A DNA stretch of 64,000 nucleotides from Thunnus maccoyii (taxonomy: Eukaryota; Chordata; Actinopteri; Scombriformes; Scombridae): positions 25,120,725-25,184,724 of the forward strand of contig NC_056553.1 in assembly GCF_910596095.1 (NCBI RefSeq). Direction: 5' to 3'. The position numbers and the translations under genes were made by a program. Under the pieces are notes generated by a model. It saw only the letters and a program-made list of their open reading frames with translations. It ran no database searches and had not been told where the DNA came from. Below, in pieces: positions 1 through 64,000 of the stretch (the first letter of the stretch is position 1; each line of letters starts with the position of its first letter).

Positions 1-264
1 ATGTTGCTTAATGAAGCTTTAAAGTCTGTGAAAGCTGTGCCATCGCCCCTTGGCACTGTCCATTGATTTGTTCCACATCGGATTGTGCCACGTTGAGGTG
101 GCATGAGATGTTGGACGTACACCTGACTGCCAACATCAGTAATGAAGTTGGTAGTTGGTTCTTTACAGTTGACACACCCCAGTAATGTTTGTCCATGACA
201 ATATGGTACTTGGTGTAGTGGCAAAAAGGTTAATGTTGAACCTTGTTAAAGTTGTTTCACCACT
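1..264. other. Unassigned sequence, probably upstream part of the adjoining repeat
   Basis: No gene is recognised. The 62-codon minus-strand frame here has no familiar motif and is treated as chance. The phrase 'caccactttgcttcagactg' running into 265 resembles the start of a known monomer of the teleost repeat described next, so part of this stretch may belong to it. Confidence 0.4.
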
Positions 265-529
265 TTGCTTCAGACTGAAATATCTCAACAACTACTGGAC
301 GAATTGTCACAAATTTTGGTACCGATATTCAAAATACCAATGACTCTGTTGATCCCCTCACTTTTCATCCAGCGCCACCACCAGGGTGACATTCTGGGTT
401 TTGAGTGTAATATTGCAAAAACTATTGGAAGGACTGCTGTGAAATTTGGCAGACATTCATTTTCCCATTAGGATTCATTGTAATACTTTTGGCGATTCCT
501 TAAATTTTTATAAAGCACCATCATCAGGT
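265..529 (+). repeat. Teleost 'GCTAACATGCTAA' interspersed repeat, segment A
   Basis: Two diverged tandem monomers are visible. Each carries 'ATCTCAACAACTACTGGA' or 'AAACTATTGGAAGGACTG', then a 'tGaAATTTGGcAGACATTCA' module, then 'cTTTtCATCcAGCgCCA' or 'aaAGCACCATCATCAGGTC'. This pattern is very common in percomorph genomes. I take it to be the untranslated tail of an old retroelement, but I cannot name the family. The copy resumes at 1314 and again at 1727 after two insertions. A second copy lies at 29,100-29,880. Confidence 0.7.
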
Positions 530-530
530 C

Positions 531-1313
531 TGTTATGGAGCTTAGCCAGAGTGTCAAGGAAGGTCACATGAGGCAGACTCAGAGACTTGTTGAATGACAT
601 AGAAAAAGTGATTTATTCATTATTACCCGTGTAATTAAAAACAAGTTTCTCCAGAAAATGAAATGAAAAACAAACAAATCATATTAAGCTTAATCTGGTT
701 TGACTCAGGAGAACTCAACACAACAAACTTGGCATGATGACAGCAACACAGACATCCTCTTTCTTCTCTGCTCATCTCTCCCCTTAAATATGCGCTCCAG
801 TGTATCTAGGTAGAACCATATTTCTAACAGGGGTGTTTCAGTCTCCCACCTATAACAGGTAAATAACATCTCTTGTATCAGTTAACATTGTTTACACAAA
901 AACATAACACACAATATAGTCCTCACCATAAGTCAAGATAAGAACAAATCACATAAATACTAACCCAAACATTTAACTAAATACAATACATTTGCCCCCA
1001 ACCGATGACAACACTGTCAGCAGGAGCTAAAAGCAGGAGGTGGTTCTGTGCCTCCCCCTTTTGTCTCATGAAAGCATGATGGTTATGGCAACACAACAAG
1101 CTAATATATAACTCAAGAAACTCATGAATAAATCAATAAACAATAAGTGAACTTAAATACTTGTCTGTCTTGATTAAACCATACATGGAGATATAAATGT
1201 AACAAAACAACGGTAAACACAAACAAAACCCAGGATAGTATGCAAAAGCAATACTACAAATAGATATCAAACTGGCAAACCAAAAACAAATGATGAGCAT
1301 GTTAAGAAATACA
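531..1313 (-). mobile_element. Solo LTR of a retrotransposon (about 783 bp)
   Basis: This block interrupts the repeat exactly between two copies of TCAGGT (524-529 and 1314-1319), with one unexplained base at 530. Read on the minus strand it starts TGTATTTCTTAAC and ends CCATAACA, so it has the TG...CA ends of an LTR. It carries a TATA-like CATATTTAAGGGG near 782-793 and a polyadenylation signal AATAAA near 609-614, followed by a short U5-like tail. No primer-binding site or internal coding sequence flanks it, so it is a solo LTR left by recombination. Family unknown. Confidence 0.65.
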
Positions 1314-1436
1314 TCAGGTACTCAAAGAAATACTTTGATTTATAACCAAATTCAGTAGCAAAACTAATGATGTGTCCATCAGCAGGTCTGCTTAACATTA
1401 GCATGTTAACATTTCCAATGTGAGCGTGTTAGCATG
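1314..1436 (+). repeat. Teleost 'GCTAACATGCTAA' repeat, segment B
   Basis: This continues segment A after the LTR insertion. 'aatactttgatttataacca', 'caaaactaatga', 'ccatcagc' and 'gtgagcgtgttagcatg' follow the same order as in other copies of the repeat. It ends in TTAGCATG (1429-1436), the target duplication of the following MITE. Confidence 0.65.
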
Positions 1437-1726
1437 TAGAGCTGCATCAATTAATCAATTAACCAATCTACAGAAATTTAAACGCCAATATTTTGATAAT
1501 TGATTAGTTGATTGAGCAATTTTGCAAACAAAAATGTCAACCATTCTCTATGTCAGCTTCTCAAATGAGAGGGTCTTTTTAGATAGTATTGAATACCGTT
1601 GGGTTGTGGAGTGTTGGTCAGACAAAACAAGTAAACTGAAGACATCACTGTGGACAATTTATAGACTAAATGATTAATTGAGAAAATAATTGGCAGATTA
1701 ATTGTTAGTTGTTAGTTGCAGCCCTA
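1437..1726. mobile_element. hAT-type MITE, 290 bp
   Basis: The terminal inverted repeats are TAGAGCTGCA (1437-1446) and TGCAGCCCTA (1717-1726; reverse complement TAGGGCTGCA), matching 9 of 10. The flanking 8-bp duplications are TTAGCATG and TTAGCATA. Internal phrases such as 'AATTGATTAGTTGATTGAG', 'CAGCTTCTCAAATG' and 'GGTCAGACAAAACAAG' match a very common teleost non-autonomous hAT element. It has no coding capacity. A truncated relative lies at 19,870-20,010. Confidence 0.85.
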
Positions 1727-1790
1727 TTAGCATACTGCCATTAACATTTAGCTCAAAGCACTGCTGTGCCAAAGTCAGTCCTCCCCACTC
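1727..1790 (+). repeat. Teleost 'GCTAACATGCTAA' repeat, segment C
   Basis: Tail of the split repeat: 'TTAGCATACTGCCATTAAC' runs into 'ATTTAGCTCAAAGCACTGC' and 'TGTGCCAAAGT', in the order expected after segment B. The downstream limit is not clear. Confidence 0.65.
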
Positions 1791-1996
1791 CGCACCATCG
1801 CGACTACTGCCCTGTCTAACAATCATCAGCCTTGCTTGTTCGCATACAGTAGTGCATCAACAGTCACTCATGACTGCAGTTCAAATTTATGACCTCTTGC
1901 GGCACCAAATACAAGTCATATAATCATTATACGCCCATAGTTAAGCATACATATATGATACAGAAATTGCATCACAAAATGCATGCATACCAGCAC

Positions 1997-1998
<2 letters not shown>
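1791..1998. other. Unassigned sequence
   Basis: No gene or recognisable repeat. The open frames here (73 and 62 codons) are chance; one runs into the CA microsatellite. Confidence 0.4.

Positions 1999-2048
<50 letters not shown>
1999..2048. repeat. (CA)n microsatellite
   Basis: About 24 uninterrupted CA units, likely polymorphic in length. Confidence 0.97.
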
Positions 2049-2051
<3 letters not shown>

Positions 2052-2466
2052 CAGATGAAAGCGAGCCCTTGGCCTAATAAGTTCAGGTGCCATAAAGTCT
2101 AAATGGCCTCAATAAAAGGGAACACCAATGTCCAAAAACAAAACTCATACAACACTGGCAAGTGAAGCCTGCATACATCCCTCTGTCTACTCACAATTGG
2201 TGCAAGAGCAAGAATATTGCACAATTCAATCAATAACCGCAGGTATTAAAGTCTGTTCCTACCTTTAAAACATCTTCCTGCTGGTTTCACATGTGGCAAA
2301 GTCCTTGATTAGAGCGGTAATATCTAGGGCTCTAATAATATCACTTTCCAATGACATTTTAAGTCAAGCATGATTCCATTTTAATTTAACTTGTTTTGAT
2401 TGTTAGCCCTAACATGCTAACCTCAGGTAGCCGCTTTCAAACTTCCCGCTCCAGCATCAAAATTAT
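2049..2466. other. Unassigned sequence
   Basis: AT-rich sequence with no gene, repeat or RNA that I can recognise. Confidence 0.4.
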
Positions 2467-2496
2467 TTAAGTTGGTGTTAACTGCACGCACACTCA

Positions 2497-2527
<31 letters not shown>

Positions 2528-2640
2528 TCAAGCTTGTGAGGCTTGGATGATATTGAATTGAATGATATCACGGGCGAAATCTACAGTCAGACATGGGGGG
2601 GATCAATTGGGGTTGTGGGCTTACCTCGGATTTAAAAATA
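2467..2640 (+). repeat. Interspersed repeat, copy 1 of a pair (second at 34,922)
   Basis: 'gttggtgttaactgcacgca' followed by a pyrimidine tract (pure TC at 2499-2527), 'TTCAAGCTTGTGAGGCTTG', 'ATGATATCA', a G-run and 'GGGGTTG' recurs in the same order at 34,922-35,095. This copy has an expanded TC tract and a shorter 'ATTGAAT' spacer. I see no inverted ends and no coding sequence. The family is unknown. Confidence 0.75.
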
Positions 2641-3240
2641 AAAACAACTGCACTGACGGAACTGGTTTTCTAAATGCACTCCAAAGGCAACTTGTTGATA
2701 TTTGAATCATTTATTACACCAAAAAGGGGTTACAAACATTCACAAAAATGTAACTAACTAAAAGTTATAGGTAATAGTCATAAAGTGGTCAAAATTGGCT
2801 TGATGTGCAGCCATATACACAGGGACATCCTGGCACGGCACAAGTGGACCTGACTGCTGTTGCAAGGGAATTTGTCCAGAATTTGTTACTTTTGATTTCA
2901 CTGTGCTTGTCTCAAGTGTATGAGTGCGCACGGCTCTGCACACCCCGCCTGTCTCTGTGTGTATAAGATATTTATCTCCTGAGTGCTGACTCGTAATAAT
3001 AATAAATATGATGATGATTTAGACTTGCGGCAGGATGTGTTTGGTTGTGAAGTGGATGTCTGTTGTTCACTATTGTTTCATCTGTACATTTATGTGTAAA
3101 TAGGCTTGGCCTGTTGTGTATGAATTTTAGTGTTGGATCACAGGGGTTAATCTGAGCATGTGTATGTGTGTGTTCATCATGTATGTAGATAGAAAAAAAT
3201 GTTTTGTAATATTACTCAATACTCATACATCAGTAATATA
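2641..3240. other. Unassigned sequence
   Basis: No gene recognised. A 61-codon minus-strand frame at 2758-2943 has no familiar motif. 'aataataataaat' near 2996 is a short degenerate microsatellite. Confidence 0.4.
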
Positions 3241-3628
3241 GGCCTATGTCTGTTTCAATAAATAGGCTATGCCCCAACCCCCTCCACGTGCCTTGAAATT
3301 ATGGCCCCTCCTTGTTCAGATGCATTCCGTGGTCCATGCGTTCAGTGACACCTGAACATTATTGTAATATTCAGACATTAATGTAACAGGTAATCATGGT
3401 AATCCATCCCCCACTTTCAGTGTGCAAAGTACAAGTGCAGGCAAGGGCAGATGAAAAATTGTGAGGAAGAAGTGTCTTTCTTTCTTTTTTTGTTCATTTG
3501 TTACCTCAAGGCAGAAAATGAGGAATGGCACCCACTGGCAAATTTTTATTTATTTATTTATTCCTTTGAGCGCCCGCCAGACAAGGTGGCACCCTAGGTG
3601 ACCATTTATATGGCCTATGCCTATGCCC
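3241..3628. mobile_element. hAT transposon end fragment
   Basis: The right end '...GGCCTATGCCTATGCCCTG' (reverse complement starts CAGGGCATAGGC) and the internal 'GTGGCACCCTAGGTGACC' resemble a hAT terminus known from fish. The block 'CCCACTTTCAGTGTG ... GTACAAGTGCAGGCAAGGGC ... TTTGTTACCTCAAGG' recurs at 59,215-59,335, just upstream of a hAT transposase start codon, so both are copies of the same 5' end. A short (TTTA)n lies at about 3546-3562. No transposase codons remain here. Confidence 0.55.
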
Positions 3629-3900
3629 TGTTGTTTACAGTTTGGGAAAGGTCATGGTTTGGGTTAAAATAGCTACTTTGATAGAGTTAGGGATCCCTCA
3701 TCATCATGGTTAAGAGAGGAACTGCTTGGTTAAGGATAAAGACAAATGTCATGGTTAAAAGAAACCACAGTTGACAATTTGTAAGAATCAGGAAACAACC
3801 TGCAGTTCCCTGTGTTAATGTCACACACCTTGTCCAACCACCTGACTGAGATTTTATGACTCTATAAGAAGATCATGCTACTTCCGCCTTTGCAATGTAA
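3629..3900. repeat. Probable interspersed repeat with 'CATGGTTAA' phrases
   Basis: 'ggtcatggtttgggttaaaa', 'TGCTTGGTTAAGGAT' and 'TGTCATGGTTAAAAGAAACC' resemble a teleost repeat whose copies read GGTTAGGTTTAGG...GATCATGGTTTGG. A similar phrase occurs near 61,905-61,950. The limits are uncertain. Confidence 0.4.
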
Positions 3901-4460
3901 AGTAAAATCTGCATAATGAGATGAAACACTGATTATTAGTCTGGAGCTCAGACTTGCAGGATGTCTTGAAATATTTTCAAAATATTACTTTTTAAAAAAA
4001 TCTTTATTCTTCTTTTTTTTTTTTTTTAGAAATACTGAAGTTTTTTTTTTATTCTTCCATAGATATCCTGTTGAAGCTTGTTGTATGGTTCTCTCATCCA
4101 CATGGGATCATTTTCTTCCATTACCTCTCTGGATTCACATTGGTCTGATTCTCAGATTTCAGCTCTGCCTCTGCCTGATTTATTAGAGATTGACCTCGCC
4201 TCGCACCGTAGACAGGATCTGCTGCCTCCAAAAGTCGGCTTAACTCATTAAAAACTACTGAATGTATAATTGATGCACAATTATGCAAATTTTATTACAT
4301 TTTCATATCCTTTTCTGAGTAGAATTAAATACATCATATTGAAACTTTAATTATTTACAAGGCTGGAGATGTCGTTTCACAGGCAGAGAGTGAGAGCCAG
4401 GAAGAAAAAGAGATGCATGAAGAGAAAGGAAGAGTGAGAGGAACAGAAAGAGATGCATAA
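3901..4460. other. Unassigned, T-rich sequence
   Basis: Contains poly-T runs at about 4012-4028 and 4040-4052 and purine-rich DNA leading into an AG tract. No gene recognised. Confidence 0.4.
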
Positions 4461-4480
4461 AGAGAGAGAGAGAGAGAGAG
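4461..4480. repeat. (AG)n microsatellite
   Basis: Ten AG units continuing into 'ggagggaggagggg'. Confidence 0.95.
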
Positions 4481-6290
4481 GGAGGGAGGAGGGGTGGTAC
4501 AGCCTGTGGTGAGCCTTTGCAGATTTAAATCTCCCCCAAAATTGTTTCAGGCCAGCTTGAAAATCAATCTTGTATAGCGTGGAATTACCAGCGATCAGAA
4601 CCTTTGGACAGCCCTGCTGAGAAATTCAGACATGAATAATTGTTATGAGAATTCCCTGAATATCCCAAATGTATGGAAAATTAAATTTCACACTAAATGT
4701 GGATGTGTGACTTGGTCCATGTTGTTAATTTATACACTGTGATCACACTGATTGGGCCATGATGGCCTGTGTTAAGCCATTTCCATCTAGTTAGCACTGG
4801 TCTCTCAAACCCCAACTCAGCTGTCAGTCACACTAATCATATATTGTACTTATCGTTCTCTTGCAATTTACGAGAAATAAGCGGTTTCTAGTGAATATTT
4901 CTTTTTTTTCTGTTTTAGCAATTTACCATTACCACTCAATAAGTGAAGTCAACAGATACCGTGATTAAATTCAAATATCTAAATAGAAAAAAACCAAAAC
5001 AATATTTACTAAAGAAATGTTTGAAGAGGAATTATTTTTGGAAATTATATATTTCATTTGATTACCAAAATTCTAAACTCTGGATGAACGGGAACACATT
5101 TGCCATGGATTTTAATATATAAAATAATACATGAAAAAAAAAATATAGACTCCTGTATGCAGACATTTTAATTAAAATCGCTCTTCACAATTATAGTCAC
5201 AAAACTATTGCTGCATATCTAGGTCTTGAACAGTCTCCAGTGTGCAGATTTTGTAACTAGAATCATTAACTCATATGAACTGGTACTGCCCTCCAGTGGC
5301 ACTGTTCTGGACCAAAACTCAAATGTGCCTCAGGGTACTAATGCGTGATATTAAATGTTTTAAGCTAGCACCTCCTTCAAAATTTTTACTTTTAACACAA
5401 ACAGACCGAATCAAAAAATTGAATGACTGAAAGTTGCTGCAGTTAAGCCGCTAATTAAAAATTATGGATTTTTTTCTATATTACAAAATGACCTTTACCA
5501 GTTTCTGCCCCAAGATTTGTTAGTAAAGCTGCAATGCACAGATTTACATTGAATGTGGCCTTGGAAACAGCAGTTTGACTAAAAAAACTGAGTTATTGTT
5601 CAGTTGTCTTTTGTCATCACCTTGGTTACATGATGACACCACGAGCCACCTCCATGACTGAGCAAATTCCATCTCCTGAGAAAGACTGCAACAGTTATAA
5701 AATTTCTTTTAAACCAGAGGTTTAGCAGTTCAGCATCCACTTTCTTTAAAAATGTCCACACATTCATCAGCTAATGAGTAAGGTCCAGTCATATTCATGC
5801 AGGTGTACAGCTTGGCCATTATCTGTCAATTCTTACTGTTGCTTCACTGATGCACTCATGCTTTTTGGTGCCGGAGCGCCTTCCATCAAACCAACTTCCT
5901 CCTTGTGTCGAAGCTTTTGGTATCATTATTTTTTTTTTATTCAGATTTAATGTCCATGCATGTGTTCAAGAGGAGGATTAATTCTCCCAGCAGAACCTAA
6001 ACGGCAGCGAGCTAGTTGCTTTAAATGGTCAGTTCCTAGATGTGTCTGTGTTTGAAATGTGTAAATTTACAACTTGAAAAAAGAAATCATACCTGAGGAT
6101 ACATCCAACAGATGCTTCAATGTAAGTGTCTGTCATAAGAGGTTTGAGGGGCATCAGAGGAAAAATGTTCTTGCAGTTTTGGTGAACATACACTCTTTGC
6201 ACATTTGCTCCACTGCTATAATCATTTGTGTCCTTCAATTAGCAGCAGACACGTCTGCAGGCAGATTAAGCATCTCTTGTTGGACATGTT
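4481..6290. other. Unassigned sequence without repeats that I recognise
   Basis: About 1.8 kb of AT-rich, apparently unique DNA. The ORFs at 6029-6298 overlap on both strands and show no domain. Confidence 0.4.
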
Positions 6291-6560
6291 GTCTTTAAAG
6301 CCAATGAATGCGATGTGTCTTCTCCCTCAGCCCCACCGGCCCTGGAAGTATCTACCACCCATCACCATGACAACTAGGCAGCCAGAGGGTGTAACATGAT
6401 CCACCAGATCCAATTAGGAGTATGGGATAGGATTAGATTTGAATAGATGTGATTGCATTAAGGATAGATTAGGTTTATTGCGTTATTAGCTTTAGAAGGG
6501 CAGGACGACTGAGCTCCAGACAATTGGTGGGGTGATGCAGCATGTGCTAGCTCGTCTGAT
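6291..6560. promoter_or_regulatory. Candidate conserved noncoding element (sequence impression only)
   Basis: This stretch has balanced base composition, no repeats, and clusters of homeodomain- and GATA-like words ('gattgcattaaggatagatt', 'ttattgcgttattagc', 'caattaggag'). A splice-acceptor-like 'ctccctcag' precedes it at about 6329, but no exon can be supported. Only cross-species alignment could confirm constraint. Confidence 0.2.
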
Positions 6561-7811
6561 CTGTTGAAAGCAGAGAGAAGGAGGCAGCAGTTAGAATGTT
6601 CTTTCTTTTTTCATGACGATCAAATAGCAGAGGAAAGAGACACAACTTCAATTGCCAACTCTGTCTCATACAAATTATACTCATATGTAACTAATTTGCA
6701 ACAGCAATTTATGTTTATTGGTAACATTTATTGCCTTTCAAAACTGGAGACCAGGCTAATATCTCATCTCATACTACCAGTCACTGATGACATCTGGGAT
6801 ATTTAAATACGACCAAAACCATAACCCTAAACTAATGGTTTAAGATGGCTAACCTTAAAGGATAAATCTCATGTGCAGAGCCAAACCAACAATGACCTCA
6901 TCATGCTAACAAGTATTGTGTGTGTGTTAAATCCTGATATATCTTATTCCTCTGTGCCATAGACCTCCGTTGTTGTCCAGAACTATTAAAAATATGTCAT
7001 TGAGCCACACTGCTGCACTCGTTGACATGTTCCTTCACCACAAAAATAGGGTGATGGTAGTTTGTTAAGAAATTGCTCCAAACACTAATGACAGTGATCA
7101 TGTTTTCAGTCTCTGGAGTCTCCAGAGAGTAGTTCTGTGTAAGGCAGACCCTGCTGAGCAAGCACAGGAATACAGTTCCATTTACAGTGTTTTGTTAGCT
7201 TGTTGTGCTACATATTACAACCTCCTGACTTTGTACTACATTGTAAATTTAAGAGGTTGTGATATGTAGCTGGCAAAAAACTGTAAATGGAGCCACGTTC
7301 CTTGGCATGCTCAGTGGTGTCAAAAATTGTGATTTTCACAGTGTTGGTAAACCAGAGATTCATACTCCTACATATCAAACAGCCAATGTCATCCATCTAC
7401 AGTGTGATAGCGGGTTCACCACCTGTTACATCACTAAAACCTGCAGAAGCCAAGAACAACGGTTGTAGGTTAATGTTTTTTTAAAATCATGTCGATCATC
7501 TCATTATCTTCTCATGTCACCCATTAGCTTGTTAATTGTCTTGTTACCACGTTAAGTATTATCTTGTTATCTTGAAGTAAGTAATTTTCGTAGGATAATG
7601 ACATAATTAACTCGGTATCTCCGGTAAATTAATGTTTGTTTGTTTTTGCTTTTTTCCTTCAGGATAACAAGCTTATTAACCTGTTATCACATGAAATAAA
7701 TTTTATCCTGTATTTTCTCCAGATCAGGTATTGGTAGTAGCTGATAAGGACAACATGTACTTAAATTTCTGCCCACATTCCTTTATTCTCCAAATGATTT
7801 CACTAAATGAA
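6561..7811. other. Unassigned sequence
   Basis: No gene or clear repeat. Small overlapping ORFs on both strands around 7208-7484 lack any recognisable domain. Confidence 0.4.
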
Positions 7812-7960
7812 CAGAGGCTGTTCTAGGAATTTTTTTTTACTGGGGTGGCCTCAGGGTGACAAAGGGATGTCTAGAGGTAGCCACAATGTGTTGTTAATGT
7901 GTATACACAGCATGCAGAATTTTTTATATGCATTAATACTCTACTAATCATTTTTATGAA
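7812..7960. mobile_element. Possible hAT terminus fragment
   Basis: 'CAGAGGCTGTTCTAGGAA', a T-run and 'ACTGGGGTGGCCTCAGGGTG' resemble the ends of teleost hAT elements with TTF/ZMYM1-like transposases (CAGRGGC... and GGGGTGGCC phrases). It has no coding sequence. Position and limits are tentative. Confidence 0.35.
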
Positions 7961-7969
7961 TGTAATTTC

Positions 7970-8024
7970 TTTATTGTAAAGCACTTTGAGCTGCATTTCT
8001 TGTATGAAAGTTATATAAATAAAG

Positions 8025-8085
<61 letters not shown>
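7970..8085 (+). mobile_element. L2-like LINE 3' tail with (TTA)n
   Basis: 'TTGTAAAGCACTTTGAGCTG', 'TTGTATGAAAG' and 'TATATAAATAAAGTTATT' are typical of L2-family 3' ends in fish. They run directly into a (TTA)n tract at 8028-8085, the usual simple-sequence terminus of these elements. Confidence 0.7.
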
Positions 8086-8679
8086 GGCTAAAACATTAAT
8101 TAATAGGCTACATGCATACACATAACTGATGATGGTCAGTCTCAGTCTCTAATTTGCAGAACCTTTATAGTCAAGTAGGCTAACATTAACTATGACAAAT
8201 AAGTAGGACCTTTTTCATTTACAAAAGTTAAGGCTATTGAGTAGTCAAATGCTATAGGCAAACCACCAAACAAAAATGCATTATGCAAACCCTGATTTCT
8301 GTCTTCCTCTAAATTAACTCAAAATGAGTAATATGAATTATATAATATACCATCAGGGGTTAAAGTGGGATTTGGCAGGTGAGGGAACCCTAAAATCCAG
8401 TGTAGCGGTGCAGCAGGGAAAAATTACTCACCTCAGAATAACTCCCAAATTGATTTGTACTTTGCGCTCTGGTGGACTTGTTTTCTTAGTGTGAGCAGTG
8501 TGGCTATGTGATCAGCTGACATTCCTTTAAGCACCTGCTTCTTGCTGTGGCTCTGGACTATGCTGCTGCTGCTACTCTAGGCTGTGCTGCATTTGAATTA
8601 ACCAAATAATTCAAATAACACATCATGTACAGATCCACTGTCTGATTAAAAAAAAAAAAAAAAAAAAAAAACCTATCTC
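8086..8679. other. Unassigned sequence with an A24 tract
   Basis: Contains poly-A at 8648-8671 and nothing else that I can name. Confidence 0.4.
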
Positions 8680-8910
8680 TTTACCCAAGGTTTAAATAGC
8701 TTTGCACTTGCTCTCTGCTGCACTTTTAAAATGTTATATTTTAATTTATTTTATACATTCTACGCTTGAACTTGTTCTTATCATATTATATTCTTTGATT
8801 ATAATGCATTCTTTGTTTTTTTCACTTTATCAAGTGGGTTTTCATTTTAATTTTATTTTCCATCTTATGTTACATCAATGTTTTTTTCTAAATGCTAAAG
8901 GCCACTTTGA

Positions 8911-8969
<59 letters not shown>
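8680..8969 (+). mobile_element. L2-like LINE 3' untranslated region with (AAT)n
   Basis: 'CTGCTGCACTTTTAAAATG' and T-rich lines lead to 'GGCCACTTTGAAATAATAAT', then (AAT)n at 8910-8969. The layout matches the L2-type tail at 7970-8085. The 102-codon frame across it is an artefact that reads the AAT tract as poly-isoleucine. Confidence 0.55.
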
Positions 8970-9534
8970 GCAGACTTCAAGAAAGCTCAACCTCTGCTAG
9001 AATGAAATAAGCTTGCAAGAGAGTTTCAGATTGCAAAAATACTAGCTGATGTATTATGTGTCTATCAGGACAGGATTAGTAGACAGGAGAAACTGAAAAA
9101 TCGCTATTAACATAGCGTCTCATTAACATCACAACCTCAGGGAGGGAGTGAGAAGGAATTACCTGTATCTGCTACACAGCTAATGTTATCTGTGGAAGGG
9201 ATACTTTGTTTTCAAGAGCCTCTTCAGCTACTTGGCAGCACTGTTTGTATCAGTTGGCATTAGTGATGTTAGCTAACATAGCTTATCACTGCAGAGCACA
9301 CTCTTGGGTTGAGGGCTATTGACATCTGCAGACAGTCCAAATAACTCAAGATAATTTTCATACTGTCTGTTGCCAATTTTTACTCTTTGTTTCTTGATGT
9401 GGAGTGCCTTTATCACAAAATACATGGAGTTGTTGACATTTAATGTGTAGCTAAATAATTATTCCTCCTCCTGTTACCAAAATTGAGAATGTGGATGGAG
9501 CACACATTAGGTATATAAAAATGAATCGGTCATC
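8970..9534. other. Unassigned sequence
   Basis: No gene or repeat recognised. Confidence 0.4.
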
Positions 9535-9595
9535 CTAATGACAATTCCATGGCACACTTGATCTTGCCTCATGGCACACCAGTTGAGAACCATTA
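9535..9595 (-). mobile_element. hAT terminus fragment
   Basis: On the minus strand 'TGGTTCTCAACTGGTGTGCC' resembles a widespread hAT end (CAGTGGTTCTCAA...TGGTGTGCC). Only about 60 bp remain. Confidence 0.45.
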
Positions 9596-9659
9596 ATCTA
9601 ACAGCTAGCTAACCACTTAGTGTAAGTCGAATAACATAGGCTACAGTGTCAACATTAGC

Positions 9660-9848
9660 CTGCAAACAAATTCCTTGGTTGTAGATACTTGAAGACGTTT
9701 CGCCTCTCATTCAATGGGCTACTTCAGTTCTAACTGACTGGTGGGGAGTTCCAGGTATTTAACCTTGTGGGGTCGTTATCAAGATCAATGATACCACTTT
9801 GTTCATTAGTGCTCCTTGCTAAGGGTGTTGGCTGGACTGGTAACCATC
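9660..9848 (-). mobile_element. Penelope-like element (PLE), 3' tail
   Basis: The minus strand reads 'GGTTAAATACCTGGAACTCC', 'CCACCAGTCAGTTAGAACTG', 'AAGTAGCCCATTGAATGAGA' and 'GGCGAAACGTCTTCAAGTAT'. This is the characteristic hairpin-bearing 3' end of teleost PLEs. It has the same orientation as the PLE coding remnant at 15,177-15,702. I infer that the two were one element, separated by the hAT insertion between them. It could instead be an independent 5'-truncated copy. Confidence 0.7.
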
Positions 9849-10426
9849 AGGGACTGAAGCCAGATTCTTCTCCATCAAAATTTTTACAAAAAAACTTACT
9901 TCTAAATAGATTATTTCCGTGCATTTTTTTCTTGCATGTGAGAGCTACACATTACTTAAAAATGTGAAAATTGGAGAAGGAAGGACGGGTTTGGATTTGA
10001 TTCACCACTTGAATGTCACAAACCAAAATTAGCGTCATATCAGATACCTACTACCATTATTACCAGGCCTACATGATGGGAAATCCTCAAAACCCATATA
10101 ATACAATGGCAATTTCATGAATGAGAGTTGAAAACAGCTAACTACTGAGTAAACATTTATAATTTGGTTGTAAAATCATTGCTGATGGACCTACTCAATA
10201 TGAACCACAATGCCCACCTCAATGGTACAGGAGGTAAAACATGACAAATGTTATCTGTTAAAATATGAAGACAATGATTGAATTCTGTCCTTTTAAAATT
10301 ATGTTAACTAGTTAAATTTTGCCTCCTTCAGTATTGTTACAACCCAACTTGTCCAGGCTACAATATAAGAAAGGAAACAGACATAAGGTTAAGATTAAAT
10401 GAAATGACTCAATTTATTTGTAATTA

Positions 10427-10427
<1 letters not shown>

Positions 10428-10472
<45 letters not shown>

Positions 10473-10474
10473 AA
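10428..10474. repeat. (GAAA)n microsatellite
   Basis: About eleven GAAA/AAGA units. Confidence 0.95.
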
Positions 10475-10670
10475 TAGAACTGTGTTCTCTGAAGCTAGTA
10501 AACAGTGCTGGCAATTAAAAAGTGCTGCGAGTAAAAAAGAAAAAAAAAACATTTTTATAATTATCATCACTACAGAATGTTTTCTACAATCAAGTCAAAG
10601 ACCTTTTAAATGCTCATTATCCAACTTACTGCCAACCATTTATTTTCCATCAAGCTTTGGTTCAACTAAG

Positions 10671-10979
10671 CAGTGGTGGAAGAAGAATTCAGATCCTTTA
10701 CCTAAGTACCAATACAGCAATGTAAAAATACTCCATTACAAGTAAATGTCCTGCACGAAAAATCCTACTTAGATAAAAGTACATAAGTATCATGAGCTTG
10801 ATGTAGTTAAAGTATTGCAATAAAAGTAGTGGTTTGGTCCCTCTGACTGATATATTATTATATATGACATCATTAGATTATTAATACTGAAGCATCAGTG
10901 TTACAGCAGTATGTTACTGTTGTAGCTGCTGGAGGTGGAGCTAGTTTCAACTACTTTATATACAGTTAGCTAGTTTAGT
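10671..10979. mobile_element. Non-autonomous DNA transposon of the 'CAGTGGTGGAAGAAG' type
   Basis: 'CAGTGGTGGAAGAAGAATTC', 'AGATCCTTTACCTAAG', 'CAATACAGCAATGTAAAAAT', 'ACTCCATTACAAGTAAA' and 'AAAAGTACATAAGTAT' form a repeat found in very many teleost sequences. The distal part, 10,913-10,969, is repeated with two mismatches over 57 bp at 44,824-44,880. It has no coding capacity. Confidence 0.75.
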
Positions 10980-11110
10980 CTCGTGGTTCCCAACCTAAGT
11001 GTCGGGCCCCTCCAAATGGTCACCAGATAAATCTTAGGGGTCATGAGATGATTAATGGAGAGGAAAGAAGAAAAAACGAAGTTCTGATGCACAAATCTGT
11101 TTTCAGCAGG
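10980..11110. mobile_element. hAT MITE fragment ('GGTTCCCAACC' terminus)
   Basis: 'TGGTTCCCAACCTAAGTGTC', 'GGGCCCCTCC', 'GGTCACCAGATAAATC' and 'GGGGTCATGAGATGATTAAT' match a teleost hAT terminus and subterminal region. A diverged relative ends at 57,403. It adjoins, and probably truncated, the 3' end of the transposase pseudogene. Confidence 0.65.
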
Positions 11111-11942
11111 GTGACATGCCTATATGCCGATCAAGATTTTTTCCTCGACTCCAGAAAACCTATTCTCAAGCTCCTCCAGCATTCTATCAATAACTGGAAA
11201 GAAGATTCTCCCTCTCAGATTCCAATAGTGAGGTCTCACCCTGTGACACAAAATGTTTTGACTACATAGTCCTCTATGTTTTGTTTTGTTTTTTGCTTCT
11301 TCCTCCAAGTCCCAGTAGCATAAATCAAGATCTTCACAGGGCCTTGGTCTTCTCATACAGTTCATGTGCTTTCTTATTGTTCTGTTAACTTTTGAGTGTA
11401 TTCTGAACTGCTGTTTTGTATTCTATTGCCTGCACCAAATCAACTGTCTCTTTCTGTATGTATTTGTGCAGGTCCTAAATTACTGAGAGCAGTGTCTGAA
11501 ACAGGTCACGCATGTAGATGGTACTGAATCTGCAAAGCTTGCTTTCCAGTCCCTTAGCTAGAGGTGCTGAAATGCTCCATAAGGCCAGGATCAAAGGAGG
11601 GAGGTTTTGTAAAGTGGCATTCACAGATTAAATCTGGCACCCCCAGCGAGTCTTGGACAGCTGGACAAGTTCTCTCTCCCTACCCCTTGCTTCTTTAAGG
11701 CTTGTAATTTATGATGGTGGACAAGAGATGTGGAAAAGAAAGTAGAGACACTCCAGGAGATCAAAGAAGTTGCATTCCTCTTGGATGGCTTTGCATGTGG
11801 AACAAAGGACAAGATTAAGTTCATGGGCATTACAATGGATATATAGTGCCTCTGGATGCTTTTGTCTAAATCAAGCTTGTACACCTCTCAGTGCTCCACT
11901 CATAACAGAAGCACCATCACTGGATTGAGCAATGCATTTAAG

Positions 11943-11951
11943 GTGTCTTCC
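11943..11951 (+). repeat. Target-site duplication, left copy
   Basis: GTGTCTTCC here and GTTTATTCC at 13,670-13,678 match at 7 of 9 positions and flank the 1.72-kb insertion. The minus-strand sense is GGAAGACAC / GGAATAAAC. Confidence 0.6.
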
Positions 11952-11964
11952 CTGATAGCATCAA

Positions 11965-12400
11965 CTTTTGGGTCATATGTGATATTTAACTGGCACATGG
12001 CTGAGATATGGCATAGCAAAACACATGAGGGCCAAATCATTATCACATACGTTTTACCATATCTTCAAAATTGGGGGGAATTTCTCTTCTGGATCACTTC
12101 TGAAATTAAAGCACTTGGCCCAGATAAAAGTATTGACTTTTGGGCCACATGTGGTATGTTAATGGAACATGTGACACTGCAAAACATATATAGGCCAAAT
12201 CATAACCACATACATTTCGCCATACCTTCAAAATTGGAGAGAATTTCACTTCAGGATTACCTCTGAAATTTAGGTACCTGGCCCAGATAAGAACTGACAG
12301 CTGGGGACCACATGTGGTGTGGTACTGGCAATCATGTGAACTGACATGCATTGATGTTCCCCAAACATCACCCAAATGGTTTGCACCTGCTGCTGCACCT
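11965..12400. repeat. Tandem repeat of about 150-160 bp, roughly 2.7 copies
   Basis: Unit 1 starts 'ACTTTTGGGTCATATGTG' (11,965), unit 2 'ACTTTTGGGCCACATGTGG' (about 12,136) and unit 3 'AGCTGGGGACCACATGTGG' (about 12,299). Each contains 'GGCCAAATCAT' or a variant, 'CATACCTTCAAAATTGG' or a variant, and ends 'CTGGCCCAGATAA'. The 136- and 106-codon frames found here on both strands are products of this repetition, not genes. Confidence 0.85.
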
Positions 12401-13379
12401 GTATTTGGCTTCAACCTGAAAGACACATTCTGGAAGGTTATGAAAGCAACCTTTTCAACTGCTGTTGTAAGACAGATGAACTGGAGGGGGGGTGAATTAA
12501 AAAATGTCTGTCCAGCAGCTGATCTTGAAGACAGTTTTCATTGGTAAGCAGTGTGATTTTAGTTATTTATATGTATATATATATATATTATCATGCTTTG
12601 TCCTTAAGTACCCATAGTTGGGTAAACGTGTGTGTGTATAGGAAGATATAACAAAGATATGAATAAAAATATAACACTGCTGTTGTCTTGTGTTCTGCTT
12701 TCTATAAGCACTGTCAGGCGAAACCCTATGACGGCAACCGTTTCAGACAAGGAGGTGGAAGTACTGATGGTAAAGTGGCTTCACCTGGCTGGTGACAGAG
12801 ATGGTAGGAGGAAACAAAGACAAAAAAAGCTGACAAAGCTGATAATTAAGAGACTATACACTTTATTCTTGTTCTTTTTATTTGTACTCCATATATACAT
12901 TGTTCTTGTTGGTGTTTTTATTTGCACTCCACTGACACTCTAAGTTCTCAAAGGCTTTTATCAAGAATGTTATTGCTAGTGGGTTGGCTCACAGACCTGT
13001 GCTGTAAGGATTTTGTAAATAAATTTTAAAAAAAAGTTACCCATGTTTTGTTTTTTTACGTTTGTATTAGTATCCTATAAAAGGGGTCACAAAATGCCAC
13101 ATTTGTCAAATTTGCAGTAAAAATACTTTTATTAACCAAGGCTTAATAAGCTACTTCTTTTAATAACCTTTGCCTTATTAGGGAAAACCATATAGAAACA
13201 GGTAAATTGCCAATTTTACATTAAATTGACATTTTTAAATTTCTGGATATCTGGACTGTTTGCCTTCGGATTCAAAGTATAGACCATTTGGTAAAATTCT
13301 GGAATAATACTCATGGCTATGTTATGGTTCAGTTAAGGCTATTACAGACTTCACATCACAGTTGTGGTGTAGTTTAGGT

Positions 13380-13660
13380 AAATTCAGGGCAAAGTACAGA
13401 TTTTGGTCTGTCAGCCATATGTGGGCCACATAAGGACAGTAAGGCCTTAACAGATCTCAGCCGTACAGATATTCCATATCAGGCCCAGCTATGAGCCATA
13501 TCAACTATTTGTATTTGGCTTACTCCTGGTAGAAGTCTGGCTTTGTTATGATTCAGTTATAGCTGTCATACTCTTGGGCCAGATATGGCCCATCATTCAC
13601 TTCCAAATGTGGGTCACGTCTTTGCTGTTTATTTGGCCCACATCCTTGCAAAAGGAAATT
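13380..13660. repeat. Palindrome-rich repeats, right arm of the inserted element
   Basis: 'GCCATATGTGGGCCACATAA', 'TTGGGCCAGATATGGCCCAT', 'AAATGTGGGTCACG' and 'TTTGGCCCACATCC' are degenerate copies of the same GGGCC-ACATGTGG motif as in the left arm, partly in inverse orientation. The arms may pair over long range. Confidence 0.6.
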
Positions 13661-14571
13661 TGCTATTAGGTTTATTCCATGTTTCTCAAGTTCCTTCTCT
13701 ATGGTGGCAATGATGGAGCTAGCATCAAATGCCTCAAGCTGGGAAAATCCAAAGAATCTCTCTTTCATGATGCTCTAAGTTATAACATCAGAGGTGCTTT
13801 GAATCATCTCCTTTTTGGGATGATGGTGAGAGGCAGGTTACATATGAAGGCAGTTTGTATGTTTGCAGGAAAGGATCAAACTTCTCAAGAAGCTGCATGC
13901 ACTCCATTAAGTTCCCTTTATTGTCACTGTCTGGTTGTGACCTCGAAAAGCAATCCCCTGCTCCCCAAGAAAGGCTGTCACTGCTGCTATATGTCTGAGA
14001 AACTCCCTACGATCCACAATCTCACTGATGTTTGCAGCTTATAGCGGCTCTGTGATGTCCTCGTGAACCTGTGTGGCTTTAAAGCTCTTTCAACACATCA
14101 CTGAGGCCTTGTGCCTGTTGGATTATTCATGCTCCCTAAAAGAATCTAATGCTCTCCTCCAGTTTGTGTAACCTGTGGTGCTGAGTGTATCCTTTTGATC
14201 CTTTGCCTGTTTTGGTTTGCCATATAATCTGCACATGAAGCAGAATTCTGCATTGGCAGTTATAGAGTATTCCAGCCACTCAAATTTGTCAAACCAGCTT
14301 GGTTGGTATGATCTTTTTTGCAGGACAAACATGCTGGATGGAAAGCAGTGATGTCTTACTGGCCTTGGACCTGTACAGCCCCTAAATCAATGAGTTCAGT
14401 TGGGATGTTTCCTGTTGCCTCCTGGGATATCTGTTGCCCTCTGTTCTGGTCTCCCTCATCTTTACTGTCTACTTTATCTCCCTCTTCTGTCTCCTTTCCT
14501 TCTGTATCTCTTGTTCTCTCTTCCTTCTCTATCCTGTCTGGCTCATCTGTAATAATGGTATCAGTAAACAC

Positions 14572-15163
14572 AAAAAATAATGATCAATTATTTTGTCGCT
14601 CCTGCTCCTGTTTTGTTTAGTTTATTTTGGTCATTTTCATGTTCTGTAGACAATTCTACTGATATATTTGTGTGACTATCTGCTTTATGCAAGGCAGAAA
14701 ACTTACTGAATGTTTAAATTGTTTTCAAAAGCGCCAGTGGGTTGGTAAACGCAAGTAAATAGTCAGCACCATCAAGTGGGATGAACTAAATAGTGGACAG
14801 AACAATTCGCCCATGCGATACAGAAACAAGGTGAAGTTAACCATCAAAACATGCTCATAACAGTTACTTTTTTCCCTAGCTGCACATCTTCATCGTTAGC
14901 TGGCTAACAGCAAATAAAACACAAACATGCATGCTCACTTCATCTTGTAAAATACACATGCAATAACATGCACATAACTTCGCTGCAAACCTCACTTACT
15001 GGCAACTGGCAGTTCCCCCTTTTAATGTGAAATCCCAAATCTCAATCCCCTGTTGTACTCATTAAAACAGCTAAGATGGCACCAGCCACCTTTCTCAAAG
15101 TGGAGAAGTATTCGGGGCTAAAGAAAAAATCTTTTGGGTACAGCCCCGAATGCCCAGGCCAGG
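14572..15163 (-). other. 5' region of the hAT element upstream of its transposase
   Basis: No coding sequence. It ends in 'CAGGGGCGTTGCC' on the minus strand, with a subterminal 'CATTCGGGGCTGTACCC' and 'AGCCCCGAATACTTC' that can pair with each other. Confidence 0.5.
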
Positions 15164-15176
15164 CAACGCCCCTGCT

Positions 15177-15702
15177 CTCTGGCTGTTGTAAGTTGTCACC
15201 TGAGGCCAAGTAAACAACAGATGTTGGAGTTGTCACATAAGGGCCAAATGTGAATGGCTAAGTCTCCTGGGAAGGGATGAAAGGTCAGCATTGTAGGTGG
15301 GGGATAAGTCGTGTTGTAGACCTTGTTCTCTGTTGAGAGATGGTTTCTCTACTTTGACGTAGACAGCCTCTTTCACTCCTCTTTCAAACCATCTCCTCTG
15401 TATCCAAAATATGTACATTGTTGTCCTTGAAAGAGTGTCCCTTATCTTTCAGGTGTAGGTAAACTGCTGAATCTTGACCTGAGGAGTTGGCCCTCCTGTG
15501 TTGAACTATATGTTTGCTTAATGGTTGTTTAGTTAATATACAAGTGCATTCCTCACTGCATTGGACTGCTTACACTAGATTGCTTTTCTTGTGTTTGGGT
15601 GTGTGGTCTTTCAGGTGGACCAGTTTCTGTCATAGTGTGTTGCTGGGTTTGAAAAACACAGGGATGCAGTGTTTGTCAAAAATCTCCAGAGTTTCTAAGA
15701 TA
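15177..15702 (-). pseudogene. Penelope-like element ORF, C-terminal GIY-YIG endonuclease part
   Basis: On the minus strand, across several frames, the order is 'IFDKHCIPVFFKPSNTL' (15,690-15,640), 'QKLVHLKDHTPKHKKSNLV', then a GIY-YIG-like 'AVQCSEECT', 'QHRRANSSGQDSAVYLHLKD', 'RWFERGVKEAVYVKVEKPSL' and 'LPRRLSHSHL' ending near 15,236. In PLEs this region follows the reverse transcriptase and encodes the single-strand nicking endonuclease. The expected LYIGETKQ core is damaged here and there are stops and frameshifts, so it is dead. The CTCTAGAC at its upstream edge (15,703-15,710) is a target duplication. Confidence 0.85.
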
Positions 15703-15710
15703 CTCTAGAC
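15703..15710. repeat. 8-bp target-site duplication CTCTAGAC, left copy
   Basis: Identical to 17,463-17,470 on the other side of the hAT element. The perfect match suggests a fairly recent insertion compared with the decay of the PLE. Confidence 0.9.
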
Positions 15711-17462
15711 CAGTGGAAGCTGGTCAAAAAATAGAGGCAGAGGAGGTTGCTCCTCTATTTTTTGAGAGGCAAGAGGGAGATCAAAATATAAAAAAGAATA
15801 TTTGGTTGAAATAAACCATTACCAAATTTCAGTATTATTAATTAAATATTTTTTCTCTCGTCTTTGGAAAAAATCCATTATTGAAATTCTGGTTAAAATG
15901 CTTCAACAGCGACACCTGCAGGTGGGGGGTAGTGGGGGGCAGAGGAGGACAGGCTCCTGCTGTCCTCCTCAGGGTGGGATCTTGTGATGGAAAACTCTCC
16001 TTCCATGAATAGGCCAGTAATTGTGCAAAGGAAACATTTACATATATAGCAGATAGTTTCTATGGGAATACGGCAGGGGAGAATCAGCAATGTCATATTT
16101 TAATCTTCTGTGTGTGATGAGCGAAGGCCGCTAGGCCATGTGTATTGTGAGAAATGTGGAAGATACCAAGTACAACTGATGTTAGAGAAGTGTGAGACGC
16201 GAGATGGAAGGACTGTCAAGGACTGTTGTTAATTTAACGGGAGAATGGATCTGGACTGTGTGGTGCAGCAGCAGCAGGATGCCACTGGGGAACGACTAAA
16301 GAGAGAAGCAACTGGAGAAACAACCAGGAGAGTCAACGTTAGCTTGTTTGTCATTGTTGCTAATGATATCAGACTGGTTAACAGCAGCCAGAAAGTTCTG
16401 ACTAACAAACAAGATGACCAACAGCCACAAATGGACATTATGACATGAATACTTCATCTCCATGAAAGAATGAAGAGGACATCAGATAACATGAGTCAGA
16501 TACAGCTTCTCTCTCTCTGTTTCTTTGGTCGCTAATTTCATCTCTGATGGTTAAATGTCTCTGTGGCTGTTGTGTGAATTTATCTCCTTAACAAGAATGC
16601 AGCAGAGATCATATAATGTTCTGTAGGTAGTTTGCTTGTTGAAGTTACAGTGAGCTGTCTGGACTCACTCATTCATTTGGAATTGATCCAGTTTTTAATT
16701 GAGTGGTTGTTCAGTCATCTGTTGATGTTGTGTGATTAGTGAATAAGTGTGCAGGAGGTCTGGCTGCTTGTTGTGACAATTTCTTCAGTTCATTTTTAAA
16801 TCGAGCCATATATTAAATAATAATCTTAACGTAACTAGAATAACAAGTGTTAACATGTCAGCTTTGTAGACTATATTTTGTATGTGTTGCACATAAATAA
16901 GTGTGTTTAAGTCATATGTTTGATACATGCATTAATACTTTCTGATGTGAACCTACACTTTTAGATCTGTGAATGTTTTTAGTGTTCAGTCTTTCTAGTA
17001 TTCAGCGCTGTTCTGAACCTGTATCACATAAGCTTTGTGGTACTTTATATATTTCTGTATACTAAGAAAATAAATAGGAAACGTGTAAATCGTGTGATAT
17101 GTTGTCTGCTTTTGATGAGAACATAAATCTGTTGTCACAATAGAACAATACTGTAAATTTGAATTTCACTTTGTTGGTAAAATGACACATTCTGAACCAC
17201 TCCACGGCTAAAATGAGCACTTCTTTGTTTAGAAACAATATGTTTATGCTAAATGTCTTTAAAGAAGCAGCCTTTTCACCACTCAGGGTTTTTTGTTTTT
17301 GAAAGCAAATTGTTTTATTGGCATATAAAATTGCCCCCCACCCCTCCGATTTTATCAGGTGGGGGACAATGATATAGTTTGATGCAGTTTGTTGTAAGAT
17401 TCCATGTTTTCCTCCAGTCCTCCCCAGTTCTTTGAGTCACCAGCCGCCACCAGCCGCCACTG
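15711..17462. mobile_element. 1.75-kb non-autonomous hAT transposon
   Basis: The ends are CAGTGGAAGCTGGTCA at the left and, reverse-complemented, CAGTGGCGGCTGGTGG at the right. A perfect 8-bp target duplication flanks it, the classic hAT signature. The right end carries a short direct duplication (CAGCCGCCAC twice, 17,441-17,460). Inside I find only small ORFs without a transposase domain (for example 16,245-16,448), so it depends on a helper element. A 14-bp inverted repeat lies just inside the left end. Removing the element rejoins the PLE frame 'NNIVIPYVSR' to the downstream PLE codons. Confidence 0.9.
15724..15765. repeat. 14-bp perfect inverted repeat near the hAT left end
   Basis: TCAAAAAATAGAGG (15,724-15,737) and CCTCTATTTTTTGA (15,752-15,765) are exact reverse complements around a 14-base loop. 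This could be a subterminal transposase-binding or hairpin feature. Confidence 0.8.
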
Positions 17463-17535
17463 CTCTAGACACGTATGGAATGACGATGTTGTTGCATCTG
17501 TTCTTCACCTTCTCTGATTTAAGGGACGCATATGA
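17463..17535 (-). pseudogene. Penelope-like element ORF, segment upstream of the hAT insertion
   Basis: After the second CTCTAGAC the minus strand reads 'KSEKVKNRCNNIVIPYVSR', the segment that in PLEs directly precedes the 'KLRRIF' helix and 'IPVFFKPSNTL'. PLE similarity is lost by about 17,535, so the element is 5'-truncated there. Confidence 0.75.
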
Positions 17536-18676
17536 TTACACATGGGTCAAACAGCTTGTGTGCCTTACCTAATTACTTAAATCTTCCTACACAGTAGGAG
17601 GCAATGACAAAATGGGTACACAAAATTCAGTGTTTTTCTACAAGCTGGTGAGCTACCTCACAGATTCCTTATTTAGAGTGTGTGGCAGGCGTCCTCAGGA
17701 TCCGTCCTGAGATCAATCAAGTTGTCGAGACGGAGTCAACTATTGGTGAAGACAAATAAAACAACAAATGCATCCCGCTTATGCTTAATCACAGACTTCA
17801 ACCCTTGTCCTAAACAAATCAAAACATGAGACATCGGCAAACAGAAACAAAAGAAGAAACAAAGTTACCACCATTTTTTCAGAGGCTGTCCAAACATCAG
17901 GGATGCACTTGTATGCTCTTTGGAGAAGACTGAATGTCACTTAAAGGTAACTTTAGGTGTAGCAAGTGTGCCCAGTACTGTAGTACAACAGATTATAAAT
18001 ATTTTAAGCACCCTCTGTGATTCTGCCAATGTCATTTAAATACTGACCTGCCTTTCTTTAAAAATGTATGTCAGTCAAACAAAAAGAAAATTAAAGCTAC
18101 AAATATTGGAAGACAAGACTGTAATCAGAACCAAAAACACAGTATGTTATGGCCAAACACTATTAGGGTTTTTTCCATTAGCTTGGGTTGGTCTGCTTCA
18201 GCCACGCCATGCCAAACCACGATGACATGCGTCTCCACTACAACCTCACAGCAAGGGATAACCGTGGCTCGCTGGCAGGGCCGACCGCAGCCACCCTGAT
18301 GACCTTCCTTCTCCCCCTCAAACAAGCGGTGTGCTGCGAAACTCAACTCATGTCTGTGCTGGAGACTAAAGACTAAGTTGTCAGCTCTCTGTACTTTTGT
18401 AGCTTTTAACTGATTTTTTGTAGTTTGAAGCTTAGTTTCTCACCTGCCTCCCTGTTTGTACTTTCAGATATCTGCCTAATTTTATAGTTTCCTGAGTGCT
18501 TTTAGTTATATTGGAGCTGTGCTATGTTACTGCAAATGAAAACACAGCATTTCCTGCTATTGTGTTTCTAACTGAATTAGCAGAGCTTTATTAGCGGTGC
18601 AGTTCTTAAATAAAAACTCGTTGACACAACGAGATTTGGAGCAATTTGGTGAGTGAATCAGTTGTAAATATTGCAG
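17536..18676. other. Unassigned sequence, possible MITE near 18,150-18,400
   Basis: 'GGGTTTTTTCCATTAGCTTG', 'GGTTGGTCTGC' and 'GCGTCTCCACTACAACCTCA' resemble phrases of a teleost DNA-transposon repeat, but I cannot set limits. No gene recognised. Confidence 0.35.
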
Positions 18677-19030
18677 GGAGGAATAGTGCAAGCAGAAACA
18701 GCCATGGTGAGATGTTTAATGAAGAGCTGAAGACAACAGGCTCTTACTGCATTTTCTGCAAAAAGCACACCTCCAACAGGTAAACAACTTATGTTACGTT
18801 GCCATGTTGTGTAATGGAAAAACACTCAAGTGTGCCAGCCCGACTCAAGTGCTCCTGACATGTCTCAGCACGGCTACACTATGTGAACCATGGCCTGCCT
18901 TTTCCTTTTGGTTTGTTGGCCTTGAACAAGTGTCATTGATGCCTGAGGGAGACCTCCCAAAACACTTATTTCAGGGCACTGACTTACTTTTTATTGGATA
19001 TTTTATCAATGTAGAACCTATGTGGGTACA

Positions 19031-19063
<33 letters not shown>

Positions 19064-19702
19064 TTTTAATTCTCACATTTCACATTCTCTGTAGACTTTT
19101 TTATTATTTATGTCTTTTTTATTTTATTTATTGTCTTTTTGTGGGAAGTGGAATGGAAGATCTTCCTCCAGGTGTACAGGTGTAATTGTTCTCTGTTGAC
19201 AGGTGGTAACATGATGTACTTATAGCAGGCATATATGTTTTGATGAAGGCTTCATGCTGAAATACATCAGCAGATTTGTCAGCCTATCGATTAAGGATAA
19301 ATATACCCAGAGACCTGAAATCAGCATGAGGTGATTCTTTTGCTGCCACCGTCCTCTGGTGTGTCGTCTTTTCCCTGACTTTGTTTTTGGGATGTACAGA
19401 CATTGCTGTTTCTTTTTTTTTTTTACTTTTTTTTAGGCAGACTACTCAGCTGAACTCAAGTGCAGAGATGCACCTGTTTAGGGTTTAACACTTTCTCTAT
19501 GTAAACTGCAGATCCTATGAAGGAGCCTATTTTACAAGTTGCTGCAAGAGTCTCATGGGCTGTTGGACCTGCATGGAACAATGGCAGGAAAGCCATAGCT
19601 ACTGCCCCAGACTTGGGGCAGAGCTGTGGGCTTTGACAGCCATGCACAGTCAGTGGTGGGGCTGGATGATGCACTGGCTGCACTGCACAACATTATTTCT
19701 TA
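18677..19702 (+). pseudogene. RING-like zinc-binding protein, two-exon remnant
   Basis: Exon 1 (18,677-18,779) is bounded by 'attgcag' and 'GTAAAC' and encodes '...GSYCIFCKKHTSNR'. Splicing to the acceptor 'aaactgcag' before 19,512 keeps the frame open through 'SYEGAYFTSCCKSLMGC' and 'WTCMEQWQESHSYCP'. The Cys pattern C-x2-C...C-C...G-C-x2-C...C-P suggests a RING- or U-box-like fold. One frameshift near 19,610 then moves the expected C-terminus ('VVGLDDALAALHNIIS', stop at about 19,702) into another frame. A related exon lies on the minus strand at 23,408-23,585. I recognise this as a fish multi-copy family but cannot name it. Earlier exons are not visible. It could be a low-quality or recently broken gene, not an old pseudogene. 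Confidence 0.6.
19032..19061. repeat. (GT)n microsatellite
   Basis: About 14 GT units, inside the proposed intron of the RING-like remnant. Confidence 0.95.
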
Positions 19703-19869
19703 GAATATCGCAGTAATTTTTTTTTTCGTTCGGTTGTTGAGAAGAGATTTTCTGTTCAAAATGTTGTAATGCTGCCATTACATCTGACATCTCTATCACT
19801 ACATCAGATGTAGTGCAAGAATAAGGCTAGGAGAAAACCTGGGGCTTTTCCCAGTGGTCAGAAGGCACA

Positions 19870-20010
19870 ACAACTCTTTAAATTATGATTATTAAGTTAA
19901 TCAAGAGCAATTTTGATAATTTTTTAAGCGATTTATCAGGCAAAAGTGCCAAATGTTCCAGCTTCTCAAATGTAAGGATCTGTTGCTATCCTCTGTTTTA
20001 TGTCAGTTAT
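19870..20010. mobile_element. Truncated hAT MITE (relative of 1437-1726)
   Basis: 'TTTTGATAATTTTTTAAGCG', 'GGCAAAAGTGCCAAATG' and 'CAGCTTCTCAAATGTAAGG' match the internal part of the hAT MITE at 1437-1726. Both termini are missing. Confidence 0.65.
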
Positions 20011-20680
20011 CACTATACATCGTGAAGAAATGTTTATTTATTTTCCTAAATTTTATGAATGTATTATGATGTAGTATTTTAAGGATGAAAAGGTTGTTTT
20101 GTTACTGTTAATATGTATTGTTCAAATGTTGTAAATGTTATAATACTAAATGTTTTATTTTAATTTTGTTCCACATTAACTTTGCATTATATTGTTAAAT
20201 ATATTTTTTTCTATAGAATTGTATTGACTTTTTAGAATTGTTCTAATGTATTGAATTCTGCCTACAATTTTATTTGGATACAAAAGAATTTAAAGTCTTT
20301 TGCGGCTGCTCGGGTTAATTAAGTACAACAACTAAAATGATAATATGTTCAACCATTGTCATATTTTAAGTTCATTATTATTCCTAAATTTACAATCACC
20401 ACAATACCACAGTACTGCAACCCATGTTTAAGGTTAATTTAACAGATGTAGGTATATATTCTTGCATTCATAAGTCCATCAAATCCAGTTCATATGCTTA
20501 TGTATAATAATACAAAATGTCAGAAATGTATTCCAGGAAAATCAACACTTTTGATATGACAGTTATGTGAAATCTGAGGGAGCTATGTACACTGCCTTTC
20601 AATTTTGGTGGCACCTTAAGTGCTTTATAACTTTCCACAAATACAGTACACACATGCAGTCACACATCCATCAAAACATT
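20011..20680. other. Unassigned AT-rich sequence
   Basis: Very AT-rich with no gene or repeat that I can name. It follows the stop codon of the minus-strand integrase remnant. Confidence 0.4.
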
Positions 20681-21773
20681 TCACACATGCCTCTCTGTCA
20701 CATTCAGCAGGCAGAAAAGGGCTTCATTGAAAACATTATGGTCATTGTTGAGCACACTGTCAAAAATGACAGATAGATCAGGGTAGGCCACTGCAAAGTC
20801 CTCTTCTGCCTGGCTCCTGTCTTCCTCAGACTGGAATGGTTCCACACCAAAGGTTGTTTCCCTGATGAAAGAGGATCCCAACTCCTACTCATATCCGTCT
20901 GCCACAACAGAAGCACTGGGTAGCAGGTCCTCTGATATTTTGACTGGGCATCCTCTTGCAGCCAGGTCATTAGGTATTCCTCAGCCTAGTAGAGGAAAAA
21001 AAATTAAGTTTCGTTTGATACCTGGAATCCTATGTGCATTCCATGACTTCACAACCCGGTTTAACCCAATCTGGCTTTGTCTGCGTTTGACACACAGAAT
21101 GTAACAGTGTTATCTTGCATGTCTTTGGCCTCTTGGTTGATCAGGTGCACCACGCCCTACTTCAGTGGGTAGTTGACCTGATTATTTACTTCGGGCCAAA
21201 TCCACTCCACCATTGGATTCTGTTGTGAACACAAGATATGTTAGAAAAATAAATGAGGAAGATAAACTGCTTATACTAACTGGTAACTGCTTCCTATATT
21301 AATTACTTTGTTCAAAGCTGCTGACAAATCCTGACATATTCTGCTGCTAAACAACCTTCAGATTCTATTTGACATTCCATAAATCAGACATAGGGAACCA
21401 TGCAGGGCTAACAGTCTGCAGGTTTCCACTGCAGCCATATCAGTTGATTTCACTAAACAAATAACTAATCAATGAAATTAGGTTAGGTTAGGTAAGGTTA
21501 CAGGTTGGAATGAAACAGTTGCCTTTTAATGACATACGGTTTCCCTGTCTAAGCCATGTTGATTCTTTCATCTTTCAAAAGTCTCAGGTTATCACTGGAG
21601 CCCTTCCTTTTGAACAGTAATAGAAAAACTTACCATGGAAGATGCAGACTGAACATAAGGTTGCCTGCTGAGGTTATACCTGTGTCTGGAAAGTATTTCC
21701 TGAATGTACTAGCACAGATAGAACTCCTTCCCATGGTCAACTCTCACTTGGTCCCACATCCCATTGGTGACCC
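20681..21773 (-). pseudogene. Integrase-core-domain protein, three-exon remnant
   Basis: Exon A (21,773-21,634) encodes 'MWDQVRVDHGKEFYL' and ends at a consensus donor (ATG|GTAAGT). Exon B (21,219-21,022) follows an ACAACAG acceptor and encodes 'NPMVEWIWPEVNNQVNYPLK' and 'NAHRIPG'. The last exon (20,985-20,681) encodes 'GIPNDLAARGCPVKISEDLL', 'GSSFIRETTFGVEPFQSEED' and ends 'LLNVTERHV', stop. This order matches a vertebrate and invertebrate family with a transposon-derived integrase (rve-like) core; the conserved WDQxRVDHGxEFYL and IWPEVNxRVNYPL blocks are present. In-frame stops (after FYLC, after NYPLK, and TGA in place of an Arg codon after IPG) make it a pseudogene. Upstream exons with the first catalytic residues are not seen. 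Confidence 0.75.
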
Positions 21774-22200
21774 CTGCACATCTAGATGTGGTCATTTACA
21801 AGACAAGAAAATTGTATTATTGTGGACACTGAAGGGATAATCTGTCATTTCTTAAAGACAGTGGTTGTTGGCCAGTATATTTATATTATTCTCTATTCTT
21901 TCACCTTACATCCACCTATCAATTTAAATTATGCCTTTCAGGTGTTGGAGTGAAAAGAGAGGCTGCAAATGACAAAATAACAACATCTATTGTTCTCAAA
22001 TAAATTACAGACCGTATCCCTTAAGCCTTTGAAATAGTTGTACATATTTCATACACATGGCTACCGCATTAATAACAGAATGACTAAATGATAAGTGCTA
22101 AACATCTACATTGTTATGAACCATATTATACTGAGAATAACTGATTTGGAACAGTTTGAAAAGTTTTGTACATATTAAAACTGACTTTTTTATCTAATAG
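21774..22200. other. Unassigned spacer between inverted integrase exons
   Basis: About 430 bp of AT-rich DNA with no recognisable coding sequence. It separates the head of the minus-strand integrase exon from the plus-strand exon. Confidence 0.4.
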
Positions 22201-22346
22201 GCCTGCAGTACTTGCCTAAAGTATGTGGGACCAAGTGCAAGTTGATCATGGCAAGGAGTTTTATTTGACGCTCTTCATGCTGGAGCTGCTGTCATCTCAT
22301 TACCATAATCAGGAGAGAAGGCCTTATTTACAGACTTCATCCACAA
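22201..22346 (+). pseudogene. Isolated integrase-core exon, inverted relative of 21,634-21,773
   Basis: After a pyrimidine-rich acceptor (TTTTTTATCTAATAG) the plus strand reads 'SMWDQVQVDHGKEFYLTLFM' then 'ERRPYLQTSSTR' with a GT donor at 22,347. This is the same exon as minus-strand 21,773-21,634, and the part after Met is better preserved (no stop after FYL). An in-frame TAA lies just before it. None of the expected later exons follow; DIRS-type RT sequence begins instead at about 22,377. Confidence 0.75.
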
Positions 22347-22376
22347 GAGTACAATTCAATAGTTTGTGTGGTTGCT

Positions 22377-22790
22377 TCAGCAATAAACCAGCTCCAGTAA
22401 CCGCTGGATGGTTAGCATGTGAAAGGTTTTGCAAGCGATGCACCAGTTTAGGGTGCAGAGATCCAAACTGGGTTTGAAATCTCCCATCTTCTTAGTGACC
22501 AGGAAGTACGTGGAGTAAAACACCTTGTGTCTGTCATGTTGAGAACGACAGACACAGTCTGTTTTATCCAAGAGGGAATCTATTTCCTCCCAGGAAGATA
22601 GACTCACTTCCTTGACAACCATGAATGGAGGAGGAACACGGCAGAGCTGGAGAGAATGATCCAGTTTCAGTGTCCTGTCCATCCACTCTGTCAATACACA
22701 TTCATGCCGTCGCACCTTGTAAAATTATGCCAGTGGGCAAGCGACCAGCTGTGTAGCAGCAATCAGGAAGCTGTGATATCCTGCCTCAAC
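22377..22790 (-). pseudogene. Reverse transcriptase fragment, DIRS/Ty3-like retroelement
   Basis: The minus strand carries 'LDHSLQLCRVPPPF', 'EEIDSLLDKTD', 'VFYSTYFLVTKKMGDFKP', 'LDLCTLNW' and 'FHMLTIQRLLELV'. This matches the N-terminal fingers/palm start of fish DIRS-like and Ty3-related RTs (consensus-like blocks FYS-YF-V-KK-G-RP-LDLR-LN and FKMLT). Upstream 'QLVACPLA' also fits. The RT stops before the catalytic YxDD region, at about 22,377. Upstream (22,900-23,200) may hold decayed gag-like Cys motifs, but that is weak. It is a dead fragment. Confidence 0.7.
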
Positions 22791-23407
22791 CCTCTACGTC
22801 ATCAAACCCTCCATAAACGGGGGTTTGGCCCATTGGGGACGGTACAGAAAACGGCAGAGCCAGCGGAGAGGTCCGTGAAATCACCACTGCTGGTCGTAAA
22901 TGTTGAAGCAGCAATATTCATGTCATTGTGTTCAGTCCTCCTCGTCTTTCATGTGGAGATCAATGAAGGAAAACACGACAGGCAGGTACTTCCCTCACTC
23001 TGTGTGACGTGCGCATCAGGTGTATTTCTCCCTGATGGAGAGATAATGCACTCTGATGCTTCACTCAATGCTGTTCCAAGGCAAAACAGTAACGGCAGCA
23101 TTAACAATGGGGGGCAAGTGTGGTATGTGCGCACACACTGGCACAGTGCTGTGATGCCTCTGGATGCCTCTTTTAGTGTTAATATCACTAAAAGAAAATG
23201 TCAATAAGAATAGTAGTCAAATCATCAACTTCCTTCTTGACAGTTTATGCTGAACACCAATATGACATCATCCAGCCCAAACATGTAAATACATTCACAG
23301 CACTACTATAAGAACTCTTACCAAAATTTTTGATTCAATAAAACAAACTCAAATACAACATGCCTCTTTGTGAGTATAAAAGTGCAAAATGTTACTCCTC
23401 TTCAAAA
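22791..23407 (-). other. Probable internal region of the same retroelement, plus unassigned DNA
   Basis: Less AT-rich than its surroundings. A minus-strand frame at 23,188-22,949 has Cys-rich text ('CVRTYHTCPP', 'CLGTALSEASECI') that resembles the Cys-rich segment upstream of RT in fish DIRS-like elements, but it is too decayed to assign. The 183-codon plus-strand frame is its antisense. Confidence 0.3.
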
Positions 23408-24742
23408 AGGGATCTCAGAACAGAAAATGCCTCTGACAGACCATTAACTTTAAATGTGCTGTTGCCTGCAGTGTTCCCTCTACATTTTGCACAGTGCACA
23501 GAGGTCTCCTGCCACTGTTCCACATGTTTTGCAGCCCATAATGCTTCGGCAACACTGTGTGAAGACCGGCTCCTCGATGAACTCTAAAAAACAAAATGAG
23601 AAAAACTAGTCATTCTCTGTGTGTGTGTCCCCATCTGTCCTTTAAGTGTTCTTCACGTATTGGGTGACAGTGTTTTCAATCAACTTTAATGCTTTTAAAA
23701 ATGTATTTGTTATTGTATCATTACATCATGGGCTGTTACACAAAGTTGTCCATCAGTACATGTAATTAATTGTAGTGGATGAGACACAGCTGACCTTGGT
23801 TACAGAATGTAATATGTATGTGTACTTGGAAATCTCAAATTCTGGCGAACAACAACTAAAATGGATCCAAAATTATTTTACGCATGGGACAATTACTACC
23901 TATTGCATACTTACTCATAGTAATAACACAGCAGAACCCTTGCTTGATGGTCTGTAGCTGGGAAACAGTCAGGATAACTCTTTAAATGGAAGGCAGATTG
24001 GTGAACTCTCTGATTGCTGCAGTGACATCTGGTAGATCTTCTATTTTCTCAGTGACCTCTCCAATGCCTGCAGCATCTTCATCGTTTTGGCTGTTACAAG
24101 GAAAAAAGCATAATAGATATATACTGGTTGTGTTTTAGTGGTTTTGGTAGTGGTGATGGGATGGAAGCCTAACCTTTTGTTTGAAAGATTAGAAAAGGGG
24201 GAAAAAACAACAACTAAATAGCAAAAGCAAGGCTTTTTATTTACGAATGTACCTTGGCCAAATCAGGGCTGCTTCTTATGAAATTTATTCATTCAAAACA
24301 AGACACTTGTTTCACACACAAACAAAATGGCAAGGGGGGTGTAGGCAAGCTCAATTTCCATCTCTGATGATGAGAATATATTTTTTTTAAGTTGACAAGC
24401 TCTCAGATACTTTGCCAGGGGAGCTGGCACCCTGGCATTCTGCCAAGGTGTTAATATATGGGAAACCCTAAGAGCCAAATAAATCTTTGTCCCAAACATC
24501 ATAGAAGCCGCTGTACTGTATATACAGAAGCAGTAATGGCCAAATGGTAGGCAAACAGGTGATGATTTAATTAATAGTTTTTTTTAATAGTCTGAACAAC
24601 AAAGGTAAGGATAAGTCTAAGTAAAAACCCACAATCAAATCAAAAATTGAATTCCCTTGTGCATCAGTCAGTACCATGGGGTCATGACTTCCAATGGCAT
24701 CTTGCACTTTTCTGATGATCCCCTGAAGGGTAGCCTCACATT
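23408..24742 (-). pseudogene. RING-like zinc-binding protein, three-exon remnant
   Basis: Exon 1 (about 24,742-24,633), after a TTTTTTAG acceptor, encodes 'ECEATLQGIIRKVQDAIGSH' and 'DPMVLTDAQGNSIFD'. Exon 2 (24,090 to about 23,981), after CTTTTTTCCTTGTAACAG, encodes 'DEDAAGIGEVTEKIEDLPDV' and 'TAAIREFTNLPSI'. Exon 3 (23,585-23,408), after TTTTGTTTTTTAG, encodes 'EEPVFTQCCRSIMGCKTC', then with one frameshift 'EQWQETSVHCAKCRG' and 'VNGLSEAFSVLRSLFEEE', stop. Exon 3 is the inverted counterpart of plus-strand 19,512-19,702. Joining exons 1-2 with exon 3 into one gene is inference from order and strand. Frameshifts and a TAA in exon 2 indicate decay. Confidence 0.6.
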
Positions 24743-24939
24743 CTAAAAAACAGACCATGGCAACATTGTTTATGAGGTATTTTTATATATTTCTGAACGT
24801 GCCTGAGACACTGAGCACTAAGTCTTGAACGTACATGCCAAGTTTCATTCACAGTAACATTTTACAGTGCAATAGTACAGCTTAAGTATGCAAGAAGAGT
24901 GGAAGAATTATGACCAAAAAATGGCATAAACAATCCAGG
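24743..24939. other. Unassigned sequence
   Basis: No feature recognised beyond the pyrimidine tract of the exon 1 acceptor. Confidence 0.4.
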
Positions 24940-25060
24940 TCCAGGCACTCAAGGTAGGTTTGAAAAATAAAAGGCCTTTATTTCAGTGGGCTAGAGTCAT
25001 TAAAAAACACACCGTGTGTCGGCTTGCGCCTTCTTCAGAGTGTGGGACATTGAACTTCCT
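24940..25060 (-). mobile_element. Retroelement 3' tail, PLE-like
   Basis: On the minus strand 'CTCTGAAGAAGGCGCAAGCC', 'GACACACGGTGTG', 'AAATAAAGGCC' and 'TTGAGTGCCTGGACCTGG' follow the layout of PLE-type 3' ends (GAAGAAGGC...GCCGAAACRCG, then AATAAA). No coding sequence accompanies it. Confidence 0.45.
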
Positions 25061-26289
25061 CGTTTCCCCACATTTATACAGAGAGATTAAAAAAGTTTGC
25101 TTTGCAAATGTTTTATGAGGAAAGAAATGTATTCAACATGTTGGTTAAACCTCACATAATATGCTATCAAACATTGAATGCAAACATAGCTTCGTTTTTT
25201 TTTTTTTTTATCTTAGAGGTGTTGGCAAATCAGAAAACTTTCATTTGAATCATTTTTTTAAATGTTATCTGGACTATTTTGGAAGTGACCTGCATATTTT
25301 GTTGTACACAAGGTCAGACTTTATCAGCAGAACATTATAGAATTAACACAAATACACATACACTGTAGTGTGTTTTTTCTATTCTTCTTATATCTCCCTT
25401 GACCTCCCGCACTTGTCTATCTACCCTCTGTCTTTTATCCCCTCTGTAAGAGTCAAATAGCCTTCCTATGATGCTCCAGGCTCCAGTGAAATCCAGTAGT
25501 GTTGTGTATAAGGCTGTCCCTCGTGATCAGAGGAGGGGGTTTGCTAATATCTCTCTCTATCTATTGATCGGGGGACAGGCGGCATGAACAAATGGCACTA
25601 TTAGTGGAACAAGGGTCTCGAACACAGCAAAATAACAGACTGCACATCAATTCAGCCAGTCAATCAACTTGACACTCCACTGGTCAACCTAAACCTCCTT
25701 TCAGTACATGTCGATGTTTCTTGCTTTATTCACATGTCACGAGGAAACAACCTTATCCTTGTGTGCAGCTGTATTAGTCTATTTAATAAAGTGAAGATTT
25801 TTAAAGAAACAAAGGCTTTGCAGTCGCTATCATCAAGGTGGTTCACTGCAGAATTAGCTAACAAAAATAGCTACATACACCAGCTGATATGTAAGATTAA
25901 AATTTCTTGATTCTGTTTTTTAAACAAGGTTAATTTGACTCAGTGAAATATCTTGTCTTAAATGTAATATATATTATTAAACAGAGTCTTAATCCAATGG
26001 TGTTGGCCATCTCTCTTGTTGGTTAACCTTTTACAACATTGCAAAAACAGCAACAGGAACGGTCAGAAAAACACTTTGTTTAACTTTGTTTAGAGTTTAA
26101 AACAAAGGTGAATGTTGAAATGCTAAGTTAGCCCAACCTGTTTTAATCTTATATGAATACATTCACCTTCATTTTCCTTTCCAAGCAATTTAGTTTAGAT
26201 AATCAGCTGAAACAGCTGATGAGTAAAATGTCTTCATTGATAGTAAAAATTATAAAGATAAGTTGAGGAAACAGTCTACATTCTAGGTC
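25061..26289. other. Unassigned AT-rich sequence
   Basis: No gene, repeat or RNA recognised in about 1.2 kb. Confidence 0.4.
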
Positions 26290-26490
26290 CACTTACATGC
26301 TTGTTGTGGAGCTTTCAACTGGTCTTCATCAGCAGATGAAGCTTGCTTAGTCAGCACGGTCTGTAGATGTATAAAAACATTTAGATAAACTTTCCATTAT
26401 ACTGAGCACTTATATATCAATATCATCTTCTGATGAAGACTGTGTAATATGGTCAAAAGCTCCAGGACAGGTGAGTGGATGGAACTTAAG
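26290..26490. repeat. Inverted pair of PLE-like 3' hairpin motifs
   Basis: The minus-strand copy (about 26,345-26,290) reads 'CTGCTGATGAAGACCAGTTG', 'AAAGCTCCACAACAAG' and 'TAAGTGGACC'. The plus-strand copy (about 26,425-26,490) reads 'CTTCTGATGAAGACTGTGT', 'GGTCAAAAGCTCCAGGACAG' and 'GAGTGGA'. Both resemble the hairpin-bearing 3' end of a fish retroelement. Their head-to-head placement forms a loose palindrome. Confidence 0.5.
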
Positions 26491-27240
26491 TTTGTTTTAC
26501 CAACTATGTGTAAGGTTATTTTAAGGTTCCTGATGTCAGTCACTTTTATTGTTAGTGCATGGACCCATGCTCTCATGAATTTATATTTTTAAGTTTGCGC
26601 TGTGTGTGAAGCTGGATTAAGCTTCTTCAGATACATGTTATTGGTAAGTGTAGGTCACAGAGGCAGAGAGGTGCACACCAAGTGTACTTAACTCCATGAG
26701 ATGTGGTTGACTGGGCCAGAAAAAGCTAGTAAGTAAGTCCACTTCACTCATTCAGGTTAAAATGGGAAGAAGCAGCTGAGTGAAGTTGAGCCTGCAGAGG
26801 AAGCACCAAGACCGTCAGGTAGCTGGTGTATCTCTCCTCCACTGACCAAAAACACTGGCAGCTCTGAGACACCCTAATAGATTGCTTGGAGGTTGGTTTC
26901 ACACTGTGCAGGTTTTTTGGAGGATTGTGATTGGATTATTGGAAGGTTGTGGATGCTAACTGTGGAAAAAGTTAATGAACTCTTGACCAGTGGGTGGTGA
27001 TTTTAAGACAGCTGATCACCACAGAAGTATGGAGTAAAATGCATGAGTAACCACTTTAGAAGCAGTCGCAAGCAGTGAGAGTCGCAAGCTGTTATGATGA
27101 TATTATGAGGATATGGTCACAGCTACCCAATGAGGATTTCCTTCTTCATGAGTACGGATATTGACACATTTTACTCGGATGATACTTGCGCTCGTAAAAA
27201 GTACATTTTCCGTACTGGATACGCATATGGAGGCAGAACA
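26491..27240. other. Unassigned sequence
   Basis: No gene recognised. 'TTAAGCTTCTTCAGATACATG' at about 26,617 is another weak match to the same kind of tail motif. Confidence 0.35.
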
Positions 27241-27245
27241 AAGAG

Positions 27246-27390
27246 ACATACACATGTGCGGTCTCATCCCTACCATTTTGGGTCTAAGTCCGCAATTGTC
27301 CCTTTTGTCTATTTCCTTCCACACACACACGGTCTCACCCCCACCATTTTGGGTCCAAGCCGCCATTTTGAGTCCGAGTCGGCCATCTTC
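27246..27390. repeat. Imperfect tandem duplication of about 70 bp
   Basis: 'CGGTCTCATCCCTACCATTT' then 'TGGGTCTAAGTCCGCAATTG' is repeated about 70 bp on as 'CGGTCTCACCCCCACCATTT' and 'TGGGTCCAAGCCGCCATTTT'. Both are followed by 'CCTTTTGTCT'. The overlapping ORFs of about 115-119 codons on both strands are products of this and of the microsatellite next to it. Confidence 0.8.
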
Positions 27391-27415
27391 CTTTTGTCTC
27401 CCCATGTCTCTCACC

Positions 27416-27466
<51 letters not shown>
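27416..27466. repeat. Compound (TC)n(AC)n microsatellite
   Basis: About ten TC units followed by about fifteen AC units. Confidence 0.97.
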
Positions 27467-27469
<3 letters not shown>

Positions 27470-27499
27470 CACTCTGACATACACAGGTGCACACACTCC

Positions 27500-27803
27500 A
27501 TTTTGTTCTGTAGTTAAGTACATTCGGTGAGATTACGTATTGTGTGTTTTACTTTATTGTCTTTTAAATAAATGCTGGTCTATTTAATGTTGCACAAGAG
27601 TGAATGCTGCAAACCTCTACTATTCAGAACTCCAAAACCCTTCAACCTTTATTAGCTATTGATATGATCATTTTGGTTGTAGTTATTAATTTAATTATTA
27701 ACCAGAGTTCCAAATTGATAGTTTTTTTTTATATCTGATGAGACTAGATTAATTAATTGGCTATTAATTTTTCCTTTACAAAGGGTGGTGCCCCGAGGTG
27801 AAT
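27500..27803 (+). mobile_element. LTR-like end with a candidate primer-binding site
   Basis: The stretch has a polyadenylation-type 'TTTAAATAAATGC' (about 27,565) and ends 'TTCCTTTACA' at 27,780. After 5 bases comes 'TGGTGCCCCGAGGTGAAT' (27,786-27,803). A TGG-led 18-mer just after a CA-ended LTR is the usual primer-binding layout of vertebrate LTR retroelements. The 5' limit of the LTR is not visible and no gag or pol codons are recognised downstream. Tentative. Confidence 0.35.
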
Positions 27804-28640
27804 TTAAGGCAGGTTAAATTCTATCATTTAGTATAAACATTGATCATCTCTGATAGCCTTTTAAGCTCTTGTACCTACAAAGGAGAAAAGGCAAGCTTCT
27901 AGTCTGTTTCACCTTCAGTGTTACAGTTACATCACTAAGCTTGTTATCCACCATCACTGCTGATTCCATTGATCCAGGAGGTCGACCCCGACAGCTGCAG
28001 TGAGTCGTTTAACTCACCTGAACCTACATCTGGAAGTGCTTGGCTGTCACAGCTCCCCCAAACATCAGCAGAGAAATGGTCCTTTACAAACCTCATCACC
28101 TTAGAGCGGAGGCTGAGCCGGTCAGTGTGGAAGGCTAAGTTAGTGTGCAGGGCCCCCAAAAAGTAGTGAGATCACTCGTGATGATAATCAGCTGACAGAA
28201 AGTTAGCCTGTTAGAATGCATAAAGGTTTTCCACTCACTGGTTGACAGTTGTGTCGCTACCAGGTGTGTCCTTTATTCCATTGATTCAAATGATGGAATA
28301 TGTCCTCAAAGCATTTATTTAGTGTCTCTGTACTAATGAACGGTCTCTTCTCTATATCATGTGACCTGTATAATGACTATAGTGCTCTTTTGCTTGCTGA
28401 AACACCTTGGTCACAGCTTAATTACTACTTGAATACGTATTAATTGAGGAGATTCAGTTAATGACTTGAACCAACTCGTGTGTGAGGTAAATTATCTCTG
28501 GAAGCTGAGCGTGCTACTTTCATCTTTTGGATATGTATGTATGTACAGTATGTACTGTACCATGAATACCAAGAATACTGTCGTTTTACTGGACAGCCAT
28601 AAAAGAAAAGGAGAGCTGTTCTCCCACTGACATTTGTAGC
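27804..28640. other. Mostly unassigned; GC-rich island at 27,950-28,160
   Basis: The island 27,950-28,160 is open on both strands: 65 codons plus, and on the minus strand about 47 codons ending at a CAG|GTGAGT donor at 28,018. The minus frame includes 'FHTDRLSLRSKVMRFVKDHF'. I do not recognise either protein. It could be leader or gag sequence of the LTR element just upstream, or an isolated exon. Confidence 0.3.
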
Positions 28641-28720
28641 TCTCAAGTATTTATTGCAAAGTTTTGACCTGCAAGGTCTTCATGAGGTTTTTGCCTGACA
28701 ATGACCACATTTCAATATGC
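28641..28720 (-). mobile_element. Retroelement 3' tail, PLE-like
   Basis: The minus strand reads 'CATGAAGACCTTGCAGGTCA', 'AAACTTTGCAATAAATACTT' and 'GAGAGCTAC', a GAAGAC...AAA...AATAAA tail like those at 24,940 and 9,660. Confidence 0.4.
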
Positions 28721-29099
28721 CTCTCTTTTTCTTTTATTGCTGCTTTTTGGCTTGCACCTGTACCCAACTAGGGTTGGATGTGCACACTATCCACCTTTTT
28801 TGCTGAATTGAGCAGCTCCTATTAGGAATATGCAGAACTCTAAGGGAGCATTTACATTTATTAATTTGGCAGATATTTTTGCCCAAAGAGACATACATTT
28901 GAAGTCAATCCAAGCTACAGTAGATCAAAGAGAAGCCATTGAGAATAAGTGCCTAGACATTCAGTTCCATGCTCCACCTGACTGACACAAGTGCCACAAG
29001 GCTTGCAGGTACTTTAAGTGACAAGTAACATTTAGATGTAGCCCAAAGCAAAGTTATGCCTTACATACTATGTTATATATCTTCAGCCATGCTGTAGGG
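28721..29099. other. Unassigned sequence
   Basis: No gene or repeat recognised. Confidence 0.4.
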
Positions 29100-29430
29100 A
29101 TGATGATGTTGATTGCTCGGTGCATTTGGGACTGATATTCATAATTGCCTGACCTTTCATCTACTACCACCATCAGGTTGACACTTTTTTGTTTTGCGTG
29201 AAAAGACTTGACAACTATTAGATGGATTGTCATGACATCTGGCAGAGATGTTCCCATTTGTTGTGTTGTTGTGTATTGGTGTAATTAGCAAACATCAGCA
29301 TGCTAACATGCCAAACTAAGATGGTGATCATGGACAATGAGGTAACTAGGTACATGGAACATGGTAATTGCAACGTTGATGTCATGGGACGGATGGTCAA
29401 GATCAGAAAGATTCCCATGTTTACAACTTC
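29100..29430 (+). repeat. Teleost 'GCTAACATGCTAA' interspersed repeat, second copy, part 1
   Basis: 'ACTACCACCATCAGGTTGAC', 'GAAAAGACTTGACAACTATT', 'AGATGGATTGTCATGACATC', 'GCAAACATCAGCATGCTAAC' and 'AAACTAAGATGGTGATCATG' follow the order of the family. The two 60-72 codon ORFs inside are chance. Confidence 0.75.
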
Positions 29431-29759
29431 CAAGCGTTCATGTGACAAAACACAAGACTATGATTACAGAGTTGGTTGGAGTGAGGATTAGTGTGTATTG
29501 ACAATATATCACGATAATCAGTGAATGTTTAATCTCCTTGAGTGGACGTCTTTTGCTCATGGGAGGCATCCCTATTTTCTTGATTTGTAGACAATTCGTA
29601 TTATGAAGTGACAAGTTGGATATATCACAGTTTTCAGAAAAATCTGAGTTTCCTGGTCGTAATAATGATTTGTATTTTGATGTGAACACTATTTACGAGT
29701 TAGAATCTTGTAATAAGAATAATTTTAATATGACATGAGCACAGCATAAAGATCAGCAG
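29431..29759. other. Sequence interrupting the repeat copy
   Basis: About 330 bp between two parts of the same repeat. No terminal repeats or coding sequence recognised, so it may be an old insertion of unknown type. Confidence 0.35.
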
Positions 29760-29880
29760 ATTAATACTGTCATTGTGAGTATATTAGAGTGCTGCTTCTA
29801 GCATTTAGCGCAAAGTACAACAGTGCAGTACAGCCTCACATAGCTGCTAGGATGGATACAGCCACTGAGTCGAAGTGGAG
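29760..29880 (+). repeat. Teleost 'GCTAACATGCTAA' interspersed repeat, second copy, part 2
   Basis: 'TGTCATTGTGAGTATATTAG', 'CTAGCATTTAGCGCAAAGTA' and 'GTACAGCCTCACATAGCTGC' match the distal part of the family. Confidence 0.7.
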
Positions 29881-29913
29881 TTATACAGTCCTGAGATAAG
29901 TGCAAACATTTCT

Positions 29914-30516
29914 CTTAAAGGACGAGTTCACAGTTTTTCAAGTGTGTCTTATGTGTGTGCCCATATGAAAACTGAAAGAGGTTTTCTACGCCGTAATCAT
30001 TCCTCCTGTTCATACTGACAATTAAAAGATCTCCTTCAAATGTACTTTCAATGTAAGTGATGGGCACCAAAATCCACAGTGTGTCCACTCAATCATTTTG
30101 TGTAAAATGCATTTAAAAGTTTATGTGAAGCTTATATGAGGCTTCAGCAGTCTGAGTTAGTTATATCAAGTGGATATCTACTACATTTACAGTCTTTTTC
30201 TTCTTTGTGTTTCCTCAGACATAGTTTCCTTGTTGAGCTGTGGTGGAAGTATAGCAACAAAAAGAGGGACTTTGTCACTAAAAAGAAGAACTGAAGCTTC
30301 ATATTAGCTTCACATAAAAAACATTTTTGCACAGGAGGACTGTGGATTTTGTCCCCCATCACTTCCATTGTAAGTGCATTATGAAGGGATCTTCTAATGG
30401 TCAGTGCGAACAGGAAGAATGATTACAGCAAGAAAAAACTGTTTCAATGTTCATTTGGGCTCCTGACTGTTGTTTTAAGACAGACTTGAAAAAGTGTGAA
30501 CCTGTCCTTCAAGTTT
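29914..30516. mobile_element. Foldback element of about 600 bp with arms over 200 bp
   Basis: The left arm begins 'TTAAAGGACGAGTTCACAG'. The reverse complement of the right arm begins 'AAGGACAGGTTCACAC'. The arms stay alignable through 'CAAGT-TGTCTTA', 'TGTAATCATTC-TCCTGTTC', 'AATGTAAGTGATGGG' versus 'AATGGAAGTGATGGG', 'AAAATCCACAGT' and 'TATGTGAAGCT-ATATGA-GCTTCAG', meeting near 30,150-30,290. TTAA at the left edge, degraded to TCAA at the right, suggests a TTAA target as used by piggyBac and Kolobok types. It has no transposase. Confidence 0.8.
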
Positions 30517-31105
30517 AATAATTTACTTGAACTTGAACCCTGGCGTGTGTTTACCTGAATTTATGCCGCCTACAGTGAATCTGCTTCTGTTCACTTCCAC
30601 TTGCATCCTTCCATTGTCTTTTCATGCAGTACAGCACCTATAGAATATACTAAACACACCTTAAGAATGAATGATGATTGATTTTCTTTGGATAGTACAG
30701 GCTCGGAAGGCTACAGTGAAACAGAATATGATTAAGAGCTGGAGGAGAAGAGAGAAGGGGAGGATAAAGCGTCAGAAGAAACAGTAAATAAAGCAGTCAT
30801 CAGCAGTGGAGAACAGTGTGAATCCTTCAGCTTCACCTGCTCCTTGTTTACCTGGATCTGCAGCACAGTGAGTACTACAAATGTCTGCTTGTCATGTTTT
30901 CAGTGTTTATCAGCTGAGGATTACTGTCTGTCTGACCACAAATCCTAACAGCAGCATAACTATTCTGGCTGAGCAGCGCTGCTGACTGCCTGCTCCACTT
31001 GTGTACTGAAGCTCCACCTTTCACCTCACAGCCTTACATCCTCCATGATAGAACTCGCTGGCACCCATTAAGACAGGCTGGCTCTAATAGTCTAATGTCC
31101 ACATG

Positions 31106-31107
<2 letters not shown>
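30517..31107. other. Unassigned sequence
   Basis: Purine-rich around 30,740-30,790. A donor-like 'CACAGTGAGTACT' at about 30,865 has no supported exon. Confidence 0.4.
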
Positions 31108-31172
<65 letters not shown>

Positions 31173-31178
31173 ACACAT
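31108..31178. repeat. (CA)n microsatellite
   Basis: More than 30 CA units with TA interruptions at the 3' end. Confidence 0.97.
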
Positions 31179-32120
31179 ACAACCATTTATGGTCCCCAAC
31201 GAGCCACTAAATGGCTCTGATGGATAGGTGTGGGGGAGCTGCCTCATTTTCTCTCCTGGACCATAAAGGGCTGCTCGGCCATTTTCAGCAGCCCACTGGT
31301 CAAACAGCCATCTATCTCACCTTCACACTGCCATAAATCTGACTGCTCCTTTATCCGCCCTCTCCCTTATTCGATGCCCCTCTCCCACTCTGTCTCTTTG
31401 TCTTTCTTTATATATTATCTTTTGTTTGTTCTGTCTATGTCACAATTCAAACTGGAGAGTTTATCAGGAAGCCTCCTAATATTACTGCTCCACTGACACT
31501 AATGTCTTAATGATACTGGCTAGTTGGTTAACACATATCAGAGTTTTACTTCTAGTTATTCTTCATGGAGGCAGAGCAGCTCTGGAGATTAATGTTATCT
31601 TTTTGGTTGAATTAAATCTCATTGGGCAGCTTCAAAAAGTTCTGGCTTAAATAAAATGATAATTCCAGTTAATTTCACTTCAGATTAGTGCATACACACA
31701 ATGTACAAAGAGGGATTATTATTAGTGATATTTCAGGTGCACCCACAGTTTAACCTCCAAATAAAGCTCTTTAGATGATCTGGATAAAGTGTTTACAACC
31801 TGTCTGATCACCTGTATTTCTTCCTCTGTCTCTGGTTGTCTTACAGTGATGTTGCTGCATTCTCACATCTCAGCATTTAACTGGATGATTACAATGTTAT
31901 TATAACTGATAGAACCAATGGCCAAAACTGCAACAATGAGACTCAAGTTGTACAATTTGAAATTTGTACAAGTTGTAATACAATTTAATAGTTTTCCTCT
32001 GGGAAAAGAAAACAATTCTGGCTAAAATTAGGTCCTGATAGGATACAGATGAATTTTAATCTTGCAGTAATATCATGAATTTGACTGTACAAATATTCTT
32101 TCAGTTTGAGGTTGTTTTTT
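31179..32120. other. Unassigned; possible constrained block at 31,185-31,350
   Basis: 31,185-31,350 is repeat-free and GC-balanced ('AACGAGCCACTAAATGGCTC', 'GGACCATAAAGGGCTGCTCG'). The first of these holds a small GAGCCA...TGGCTC inverted repeat. The rest is AT-rich with nothing recognised. The 88-codon ORF has no known domain. Confidence 0.3.
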
Positions 32121-32250
32121 TTCCTCCCCTCACAAAACAGATGGACTACTGTGTCTGTATTTTATTTCTTGTTTCTGTCTTTTATTGTGAGGCTCTTTGT
32201 GACATCAGATCTTGCCAGGTGCTATGAAAATAAACTTTACTTACTTATAA
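32121..32250 (+). mobile_element. LINE-like 3' tail
   Basis: 'GTGAGGCTCTTTGTGACATC', 'GATCTTGCCAGGTGCTATGA' and 'AAATAAACTTTACTTACTTA' match the 3' end of an L2-type LINE (GCTCTTTGTGAC...GGTGCTATATAAATAAACTT followed by a short TTAC repeat). Confidence 0.65.
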
Positions 32251-33469
32251 CATGGACTCACTTAACTGCAAATGTTTCACTTTTGTTGAAGCATTAACTC
32301 ATTTCTATGTCACGTTTAATCTGAGCACATTGTGAGAATTCTCTTAATTTATCTTAATAGAATACAGCAGGAGAAAGCTGCAGAACAGTGGCTCTGTGAA
32401 GACTAACTGCTGTCATAACAACAGAGGTTACATCTTACACATAATGAAGCACACAACACAGAGACAGCAGTAAAAGATGCCAATATAGCAGTTCTTTAGC
32501 AGGGAGGGAGGGGAGGAAATGATCAGTCAGATAGCTATCTGTGGATACAACTCTTTATGGTCTGAAGAATACAAAGATGGATTCCTTTCAGACACCTTTA
32601 TTCTCCACATATGTCACACAGTTTCTTTCTATAAGGTGGTAACTGCTACTGTACAAACCTAAAGTGAGAGCAGAAAGAAAAATGTTTCCATGCCTTGTTA
32701 AGTGTACAGTGTGTGAGTGTGAACAAGCTCCGTCATCAAGTTTCTGACACTGAAAAAGCTTTAATCAAGAGTTATGCTTTCATGAGTGAATCAGAGCAGA
32801 ATACATGAAGTTTACATCGCCAGTTTGTTTACTGTTGTTATTATTACAAGCTTGTCTAACTCACACTGCAGAAAAAAATGATAATGTGAAACATTATAGA
32901 TTTAGTCTCCCATTTCTTTTGTGATTCGGTGTTACAATTGGTCTGTCATATATACATAGACACATTAAAAACTTGTACTGTCACTGACTGGCTGTGAGCA
33001 AAAGCACCCCAGCAGTCAGACTCATGCTAATAAAGGGAAACACAATAATAATACAGCAGATCTCGGAGCCACTGGTGATGATGTCACAGTACATTACATA
33101 TGTCCTACTGTCTGAGTTTATTTTTTTATTTTTTTCCAGAGTCGATAAAGTATGACATTCTATGTAGTATTGAACAGACATTTTTAAAATATAGTGGTCA
33201 GTGTGATTATTTGTTCTTTTTAACTAAATTAGATTTTATGTATTTCTTATATTGTTTTGTTATTAATTCGCTATTTAATTAAAGCAATACTGGACATTCA
33301 TTATTATCATTAATGATGAATGAATGAATGAATGTTTAATTAATTAAGAAATAATAATAATATATGTATTTTTTTTTCAATGCTGGTCCTCCTCACTATA
33401 CACCGACTTGTATATTTTCAAAGTAATATTTTAACCAACACCAGGCATAAAAACCTGGGGATCTGTGTC
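32251..33469. other. Unassigned AT-rich sequence with short (AATG)n
   Basis: (AATG)n lies at about 33,313-33,333. No gene recognised. Small ORFs around 32,981-33,282 occur on both strands. Confidence 0.4.
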
Positions 33470-33860
33470 ATCACACTGATGATGATTTGATGTTGAAATG
33501 ACACATTTTTTTAATTATCATTATTCTGCTGCCATTTAATGCACAACTGAAGGGGCATCTTGTTTCTGTCTGCAGTGATGACGTTTCTACCAGTGGTAAT
33601 GCCATTTCTGCCCACAGTGATGACGTCTGGTGACATCAGTAGCCGAGGTAACGAGATCAGTGATGATAATGACATGATCATATCTGGACATAGTGATGAC
33701 ATTTTTATCTGAAGTGATGATGATGATGTTAACATGTGCAGTGGTAGTGTTTCAGCTAACAGTTAAGATGATGATATGTTATTTGCAGTGATGACTACCA
33801 GTATCCAGCCAACCTCTCAACCCATGGTGATGATATTTTCTGTCGCAAACTGACAACATG
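33470..33860. repeat. Degenerate minisatellite, 'AGTGATGAC(A/G)TTT' core, period about 25-35 bp
   Basis: Cores include CAGTGATGACGTTTCTAC (33,575), CAGTGGTAATGCCATTTCTG, CAGTGATGACGTCTGG, TAGTGATGACATTTTTATC, AAGTGATGATGATGATG, CAGTGGTAGTGTTTC, CAGTGATGACTACC and ATGGTGATGATATTTTC. Spacing is irregular. Several units contain a TGACGT or TGACATCA word. The 74-codon minus-strand frame is a product of the repetition. Confidence 0.7.
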
Positions 33861-34921
33861 TCAATGTGTGGTGATGTTTCATGTCGTTAATATTGCATTT
33901 ATACCCACAACTATGTCACCTAAGCCGATGGTGTTGACAATTCAAGGTGTGGTTGTCTTAGTCTCATTAGTTCATCACTGAAAGTAATGAAATTGGAACC
34001 CAAAACCTACCTTTAATGACAAAAATCATTTCAACATGCTTAGCTGGTTTTGTTGAGAACAGTAACTCAACATGCAGCAGCTTCATCAATAAGATTGATG
34101 ATGATTTCATGTAAAAACAAAACCGTACTTGTTTATTTGCTTTCTATTTGGTAATACTGTGCATCCATTAATTTCTGATAGTGAAGCTAAGTGCCACAGT
34201 TTTCATCCAAGCAGGTCCACTTACAATAGTATAATTTATTATTTCCAGGAGAATAACTGCAGGATTGTTTGTTTGTCAGAGTACATCCTTTGACAGTTCT
34301 ATTTAGCTTAATTTGTGTATGATTTACCAGTCTTGATGATTCTATAATTAAATTGTCAAAGTGAGTGAAGAGATGGTCACTAATGTGGGAGATAAATAAT
34401 GCACATGGTCATATTTACTCTTCAGCGTGTCTAGAACATGCAGAGTATGTCAAACCACCATTGAGTGGACCAAACCTAAAGCTGAATATGATGTTAATTT
34501 AACTTGTACAATTAAATTGAAAAATAAACCCAGAAGAAAAAACAATAATTAAAACCGTGTTCTCAGATTGTGTTGACAGGTCGTGATGAACGACTGGACT
34601 TTGCACCTTGAGGGTTTCCAGCGAGCAGTACCTGTGGCCGTGTACAGTACTGTGAAATTGAGCTTTGCTTGGTGTGCTGCAGCCACACTCATAGCATCCA
34701 TGCCTCTATGACCAGAACATGGAGGTGACAAACATTTGTAATTTATGGCTTTCTGCAAAAAATTCATAAACTATTTAGAAATACACCTTTTTTTTTTAGT
34801 TAAAAGTAATGCTGCCTGTATTATGTTGTATGTCAGTCATTCATTAAAAAACACTCAAACTGAACACAAAGACCAACGCAAATTGCTACATGGAATTAGG
34901 GTGGAGTTAGGATCTTCAGAG
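33861..34921. other. Unassigned sequence
   Basis: No gene recognised. The 72-codon minus-strand frame at 34,549-34,767 resembles no family that I know. Confidence 0.4.
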
Positions 34922-35100
34922 AGTTGGTGTTAACTGCACGCACACTCAGTCTCTCTCACTCTGTCTCTGTCTCAAATTTTTCAAGCTTGTGAGGCTTGAA
35001 TGATATTGAATCAAAATTGAATGATATCAAGGGTGAAATCAGACACTGGCGGGAGGGGGGGGGGGGTCAAGTGGGGTTGGGGTGGTAGGCTTATAATGTC
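34922..35100 (+). repeat. Interspersed repeat, copy 2 of the pair (first at 2467)
   Basis: Same block order as 2467-2640, here with a less pure TC tract, 'TTCAAGCTTGTGAGGCTTGA', an extra 'TTGAATCAAAATTGAATG' spacer, 'ATGATATCAAGGGTGAAATC', a G12-like run and 'AGTGGGGTTGGGG'. Confidence 0.75.
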
Positions 35101-38100
35101 CTGACAGAGCTGATGGAGCTCAGGATTCATCCATAAGCGTTGCTTTATTACAAATAATTCATCCATATAAACCTGAATCTGTGTGTAACAGCTGACCTGT
35201 GTAGATGTGTAACAGAACACAGAACATTAATTACTGTCTGATCCTGACCAATCCACTGTTAATGAAGTTGCCACTGCTGTGCTGCGTGCGTTAATGCTCA
35301 CAGCCTCTTTCTCAGTTTGGAGATACATTTATGGTTTCAGCTGCTGTGTGACACACAGCCAGCTGTGGGCAACAAACAGAACATCAGTACTGATCCCGGA
35401 TACATTCATTGATACCTGGACAACATTATAAAAGAAACAAAATACATGAAAGCTGGTTTGTGATTGTGGAGAGCTCTGTGTGTGCACATCTCTGAAGACG
35501 CAATTTGAGGCTTTTGTGCTCTCTGCAGTTTTCACTATTGACCAATCTGTGTGCTCAATGTAGAGGAAAGCCTGAAACACTGGATACTGCTCTGTTCACT
35601 CAAACAGACACGAAACAAGGGCAAACTGCACTCAGCTGCAAAACTTGATGGGTGTGTTTGTGCTGGCATATCATTAGCACAACATCTTTTGTGAATAGGT
35701 CCTTAAAACGGGGCAGATTGCAGGTACAAATGCCGCACAATTCACAGTGCTATTAGCGGGCGCAATCCATTCTTTGTGGATTCGGCCCTATGTGTTCAAT
35801 GGTTTACTTGTTTAGTTTGGCAGCTGCTTTCCTTAAACCTGTCCTATTGCTCATTTGTCTGCTCCTTTGTTGTGCCTTTTGTTTGACTATGCTGTCATTT
35901 TGTTGGATTCTGTCTAAATCTGTGGAGTCAGATTATGTAAATAACCGTGTCAGCACACAGCAGCACAGTGCCAGCAATTATTTTCTGTCTGTCAAAATGA
36001 AGGATGGTGTTGAAATCTTTCAAAGCTTATAAAATGTGGTAAATGACATAGTGACTCCTGATTCACTCCATCTCCGGACTGTCAGAGCACAGTGCCACAG
36101 AGCGAACAGCTTTGGATGGGAACAAAATGGTTTGATTGGTCACAGCTGACACCGACTCCCACCACATCTACTGATATTGCACTTCTTCTGATCCCTCAAG
36201 TTAATGTTTATAAATTACAAAAACTCAGTTAGCACAGCGCTTGGGGTCGTGCCACATGTGTCTGACCACCTTGTGCTCCTGTGATACAAGCACAGAGCCG
36301 TCGGTGTGTTTTGATTACATCAGTGATGCAGTCATGGTCATCTCATTTCCAGGTCTGGGAGCTGCACTGTTTCTAAACATCCTTTTAGTCAAGGATACTT
36401 TTCCCTCTTATTACAACTCTGATTATGTTGCCTGGCACTTTCCACTCAGACTGCACGTCTGTCTGTTTTCCTCCAGCAAACATGCTTTCTCAGGGTTTTG
36501 GATATGCATGACTACAGCCTTTGGGAGTGTGAAAGGCTTCCCTTCTCACACTCTCCCACCAAGGAAAATAAATTCTCTTCCCAGAATAAGACAGCGAGGA
36601 TGTGCTCTGACCCTGCGGGCTCTTTGTAATCAACACGGTGTGACTGCAGAGACGCCAAAAGATGCGTGAAGCCCAGCATGGCGCAGCGTCACACTGAAAG
36701 ACAAACCATCCCTCCCTCTCTGTCGGGTGAATGCTGATGGCCTGTTGTATGATGCAGTCAGATCTCTGTGGAATCCAAACATTTGACTAAAATACAGATA
36801 TAATATCAAAACTCATTATCCACATAGGTGTACATGAATTTCTTCTAGTTTGATTGTAGCATTTCTTTAATAATGTTAATGTTAAATATCACAAAATATC
36901 AGATAATCATTACCTTCAATTCCAATAAAGGTCAACAGAAGTTTGCTCTGCTAGGATCACATGACAGAGTTACATACTTAAGTCACGCCGAGGAATAAAG
37001 TGTGATGTGTTAAGTAGACCAGTAAGTAGACAGAGCCAGTAAGTAGACCTTGAGTTAATATTTTCTGTGTCAAAAACAAAGAAGTTCCTATGTAGACTGA
37101 TCCTCAAATATTAATTAATCCAATTTTTTGTGAACCCTAAGACAGATATGTTTTTTGTCTTCAAGTGAGTGAAGACTGATGACAGTGTGAGGAGCTTTAT
37201 GCTTGAATCTCCTCACAAAACACACCTGACACCTACTTCCACACTACCTGGTACTGAATTCCTATCCAACACTTCTGGTATGAAATTATTGACTTTATCC
37301 CTCCTCCTGAGGAGCCGCATCTAACTGTCTCCTCTCTCTGTCTGCTCGGAGTAACATCAACAGTTAACAAATTGACTACATTTCTGCTGCCATTAAAATG
37401 TAAACCCCACTACTTATTAACTCCTTATAGTCCTGAGCCAACTATCGTCAATTTTATTTTATTTTTTTCGCTGTTATTACTTATATTATTATTGCTACAA
37501 TATTGGTGCCAACCTCAGTAACAAGTACACAGTTATTACGCTCATAAATCAAAAAAACTAAATCTCCATTTTTTAAAAATGTTTTTTTGTGTCTTCGTTT
37601 GTTTTTTGTTTTTTTGTTTTACAGACCTTTACACGTGCATTCATACTTACCGCAGCCACACATAGCACCACAATTTATCTGGTACATAATGAACTGAACC
37701 TCCCACACCTTCCCTGTAACTATATAGTGTGGATGTCATAAACTGTTTTGGTGTTCTATCTTAATGTCTGTACTTTTTGACACATCTACCATTGTCTAAG
37801 TCTGTCTGATGTCCTTTTTTTTTGTCATATTGCACCAATAAAAAAAAAGGTTTCTGGCATGAAAATTGTTACATTTAAAATATGAAGTTCATGCTGAATG
37901 TCAAAGTGTAATGTCACAAATTGAAAAACCCCTTTTGTTAGTGTTGTCTTTCTCATTTCAGTACTCTTAAAGGAGCTTTTTATGTCTTCAGCTCATACTG
38001 AAACCTGGATACACAGTAGTAGACTGAGCACAACTGAGGTCTCACACAGTTTTGAAATACTGTCCTTGTCAGCACAGAGGAGGTGAATGAAATTTCATTT

Positions 38101-38924
38101 GTGGTTTTGAAAAAATCCATTTAAAATGACATAAACAAAACCTGCTTGTTTTTCCAAAAAACAATATTCCTGTTATTCTGGATAATACACAGATTTCGCT
38201 GTCAACAGATTTCAGAAGGCTCTTGCACACCTATTCTGTTCAGTTTGTTTTAAACAAACTTTGACGTCTCAGCTGATGTAAAAGCTGTCAATCAAACTCT
38301 GGTGGAGACTAAACAACCAGACTGAGGATGCCTGAAAAGGAGAGAGAAGCAAACAGACCGACCACAAGACATGTGCGTTTAGCAATTCAAAGAAGCTATC
38401 TTTATAATTATGTAATATCATTTGGTAACTATGGTGACATGTAAGCACATCACGTGGCAATGAGAATTTTCCCTGACGGATCAGAAAGTAAAAAACAGGG
38501 TGTGATGTGTATTTCATCAGTCACCATCCCCTCTTAATATTACAGTACAAGATACCTCCTTGTTGTCTTGCTTTCTACGTATCTGTCAGTATTCATGACA
38601 GCTGAGCTCCAGTTACAGTCTGGACTATTAATGACCATAATCAGTTGTTTCTTCATGAGCTCAGAGAAGATAAACACATCACTTACAACCTGCCTGACAT
38701 ATATAAAGTCCTGGATGGTCATTTAAATGCAGATCAAATTGAAATGAAGGTCTTTTGCCTTAAAGCACATCAGGAAAACACAAATCTAAACTTCATTTCC
38801 ATAACATAACATAAGACAGCCCTTCTGTCAGTTCAGGAGTATCACTAGATGTTTTCTTTCATTTCAGGTAGCATTTAATGCCTTTCTTTCCAGCCCATTG
38901 GAATTCCACAGAAATCAATCAAAC
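35101..38924. other. Long unassigned stretch
   Basis: About 3.8 kb with no gene or repeat that I can name. The 142-codon frame at 36,241-36,669 starts at TTG and has no recognised domain. A poly-T/poly-A pair at 37,814-37,850 with AATAAA-like text could be a weak retro-insert tail. Confidence 0.4.
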
Positions 38925-39195
38925 ACCTCCAGCTTGTGCAAAATACAGTCCTGCTTCCAGGATTCTCAGTAACTAGAAAATATGATCATATTTCTCTTGT
39001 TTTGGCCTCCTTACACTGGTTACCTTGTGGCCTTCCACTGGTCCAGACTGGAGACAGAGGGTTGCAGGGTGTTTGCAGACAGGGGTCCAAAACTTTGCAA
39101 TAACCTTCCACTGGAAATTAGACATGCAAGCTCAGTGTCCTCTTTTAAATTTCCATCAAAGACTTATTTTTATTTATTAGCTTTTTATTAGTTTT
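38925..39195 (+). pseudogene. L2-type LINE, C-terminal end of ORF2
   Basis: The plus strand reads 'HLQLVQNTVLLPGFS', 'YDHISLVLASLHWLP', then in another frame 'GDRG', 'GPKLCNNLPLEIRHASSVSS' and 'FKFPSKTYF'. In L2-clade LINEs these are the blocks after the RT domain (LQLVQN-AARVLT, ITPVLKSLHWLPV, APKLWNSLPLELR, SFKSKLKTHLF). The usual middle section is deleted and there is a frameshift. The following T-rich DNA fits the 3' UTR. Confidence 0.8.
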
Positions 39196-40469
39196 ACACT
39201 GGTGTTTGATTTATTTACTTTGGTTTGTTTATTTCCATATGTTCTCTTGTTATTTAAACTTTCTTTTACATAACTGAACTAATTACGTAATAGTAAATAT
39301 AATTAGTAATTTTCTTTTTTCTTTTCTTTTCTTCTTTCTAAAAGTGCAGCATGATGCATTGCTGTTAGTCAGTTACCTGTCAGTTGTGACTACAAGTTTG
39401 CAGCTCTAAGTCATTAACACCAAACAGACCAGAACTGAAAAGCAACAAAGGATCTTTTTTTTTTTTTCTTTTGTCCAGACCGACTGACCCAAACTACAGG
39501 TGTGAAGATGACCATAGAAAGTAGTTGAAAACTGCTCACAGTGAGCTCTGTGGATTAACCGGTTACACTGTCTCTTTAATTTGGGTGAACAGACCATTTA
39601 ATGTGAAATGTTATGTTCTTGGTTCTCTTTTTGATGACACTTGAAGACTGGCAGCTAAGCACACCTACCGAGCGCACCATTCAGCACCATGGACAGCACC
39701 TCAGCAGATGAAAAATTATGTTTTGCTTCCCAAAATCCACCAAGGTACTTTCAGTGTGCACAAGCGCAGGCTGCCTGCTAAACGGTCGGCTGTGACAAAT
39801 TCTCTGCCAGCTTTATTTTTTAATTTTTTTTTTTTTTTAAACAAAAAAAGTATAAATCTCTTTGTGGCCTATAAATAACTTTAAAGGTTAGGGCTAAGGA
39901 CACACATATTCACAAGATTCCTTCCTTTATAGTTAGATAACATAAAAATAACTTTAACTTACATCTTAGCAACCACAAGCTGGTTGGTTACAAAATGAGT
40001 TTACAATTGCTACAACTGTTAACTAAACGTATAAACACACAAAACATTAAATTCACCATTGCACCTTGTTAATAACGAAAACCGAGAGAGAGCCTTTAAA
40101 GTAAGTTACCTTTAAGAGGATTTTTACATTTTGTAGTCTTTCTTCTTAGTTTCTTTTCTGGAGCTCTCAGCTCTCAGGGAAACCACCGTTTATGTTTGGC
40201 CATCTTAATATGATCTTTTATATCGATATTTCAACTGTGTATGACCAAAAATGTACCACAAGCTTCATAGAAATAACACAACTTATGTTGTTGACAGCTT
40301 GACAACAACACATTGATTGATGGACATACATGCAGACAAATCAGTATTGAATCCAGACACGTGTTGCATTGTTTATGTTTTTTACATTGGGTTAGGTAAT
40401 AATGAGTGGGACAGAACATGATAAATGTTTGTGTAAGCGCTGAAAACTAGTATAATATTATAAATATTA
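39196..40469. other. LINE 3' UTR-like T-rich DNA, then unassigned sequence
   Basis: 39,196-39,340 is T-rich, as expected after an L2 ORF2. The rest has A/T runs (39,822-39,848) and nothing recognised. Confidence 0.4.
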
Positions 40470-40590
40470 TTTTAATTGTGGTGAAATCTGGGACATTTTA
40501 GTGTTTTACAGATATTTGTCAGAACTCAGGACACCCAACTTGAAACCAGGACAATCCTGGACAAACCAGGACATCTGGTCACCATAATAG
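40470..40590 (-). mobile_element. DNA transposon terminus ('GGTGACCAGATGTCCTGG')
   Basis: The minus strand reads 'ATGGTGACCAGATGTCCTGG', 'TTTGTCCAGGATTGTCCTGG' and 'TTTCAAGTTGGGTGTCC'. This closely resembles a vertebrate DNA-transposon end with reiterated GTCCYGG words. Only about 120 bp are seen. Confidence 0.5.
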
Positions 40591-40639
40591 TTTGTGACTT
40601 AAGGCCTTGGTTGGCTAAAGTCTCTACATCCTGGAGGTA

Positions 40640-41070
40640 CTGAATGATACATTTCAGCTCTTTTTTCACATCACCCCTGCTGTTGTTTTCTCAGACTCTT
40701 ACCCCAACTCTAAATCCTCATCTGTGATTTTTCTTCAGCGGGCATTTGCAATAAAATTTCCAATCTCCTTAATGTAAGCCTCCCTGGATATCCGAGCATC
40801 TGCTAAATGCCTGAAATGTAAAACTCAGGGCTCAGACGGAAGTTTGTCTGCAGCCGGTGTGATGTCGCTCAGGGTTTAACCGTGCGTCTTGTGTTGTTCG
40901 ACAACTGCGCCGGATAAGAGGCGGCTGTGTATGAATGGCACCAGGCCATAAGGAGCGAATGTGATTACATTTAATTAACAGTTCTCTCATCTGGGCCTGA
41001 TTACTGACCAGATGATAACAAAGAGTAGCGGTTACTGTCACTGCCAGGTGTGTGTATGAGGGGTGTATGT
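40640..41070. promoter_or_regulatory. Candidate conserved noncoding element (sequence impression only)
   Basis: Repeat-free, with CpG-containing segments ('GCAGCCGGTGTGATGTCGCT', 'ACTGCGCCGGATAAGAGGCG') next to homeodomain-type 'TTTAATTAACAG' and 'CTGATTACTGACC'. An 80-codon minus-strand frame shows no domain. It stands out from the AT-rich surroundings. Confidence 0.25.
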
Positions 41071-41354
41071 CCATGAAAGAGATTATCCACGTCTGTTCAT
41101 TGTGTTTATGTTAGTGTGTGAGCATGTTTCTGTGTGTGCAACAGTATAAAGGACTGTACTAAAATTATTTGGGGATGGGAGTGTGTTTTTATATTTTAGA
41201 GGGTAGTTTTTGTGAGTGCAGGGGAGGGTTTTTTCATCATTTTGTTTTGTATTTGGCCATAGGCACAGAACAACATCCTGACTCTGTATCATGGCTTCAT
41301 TTTCATTGTCAAATCAGCTAGTTAATAGAACCAATATGTCAGTTTTGAGAAACA
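41071..41354. other. Unassigned sequence
   Basis: No feature recognised. Confidence 0.4.
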
Positions 41355-41850
41355 GATTAAGCCGGAGTCAGACTACAGGAGCTAACTGATTTTGAGATCA
41401 GGTTGCATCACGCACATAAGGAGAAACCTCAGAGATGCTCTTCTCTCTAATGTCAAGCATGCACACACTACAAGTTTGTAAAATAATAGCTCATCATACA
41501 CTACAGGATATTATTAAGATTATCATGCCACAGGGAGCAATGCACCACCTCATGTGATCTCACGTGATGTCACGGGGAAGTAGATGTAAACAAAATGCTT
41601 TGCAGTGAGAAAAAAACAAAAGCAGAAGACTAAACGAGTCTGGATGAAATAATGGTCGGGGAGATGCGGTCAACACGGGTTGTCTGTTCTTCAGCGAGAA
41701 CTGGAGGTGAGATTTTAACTGTCAGTTTTAATGTCTGTCAACAGTAGTATACTAGCCAACATTAAGCTCAAGGGCTAGAATGTTTACTGTTGCTTGGCAA
41801 CACCATCAGCTCTTTCTCGTTGGCTATTGTGGTCCTTCTCGGAAAATAGT
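41355..41850. mobile_element. MITE-like repeat ('CAGACTACAGGA' type)
   Basis: It begins 'CGGAGTCAGACTACAGGAGC'. A related 'GGTTCAGACTACACAATATT' begins at 63,901. The interior includes 'GCGGTCAACACGGGTTGTCT', 'TTTTAATGTCTGTCAACAG' and a GTTGCTTGGCAAC palindrome at 41,788-41,800. It has no coding sequence. Confidence 0.5.
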
Positions 41851-42540
41851 GATGTAATTATTATATACAATATGCATATTGTATATAATATTAAAAGGGA
41901 CATATTCTGCAAATTTCCAGTTTTTACTTTTATTCTGGGGCTCTACTAGATTATCTTTACATGATTTGCAGTTAAAGAACTCTTTATTATGAGCCCATTC
42001 TATTCATTTTTCCAGCCTCGGGAAGCTGCCCTTTCACAGGTTCTTTACTCAAAATGTCAACTTCTCAAACCATCTATACATGTTCAGGCCCGTATCCAAG
42101 CAGAAACAAAGACTATGAAACAGACGGCCGTTTATGGACATGTGCAACGACATGATGTCACCACATGTAATCATCTCATCTCATGTCAGACAAAGCCCAG
42201 GTATTAATGATAAAAAGAAGCAGTACTAATACTGTTATACTGAGCTAAAGAGCTCTTCGATGCCACAAGATTAAATAATAAATATCAATTTCATTAAATG
42301 CTTTTCAGCAGTCAGTCCTTTACGTTTCAATGTATATAATACTCAAAAGTTGCTATGACAACACATAGACTAATTACACTGATTAAACCATGACTGAAAT
42401 TCAACAATAATGAAGGTCAGTCTGAGCGAGGAAGAAACAACCACTGTGTCCTGATCATGGGAATAGAGACACAACTTCTTCTGTCTGTCTTCACAACAAT
42501 ATTTTTTCATTCACTTATTTTTAATATTGCTATAGACTTT
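41851..42540. other. Unassigned sequence
   Basis: Contains a TATACAATATGCATATTGTATA palindrome-like stretch at about 41,864-41,888 (ATACAATATGCATATTGTAT), otherwise nothing recognised. Confidence 0.4.
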
Positions 42541-44240
42541 CACAGAGTGCTACTAGGGATGTAACGGTATGTGTATTCGTCCCAAACATGGTTAAAAAAA
42601 AAAAAAATCACTCAGGTGGGGGACTTGAGTCACATGACTTGACTTCAGTCAGACTCAAGTTGCAAATTTGAGGACTTGAGACTTGCTAATATTACTAAAT
42701 GACTAATATTGATAAAAGACTCGACTTTACTTTGACTTGGTATTCATGACTTGAGACAGATGACTCGAAAGGACTTTACTTTTTTTTATTAAATATTTGC
42801 ATTTTTCTAGATATTGATAAAGTATGTTTTGTTTTTGAAACATGTTTGGGTGATTTCTAGTGCAATGCGCACAAACCTGGTAACCTTCTAGGACATGGCA
42901 GACCAGCAGAGGCCAACACAAGCAGATATCATGGAATGGACTAGTCCAAAAAATAATAAAATTTGGATTCAAGGATAAGGGTCCCTATTTTAACCGTGCA
43001 AGTGCAACGACAAGTGTAAGGTGGTAGTTCTTACAAGCACGGACTGTGTGGGTGTCTCCATGTGCACCTGCTATTTTGGTTCATGTGTGTGCAGCAGTGT
43101 AACATGCAGAAGGGCTGAGTGAAGGTGAACTTAGATGAGTAGGTGTGGTGATTATTAAATACTCTCTTAGCCAGTCACATCACTGCTCTCATAGCTCTGA
43201 AATAGTTGTGCCAATCACAGTTAAATATGATAACGACGGCTAAACAAACAGAAAACTTTTCTTCAGCAAATGTCTGGATGGTTCAGAGCATCACGACATC
43301 AACACACATCACCACAAATCTGCAGCCAAAGACAGATGGAGTAGTTTTTTTCACCAGTTAGTTACTATAATAACGATAGAAACAAAAAACTACAGAAATT
43401 GATTTGGTAAAGCTGTTTAAATGATTATATTGGACTGACGCTATTCCAGCAATAGGTCTAATGTATCTCAGCTTGTACATTGTCACATAGTTTAGTAATT
43501 AATGTTATACAACAGTGTTTGCACTGCAATGTGTTCAAGGATAAAACATGAAACACTACTGTTGCTTTACAATAAAGTACACAAAATTCTGAGTAGCTAC
43601 CAGGGAACAAATGATGATTGAATGAGGAACTAACTGCTACTAAACCATTAGTTAACAGGCAGTTCTTGAGTAACTGCTAATCAAATTCCATATAGAGTAG
43701 CTAATGACTAGTTAATGATTAGTTAATTGAGAAACAAGTGAGGAACGAATCAGGAACAATCTGATAATTGATGAATCGTTAACAAGTACTTCCCTAATAA
43801 TTCCTGATGGAGGAGATACAATTACTAGAGGACAGAATAAGAGATCCTATATTAATGAATCGTTATTGATCAGTTCATGAATATCTGTGCATTGATCACA
43901 CTGACCACTTTCCTCATGAGTCATTCTTGATTAACTCTGAACCAGCTGCTGAAATGCACAAAACTAAGAACTCCTTCATTACTAATTACTTAAATATTAG
44001 TTACTGTTTTTACATAATACTGAGTAGTTACTTAACTTTAGTTCCTTAACAAAAATCTGAGACAGCAGGATTCAAGTCACAGGTCATATGACTTGACTTG
44101 TGACTTGCTTGATCAGAGCAATAACTTGACTCGTCTTGCTTGATTCTCACCACAGTAACTTGGCCCTTGCTTGAGACTTGAAGGTTAAGGCTTAAGACTT
44201 ACTTGTGACTTGCACATGTGTGACTTACATGGCATCACTG
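42541..44240. mobile_element. Composite GACTTG-rich transposon with internal repeats
   Basis: Two segments (about 42,615-42,790 and 44,068-44,235) are built of reiterated GACTTGA / ACTTGAGAC words known from a teleost DNA-transposon repeat. They bracket about 1.27 kb. That interior holds a 'GTCCCTATTTTAACCGTGCA' repeat (about 42,978-43,100) and a block of reiterated 'AGGAAC' and 'AGTTAATGATTAGTTAATTG' phrases (43,615-44,055). I read this as one element with later insertions. It has no transposase codons. Confidence 0.5.
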
Positions 44241-44590
44241 AACTATAGCATGCTCATGGGTGTATGCTAGCTAGCTTTGCCAAGGTAGCCTGGTTACCTT
44301 GTAGAGTTGCTGCCGTCAGAATGAGAAATAAGAGACCTATGAACACTGACTGAGTGCAACGCTATTATTATAATATGCTCCGTTATCTCTGTAGTGAAAC
44401 AATAATCATGTCTCCCAGTCCTGCTCGCCTCTCTGTGACTGTCGGCTTTTCACTCTGCCTCTGAGTAAAGCCATTCAGAACAACTATCTGAGGTGGTCAA
44501 ACAGCACGTTGTAAAAAACAGTTCTGAGAGAGAAAAATGTAGAAAAATGTAGCTAAAAAGTTTCAAATAGTGGTCTGGTCCATCCGTTAC
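44241..44590. other. Unassigned sequence
   Basis: Contains the inverted repeat CAAGGTA-GCCTGGT-TACCTTG at 44,281-44,301. No gene recognised. Confidence 0.4.
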
Positions 44591-44700
44591 CTTTTTTTTT
44601 TTAATTTAACCAATATTTAACCAGGAAGTCCCTTGAGATTGAAATCTTTTTTCCGAGGGAGACCTGGCCAAGACAGCACACCAGTTACAGTTTAAGTAGA
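44591..44700 (-). mobile_element. LINE-like 3' tail
   Basis: The minus strand reads 'TGGCCAGGTCTCCCTCGGAA', 'AGATTTCAATCTCAAGGGAC' and 'TTCCTGGTTAAATATTGGTT', then an A-rich run. This is a common teleost non-LTR retroelement terminus (GGTCTCCCTTG...ATCTCAATGGGAC...CTGGTTAAATAAAGG). Confidence 0.65.
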
Positions 44701-44823
44701 AATAAATCAACAGATAGGGAAGACAAACATCAAATACAGACTAAATCCAGCTTAAATAAGGCAGTTGCAATTCTCAGTTACATGGACTTTTACATGGCCT
44801 TAAATTTTTCCATCCAGCAGGGT

Positions 44824-44880
44824 GTTACTGTTGTAGCTGCTGGAGGTGGAGCTAGTTTCAAATACTTTATGTACAGTTAG
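44824..44880. repeat. 57-bp fragment of the 10,671-10,979 element
   Basis: Identical to 10,913-10,969 except for two substitutions. No other part of that element is present. Confidence 0.85.
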
Positions 44881-46089
44881 ACCATAAATCAGCACATAAC
44901 AACTGTCAGCAGGTGTCTTGACTCCTTGAAACAAACAGAAAGTTTTTCTTTTCCACTGCAGCAACTAAACTGTTTCAGTAAAAGTTTTGGCCAATGAGCC
45001 ATTGTTGGATGTTTACCTTTTTCAAAATAAAAGACCAAGATGTTATTTTCTACCCTTCTTTTTTTCTGTTGTTCCGAAATCATTACCGAACTGTGACGCC
45101 AGAACTGCCAGAACATACTGAACTGTAGATTTTGTGTACTGTTTTAATATTCTGGAGTTGTATTGGCTTGCTGATTTTAAACAACTTTTATGTATAAGGT
45201 AGTTTAAGGTAGTGATTTGCTTTTGATTTTATACATAATCTGTATTTTTTGAGATCCACCAAGCCACTAAATGTCAGAGCCTTCAAAAGCGTACATAGGT
45301 GATTTAGTGTTATGTAAAGGTCAAAAATGAACCAGCAGAAGGTGAGATTTTCTGACTTTTAGTTCGTAGTGTGAGACAAGCTCCAAAATACAAAACAAAT
45401 ATTCAATTATTACACCCTCCATGTTGAGAAAATGCCCCCGTTCTTCAAACTCCACACCCCTAGTCAAGATACATTTGATGTCTCAAGCCCAATTTGAGAT
45501 CAACCAGATGACTTCAACAGGGGTCATTTTCTCAGACTTGACAACAGTTCCTCCAGAACCACTGACAACATTATGCAACTGTTTTCACATGCAGAGTACT
45601 AACAACGATCTTCATGTGTAAAATTCGTTGTGTGTCCCTTTAACAGAACAAACTCATGCTTTGCAGTCAAACATCATTCAAAACTGTTTATTTTTAATTC
45701 TAGTACAAATGCCGAAGTTTCCAAAGATACCAAATATGTCAGGTTGAATTTTGGGGAATCGTGTGTAAAATGATGCACAAGACATATAGAATACTTCCAC
45801 TGAAGTGTTGGGTGTGAATATAGCTTAGAGCTGGAACATGATGACACACACCCAGACACACTTACATGATACTGTGACACAGTGTAGAATAAAATGTTTT
45901 TTCCAGCCTTAAAGATAATTTACGGGAAACAAAAGGGAAAGCAGAAACTTGATTGAACTTATGGTGTTTGAAAGGTTACACCCTGAGATCAGATCCTGCG
46001 CTGATGATGAGGATGGTGATTGAGTGTTGAAGTCTAGTTTTGTAGCTGCAGTTATATTTGTCACCAGCAGAGGGAGCTCTGGCTATATA
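44881..46089. other. Unassigned sequence
   Basis: No gene or repeat recognised. The ORFs here are short and lack domains. Confidence 0.4.
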
Positions 46090-46109
46090 TTGACTGCAGA
46101 AACTGGCGG

Positions 46110-46262
46110 GGTGTGTGTGTACTTATGCGTGTACTTGTGTGTCTGAACCTATAACCATGCCTACATGTCCGTGTGTGTGCACGACTGTATGGAAATTTCG
46201 ACATGCTGTGTTGTGTGTGTGTGTGTGTGTGTGTGACTGCTTTTGTGTGTGTGTGTGTGTAT
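46110..46262. repeat. Cluster of interrupted (GT)n tracts
   Basis: GT runs at about 46,111-46,120, 46,213-46,233 and 46,245-46,260. They generate the 104- and 88-codon frames in this area, which are not genes. Confidence 0.9.
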
Positions 46263-47999
46263 GAGGCAGAGGGAGGAGGGAATGCTTGGAACCAGTCCAA
46301 CACAGTAATACCTTTACTTTTGGCCAATTCTCCCAGCAGCCCAGAGAGAGAGAGAGAGGTTGCTTTATGCTTGCCGTCAGCCGGTTTCCATGACGATAAT
46401 AACCATAACCAGATTTTTATTCCTGTTCGGTCGGCTCCATGTGTGTTCTGTGTGAGTACATATGTGTGTCCAGGTTATCTTAATTAGCTCAAATGTAAAG
46501 CTGGGCATTCAAATATAATTAAATCGTCAAACTGAAGTGTGTGAGTTGGAAATTAATTTTTAATAAGTGTAATGAATTTTTTAAAAAGCTCTATGGCCGT
46601 GGTGTTGTGGTCAAAAAATCAAAATGAGAGAGAATTATTGCAGGGAACTATTGATAGGATGAATGGTAAGGATAAAAAAAAAAAAGATAAATGGCAGCTT
46701 TTGTAAGTGCATCAACATCCAAATAACATGCATGTGATGTATTTGCATAAATACTATGGGAAAGAATCCTGTCATACATCAGGCACCATCTTACAATAAG
46801 CAGGATCCAGTCTGTAAAATGTAACATATCCGGTTGTGTTTTACTGCTGTGATTCCTGTTGTAGAGACAGTCGTTAATATAACAGATGAAATAAAAATCA
46901 TGAGATAGTGTGACCCAGGCTGTCTCTTTTTGGCTTTTGCTACTTCTTGACAGTCTTGAATGCTGGTATCAGTGTGTGTGCAGAGGGTTACTGTACACTT
47001 ATTGAAATCCTATTTAATACTTTTAAAGACCTTTTGAAGACAAAGACAAATTAAATACTCTGCACAACAGAATGAATGCTCAATGCCAAAGCTGAGCGAT
47101 ATGTTTTAAATCAATGAAAATATTAACAAGGATATTCTTCTGGTATTGTTACGTATCTCCACATGACAAATATATAATTACATGCAAAATAATCCAAATA
47201 TAATAATCAATAAACTGTGCTCCACTGGTATGCATTACATGAAACAAAAGCCTTTAATAACTCATTTTCTTAGCTTTAAATTACAATTTGCTTGGAATCC
47301 TTCATTTGGACAATAGTAATGTGTGAAATGATAAAGCAATATACAATATTATTATCCCTAGTGCTCATGAATACTGACAGGACTGTCATAGTCATCTCAG
47401 TCTAAGACTGAACACTGTCAAGTTCAACAGTGAGTCCAACAGAGCTTTAAACTGAGACAAGACCAACAAAAATAGCCCTATTCCAAGACGCAGCTTTAAT
47501 CAGCATCTATTCAGTGTTTTTTTATTCTGTTATGTCAGATTTAATATATATAAGTATAAAGATTACTCAGGACAGTACACTTGTTTTATACTGTACATCT
47601 TGAAATCATGAGTGGCATATTTTCTGATGTATTGCAAACAAAGTCTGGTAATCTTCCTCTAAATCCAGGTGACCACATAAAAACAACTCATAAAATAAAT
47701 GACTTATTTTACTTTGTCTTGTCTTCCTAAACGGAGGCATCAGAATGTGAATGCTTACGATGCTTATGTCACACATTCATTTATCAAACTAAAACACAAA
47801 TGTGTTTCCTGTAACCATAATACCACTTCTGCTGAATCATTACAATAAATGGTAGACCAGGCTCAGATTGCACAAAAATGCATTGACTAATTGCCAACTG
47901 GACGTTACTCACACTATAATCATCACATGCAACACAATATGATGATCATCATGACAGAACACACCAAACATTTACCTGCACACACACAAGCTACCTCGC
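46263..47999. other. Unassigned sequence
   Basis: 46,280-46,450 is repeat-free with 'GCCGTCAGCCGGTTTCCATG' and 'CGATAATAACCATAACC'. The rest is AT-rich. No gene recognised. Confidence 0.4.
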
Positions 48000-48335
48000 G
48001 CTAATGAGAGCTCCCCCTCTCCTCTTTATCTGTCCAGTAAGACTTAATAAGGTTGTTATTGAAATCAGTTTCAGCAGTTCTGGACATATTTGCACTTTCA
48101 TCCTTTTTTAACAATCAAACTCATCAGAAACACCTACTAAGTGGTTGCCAATTAAAAGACTCCTCTCCTCCTCTTAGTCACTATGTGGCACACATTTGGC
48201 CATTGTGGCTCCGCACCAAAGAAAGATTCTCACAAATATCAAACAAAGACTTTGCTTGCGTATTACACAAAGACCTCTGTAATTATCTCACTTTCATTTG
48301 CGCAGATGGTGTTTTAAGAAATTGCAGAGCCTTTT
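48000..48335. promoter_or_regulatory. Candidate conserved noncoding element (sequence impression only)
   Basis: Repeat-free block with 'CGCGCTAATGAGAGC', 'AATATCAAACAAAGACTTTG' (TCF-like CAAAG), 'GCGTATTACACAAAGACC' and 'CTGTAATTATCTCAC'. A 95-codon plus-strand frame starts at a non-ATG codon and has no recognised domain. Confidence 0.22.
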
Positions 48336-48990
48336 TTTGAAAAATGAAACAATATATCTATGAACTGTTTTATCAGATTCAGTGAGAACCAGTGGGGGCT
48401 GAGTGCAACAGACAGGGTAGAGAAGTACTGAGAGATAGACTAACAGATTGATGGTTTTGGATTTTTGGTCTTTTCATGGTGTTCAGTCACAATAAGAAAA
48501 ATGTAGAATAAGTCCAGCCTCATTCTTAATATGCAGTAGTGGGTATAGTTAATCGAACCATCCTTCAGTTGCCATATGTGGATATTGAGAGCAGTGCATG
48601 TTTTTCTAGGTCCGTTCATTCTGAACATTCTGTCATATTGGCATTATGTTTCCCTTCTCAAACACCTTCTACTACTAAAGAAGTTGCATACAGGATCAGG
48701 CTGCTGTGTCAGCAAACAGATAAATCAGACTGACTGGAGAGACTTCCTCCTCTTCCCTGTTGGTGGACTGAGACACGTGTTAAAGATGAAGATTTTCATG
48801 TGTGTGAACTGTGCTAAATGTGAAAGTGGCCTCTGCAAAGCCTCACACTGCTTATATTGGATATCAAACAGTGAGCTCCCTCACATCCTGCATGATTGAA
48901 GCGGCATATGCATAGCCCCGTATGCCTGATAAGCAACAAGAAAAAGAAGACCGAGACGCATCCGGATGCAGCCGTACATCAGAATGCACA
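48336..48990. other. Unassigned sequence
   Basis: No gene recognised. The overlapping plus-strand ORFs at 48,539-48,899 lack any known domain. Confidence 0.4.
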
Positions 48991-48999
48991 CTCATGTAC

Positions 49000-49132
49000 G
49001 CACACCCACACACACATACACAATGGACAAACATCCAAGCAACGGGGAAAGATGTTGAAAGCAGCGCGGATACACACTCAGACACACACACACACACAGA
49101 GACACAAACACACACACATACACACAGTGCCA
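49000..49132. repeat. Interrupted (CA)n tracts
   Basis: CA-rich segments at 49,000-49,022 and 49,072-49,130 with GA and TA interruptions. Long ORFs of 104-181 codons on both strands run through them and are artefacts. Confidence 0.9.
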
Positions 49133-49282
49133 GGCAGGTCTTGCAGCACATCACAGGGTCAGCGGCACACATCGGCATGGATTATCACACTGTCACACTC
49201 CGCCTCACGCCAACGGATAACAAGCTGCAGACAGACGTCCACTGGGGGAGAAGGGGGAGGCAGCAAAAGAGAAGAGTGTGGA

Positions 49283-49298
49283 GGGGGGGGGGGGGGGG
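49283..49298 (+). repeat. G16 homopolymer in a purine-rich tract
   Basis: Sixteen consecutive G lie within a purine-rich tract from about 49,240 to 49,318. It could form a G-quadruplex or be a length-error site in assembly. Confidence 0.9.
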
Positions 49299-50424
49299 CA
49301 GGAGAGGAAGAAAAACAACACATTGCTTTACGCTCCCAGTGTGTGTATCTTTGGTGTGCACTCAGAATTCTTTGTGTTTTTTGTGGCTGTGAATGCGTGT
49401 CCCCTAGCATTAGCATGCAACATCGTGCCTCATACCTTTAATGCATCTTTCATCATGCGTGTTTTTGCTCATTGTGAGCCAAATGAAGGAGTGTGAATGG
49501 AAGTGAATATGAGGCTTATTATGGTCTGCGCTGCTGATCCTGTACGGGCTCTGCTGAATGAATATTACATGGAACACACCTTCAGTTTTTAACAGCTAAC
49601 GCCATGGGATGCATGTAATATTCAACACAGCCTGTCAAAGGGGATAAAACGCCCTTTGCCAACCTGTACATAGCATCTTTATTGATACACACACAAACAA
49701 ACACACACACATGAGAAATGTCTGCACACACATACTAACCATACAACACAAAACATCCACCCACAGCCCCTTCGATCAAGTAAATAATAGTGTTGCCAGA
49801 TGTGAAGCTGTCTCTAATATGGAGCAGTGGGGCCGAAGCAGCACCTGACATGTATGCTGCTGTAGTATAGTTTACTGCTGGATTACTATGATATATTTGG
49901 GCTGCAAAGTTTAAGACACTACACTGGCTGTCTGTGGGGAAATCTTAAAGGAACAGTATAACAAGAGACCGCTGAGACAGGCTGTAATCAGAGACAGGCC
50001 TGTGATTCTAATTCCTTGTGTTTTATGATGCTATTTTATCATACTTTAGTAAGTAGACATTGTTTTATGATCAGCTCCCATTTGCCATGGTCATTTCTTG
50101 TTTGCTGTTAATGCTAACTTAACATTCTTGTATAAGTTTCACATTTTTATTTAAGATTTTTGTAGGATTACATTGCTTTTTTGTCTTCAGCAACATATCT
50201 GCTCTGCAATCACTTGTCCTGTGTTTTCCTATGAGAAAAAAAAAAAATCAGAAACCAATTTTGCATTCAATCAATGGAATACTGCAGTAACTATCTATCA
50301 TAGTCATAACAGACGGTCACACTGAGCCTGATAGCATCCGGTTACACAACAGAGCCAGACTCTGAACAACAACAGACATTAGCTTTCCTGCTGAAGTCTC
50401 CTTCTTATCCATTGTGGAAATTTC
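49299..50424. other. Unassigned; possible constrained block at 49,500-49,680
   Basis: 49,500-49,680 is repeat-free ('GGCTTATTATGGTCTGCGCT', 'GCCATGGGATGCATGTAATA', 'AAGGGGATAAAACGCCC'). A CA-rich patch lies at 49,687-49,712. Nothing else recognised. Confidence 0.3.
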
Positions 50425-51227
50425 TGTAATAAAGATGGATTCACAAATAGTGAGTTGTCTTTCACAGTTTTATTACACACATATGGATACGGGACTCAGA
50501 GTCTAATTTAGACAAAGAGACCCAGAGTGAAGTCAGGCACATACATATATAGTCATAGCCACGCCCACCACTGAATGCTATACAACACTCTGTGATATAC
50601 AGTCTTGGCAATAAATTGTACAACAGTTGGCCCTTTGTTCATTCCTTATTAGTCCCTTTCTAGCAGAGTTCTTCCTCCCCATCAATTTGCCAGGAACTAA
50701 AAGTTGAAGGTCAGACCACACAGTTTTGCCTCAGCACATTCTCACATGAAAGTTATACAAGTTTAAAAAGTTTCACTGTACATACACATCTACATAAGTA
50801 CAAGCATGTGAATCATAAAACAGTATAACATAAGTGTAAAAAGTTCCATTACATTATCTAACTTACAAACATGAACACACGTCTTGTCCTGCAGCTTGTT
50901 GAACGAGCCACCGGACATTAAACATTAACTGAGGAAAAGTGCAACGCTAACATCAGTTAGCAGGCTAGATACCGAATTAGCTGCTCAGCTGCAGCACATT
51001 AATCAGCATGTAAACATACGTGCAAAGACTTGTTAGCTTCAGTACCACTGCTAACAACACAGTCTGTCCATGACATGTAGCTACAGCAGTTTGTTTCCTC
51101 TGTCTCTTATTCCCTACGGTTTAACACTGTGTGTTCATCCACAGCACACTGAAAATTTCCAACTTTATTTCCAACCAAACTTTATTTGAAAGGAAAAATG
51201 AAAGTAAGCACACCCATAATGCTAACA
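50425..51227 (-). mobile_element. Solo LTR of a second family (about 800 bp)
   Basis: The minus strand starts TGTTAGCATTATGGG (51,227) and ends CATCTTTATTACA (50,425). It carries a TATA-like ACTATATATGTATG (about 50,540-50,555) and 'GTGTAATAAAACTG' (about 50,467) ahead of a 40-50 base tail, the U3-R-U5 order of an LTR. The flanking ATTTC and ATCCC match at only 3 of 5 positions, so the limits are provisional. No internal region adjoins it. Confidence 0.5.
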
Positions 51228-51480
51228 ATCCCTCACTGCACAGGTAGGTTAAAGCTGAAGCAGGAAGTGGGTCTGTAACCTGTGATGGATGTTTACAGCA
51301 GACACTTTGGGTAATGATTTTACCGTCTACATTTGTTTACACTTCAAAATAAATGAGTCTAACCTGAGGGTTTGTTTACAACCTGGCAGATCATCTACTA
51401 CTCGTGTTTCTTGACACACCTGACTTTTTTAGCAATGTTGTTGCATTTCCAGATCTCAGCAATTACCTTGGTGAGTACAG
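51228..51480. other. Unassigned sequence
   Basis: No feature recognised. The 187-codon frame at 51,404-51,967 starts at a non-ATG codon and reads through the repeat that follows. Confidence 0.4.
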
Positions 51481-51489
51481 TGTTGTCAT

Positions 51490-51700
51490 AATTGATAGAA
51501 ATGATGATGAGAACTATGAAAACAAAACCCAATCCGTAATAAATGGCACAATTGTAGTTTTATGGGGGGGGGTTATGTGCCAGACTATTTCTTTGCCGGG
51601 AGCAGTGATTACCTGGAGTCTCCACCGGTTGCTTGGCAACCTCATAGTGACAACAAGACTCCAGGAAGTCTTGTCTCCTGCTTCTCCAAAGCTGCTCACA
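51490..51700. mobile_element. Hairpin-bearing teleost repeat
   Basis: 'GATGAGAACTATGAAAACAA', 'TTATGTGCCAGACTATTTCT', 'GCCGGGAGCAGTGATTACCT' and 'GGAGTCTCCACCGGTTGC' match a repeat seen widely in fish. GGAGTCT (51,615) and AGACTCC (about 51,657) pair across a stem that includes GGTTGC-TTG-GCAACC (51,626-51,640). It has no coding sequence. Confidence 0.55.
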
Positions 51701-52029
51701 AGTGACCCTGCTGGTAAGCCTCCAACCTCTCTAGCAGAAAAGCAGCCTCACATTATGATCAGCTCACACACACACTTGCACAGGATCGGTTTTTCCTTCT
51801 TTTGTTCCTTCATTTGTAGTCATCTGTTTTTGTATTTTTTGTATCCTGTATTTTTGAAAGCTGCAGAGATCAGACTGGGAGAATATCTCATTCTCTCTGT
51901 CTCCCTCTCTCTGTCGCTCTTCGTTAGCAGAGCAGATGGTGTGAGTGAGCAGGCCGGTCATTTCTAAATCAATAGCCGGGCACATGGGAGTCACTGTGTG
52001 TATTTGGAAAAAACACATACACTGTAGCG
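51701..52029. other. Unassigned sequence
   Basis: T- and TC-rich; no gene recognised. Confidence 0.4.
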
Positions 52030-52212
52030 CGTGCACACACACACACACACACACACACAAAGAGGCATTTCCAAGTGCACACCCACTGTCCACAAACGCA
52101 CAAAAACGCACAAGAAACACCAAAAAAACACACACACATCGAAATAAATACATACACATCCACAGACACATGCACACACACAAGTTATTTCTGCACACTC
52201 ACACACACACCA
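52030..52212. repeat. CA-rich region with (CA)n core
   Basis: Pure CA at 52,034-52,060, followed by degenerate ACAC/AAACGC repeats to 52,212. Frames of 70-144 codons here on both strands are repeat artefacts. Confidence 0.92.
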
Positions 52213-53139
52213 AATGGGAGGTAGAAGGAGAAGAAACGAGGGAAAGAGATGAAGAGTAAACCAATAGCCCTGCAGCTTATTTCTGGAGACAAGCTGTTGT
52301 TTAATATGACTGCAGCAGACGTCGGCCCCACGACAATCATTTAAACCTCCAGAGCCTGCTAGACTGAAGGAGATGCAAGTATCTCTCTTTTTTCCCTCTG
52401 TTCTCATATGTTACAGTGCTTTTCTTGTCCTCTCTCTCTATCTCTCATACCTTCCCCTTTCTCTCTTTCTCCGCGAATAGCAGCAGAAGCTGGAGGTGGT
52501 GGAAACATATTAATGCTTCATTAAGGTCATAATCCACACCTGTTGTTGTCCACTTCTTTTGTGAAATGATGACTGTCAGTAAGATACAAAGCAAAAAAAA
52601 AGAAAACAAAGAAACAGTCTGAAAACTCTGAAGCCTTCCGTGGTTTTATTCTCTGCTCCAGATGCTTCTTATTTGTTGGCAACATGTTGTCTTGAGTTGC
52701 TATTTTGCAGATTCCTCAGGGAGTGCTGTACACTCTTTTCATTGTTTGGTTTGATTCGGATTTAAAAGAACATGTTTGCTTGTTGATTTTGTGGTCTATG
52801 AGGACATATATTATTTAGTCATCCATGTGTCCCACATAGCTTGTTGGCTCTTGTACTTTTTATGTTGAGAGACTGTTGGTTCCTAGCCCCGTTTGGGACT
52901 GTCTCATACCAGGAAGAAAATATTAGACAGCTGTGTGTTGCTCTTACAGTAATAGGTGATGAGGAAGTTTACCCACCGTATATTTACCAAACCATTCCTG
53001 TAGAACTCAGCTCAAAATATGTTCTCTTGCTAAAGTGAATCATATTGTTTGAAAAGGCTTCCAATAAAGCTTAAATCTTACCTTTTAGGGGTTTGTACAT
53101 GGATGTTTTCAAATAAGGCATCTGCTTTGTCAGCTCATT
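52213..53139. other. Unassigned sequence
   Basis: No gene or repeat recognised. A 65-codon plus frame at 52,841-53,038 has no known domain. Confidence 0.4.
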
Positions 53140-53700
53140 ACAGCCTCCTGTAGCCAATGGGAAGAACACACCCATTGCAGTTGCGGTAGGCTCTGGTACT
53201 AATCAATGTGGAAGTGCCTTAAACCTGCATCCTCTGTAATGGCCAGCAGGGGCGACTCCACTGGCTCCAAGATGAAACCTGATTGTATAAAAGTCTATGA
53301 GAAAATGATCCTACTTCTCACTCGATCTATTACCACAGTAAACACTTTCCTAATGAGTTTATGGTCTCATATGGTCTAGTTTCAAGTTTTCTTCAATACA
53401 GCATGATGTTCATTTTGTAAATTATGGCCCCATTTAGAGTAAAATAGATGATAAAGCAGGGTATGCTTTAGGGCGTGGCTACCTTGTGATTGACAAGTCA
53501 CTACCATGGCGATGTGTGAGCTCCTCCCCAGCTCCGCGCTCTTGTCCAAATATGGTCATGTCTCATCACTTCTGTCTCCAAAAAACCAAGATGATGATGG
53601 TCAAAATGCCAAACTCGAGGCTTCAAAACGAGAGTCCAAAAACCAATGGGTGACATCATGGTGGCTATGTCCAATATTTTTATACAGTTTATGGTACTAA
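53140..53700 (+). repeat. High-copy teleost interspersed repeat, about 560 bp
   Basis: 'CAGCAGGGGCGACTCCACTG', 'AAAAGTCTATGAGAAAATGA', 'CTACTTCTCACTCGATCTAT', 'TAGGGCGTGGCTACCTTGTG', 'ATTGACAAGTCACTACCATG' and 'AACCAATGGGTGACATCATG' are phrases of a repeat scattered through many percomorph genomes. It is often transcribed in UTRs and has no open frame of its own. I do not know its formal name. Confidence 0.75.
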
Positions 53701-54780
53701 CTGAGAATGGCTGTTGCAGTGCTTTTTTTTTTACCTCTCATCAGCCACAAGGAGCAGCAATGAGCCCAATTCAGCTGTTCATACTTGTAGAGGCCACACA
53801 AAGATGTGATTTGTGGTTTATTGTAGTTTCAAACAATATGGTTCACTTTCACAAAACAAAAGGCTTCAAGGATGAGGATGTTTTCTAATTTCATGGTAAT
53901 GCTTTAGCATAAAGAATGGTGAGTAATAGTAGGCCACTAGAATTATCAGTTATAAGACTGCTATACAGTATTAGTGATTATACGTAGTAGTGGGTTTGCC
54001 CTTTAGGCCATGAAATTTGTTGAGCACAATAGGTGACAAATGAAAGTAAAACCCAACACAGAGCCTGTTAGTAAGGTCCAGAACAGCTTCAGTGCTCTTG
54101 ACTTAGATCAAGTGTGAGGAACTCTGATGAGCAGCATTCTTCCAAAAGATATTCCTCAACATTAGAACCACCCACCTGGCATTTTCAATTGCATCTCACT
54201 CTGTTAAAATAAAATCTCTATATCTCTCAGTTCTTCTCCTGAAATGGGTTTATTAATCATCTAGTGAATTATAGGGAGTATGTAGTAAAAAGAAAAAAAA
54301 AAATCATTCATACCTCGAACCACAGAGGGGTCATTTTTACCCCTCATAGAAACCTCTGTATGATGCCCCGCTCAACATTTGTGCCACGTCCAGTTGCTTA
54401 GCAACACCCATTGTTTAGACGTCTTTTGATAAGCAGGCTGACATATCATGAGCTAGAGCTAGCTAGATTTGATAGAGGAAGAATTGCAGTGTAAAAGTGC
54501 GCAAAAACAAAACAATGAAAATGTGCATGAAGTGCCCATACAGTGTGTGGACAGTGCACCATGAAAGTCTACATCATTGTGAATGGTGTGCGTGTACCTT
54601 TCTTGTTGAAAGGGTGGGCAAGTCACAATTCTTTGACTTGGTAAGAAAATGCCTGCAATTCTGTTGCTGCATATACCAAGAGCTTATCTGGGAATTTTAC
54701 GGATACATTCCCTCATCATCTCCTTGCAGTTTTCATGCATGACTTCAGTGCTCTTGACTGTATAGTCGCTGTGGCAGCTT
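53701..54780. other. Unassigned sequence
   Basis: A GTTGCTTAGCAAC palindrome lies at 54,393-54,405. No gene recognised. The 80- and 81-codon ORFs have no known domain. Confidence 0.4.
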
Positions 54781-54860
54781 TGACTTACATATTGTAAATA
54801 AGACACTGTTCTTAATGTCTTGACTGGTAAAATAAAGGTTAAATAAATAAAACATTTTGC
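54781..54860 (+). mobile_element. LINE/SINE-like 3' tail
   Basis: 'GACTGGTAAAATAAAGGTTA' and 'AATAAATAAAAC' match the terminus of a teleost non-LTR retroelement (CTGGTTAAATAAAGGTTAAATAAA), in the opposite orientation to that at 44,591. Confidence 0.5.
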
Positions 54861-55189
54861 ACTACTGCAAACATGTATCATCCACGGGTGAACAGAGTGA
54901 GTAAGCAAGCACTACATTTCTTTATTCCCAGTATAAAACATGTTATTATCCAAAATTCCTTTTCCTCTACTACAATAAAGACATTATTTAAACATGTTAA
55001 TTTTTTTGTTGTTTCTTTGTTGTAGCCTATTGATGAAGTTTAAAATGTATTTGACCTTTTCGATCTGTACGATCTGTTGAATCTGATCTCAAACTCAATC
55101 AATTGGCAATGAACAAAAACTAGAAAGGTTCAAAATACCCACAGTTATTCTTTAAACGCTTCTATGTCAGCTGTCTTTACTCTCACAGA
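54861..55189. other. Unassigned sequence
   Basis: No feature recognised. Confidence 0.4.
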
Positions 55190-55450
55190 CAGAAATTAAA
55201 CAGTGTACCCACTGCCACTGGGGAAGTGGCACAATTGGTGACTAAAGCATGTGAAAATGAGTTGAAACCCAGAGGAGCTTCTGTGAAGCTGTGGCAGAGT
55301 TATCAGACCACCTCTGAGTGTGCTGAATAACAGGCGGCATTTGGGGCTGAAATTAAAACCGTAGTTGAGGGGGAGAATCACTGACATGATCAGCCGACTG
55401 GATTCAAATTAGGAAATAGTAATTACAAATAATTAATCTTCAGTAATCCC
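55190..55450. promoter_or_regulatory. Candidate conserved noncoding element (sequence impression only)
   Basis: Repeat-free with 'TGCCACTGGGGAAGTGGCA' (7-bp stem), 'GGCGGCATTTGGGGC' and a run of homeodomain-like sites 'GTAATTACAAATAATTAATC'. Confidence 0.25.
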
Positions 55451-56629
55451 CTCTGAACAGGGCTACCGTTTACTTTAACCCACCTCTATGAGTTTTACAC
55501 TACAAATATCCATCTTAACATTGTGACTGTTAATGAATCCTAAAGCATCTGAAAAAATAAGATTTTATGACTCATTTTTAGGACTAACATTTTAGCAGAC
55601 ATTACTTGTAATAATAATGGCTGTTATAATGATAAACGTGACTTACTGCCAATACATTTAGTTTCCAGCTCTGGAAATGACTTCAAACTAACTAGCTATC
55701 ATCTAGTAAAGAAAAGAATGAATAAGCCATGTACTCATTTTCTGCCTGTAACATACAGCACGTATCCACTCGAATAAATCAACAACCTTATACACAAAGC
55801 CATAAAGGAGAGAAAAAAACCGTCTGACAAATATCCTCACCCCAGGCAACTTAATTGTGAAGAGGCAAGCCAAAAAGGGAGATGAGGGAGGGAAAAAAAC
55901 AAGCGAGGCAATTCATCCATTAGTTTATGAAGTTCCTTCCCTGAAGGTGTGAGGACATGATTGGAGGTCACTGACACTGATTTGTGTATGTGTGTGTCTG
56001 TGTGTTTATGTGTGTGTGTTTTAGCTTTGAGTTATGTTCACTGTGTGGTTTGTTACTTTGCACATAACAAGTATATAGTTATATCGTCTGGGTGGCAGAA
56101 ATGAAAAAAAAGGGATTTCATTGTTATTAGACCACAACACAGATCACAGATTAATATTAGATAAGTCACATAAACCCCTTTTTATCACACTTTTTTTTTT
56201 AACCGGTACCAGCACAGGTGTATCTGATATGAAATATGAGGATTAGTCTTTTAATTTCTCCATTTTACTGCAGAAATCCCGACATTGAATACCAGTGTTG
56301 GGAGAAGAATTTGATCCTTTAAGTAACATTAGTCTTCACAATCTCCTAATAATATTTTTATTTACTGATTTGCAAAAGAAAATACTGTATATTTTGAGAG
56401 GAATGCAATGGCGGCAGAATTGCGTTTTCTATTAACATGATGGGTTTACCAACAATTTACCAACGATGTATCTAAATATCTGCTCTGGCAATACAATAAC
56501 TATAACTAAAACATGATCACGTATTTTACGGTTATGTTTAGGCAATCAGAACACTTGATTAAATGCTGAAATAGTCAACAGTGACTTGAAACACGAGACG
56601 TACTTCATTTATATGAAACAAAAGCCATC
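55451..56629. other. Unassigned sequence
   Basis: 55,800-55,990 is also repeat-free and could be constrained. A short GT-rich patch lies at 55,985-56,022. No gene recognised. Confidence 0.35.
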
Positions 56630-56830
56630 ATCTTTGCTTAACTTTAACTGTAGTGCTTCTACGCTTAAGCCTTACCACAGGACCCAAACCTATCTGTGGC
56701 ATCACAGTCCTGCACTTTGTACACCCATTAACCTTACAGAAAAATGAAACTATACATTTGTATGCCGTTTTTAAAGATTTATGTCTTCGGAAGAAATAAT
56801 GGGCTTGGGGTTGAAAGCCCCACACATATA
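56630..56830 (-). repeat. Probable interspersed repeat
   Basis: 'CTTTAACTGTAGTGCTTCTA', 'CCTTACCACAGGACCCAAAC', 'CATTTGTATGCCGTTTTTAA' and 'GGGGTTGAAAGCCCCACACA' resemble a teleost repeat of the CCTAACCATGACC type. The 65-codon frame is not a gene. Confidence 0.4.
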
Positions 56831-56999
56831 GTAGTCAGAAAGCATTGAGAGACAAAGAAGCATATCGCTGGTTTAAGTCTTTTAATGAGATTTGTTGACA
56901 ATGAGGAAAATATAGAACAGCATGAGCATGATCCTGTAATCATTAAAAGTAATATTTATGTATGCTGAGTGGCCCCTTTATTAGTATATACAGTATATT
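56831..56999. other. Unassigned sequence
   Basis: No feature recognised. Confidence 0.4.
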
Positions 57000-57403
57000 A
57001 TTGGATTATTATTATTATTGATGCATCTAAATGTAAGTAGCATTTAATCTTGCAGCTGGTTGAAGTTGATCTTATTTTAACTACTTTAACTACTGTAAGC
57101 CAACCTGGGGGTTGGGAAGAAAAAATGAAAGTGTCACATCACCAGATACCTTTGTTACACAAAATAATGTATATTTTTATGGATTTCCTTTTATATTTGC
57201 TTTTTGCGTGAGGAATGGATACTTTCACCTCTTTAGACCTCTAAAAATCCCTCAAATGAAACAAACAGAGCGAAAAATCCCTCTCTGGTTGACTGCTCAT
57301 AACTTGTGTGCACATTGCGCCTCAACCTGTGATGAGGGGTGAACAAGAACAGACATTACCTTTTTTAAGGGGTCACAAACCAAAAAAAGGTTGGTAACAT
57401 CTG
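57000..57403 (-). mobile_element. hAT MITE, diverged relative of 10,913-11,110
   Basis: The right end reads '...GGTTGGTAACATCTG' (reverse complement CAGATGTTACCAACC), with 'GGTTTGTGACCCC' inside. The left part holds 'TTGCAGCTGGTTGAAGTTGA', 'TTTTAACTACTTTAACTAC' and 'CCAACCTGGGGGTTGGG', in the same order as at 10,920-11,010. The 76-codon frame is not a gene. Confidence 0.55.
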
Positions 57404-57604
57404 GTTTAAACAATATGTAATATTTGACATGTTAATCAGATGGCTTGTGGGTAAAATTTGATAATAGTAACTAAAGTTCTCAGATACATTTAGTGGAGTA
57501 TAATGGAGAATAAATTGGAAAAACATAAAGGCTAAATACCTCAGATTTAAACTTACCTGCAGTACCTGATTAAATGGACTGTTCACCACTACTGATTGTG
57601 ATCT
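57404..57604. other. Unassigned sequence
   Basis: No feature recognised. Confidence 0.4.
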
Positions 57605-57630
57605 ATCTATCCATTCATCCATCCATCCAT

Positions 57631-57688
<58 letters not shown>

Positions 57689-57690
57689 AG
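57605..57690. repeat. Compound (ATCC)n(TA)n(GT)n microsatellite
   Basis: ATCC units at 57,611-57,634, TA at 57,634-57,667 and GT at 57,668-57,689. Confidence 0.96.
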
Positions 57691-58120
57691 TAATTTAATA
57701 TATAATAATAATAACCTGTGATGAAAGTTGGTGTAGCAGAAGTTGTTTGAATTAGAAACCCTTTCTGCTTGGTATTTGACTCATTATATTCCAATATAGC
57801 CACCAAATAAATTTCTTGGTCCACACTCCCTCAGGTGAGTGTAGACAAAGGTGAAAATTGTGCAGCCTTAACACTCACCTTTGACAGCAAATCAACACCT
57901 CTGTGCATTTCCACATCTCCCCGGAGCAGAATAATGGGATTTCACTCCATAACCACATCATTTTGAAGAGCTCTATTCCTCTGCTGCAGTCTGGATCATA
58001 CAACAGTGCTCTGTCTTCTCTCAGGGTTACGACTTAAGTGTAGCAGCTTTGCAGCTGCAGCACAGGTCTGCCAGAAACCTTTCTGCTGTTCCATCATGGA
58101 GGTCCAATGTGAATATTCAG
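57691..58120. other. Unassigned sequence
   Basis: No gene recognised; 57,900-58,080 is repeat-free. Confidence 0.4.
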
Positions 58121-58156
58121 TAATATCTAAGTCTACAACAGTAGACTTAGATATTA
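58121..58156. repeat. Perfect 16-bp hairpin with AACA loop
   Basis: TAATATCTAAGTCTAC (58,121-58,136) and GTAGACTTAGATATTA (58,141-58,156) are exact reverse complements around AACA. No terminator context is present and no family is recognised. Confidence 0.95.
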
Positions 58157-58518
58157 ACAGTCTTAGAGAGAGAACGCTAGATGAAAAACAATACTGCAGT
58201 CGTTACTGTGATGAATAAGAATGAACTGTTAAATAGAAATGAATTGTTGTACACATTAGAACATGTGTATAAATGGGTCACATTTTCAGCTGCGAACCCT
58301 TCAAAAAACCTGACCCTAATCCAAAAATATATCCGTAAAAAGACTCACAACACAGTGGCTGACTTTGATGGTGATGCAAAATGTGGCTTATGGCTCAAAC
58401 TGGTTACCATAACAGTCTTTTTGTTATGATCAATCCTATAAACTTTGTAATTAAAGCAACTTTGTTTAAAATGTCTGATGTCCACCAGTGGTAGTTTAAA
58501 AAAAGACATGGTAGCAGT
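58157..58518. other. Unassigned sequence
   Basis: No feature recognised. The 82-codon frame lacks a known domain. Confidence 0.4.
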
Positions 58519-59335
58519 CAGGGCGGCTCCAGTCATTTTGGTGCTCTAAGTGAGGTTAGGATTTGGATTTATTTTAGTTATGACTTACGTCCAAACTAGT
58601 TTGGTTATGCCCTGAGTAATCATGGTGTAACTAATGTTAGTAGCTAATTTTGTTACAAACTAACTAGTAGTTACTAAGCCTCCAGTGTTGCCTTTTACTC
58701 TAAATTAGGAGAGAACTTACACATAGCTGGTGCAAGCCGGTGCAGAATCTATGTGTTTATGGATACAGCGTTGGTCATTATCACTGATATTGATCAGTGA
58801 AATTTCAGCACAATGCCTTATGTTCTGGGAAGGAACAGTTATCCATATAGTTAGCTACGGGCTTGACATTCAGATTCATATCAATCTGTATCTGAGTCTA
58901 GCAGCTATCTTAGCATCATTATCTAACTAAGCATTAGCTTTATTGCTACTTAGCTGGCTAGCTACTACAAATGAAATATCCACACACAAAACAGCATTTT
59001 AATAAGAGGAAATACCTCTATACTGGGCTTTCTTTTCCTCTTCCTCTTTTCTCTCTTTTCTTCCTTTCCCACTTGAAGGCTTGGACCTTTTCATTATGAA
59101 ATAAGATGTGAAAATAGATATTTGCTTCTTGACATCTTTCCATCAGTCAGTCAGTCTAGCAGTCTCTTGCACTTCTAACGCCCCGGACATTGGCTGTCTG
59201 TGATGCCCATCACATGGTAACCCATCTCCTACTTTCAGTGTGTATAGTACAAGTGCAGGCCAGGGCAGATGAAGAATTGTGAGGAAAAGGGGTGCACTGT
59301 GTCTTTTTCTCTTTCTTCATTTGTTACCTCAAGGT
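58519..59335 (-). mobile_element. hAT transposon deletion derivative
   Basis: The left part begins 'GCAGTCAGGGCGGCTCCAGT' then 'TTTTGGTGCTCTAAG', a hAT-like terminus. The right part shares 'CTTTCAGTGTG...TACAAGTGCAGG...TTTGTTACCTCAAGG' with 3395-3520. A transposase start lies between them (next entry) and most of the gene is missing. Confidence 0.55.
59003..59098 (-). pseudogene. hAT transposase N-terminus, truncated
   Basis: From ATG at 59,098 the minus strand reads 'MKRSKPSSGKGRKERKEEEE', 'KKAQYRGISSY', then stop: 31 codons. The basic start followed by an E/K-rich helix is the usual N-terminus of TTF/ZMYM1-like hAT transposases. Zinc-finger, catalytic and dimerisation parts are absent, so it is a remnant. 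Confidence 0.6.
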
Positions 59336-60388
59336 GGTCAACAAGCAAACATTCCGCAACTCAAGAAATCACATGTAAATACAAAAAACACAAGCAAATT
59401 AAGAAAACATCATCAATTCATCAATTTGAGAACACGTGCGCAGCATTTAGAAAACCCGCTCCAAATACCACAACACAACACATTACAGAAATGACAATGG
59501 AAGTTTTACCAGAGGACACTTAAGAATAGTTAACACGTCAATAACTCATGAGCGAAACATTGTTAAAACACAAACAAAGCCTCTTTCCTACCGCAGTAAG
59601 GTAGACAATGAACTACAACCTTATTTTCACTAAAACAAGCCATCCTCCGAGCTGAACATTGTTCTCTATGTGCAGCCAGCTGTGAGATGAATGCGCAGGG
59701 ACGTCTAAAAAGTGCAAAAAGAGATACTTTATAATATTTAATAACTTCACTCTTATACAGTGTAGTGTCCCCAAAATCACCTCACACATCAATGGTCTCA
59801 TGTTGGTTATAGTACAACACTTAATTTGGAAAAAAGGGTTAGGGGTTATTGAATATTGTTTGAAGTAACTCTAAAGGGGTTGGTATATAAAGATGAAATC
59901 TTACTGTCTTTTCTCTTTGTGTCTGTGTTTTCTCTAATTCAAGCAGGTTAGATGAAAACGCATGGATCCGTTGTATCTGCATGACTAGATACCACTAGAG
60001 GTTAGACTTTTTTTTTTTTTTTTGGTTGAGTCTAATGCTTTTTCCGTCAGTGCTCATTATCAGTTTGTCTGGCCAATGTTCATCTTCTCATTAGTCTTGG
60101 TTCATAAATTGTAATTTGAACACACACAATCGGCAGCAATAAAGTTTACAGCTTTCCTCACCTCATATCATTCCATTTTTCCCTTTCTCTCATTTTCCCG
60201 CTGCACGTGTCTCTGTGTGCTTCTTTAACATGTGCGTCACTCTGATTCTTTTGTTGTAGCTGCTACAGTGAAGAATTGCAGAATAAAGCAAAGACGAGTT
60301 TACTGTTGCCGAAGGCGGTGTGTGTCTTAGTGTGTGTTTGTGTTTAGAAGGGGGGTTTTATAGAGGTGAATGCGCATTGGTGAATGCT

Positions 60389-60392
<4 letters not shown>
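59336..60392. other. Unassigned sequence
   Basis: Poly-T at about 60,009-60,023. 59,340-59,520 gives two overlapping ORFs without domains. No gene recognised. Confidence 0.4.
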
Positions 60393-60441
<49 letters not shown>

Positions 60442-60512
60442 CTGTTTGCGGGCTGCTGAATGGTGAATGTGCATGAGGGAATGCTTGTGTGCATATGTGT
60501 GTGTGTGTGTGT
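60393..60512. repeat. (GT)n microsatellites
   Basis: About 23 GT units at 60,393-60,440 and a second run at about 60,496-60,512. The 146-codon minus-strand frame across them is an artefact. Confidence 0.96.
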
Positions 60513-61859
60513 GAGCATGTGAGTGTTCATCTCGGAGAGATAACAGCTGTGTTGCCAGGAGAGAGGAAGAGAGAGATTGAGAGGGAGACAGTGAGAGGAG
60601 GAGAGAGAGATGACTCCCAGAGGTGCCTCTGGGTGCCTAATAGTCTGAGAGATTCTGTCACAAAATATTGCCTCCACTGTTCTACAGGGGAGCTTTAGGG
60701 AGATTGCGCGGGTGGAGTAAGATGAGGTGGGGCGAGGACAAAGAGATGAAGGTTTGAGTCTCAGTCTCCCTTTGTGGCTCCCAGTCTCCTCCTGGACCAA
60801 TGAGGAGGCGAGGCTGAGTGAGAGCACATCCTATGTAAGGCCCTGTGTAATGAGACTGGCTCCCTGCTGCCACACCATGCCTTGCTTAGGGACACGTTGG
60901 GGTGTCATACATAAAATCTCTTCCCCCGCTGCTGGCTTGCAGCCACCGTTAGGCCAACAATTGTCTCATTTATCTTGTGTTGGTGTGAATGCTTAAGAAA
61001 ACATAGTTCCCTTTTCAATTATGCAAGATGCAGGTGCCAAATTTACAGAATATTTCTGTTGTGTGGAAAAACTTTGAAAATGGGGTGCATTATAAGCAGA
61101 TTACAACACACACACATGAAGTCTTGTGCAAACATGACATTTTGTCTGATTTTGTCTTCATCTGCCAGATCAGAAAACATTCATGTGGATAATTTTGAAA
61201 GTTAATGACAGTGTTGTTTACTTTGGAGGAGATATTGTCGGAATGCATGTAAATAAGGAAACTATCTTTCTCAGGGGTTGTTTTTTTCTGAATTTGGTAA
61301 CATTGATAAGAACAACTTTTGGGTTGCCTTTTTGCTGGCATTTATCCTTTTATTTGGAAATAAGGCAGTTATAAATGTTTTTAAATGCTCATTGCTTTTC
61401 CCATTCTAAGTCATTATGCCTGCAGTTATAAATTAGTTAGTAAGCCATTAAAAAGGGTCCTGACTTTCTCACTTGCCAACTAGCCATCATGTCTACAGTA
61501 AAAGTATAAATGTAATTAAGTCCTTAGTAAAAGGTTTTTTACAACAATCCATCAAGTCTATGGTTGTAAATGTTTAATATGATGTTAAAAAGGGATTTTG
61601 GAGCAGATACTCTACAGCTCTTTCTGATGGAGTGGTCTTCTTGATGAACTAAAGAACTATCTGAAAGCAACCCTGTCTCCTAGAAATTATGTCTATGTTA
61701 TATTTATAGGCTAATAAATTGTTTTCCCAATTACATTGCATTACCAAACTCAACAGCCGTTAATAACGCTTTTTGAATGAATGAAGCGCTACCTTTATTT
61801 GCCGCACTGAAGTCTGGAGGTGGTCAGCGTGGACGGTGGCTGGCCATACAAAACATAGG
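60513..61859. other. Unassigned; GC-richer block at 60,610-60,960
   Basis: 60,610-60,960 is repeat-free and GC-richer ('GAGGTGCCTCTGGGTGCC', 'TCCTGGACCAATGAGGAGGC' with a CCAAT box, 'CACCGTTAGGCCAACAATTG'). It could be an enhancer or promoter, but no exon or start can be supported. The rest is AT-rich. Confidence 0.3.
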
Positions 61860-61990
61860 ATGTTGACACCAGAAGTTCACACTCCTGAGTCTTGTGTGTG
61901 TTTGACTTAAGGCAACAAAAGCACTTTGGTTAAGATTAGTGAAAGATTGTTGTGTCAGTTAAACGTTTATAACAACATCATGTCTCGTAT
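61860..61990 (+). repeat. Probable interspersed repeat fragment
   Basis: 'TTAAGGCAACAAAAGCACTT' and 'TGGTTAAGATTAGTGAAAGA' match the GGTTTAGGCAACAAAACCACTTGG...GATCATGG repeat type also seen near 3,640-3,760. Confidence 0.45.
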
Positions 61991-62639
61991 AGCGGATATT
62001 GTACTGCAAGGTCTGATATTTTGGTGGTTGTCACAGTCACTGAAAATTTAACTCATATGTTCAATATCAACTTGCCAGATACGCATATCAGCAGAAAACA
62101 TAGTCCAGCCTGCATTATGTTTCCTGCATACCAGCCAATTGAGTTTATTCACAACCTTATGGTTCTATAAACTATTATTAGTAAATTGCTTATTAACTAT
62201 TAATAAAATCATTATTTAAAACTTTATAAAGGGTGCTTTATAAAAGGGCAGACGTCTCTGGTAAAGCTGGTATAAAAACAAATAGATTAACCATTTAGTA
62301 TTTTATTTTGTACATTGTGCACATGACACTACAGTAGTTATAAAAGCTAAATATTCAGCCTTTTTAAAATTGACCAGTTCAGTCTCTTCTTACAACAGTG
62401 ACAGAAGCACATATGTCTTTACTTTGATTTACAATTCTCCTGTTTCAACAAATGAGAGGGGTTTTGAGCCATTGTGGCTCTAAATGGAATCACTTATCTA
62501 ACCAAAGAGCCTTGAGACCTCTCTGGCTTCAGCCACATTGCTGATTTAAGGCTTTGAGTTTATAAAAAATACAGTTGATTAATATTTTAAAGCACTGAAC
62601 ATAGATCTGCTGCATATTCTCTAACAGTCTCCATTAGTG
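61991..62639. other. Unassigned AT-rich sequence
   Basis: No feature recognised. Confidence 0.4.
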
Positions 62640-62990
62640 GGTGGAAACTGGCTGTGATTGCTGCAGCTTATTGGACATCAGTGGGCTGCTCTGTGGATGC
62701 AACGTGATGAGCTATGAAGTGTGCTGCCTGCTGGGTGATTGATATACGTTATCCAGGCTAGATTGAAGGAAATTGCTGTTTTCCATCTCATTTGCACTCA
62801 TTGATCCCTCCAAAGGCTGGAGGGAGGGAGAGATGGAGAGATGGAGAAAGGGAGAGAAATGGTTGATGCTGCCACACTGGGTGCAGGTGGGAGTCAGCAG
62901 CAGTCCAGACCTTTTCATTACCCAATCCAGCTCCATCTCAGCACAGCATGTACGGATCCTCTCCAGGAGGTACAACACAGGGGTTTGGCA
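62640..62990. promoter_or_regulatory. Candidate conserved noncoding element (sequence impression only)
   Basis: Repeat-free except for GGAGGGAGGGAGAGATGGAG. It includes 'ATTGCTGCAGCTTATTGGAC', 'GGGTGATTGATATACGTTAT' and 'CCATCTCATTTGCACTCATT' (ATTTGCA octamer-like). ORFs on both strands lack domains. Confidence 0.22.
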
Positions 62991-63894
62991 GCATTTGACT
63001 CAAATGAGTTAAAACACATTAGTAGGGCAAGGTGATAATTCAATATAATTGTTAATTGTCTTTCCATATAATCAAGGAGAACATTTTCTTTAGGCTACTT
63101 GTGTCTGTTTACACAGACTAGATTTCTAGTAAGGTATGGTATTAACATCAACATCTTTAAAACTGTAGAACAGCTGCTGGAGACCAACCTTTGTCCCAAT
63201 GACGTACTACATACTAATCAAACTATGGGGTATGCAGTGTTTTTTACCATGAAAAGTGTCAAAAGTGTACTTAAAGTCGTAAGTGTGCATATTTTCATGG
63301 CCGGATTAACCTCCTGCTGGTCCCCATTAACCCCCCCATACCTTCCTTCCTCTCTGTGCAATGTGTACAGCTTTTCTCTGGCCCCAGATTGATGTGTGGT
63401 AATTTGATTAGACACATTAATTTGAGAATATGAAAACATATAAGGACAAAACTGAAATAACCTGCTTCTAGATCTCTGAATCTCTGCCTGCATCATAACT
63501 CTCTCTCCCAGACATTACATTTATATATTACTAAATTGCAACAGCAAATAAGTTGTGCAGGAAATGTAATGCTGGCTGAATTACACAATGATAAAATAAG
63601 ACAACATAATGAGAAATGTTTTTAATTAACATATTTAACAAGTTGCAAAAATGTGGACACTGAAAAGACAGCAGAATGTTCAGTGTCAATGTATTTCACT
63701 CATTTTTTTGATAGCAAACTATCTGATCTTGCAGCACAATATGTGCTCAAACTAAGTAGCTTACAACAATATTAAATGTTTTTATTACTTTGTTCAGACT
63801 CTGGGAGCACTTGGTTAGGAAAACATCATCTTTGTTTAATACAGAAAAAGTCTGCACTGACTTCAAGCACGAGACACAACGTGTTTATTCATGT
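62991..63894. other. Unassigned sequence
   Basis: No gene recognised. The 97- and 92-codon frames overlap on opposite strands without known domains. Confidence 0.4.
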
Positions 63895-64000
63895 TTAATG
63901 CCAGGTTCAGACTACACAATATTTTTGTCTGAAAAGATGTCACTATGTCAAATTAGACGATTTTAGAGTCATAAATTCTTGCTGTGACTTGGCCAAGAGA
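63895..64000 (+). mobile_element. MITE-like repeat ('TTCAGACTACACAAT'), cut by window end
   Basis: 'CCAGGTTCAGACTACACAAT' starts a repeat of the type at 41,355. It continues to 'TAGACGATTTTAGAGTCATA' at the window edge. Confidence 0.5.

Follow-up and report, generated by a model that had tools for sequence, protein, structure and literature searches.

Mirrored pairs of decayed RING-like and integrase genes, possibly two relics of an IS3EU-like two-gene DNA transposon

Introduction

The accessory genes of eukaryotic DNA transposons reveal what an element needs from its host, or how it defends itself against it. Among the closest described systems, complete IS3EU families are bounded by TA..TA termini, in most cases with 6-bp duplications, as stated in an excerpt of PMC10045372, and the rust-fungus families have TAYGG..CCRTA ends, as stated in an excerpt of PMC12730594. 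In all fungal IS3EU families that carry a TET/JBP gene (TET+), the transposase and alpha-kinase genes are oppositely oriented, which the same excerpt gives without specifying convergent or divergent, and this gene pair is a precedent for a two-gene layout (PMC12730594). By title, none of the open-access papers listed dealt with IS3EU together with RING or with transposon-encoded RING proteins, and in the excerpted text of PMC12062965, which deals with fusions of multicopy and transposon domains, "ring" occurs in the reference list only. The papers listed for the profile rva_4 (PF24764) concerned other subjects.

Results and Discussion

Organization of the locus

The window, which is the whole stretch of DNA that was analysed (64 kb, 38.6% GC, probably of teleost origin), contains within 18677-23583 the broken exons of two families, RING-like and integrase, each present on both strands. 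The order along the plus strand is RING> <INT INT> <RING, two convergent pairs, each the mirror image of the other. Copy A (18677-21773) comprises a plus-strand RING-like gene (18677-19703) facing a minus-strand integrase (21773-20681), and 977 bases separate their stops; copy B (22201-23583) comprises a plus-strand integrase (22201-22348) facing a minus-strand RING-like gene (23583-23392). The integrase copies stand head to head with about 430 bases between them. The features are as follows.

18677-18779, plus strand: RING-like copy A, upstream exon, which holds the first C-x2-C (CIFC) and whose peptide ends in CIFCKKHTSNR; acceptor TTGCAG/GG, donor CAACAG/GTAAAC; no stop in the frame continued by exon 2.
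19512-19703, plus strand: RING-like copy A, terminal exon with one frameshift; TAG stop at 19701-19703; score 96 against copy B; tblastn of the copy B peptide in the window, E 1.5e-10.
21773-21634, minus strand: integrase copy A, exon encoding the putative second catalytic D (WDQVRVDHGKEFYL), peptide MWDQVRVDHGKEFYL; acceptor GTGCAG/GGG, donor ATG/GTAAGT; paralogous to 22201-22348.
21219-21022, minus strand: integrase copy A, exon encoding the putative catalytic E (VEWIWPEVNNQVNYPL); acceptor ACAACAG/AAT, donor CCAG/GTATCA; inside the rva_4 match.
20985-20681, minus strand: integrase copy A, C-terminal exon, from GIPNDLA to the stop TGA (20683-20681); acceptor CTACTAG/GCTG.
22201-22348, plus strand: integrase copy B, exon encoding the putative second catalytic D (WDQVQVDHGKEFYL); 77% identity over 64 nt and frameshift-aware score 151 in the integrase pair; tblastn in the window, E 5.2e-13.
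23583-23392, minus strand: RING-like copy B, terminal exon with one frameshift; acceptor TTTTAG/AG, TAA stop at 23394-23392.
23985-24095, minus strand: candidate upstream exon of RING-like copy B, an open reading only, beginning NSQNDEDAAGIGEVTEK.

An earlier note on this DNA had described four exons of two decayed, intron-containing families, standing side by side twice in inverted orientation. The four exons were confirmed on the strands that it gave, as was the inverted arrangement. Its bounds for the minus-strand integrase exon (21773-21634) are right, but the plus-strand RING-like exon ends at 19703 and not at 19702, and the minus-strand one spans 23583-23392, so that an end at 23408 falls short. 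The splice sites proposed for the plus-strand integrase hold at the acceptor (TAATAG/GCC at 22201), but an in-frame stop precedes MWDQ and the 3' GT is at 22349, not 22347. The integrase blocks that it listed are present, but IWPEVN and IPNDLA sit in two further minus-strand exons, 21219-21022 and 20985-20681.

Homology within each family is clear, and both families are real. Frameshift-aware codon alignment of the integrase pair scored 151, against control maxima of 42 in 60 window segments and 36 in 60 shuffles, and that of the RING-like pair scored 96, against 44 and 37 in the same numbers of controls (120 for each pair). The decay was likewise borne out, with four in-frame stops and one frameshift in the minus-strand integrase and one frameshift in each RING-like terminal exon; the pairwise codon alignment of the latter itself took three shift steps.

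No further convincing copy of either family was found in the window by tblastn. For pieces of the integrase the next match among those listed had E 3.6, for the RING-like peptides the next matches had E 0.17 and 0.087, and for the upstream exon of RING-like copy A, used as query over the window, E 0.058. Four random points in 64 kb would lie within 3.9 kb with p of about 0.0009, and p is about 0.008 for both RING-like copies to lie no more than 2.1 kb from an integrase; these values assume uniform placement or insertion and were calculated post hoc, once the cluster had been noticed. Searches of viral_contigs (both families) and genome_contigs (integrase) revealed no relatives: the peptide patterns matched one stretch in the former and 14 in the latter, and tblastn of the integrase confirmed none. 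These collections hold mainly prokaryotes and viruses, and such an absence, being expected of an animal family, says little.

The integrase genes

The minus-strand copy has a plausible structure of three exons with GT/AG splice sites. With X at the four stops and the one frameshift joined, its exons matched the Pfam profile rva_4 (PF24764, 'Integrase core domain') over positions 63-168 of 194, with a library-wide E of 3.8e-4 and 20.6 bits, which is under the curated cut-off of 26. The likeness is thus to a part of this profile, which we take to be one that covers IS3EU. The putative second D and E blocks are both present, an assignment of catalytic residues that we presume from integrase motifs, and neither copy yielded an exon for the first catalytic D at the locus. 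Judged from its sequence, the integrase looks transposon-derived. The PDB sequences gave two weak, unrelated matches to it (best E 0.84), and the NCBIfam search gave one unrelated match (E 0.032) and no transposase.

In the plus-strand copy the second-D exon alone was found, the exons with IWPEVN and IPNDLA being seen in the minus copy only, and both copies start at the same exon. At the DNA level, the 22201-22348 exon has an inverted match to 21715-21778, of 64 nt with 77% identity.

The RING-like genes

Both terminal exons, each with one frameshift, end in a V-x-GL-x2-A-x3-L tail followed by a stop, which indicates that the product was a separate protein and not a part of the integrase. That the RING-like and integrase exons belong to one gene is ruled out by the stop that closes each RING-like exon.

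The ligand order, C-x2-C ... CC ... GC-x2-C ... C-x2-C, resembles that of RING fingers (zf-RING_2), but no H ligand is evident. Copy A has C-x2-C, CC, GC-x2-C and C, its last cysteine being lost, whereas copy B keeps the last C-x2-C and its first pair was not found. The spliced peptide of copy A matched zf-RING_2 weakly across both exons (positions 3-41 of 44, E 0.031, 15.0 bits; cut-off 27.3), and its terminal exon alone matched positions 18-41 with E 0.021; splicing therefore made the match longer, not stronger. For copy B the top match was ZZ_ADA2, another zinc finger (E 0.029), ahead of zf-RING_2 (E 0.058, 14.1 bits), both below the cut-off. Since all the profile matches are below cut-off, the label RING-like rests on the cysteine pattern. 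The PDB sequences had no match to the plus-strand exon.

No significant counterpart of the 23985-24095 candidate was found beside copy A, where the best match had E 3.7. The minus-strand open stretch 24636-24749 (FLECEATLQGIIRKVQDAIGSHDPMVLTDAQGNSIFDL), also an open reading only, is a possible further upstream exon of RING-like copy B.

Divergence of the two copies

The exons of both families are alike at the DNA level, since 0/300 shuffles and 0/300 window segments reached the observed score for either. Their flanks are not. For the integrase flanks (210 and 200 nt), 25/300 and 139/300 window segments and 70/300 and 68/300 shuffles reached the observed score; for the RING-like flanks (400 nt each), 100/300 and 114/300 window segments and 60/300 and 116/300 shuffles did so. 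The tail-to-tail spacers are unrelated, 98/100 and 97/100 controls reaching their score. Simulated flanks with 20-40% substitution and 4% indels always scored higher than the real ones (0/200 as low in each of 20 settings), although DNA inserted in the real flanks could mask similarity. As flanks with 60% identity would have been detectable, a duplication that was already dead at birth is unlikely.

Over 40 codons the integrase pair has a dN of 0.32 and a dS of 2.02 (NG86), and identity is 27/41 at first, 31/41 at second and 20/41 at third positions. In the RING-like core of 15 codons, identity is 10/15, 11/15 and 4/15, respectively, and dS is not computable. Since the third positions are the most diverged, the copies, as read from these substitution patterns, separated while coding was under selection and decayed later.

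Origin of the locus

The best explanation, held tentatively and close to an even call, is that the locus carries two copies, now degraded and of separate derivation, of an IS3EU-like two-gene DNA transposon with introns and an accessory RING-like gene. Such an element would have carried two convergent genes, one for a DDE integrase-type transposase and the other for a RING-like zinc-finger protein. The integrase would have bound the element ends, cut them and joined them to a target site; the RING-like protein, if it was an E3 ligase, might have modulated, via ubiquitin, either the transposase or a host factor. The N-terminal halves of both integrases may have been removed by one deletion across the head-to-head junction, which would be the simplest cause given that these copies lie so close together in that orientation. 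The earlier note had suggested a two-gene mobile unit. The mirrored convergent pairing fits it, but terminal inverted repeats and target duplications were not found, and from this locus no more can be said than that the RING-like and integrase genes may have travelled together.

Compared with IS3EU/GingerRoot, the locus has in common a putative integrase-core transposase and a second gene opposite to it, as in the excerpted account of the fungal TET+ IS3EU families (PMC12730594). It differs in the partner, which is RING-like here and an alpha-kinase in those families (PMC12730594, excerpt), and in the ends, since the TA..TA termini, 6-bp duplications and TAYGG..CCRTA of the excerpted descriptions (PMC10045372, PMC12730594) were not found; for this reason it is named IS3EU-like and not filed as an IS3EU member. 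By analogy, it is conceivable, if rather doubtful, that a vertebrate IS3EU-like transposon had its own convergent RING-type protein, which would act on the host ubiquitin pathway. The same doubtful reading would make this partner a counterpart of the fungal IS3EU alpha-kinase and TET/JBP passengers. If true, the pairing of a RING-type protein with an integrase-like transposase would give, in fish, a simple example of an accessory gene, and a testable one, since intact copies can be sought in sequenced teleosts.

A serious competitor, which we consider quite possible though not probable, is that two independent multi-copy families, one of them an IS3EU-like transposon and the other either a family of RING-like genes or a different element, came together by nested or hot-spot insertion. 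No common ends were found, as would suit unrelated arrivals, and the stretch may collect insertions, given the minus-strand frame at 22380-22724, which by eye looks reverse transcriptase-like, a likeness lacking Pfam support. What weighs against independent insertion is that each family is present twice within 3.9 kb, the two pairs sharing one mirrored convergent arrangement, with no other convincing copy of either in the window.

It is improbable, in our judgement, that an old cluster of working genes, either host genes or parts of a larger multi-gene element, was duplicated locally, kept by selection while its introns diverged, and later died. Spliced genes in both families and the signs of past coding constraint would agree with it, and at a dS of about 2 introns in a duplicate of this age would be unalignable in any case, so that the flank test is silent on it. 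On the other side, the integrase looks transposon-derived, and no more recognisable genes were seen in 17001-26999; the scan behind this (Pfam against six whole frames, stops as X) had no match up to E 1, although the integrase itself was also missed by it.

Least probable by our estimate, and rejected, is a single inverted duplication here of one RING-integrase segment, both halves decaying without constraint: it would account for the mirror-symmetric layout and for the integrase copies starting at the same exon, but a neutral duplicate is expected to be equally diverged throughout, whereas the exons align, the introns and flanks do not, and the third positions are the most diverged. The earlier note had named a local inversion or segmental duplication as what would refute its mobile unit; for a freely decaying duplicate this is unlikely, and the old duplication of working genes is the form in which it survives.

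Element ends

Flanking inverted repeats or target duplications, which the earlier note associated with a mobile pair, were sought around the decayed pairs at the locus, and none were found. In 15500-18700, 21600-22300 and 24300-28000, no convincing TA..TA termini with inverted repeats and a 6-bp duplication were seen (at best 13/25 matching bases, ungapped, with an exact duplication, or 15/25 with one mismatch in it), nor any 6-bp target site duplication around plausible ends. Decay or truncation could be the cause of the missing IS3EU-type ends.

Among the 25 listed of 42 inverted repeats in 17800-25600, none gave ends common to both copies, bar one doubtful 25-nt pair. This pair, 18517-18541 and 24843-24867, is 80% complementary and lies just outside both RING-like genes. 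It could be a shared end or a 5' exon, for which a test of the wider region was unconvincing: comparing 18481-18800 with 24601-24900, upstream of the RING-like genes, 1/300 shuffles and 15/300 window segments reached the score, and the likeness was rejected on the latter.

Open frames beside integrase copy B

The place expected for the rest of integrase copy B is occupied by the minus-strand open frame 22380-22724, of 115 aa, which contains FYSTYFLVTKKMGDFKPSLDLCTLN. By eye we take it to resemble the beginning of a reverse transcriptase from a retrotransposon, a likeness that Pfam did not support. Partly opposite to it runs the plus-strand open frame 22602-23204, of 201 aa and with no Pfam match. 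Of the window's 34 stop-to-stop frames that reach 100 aa or more, it is the longest.
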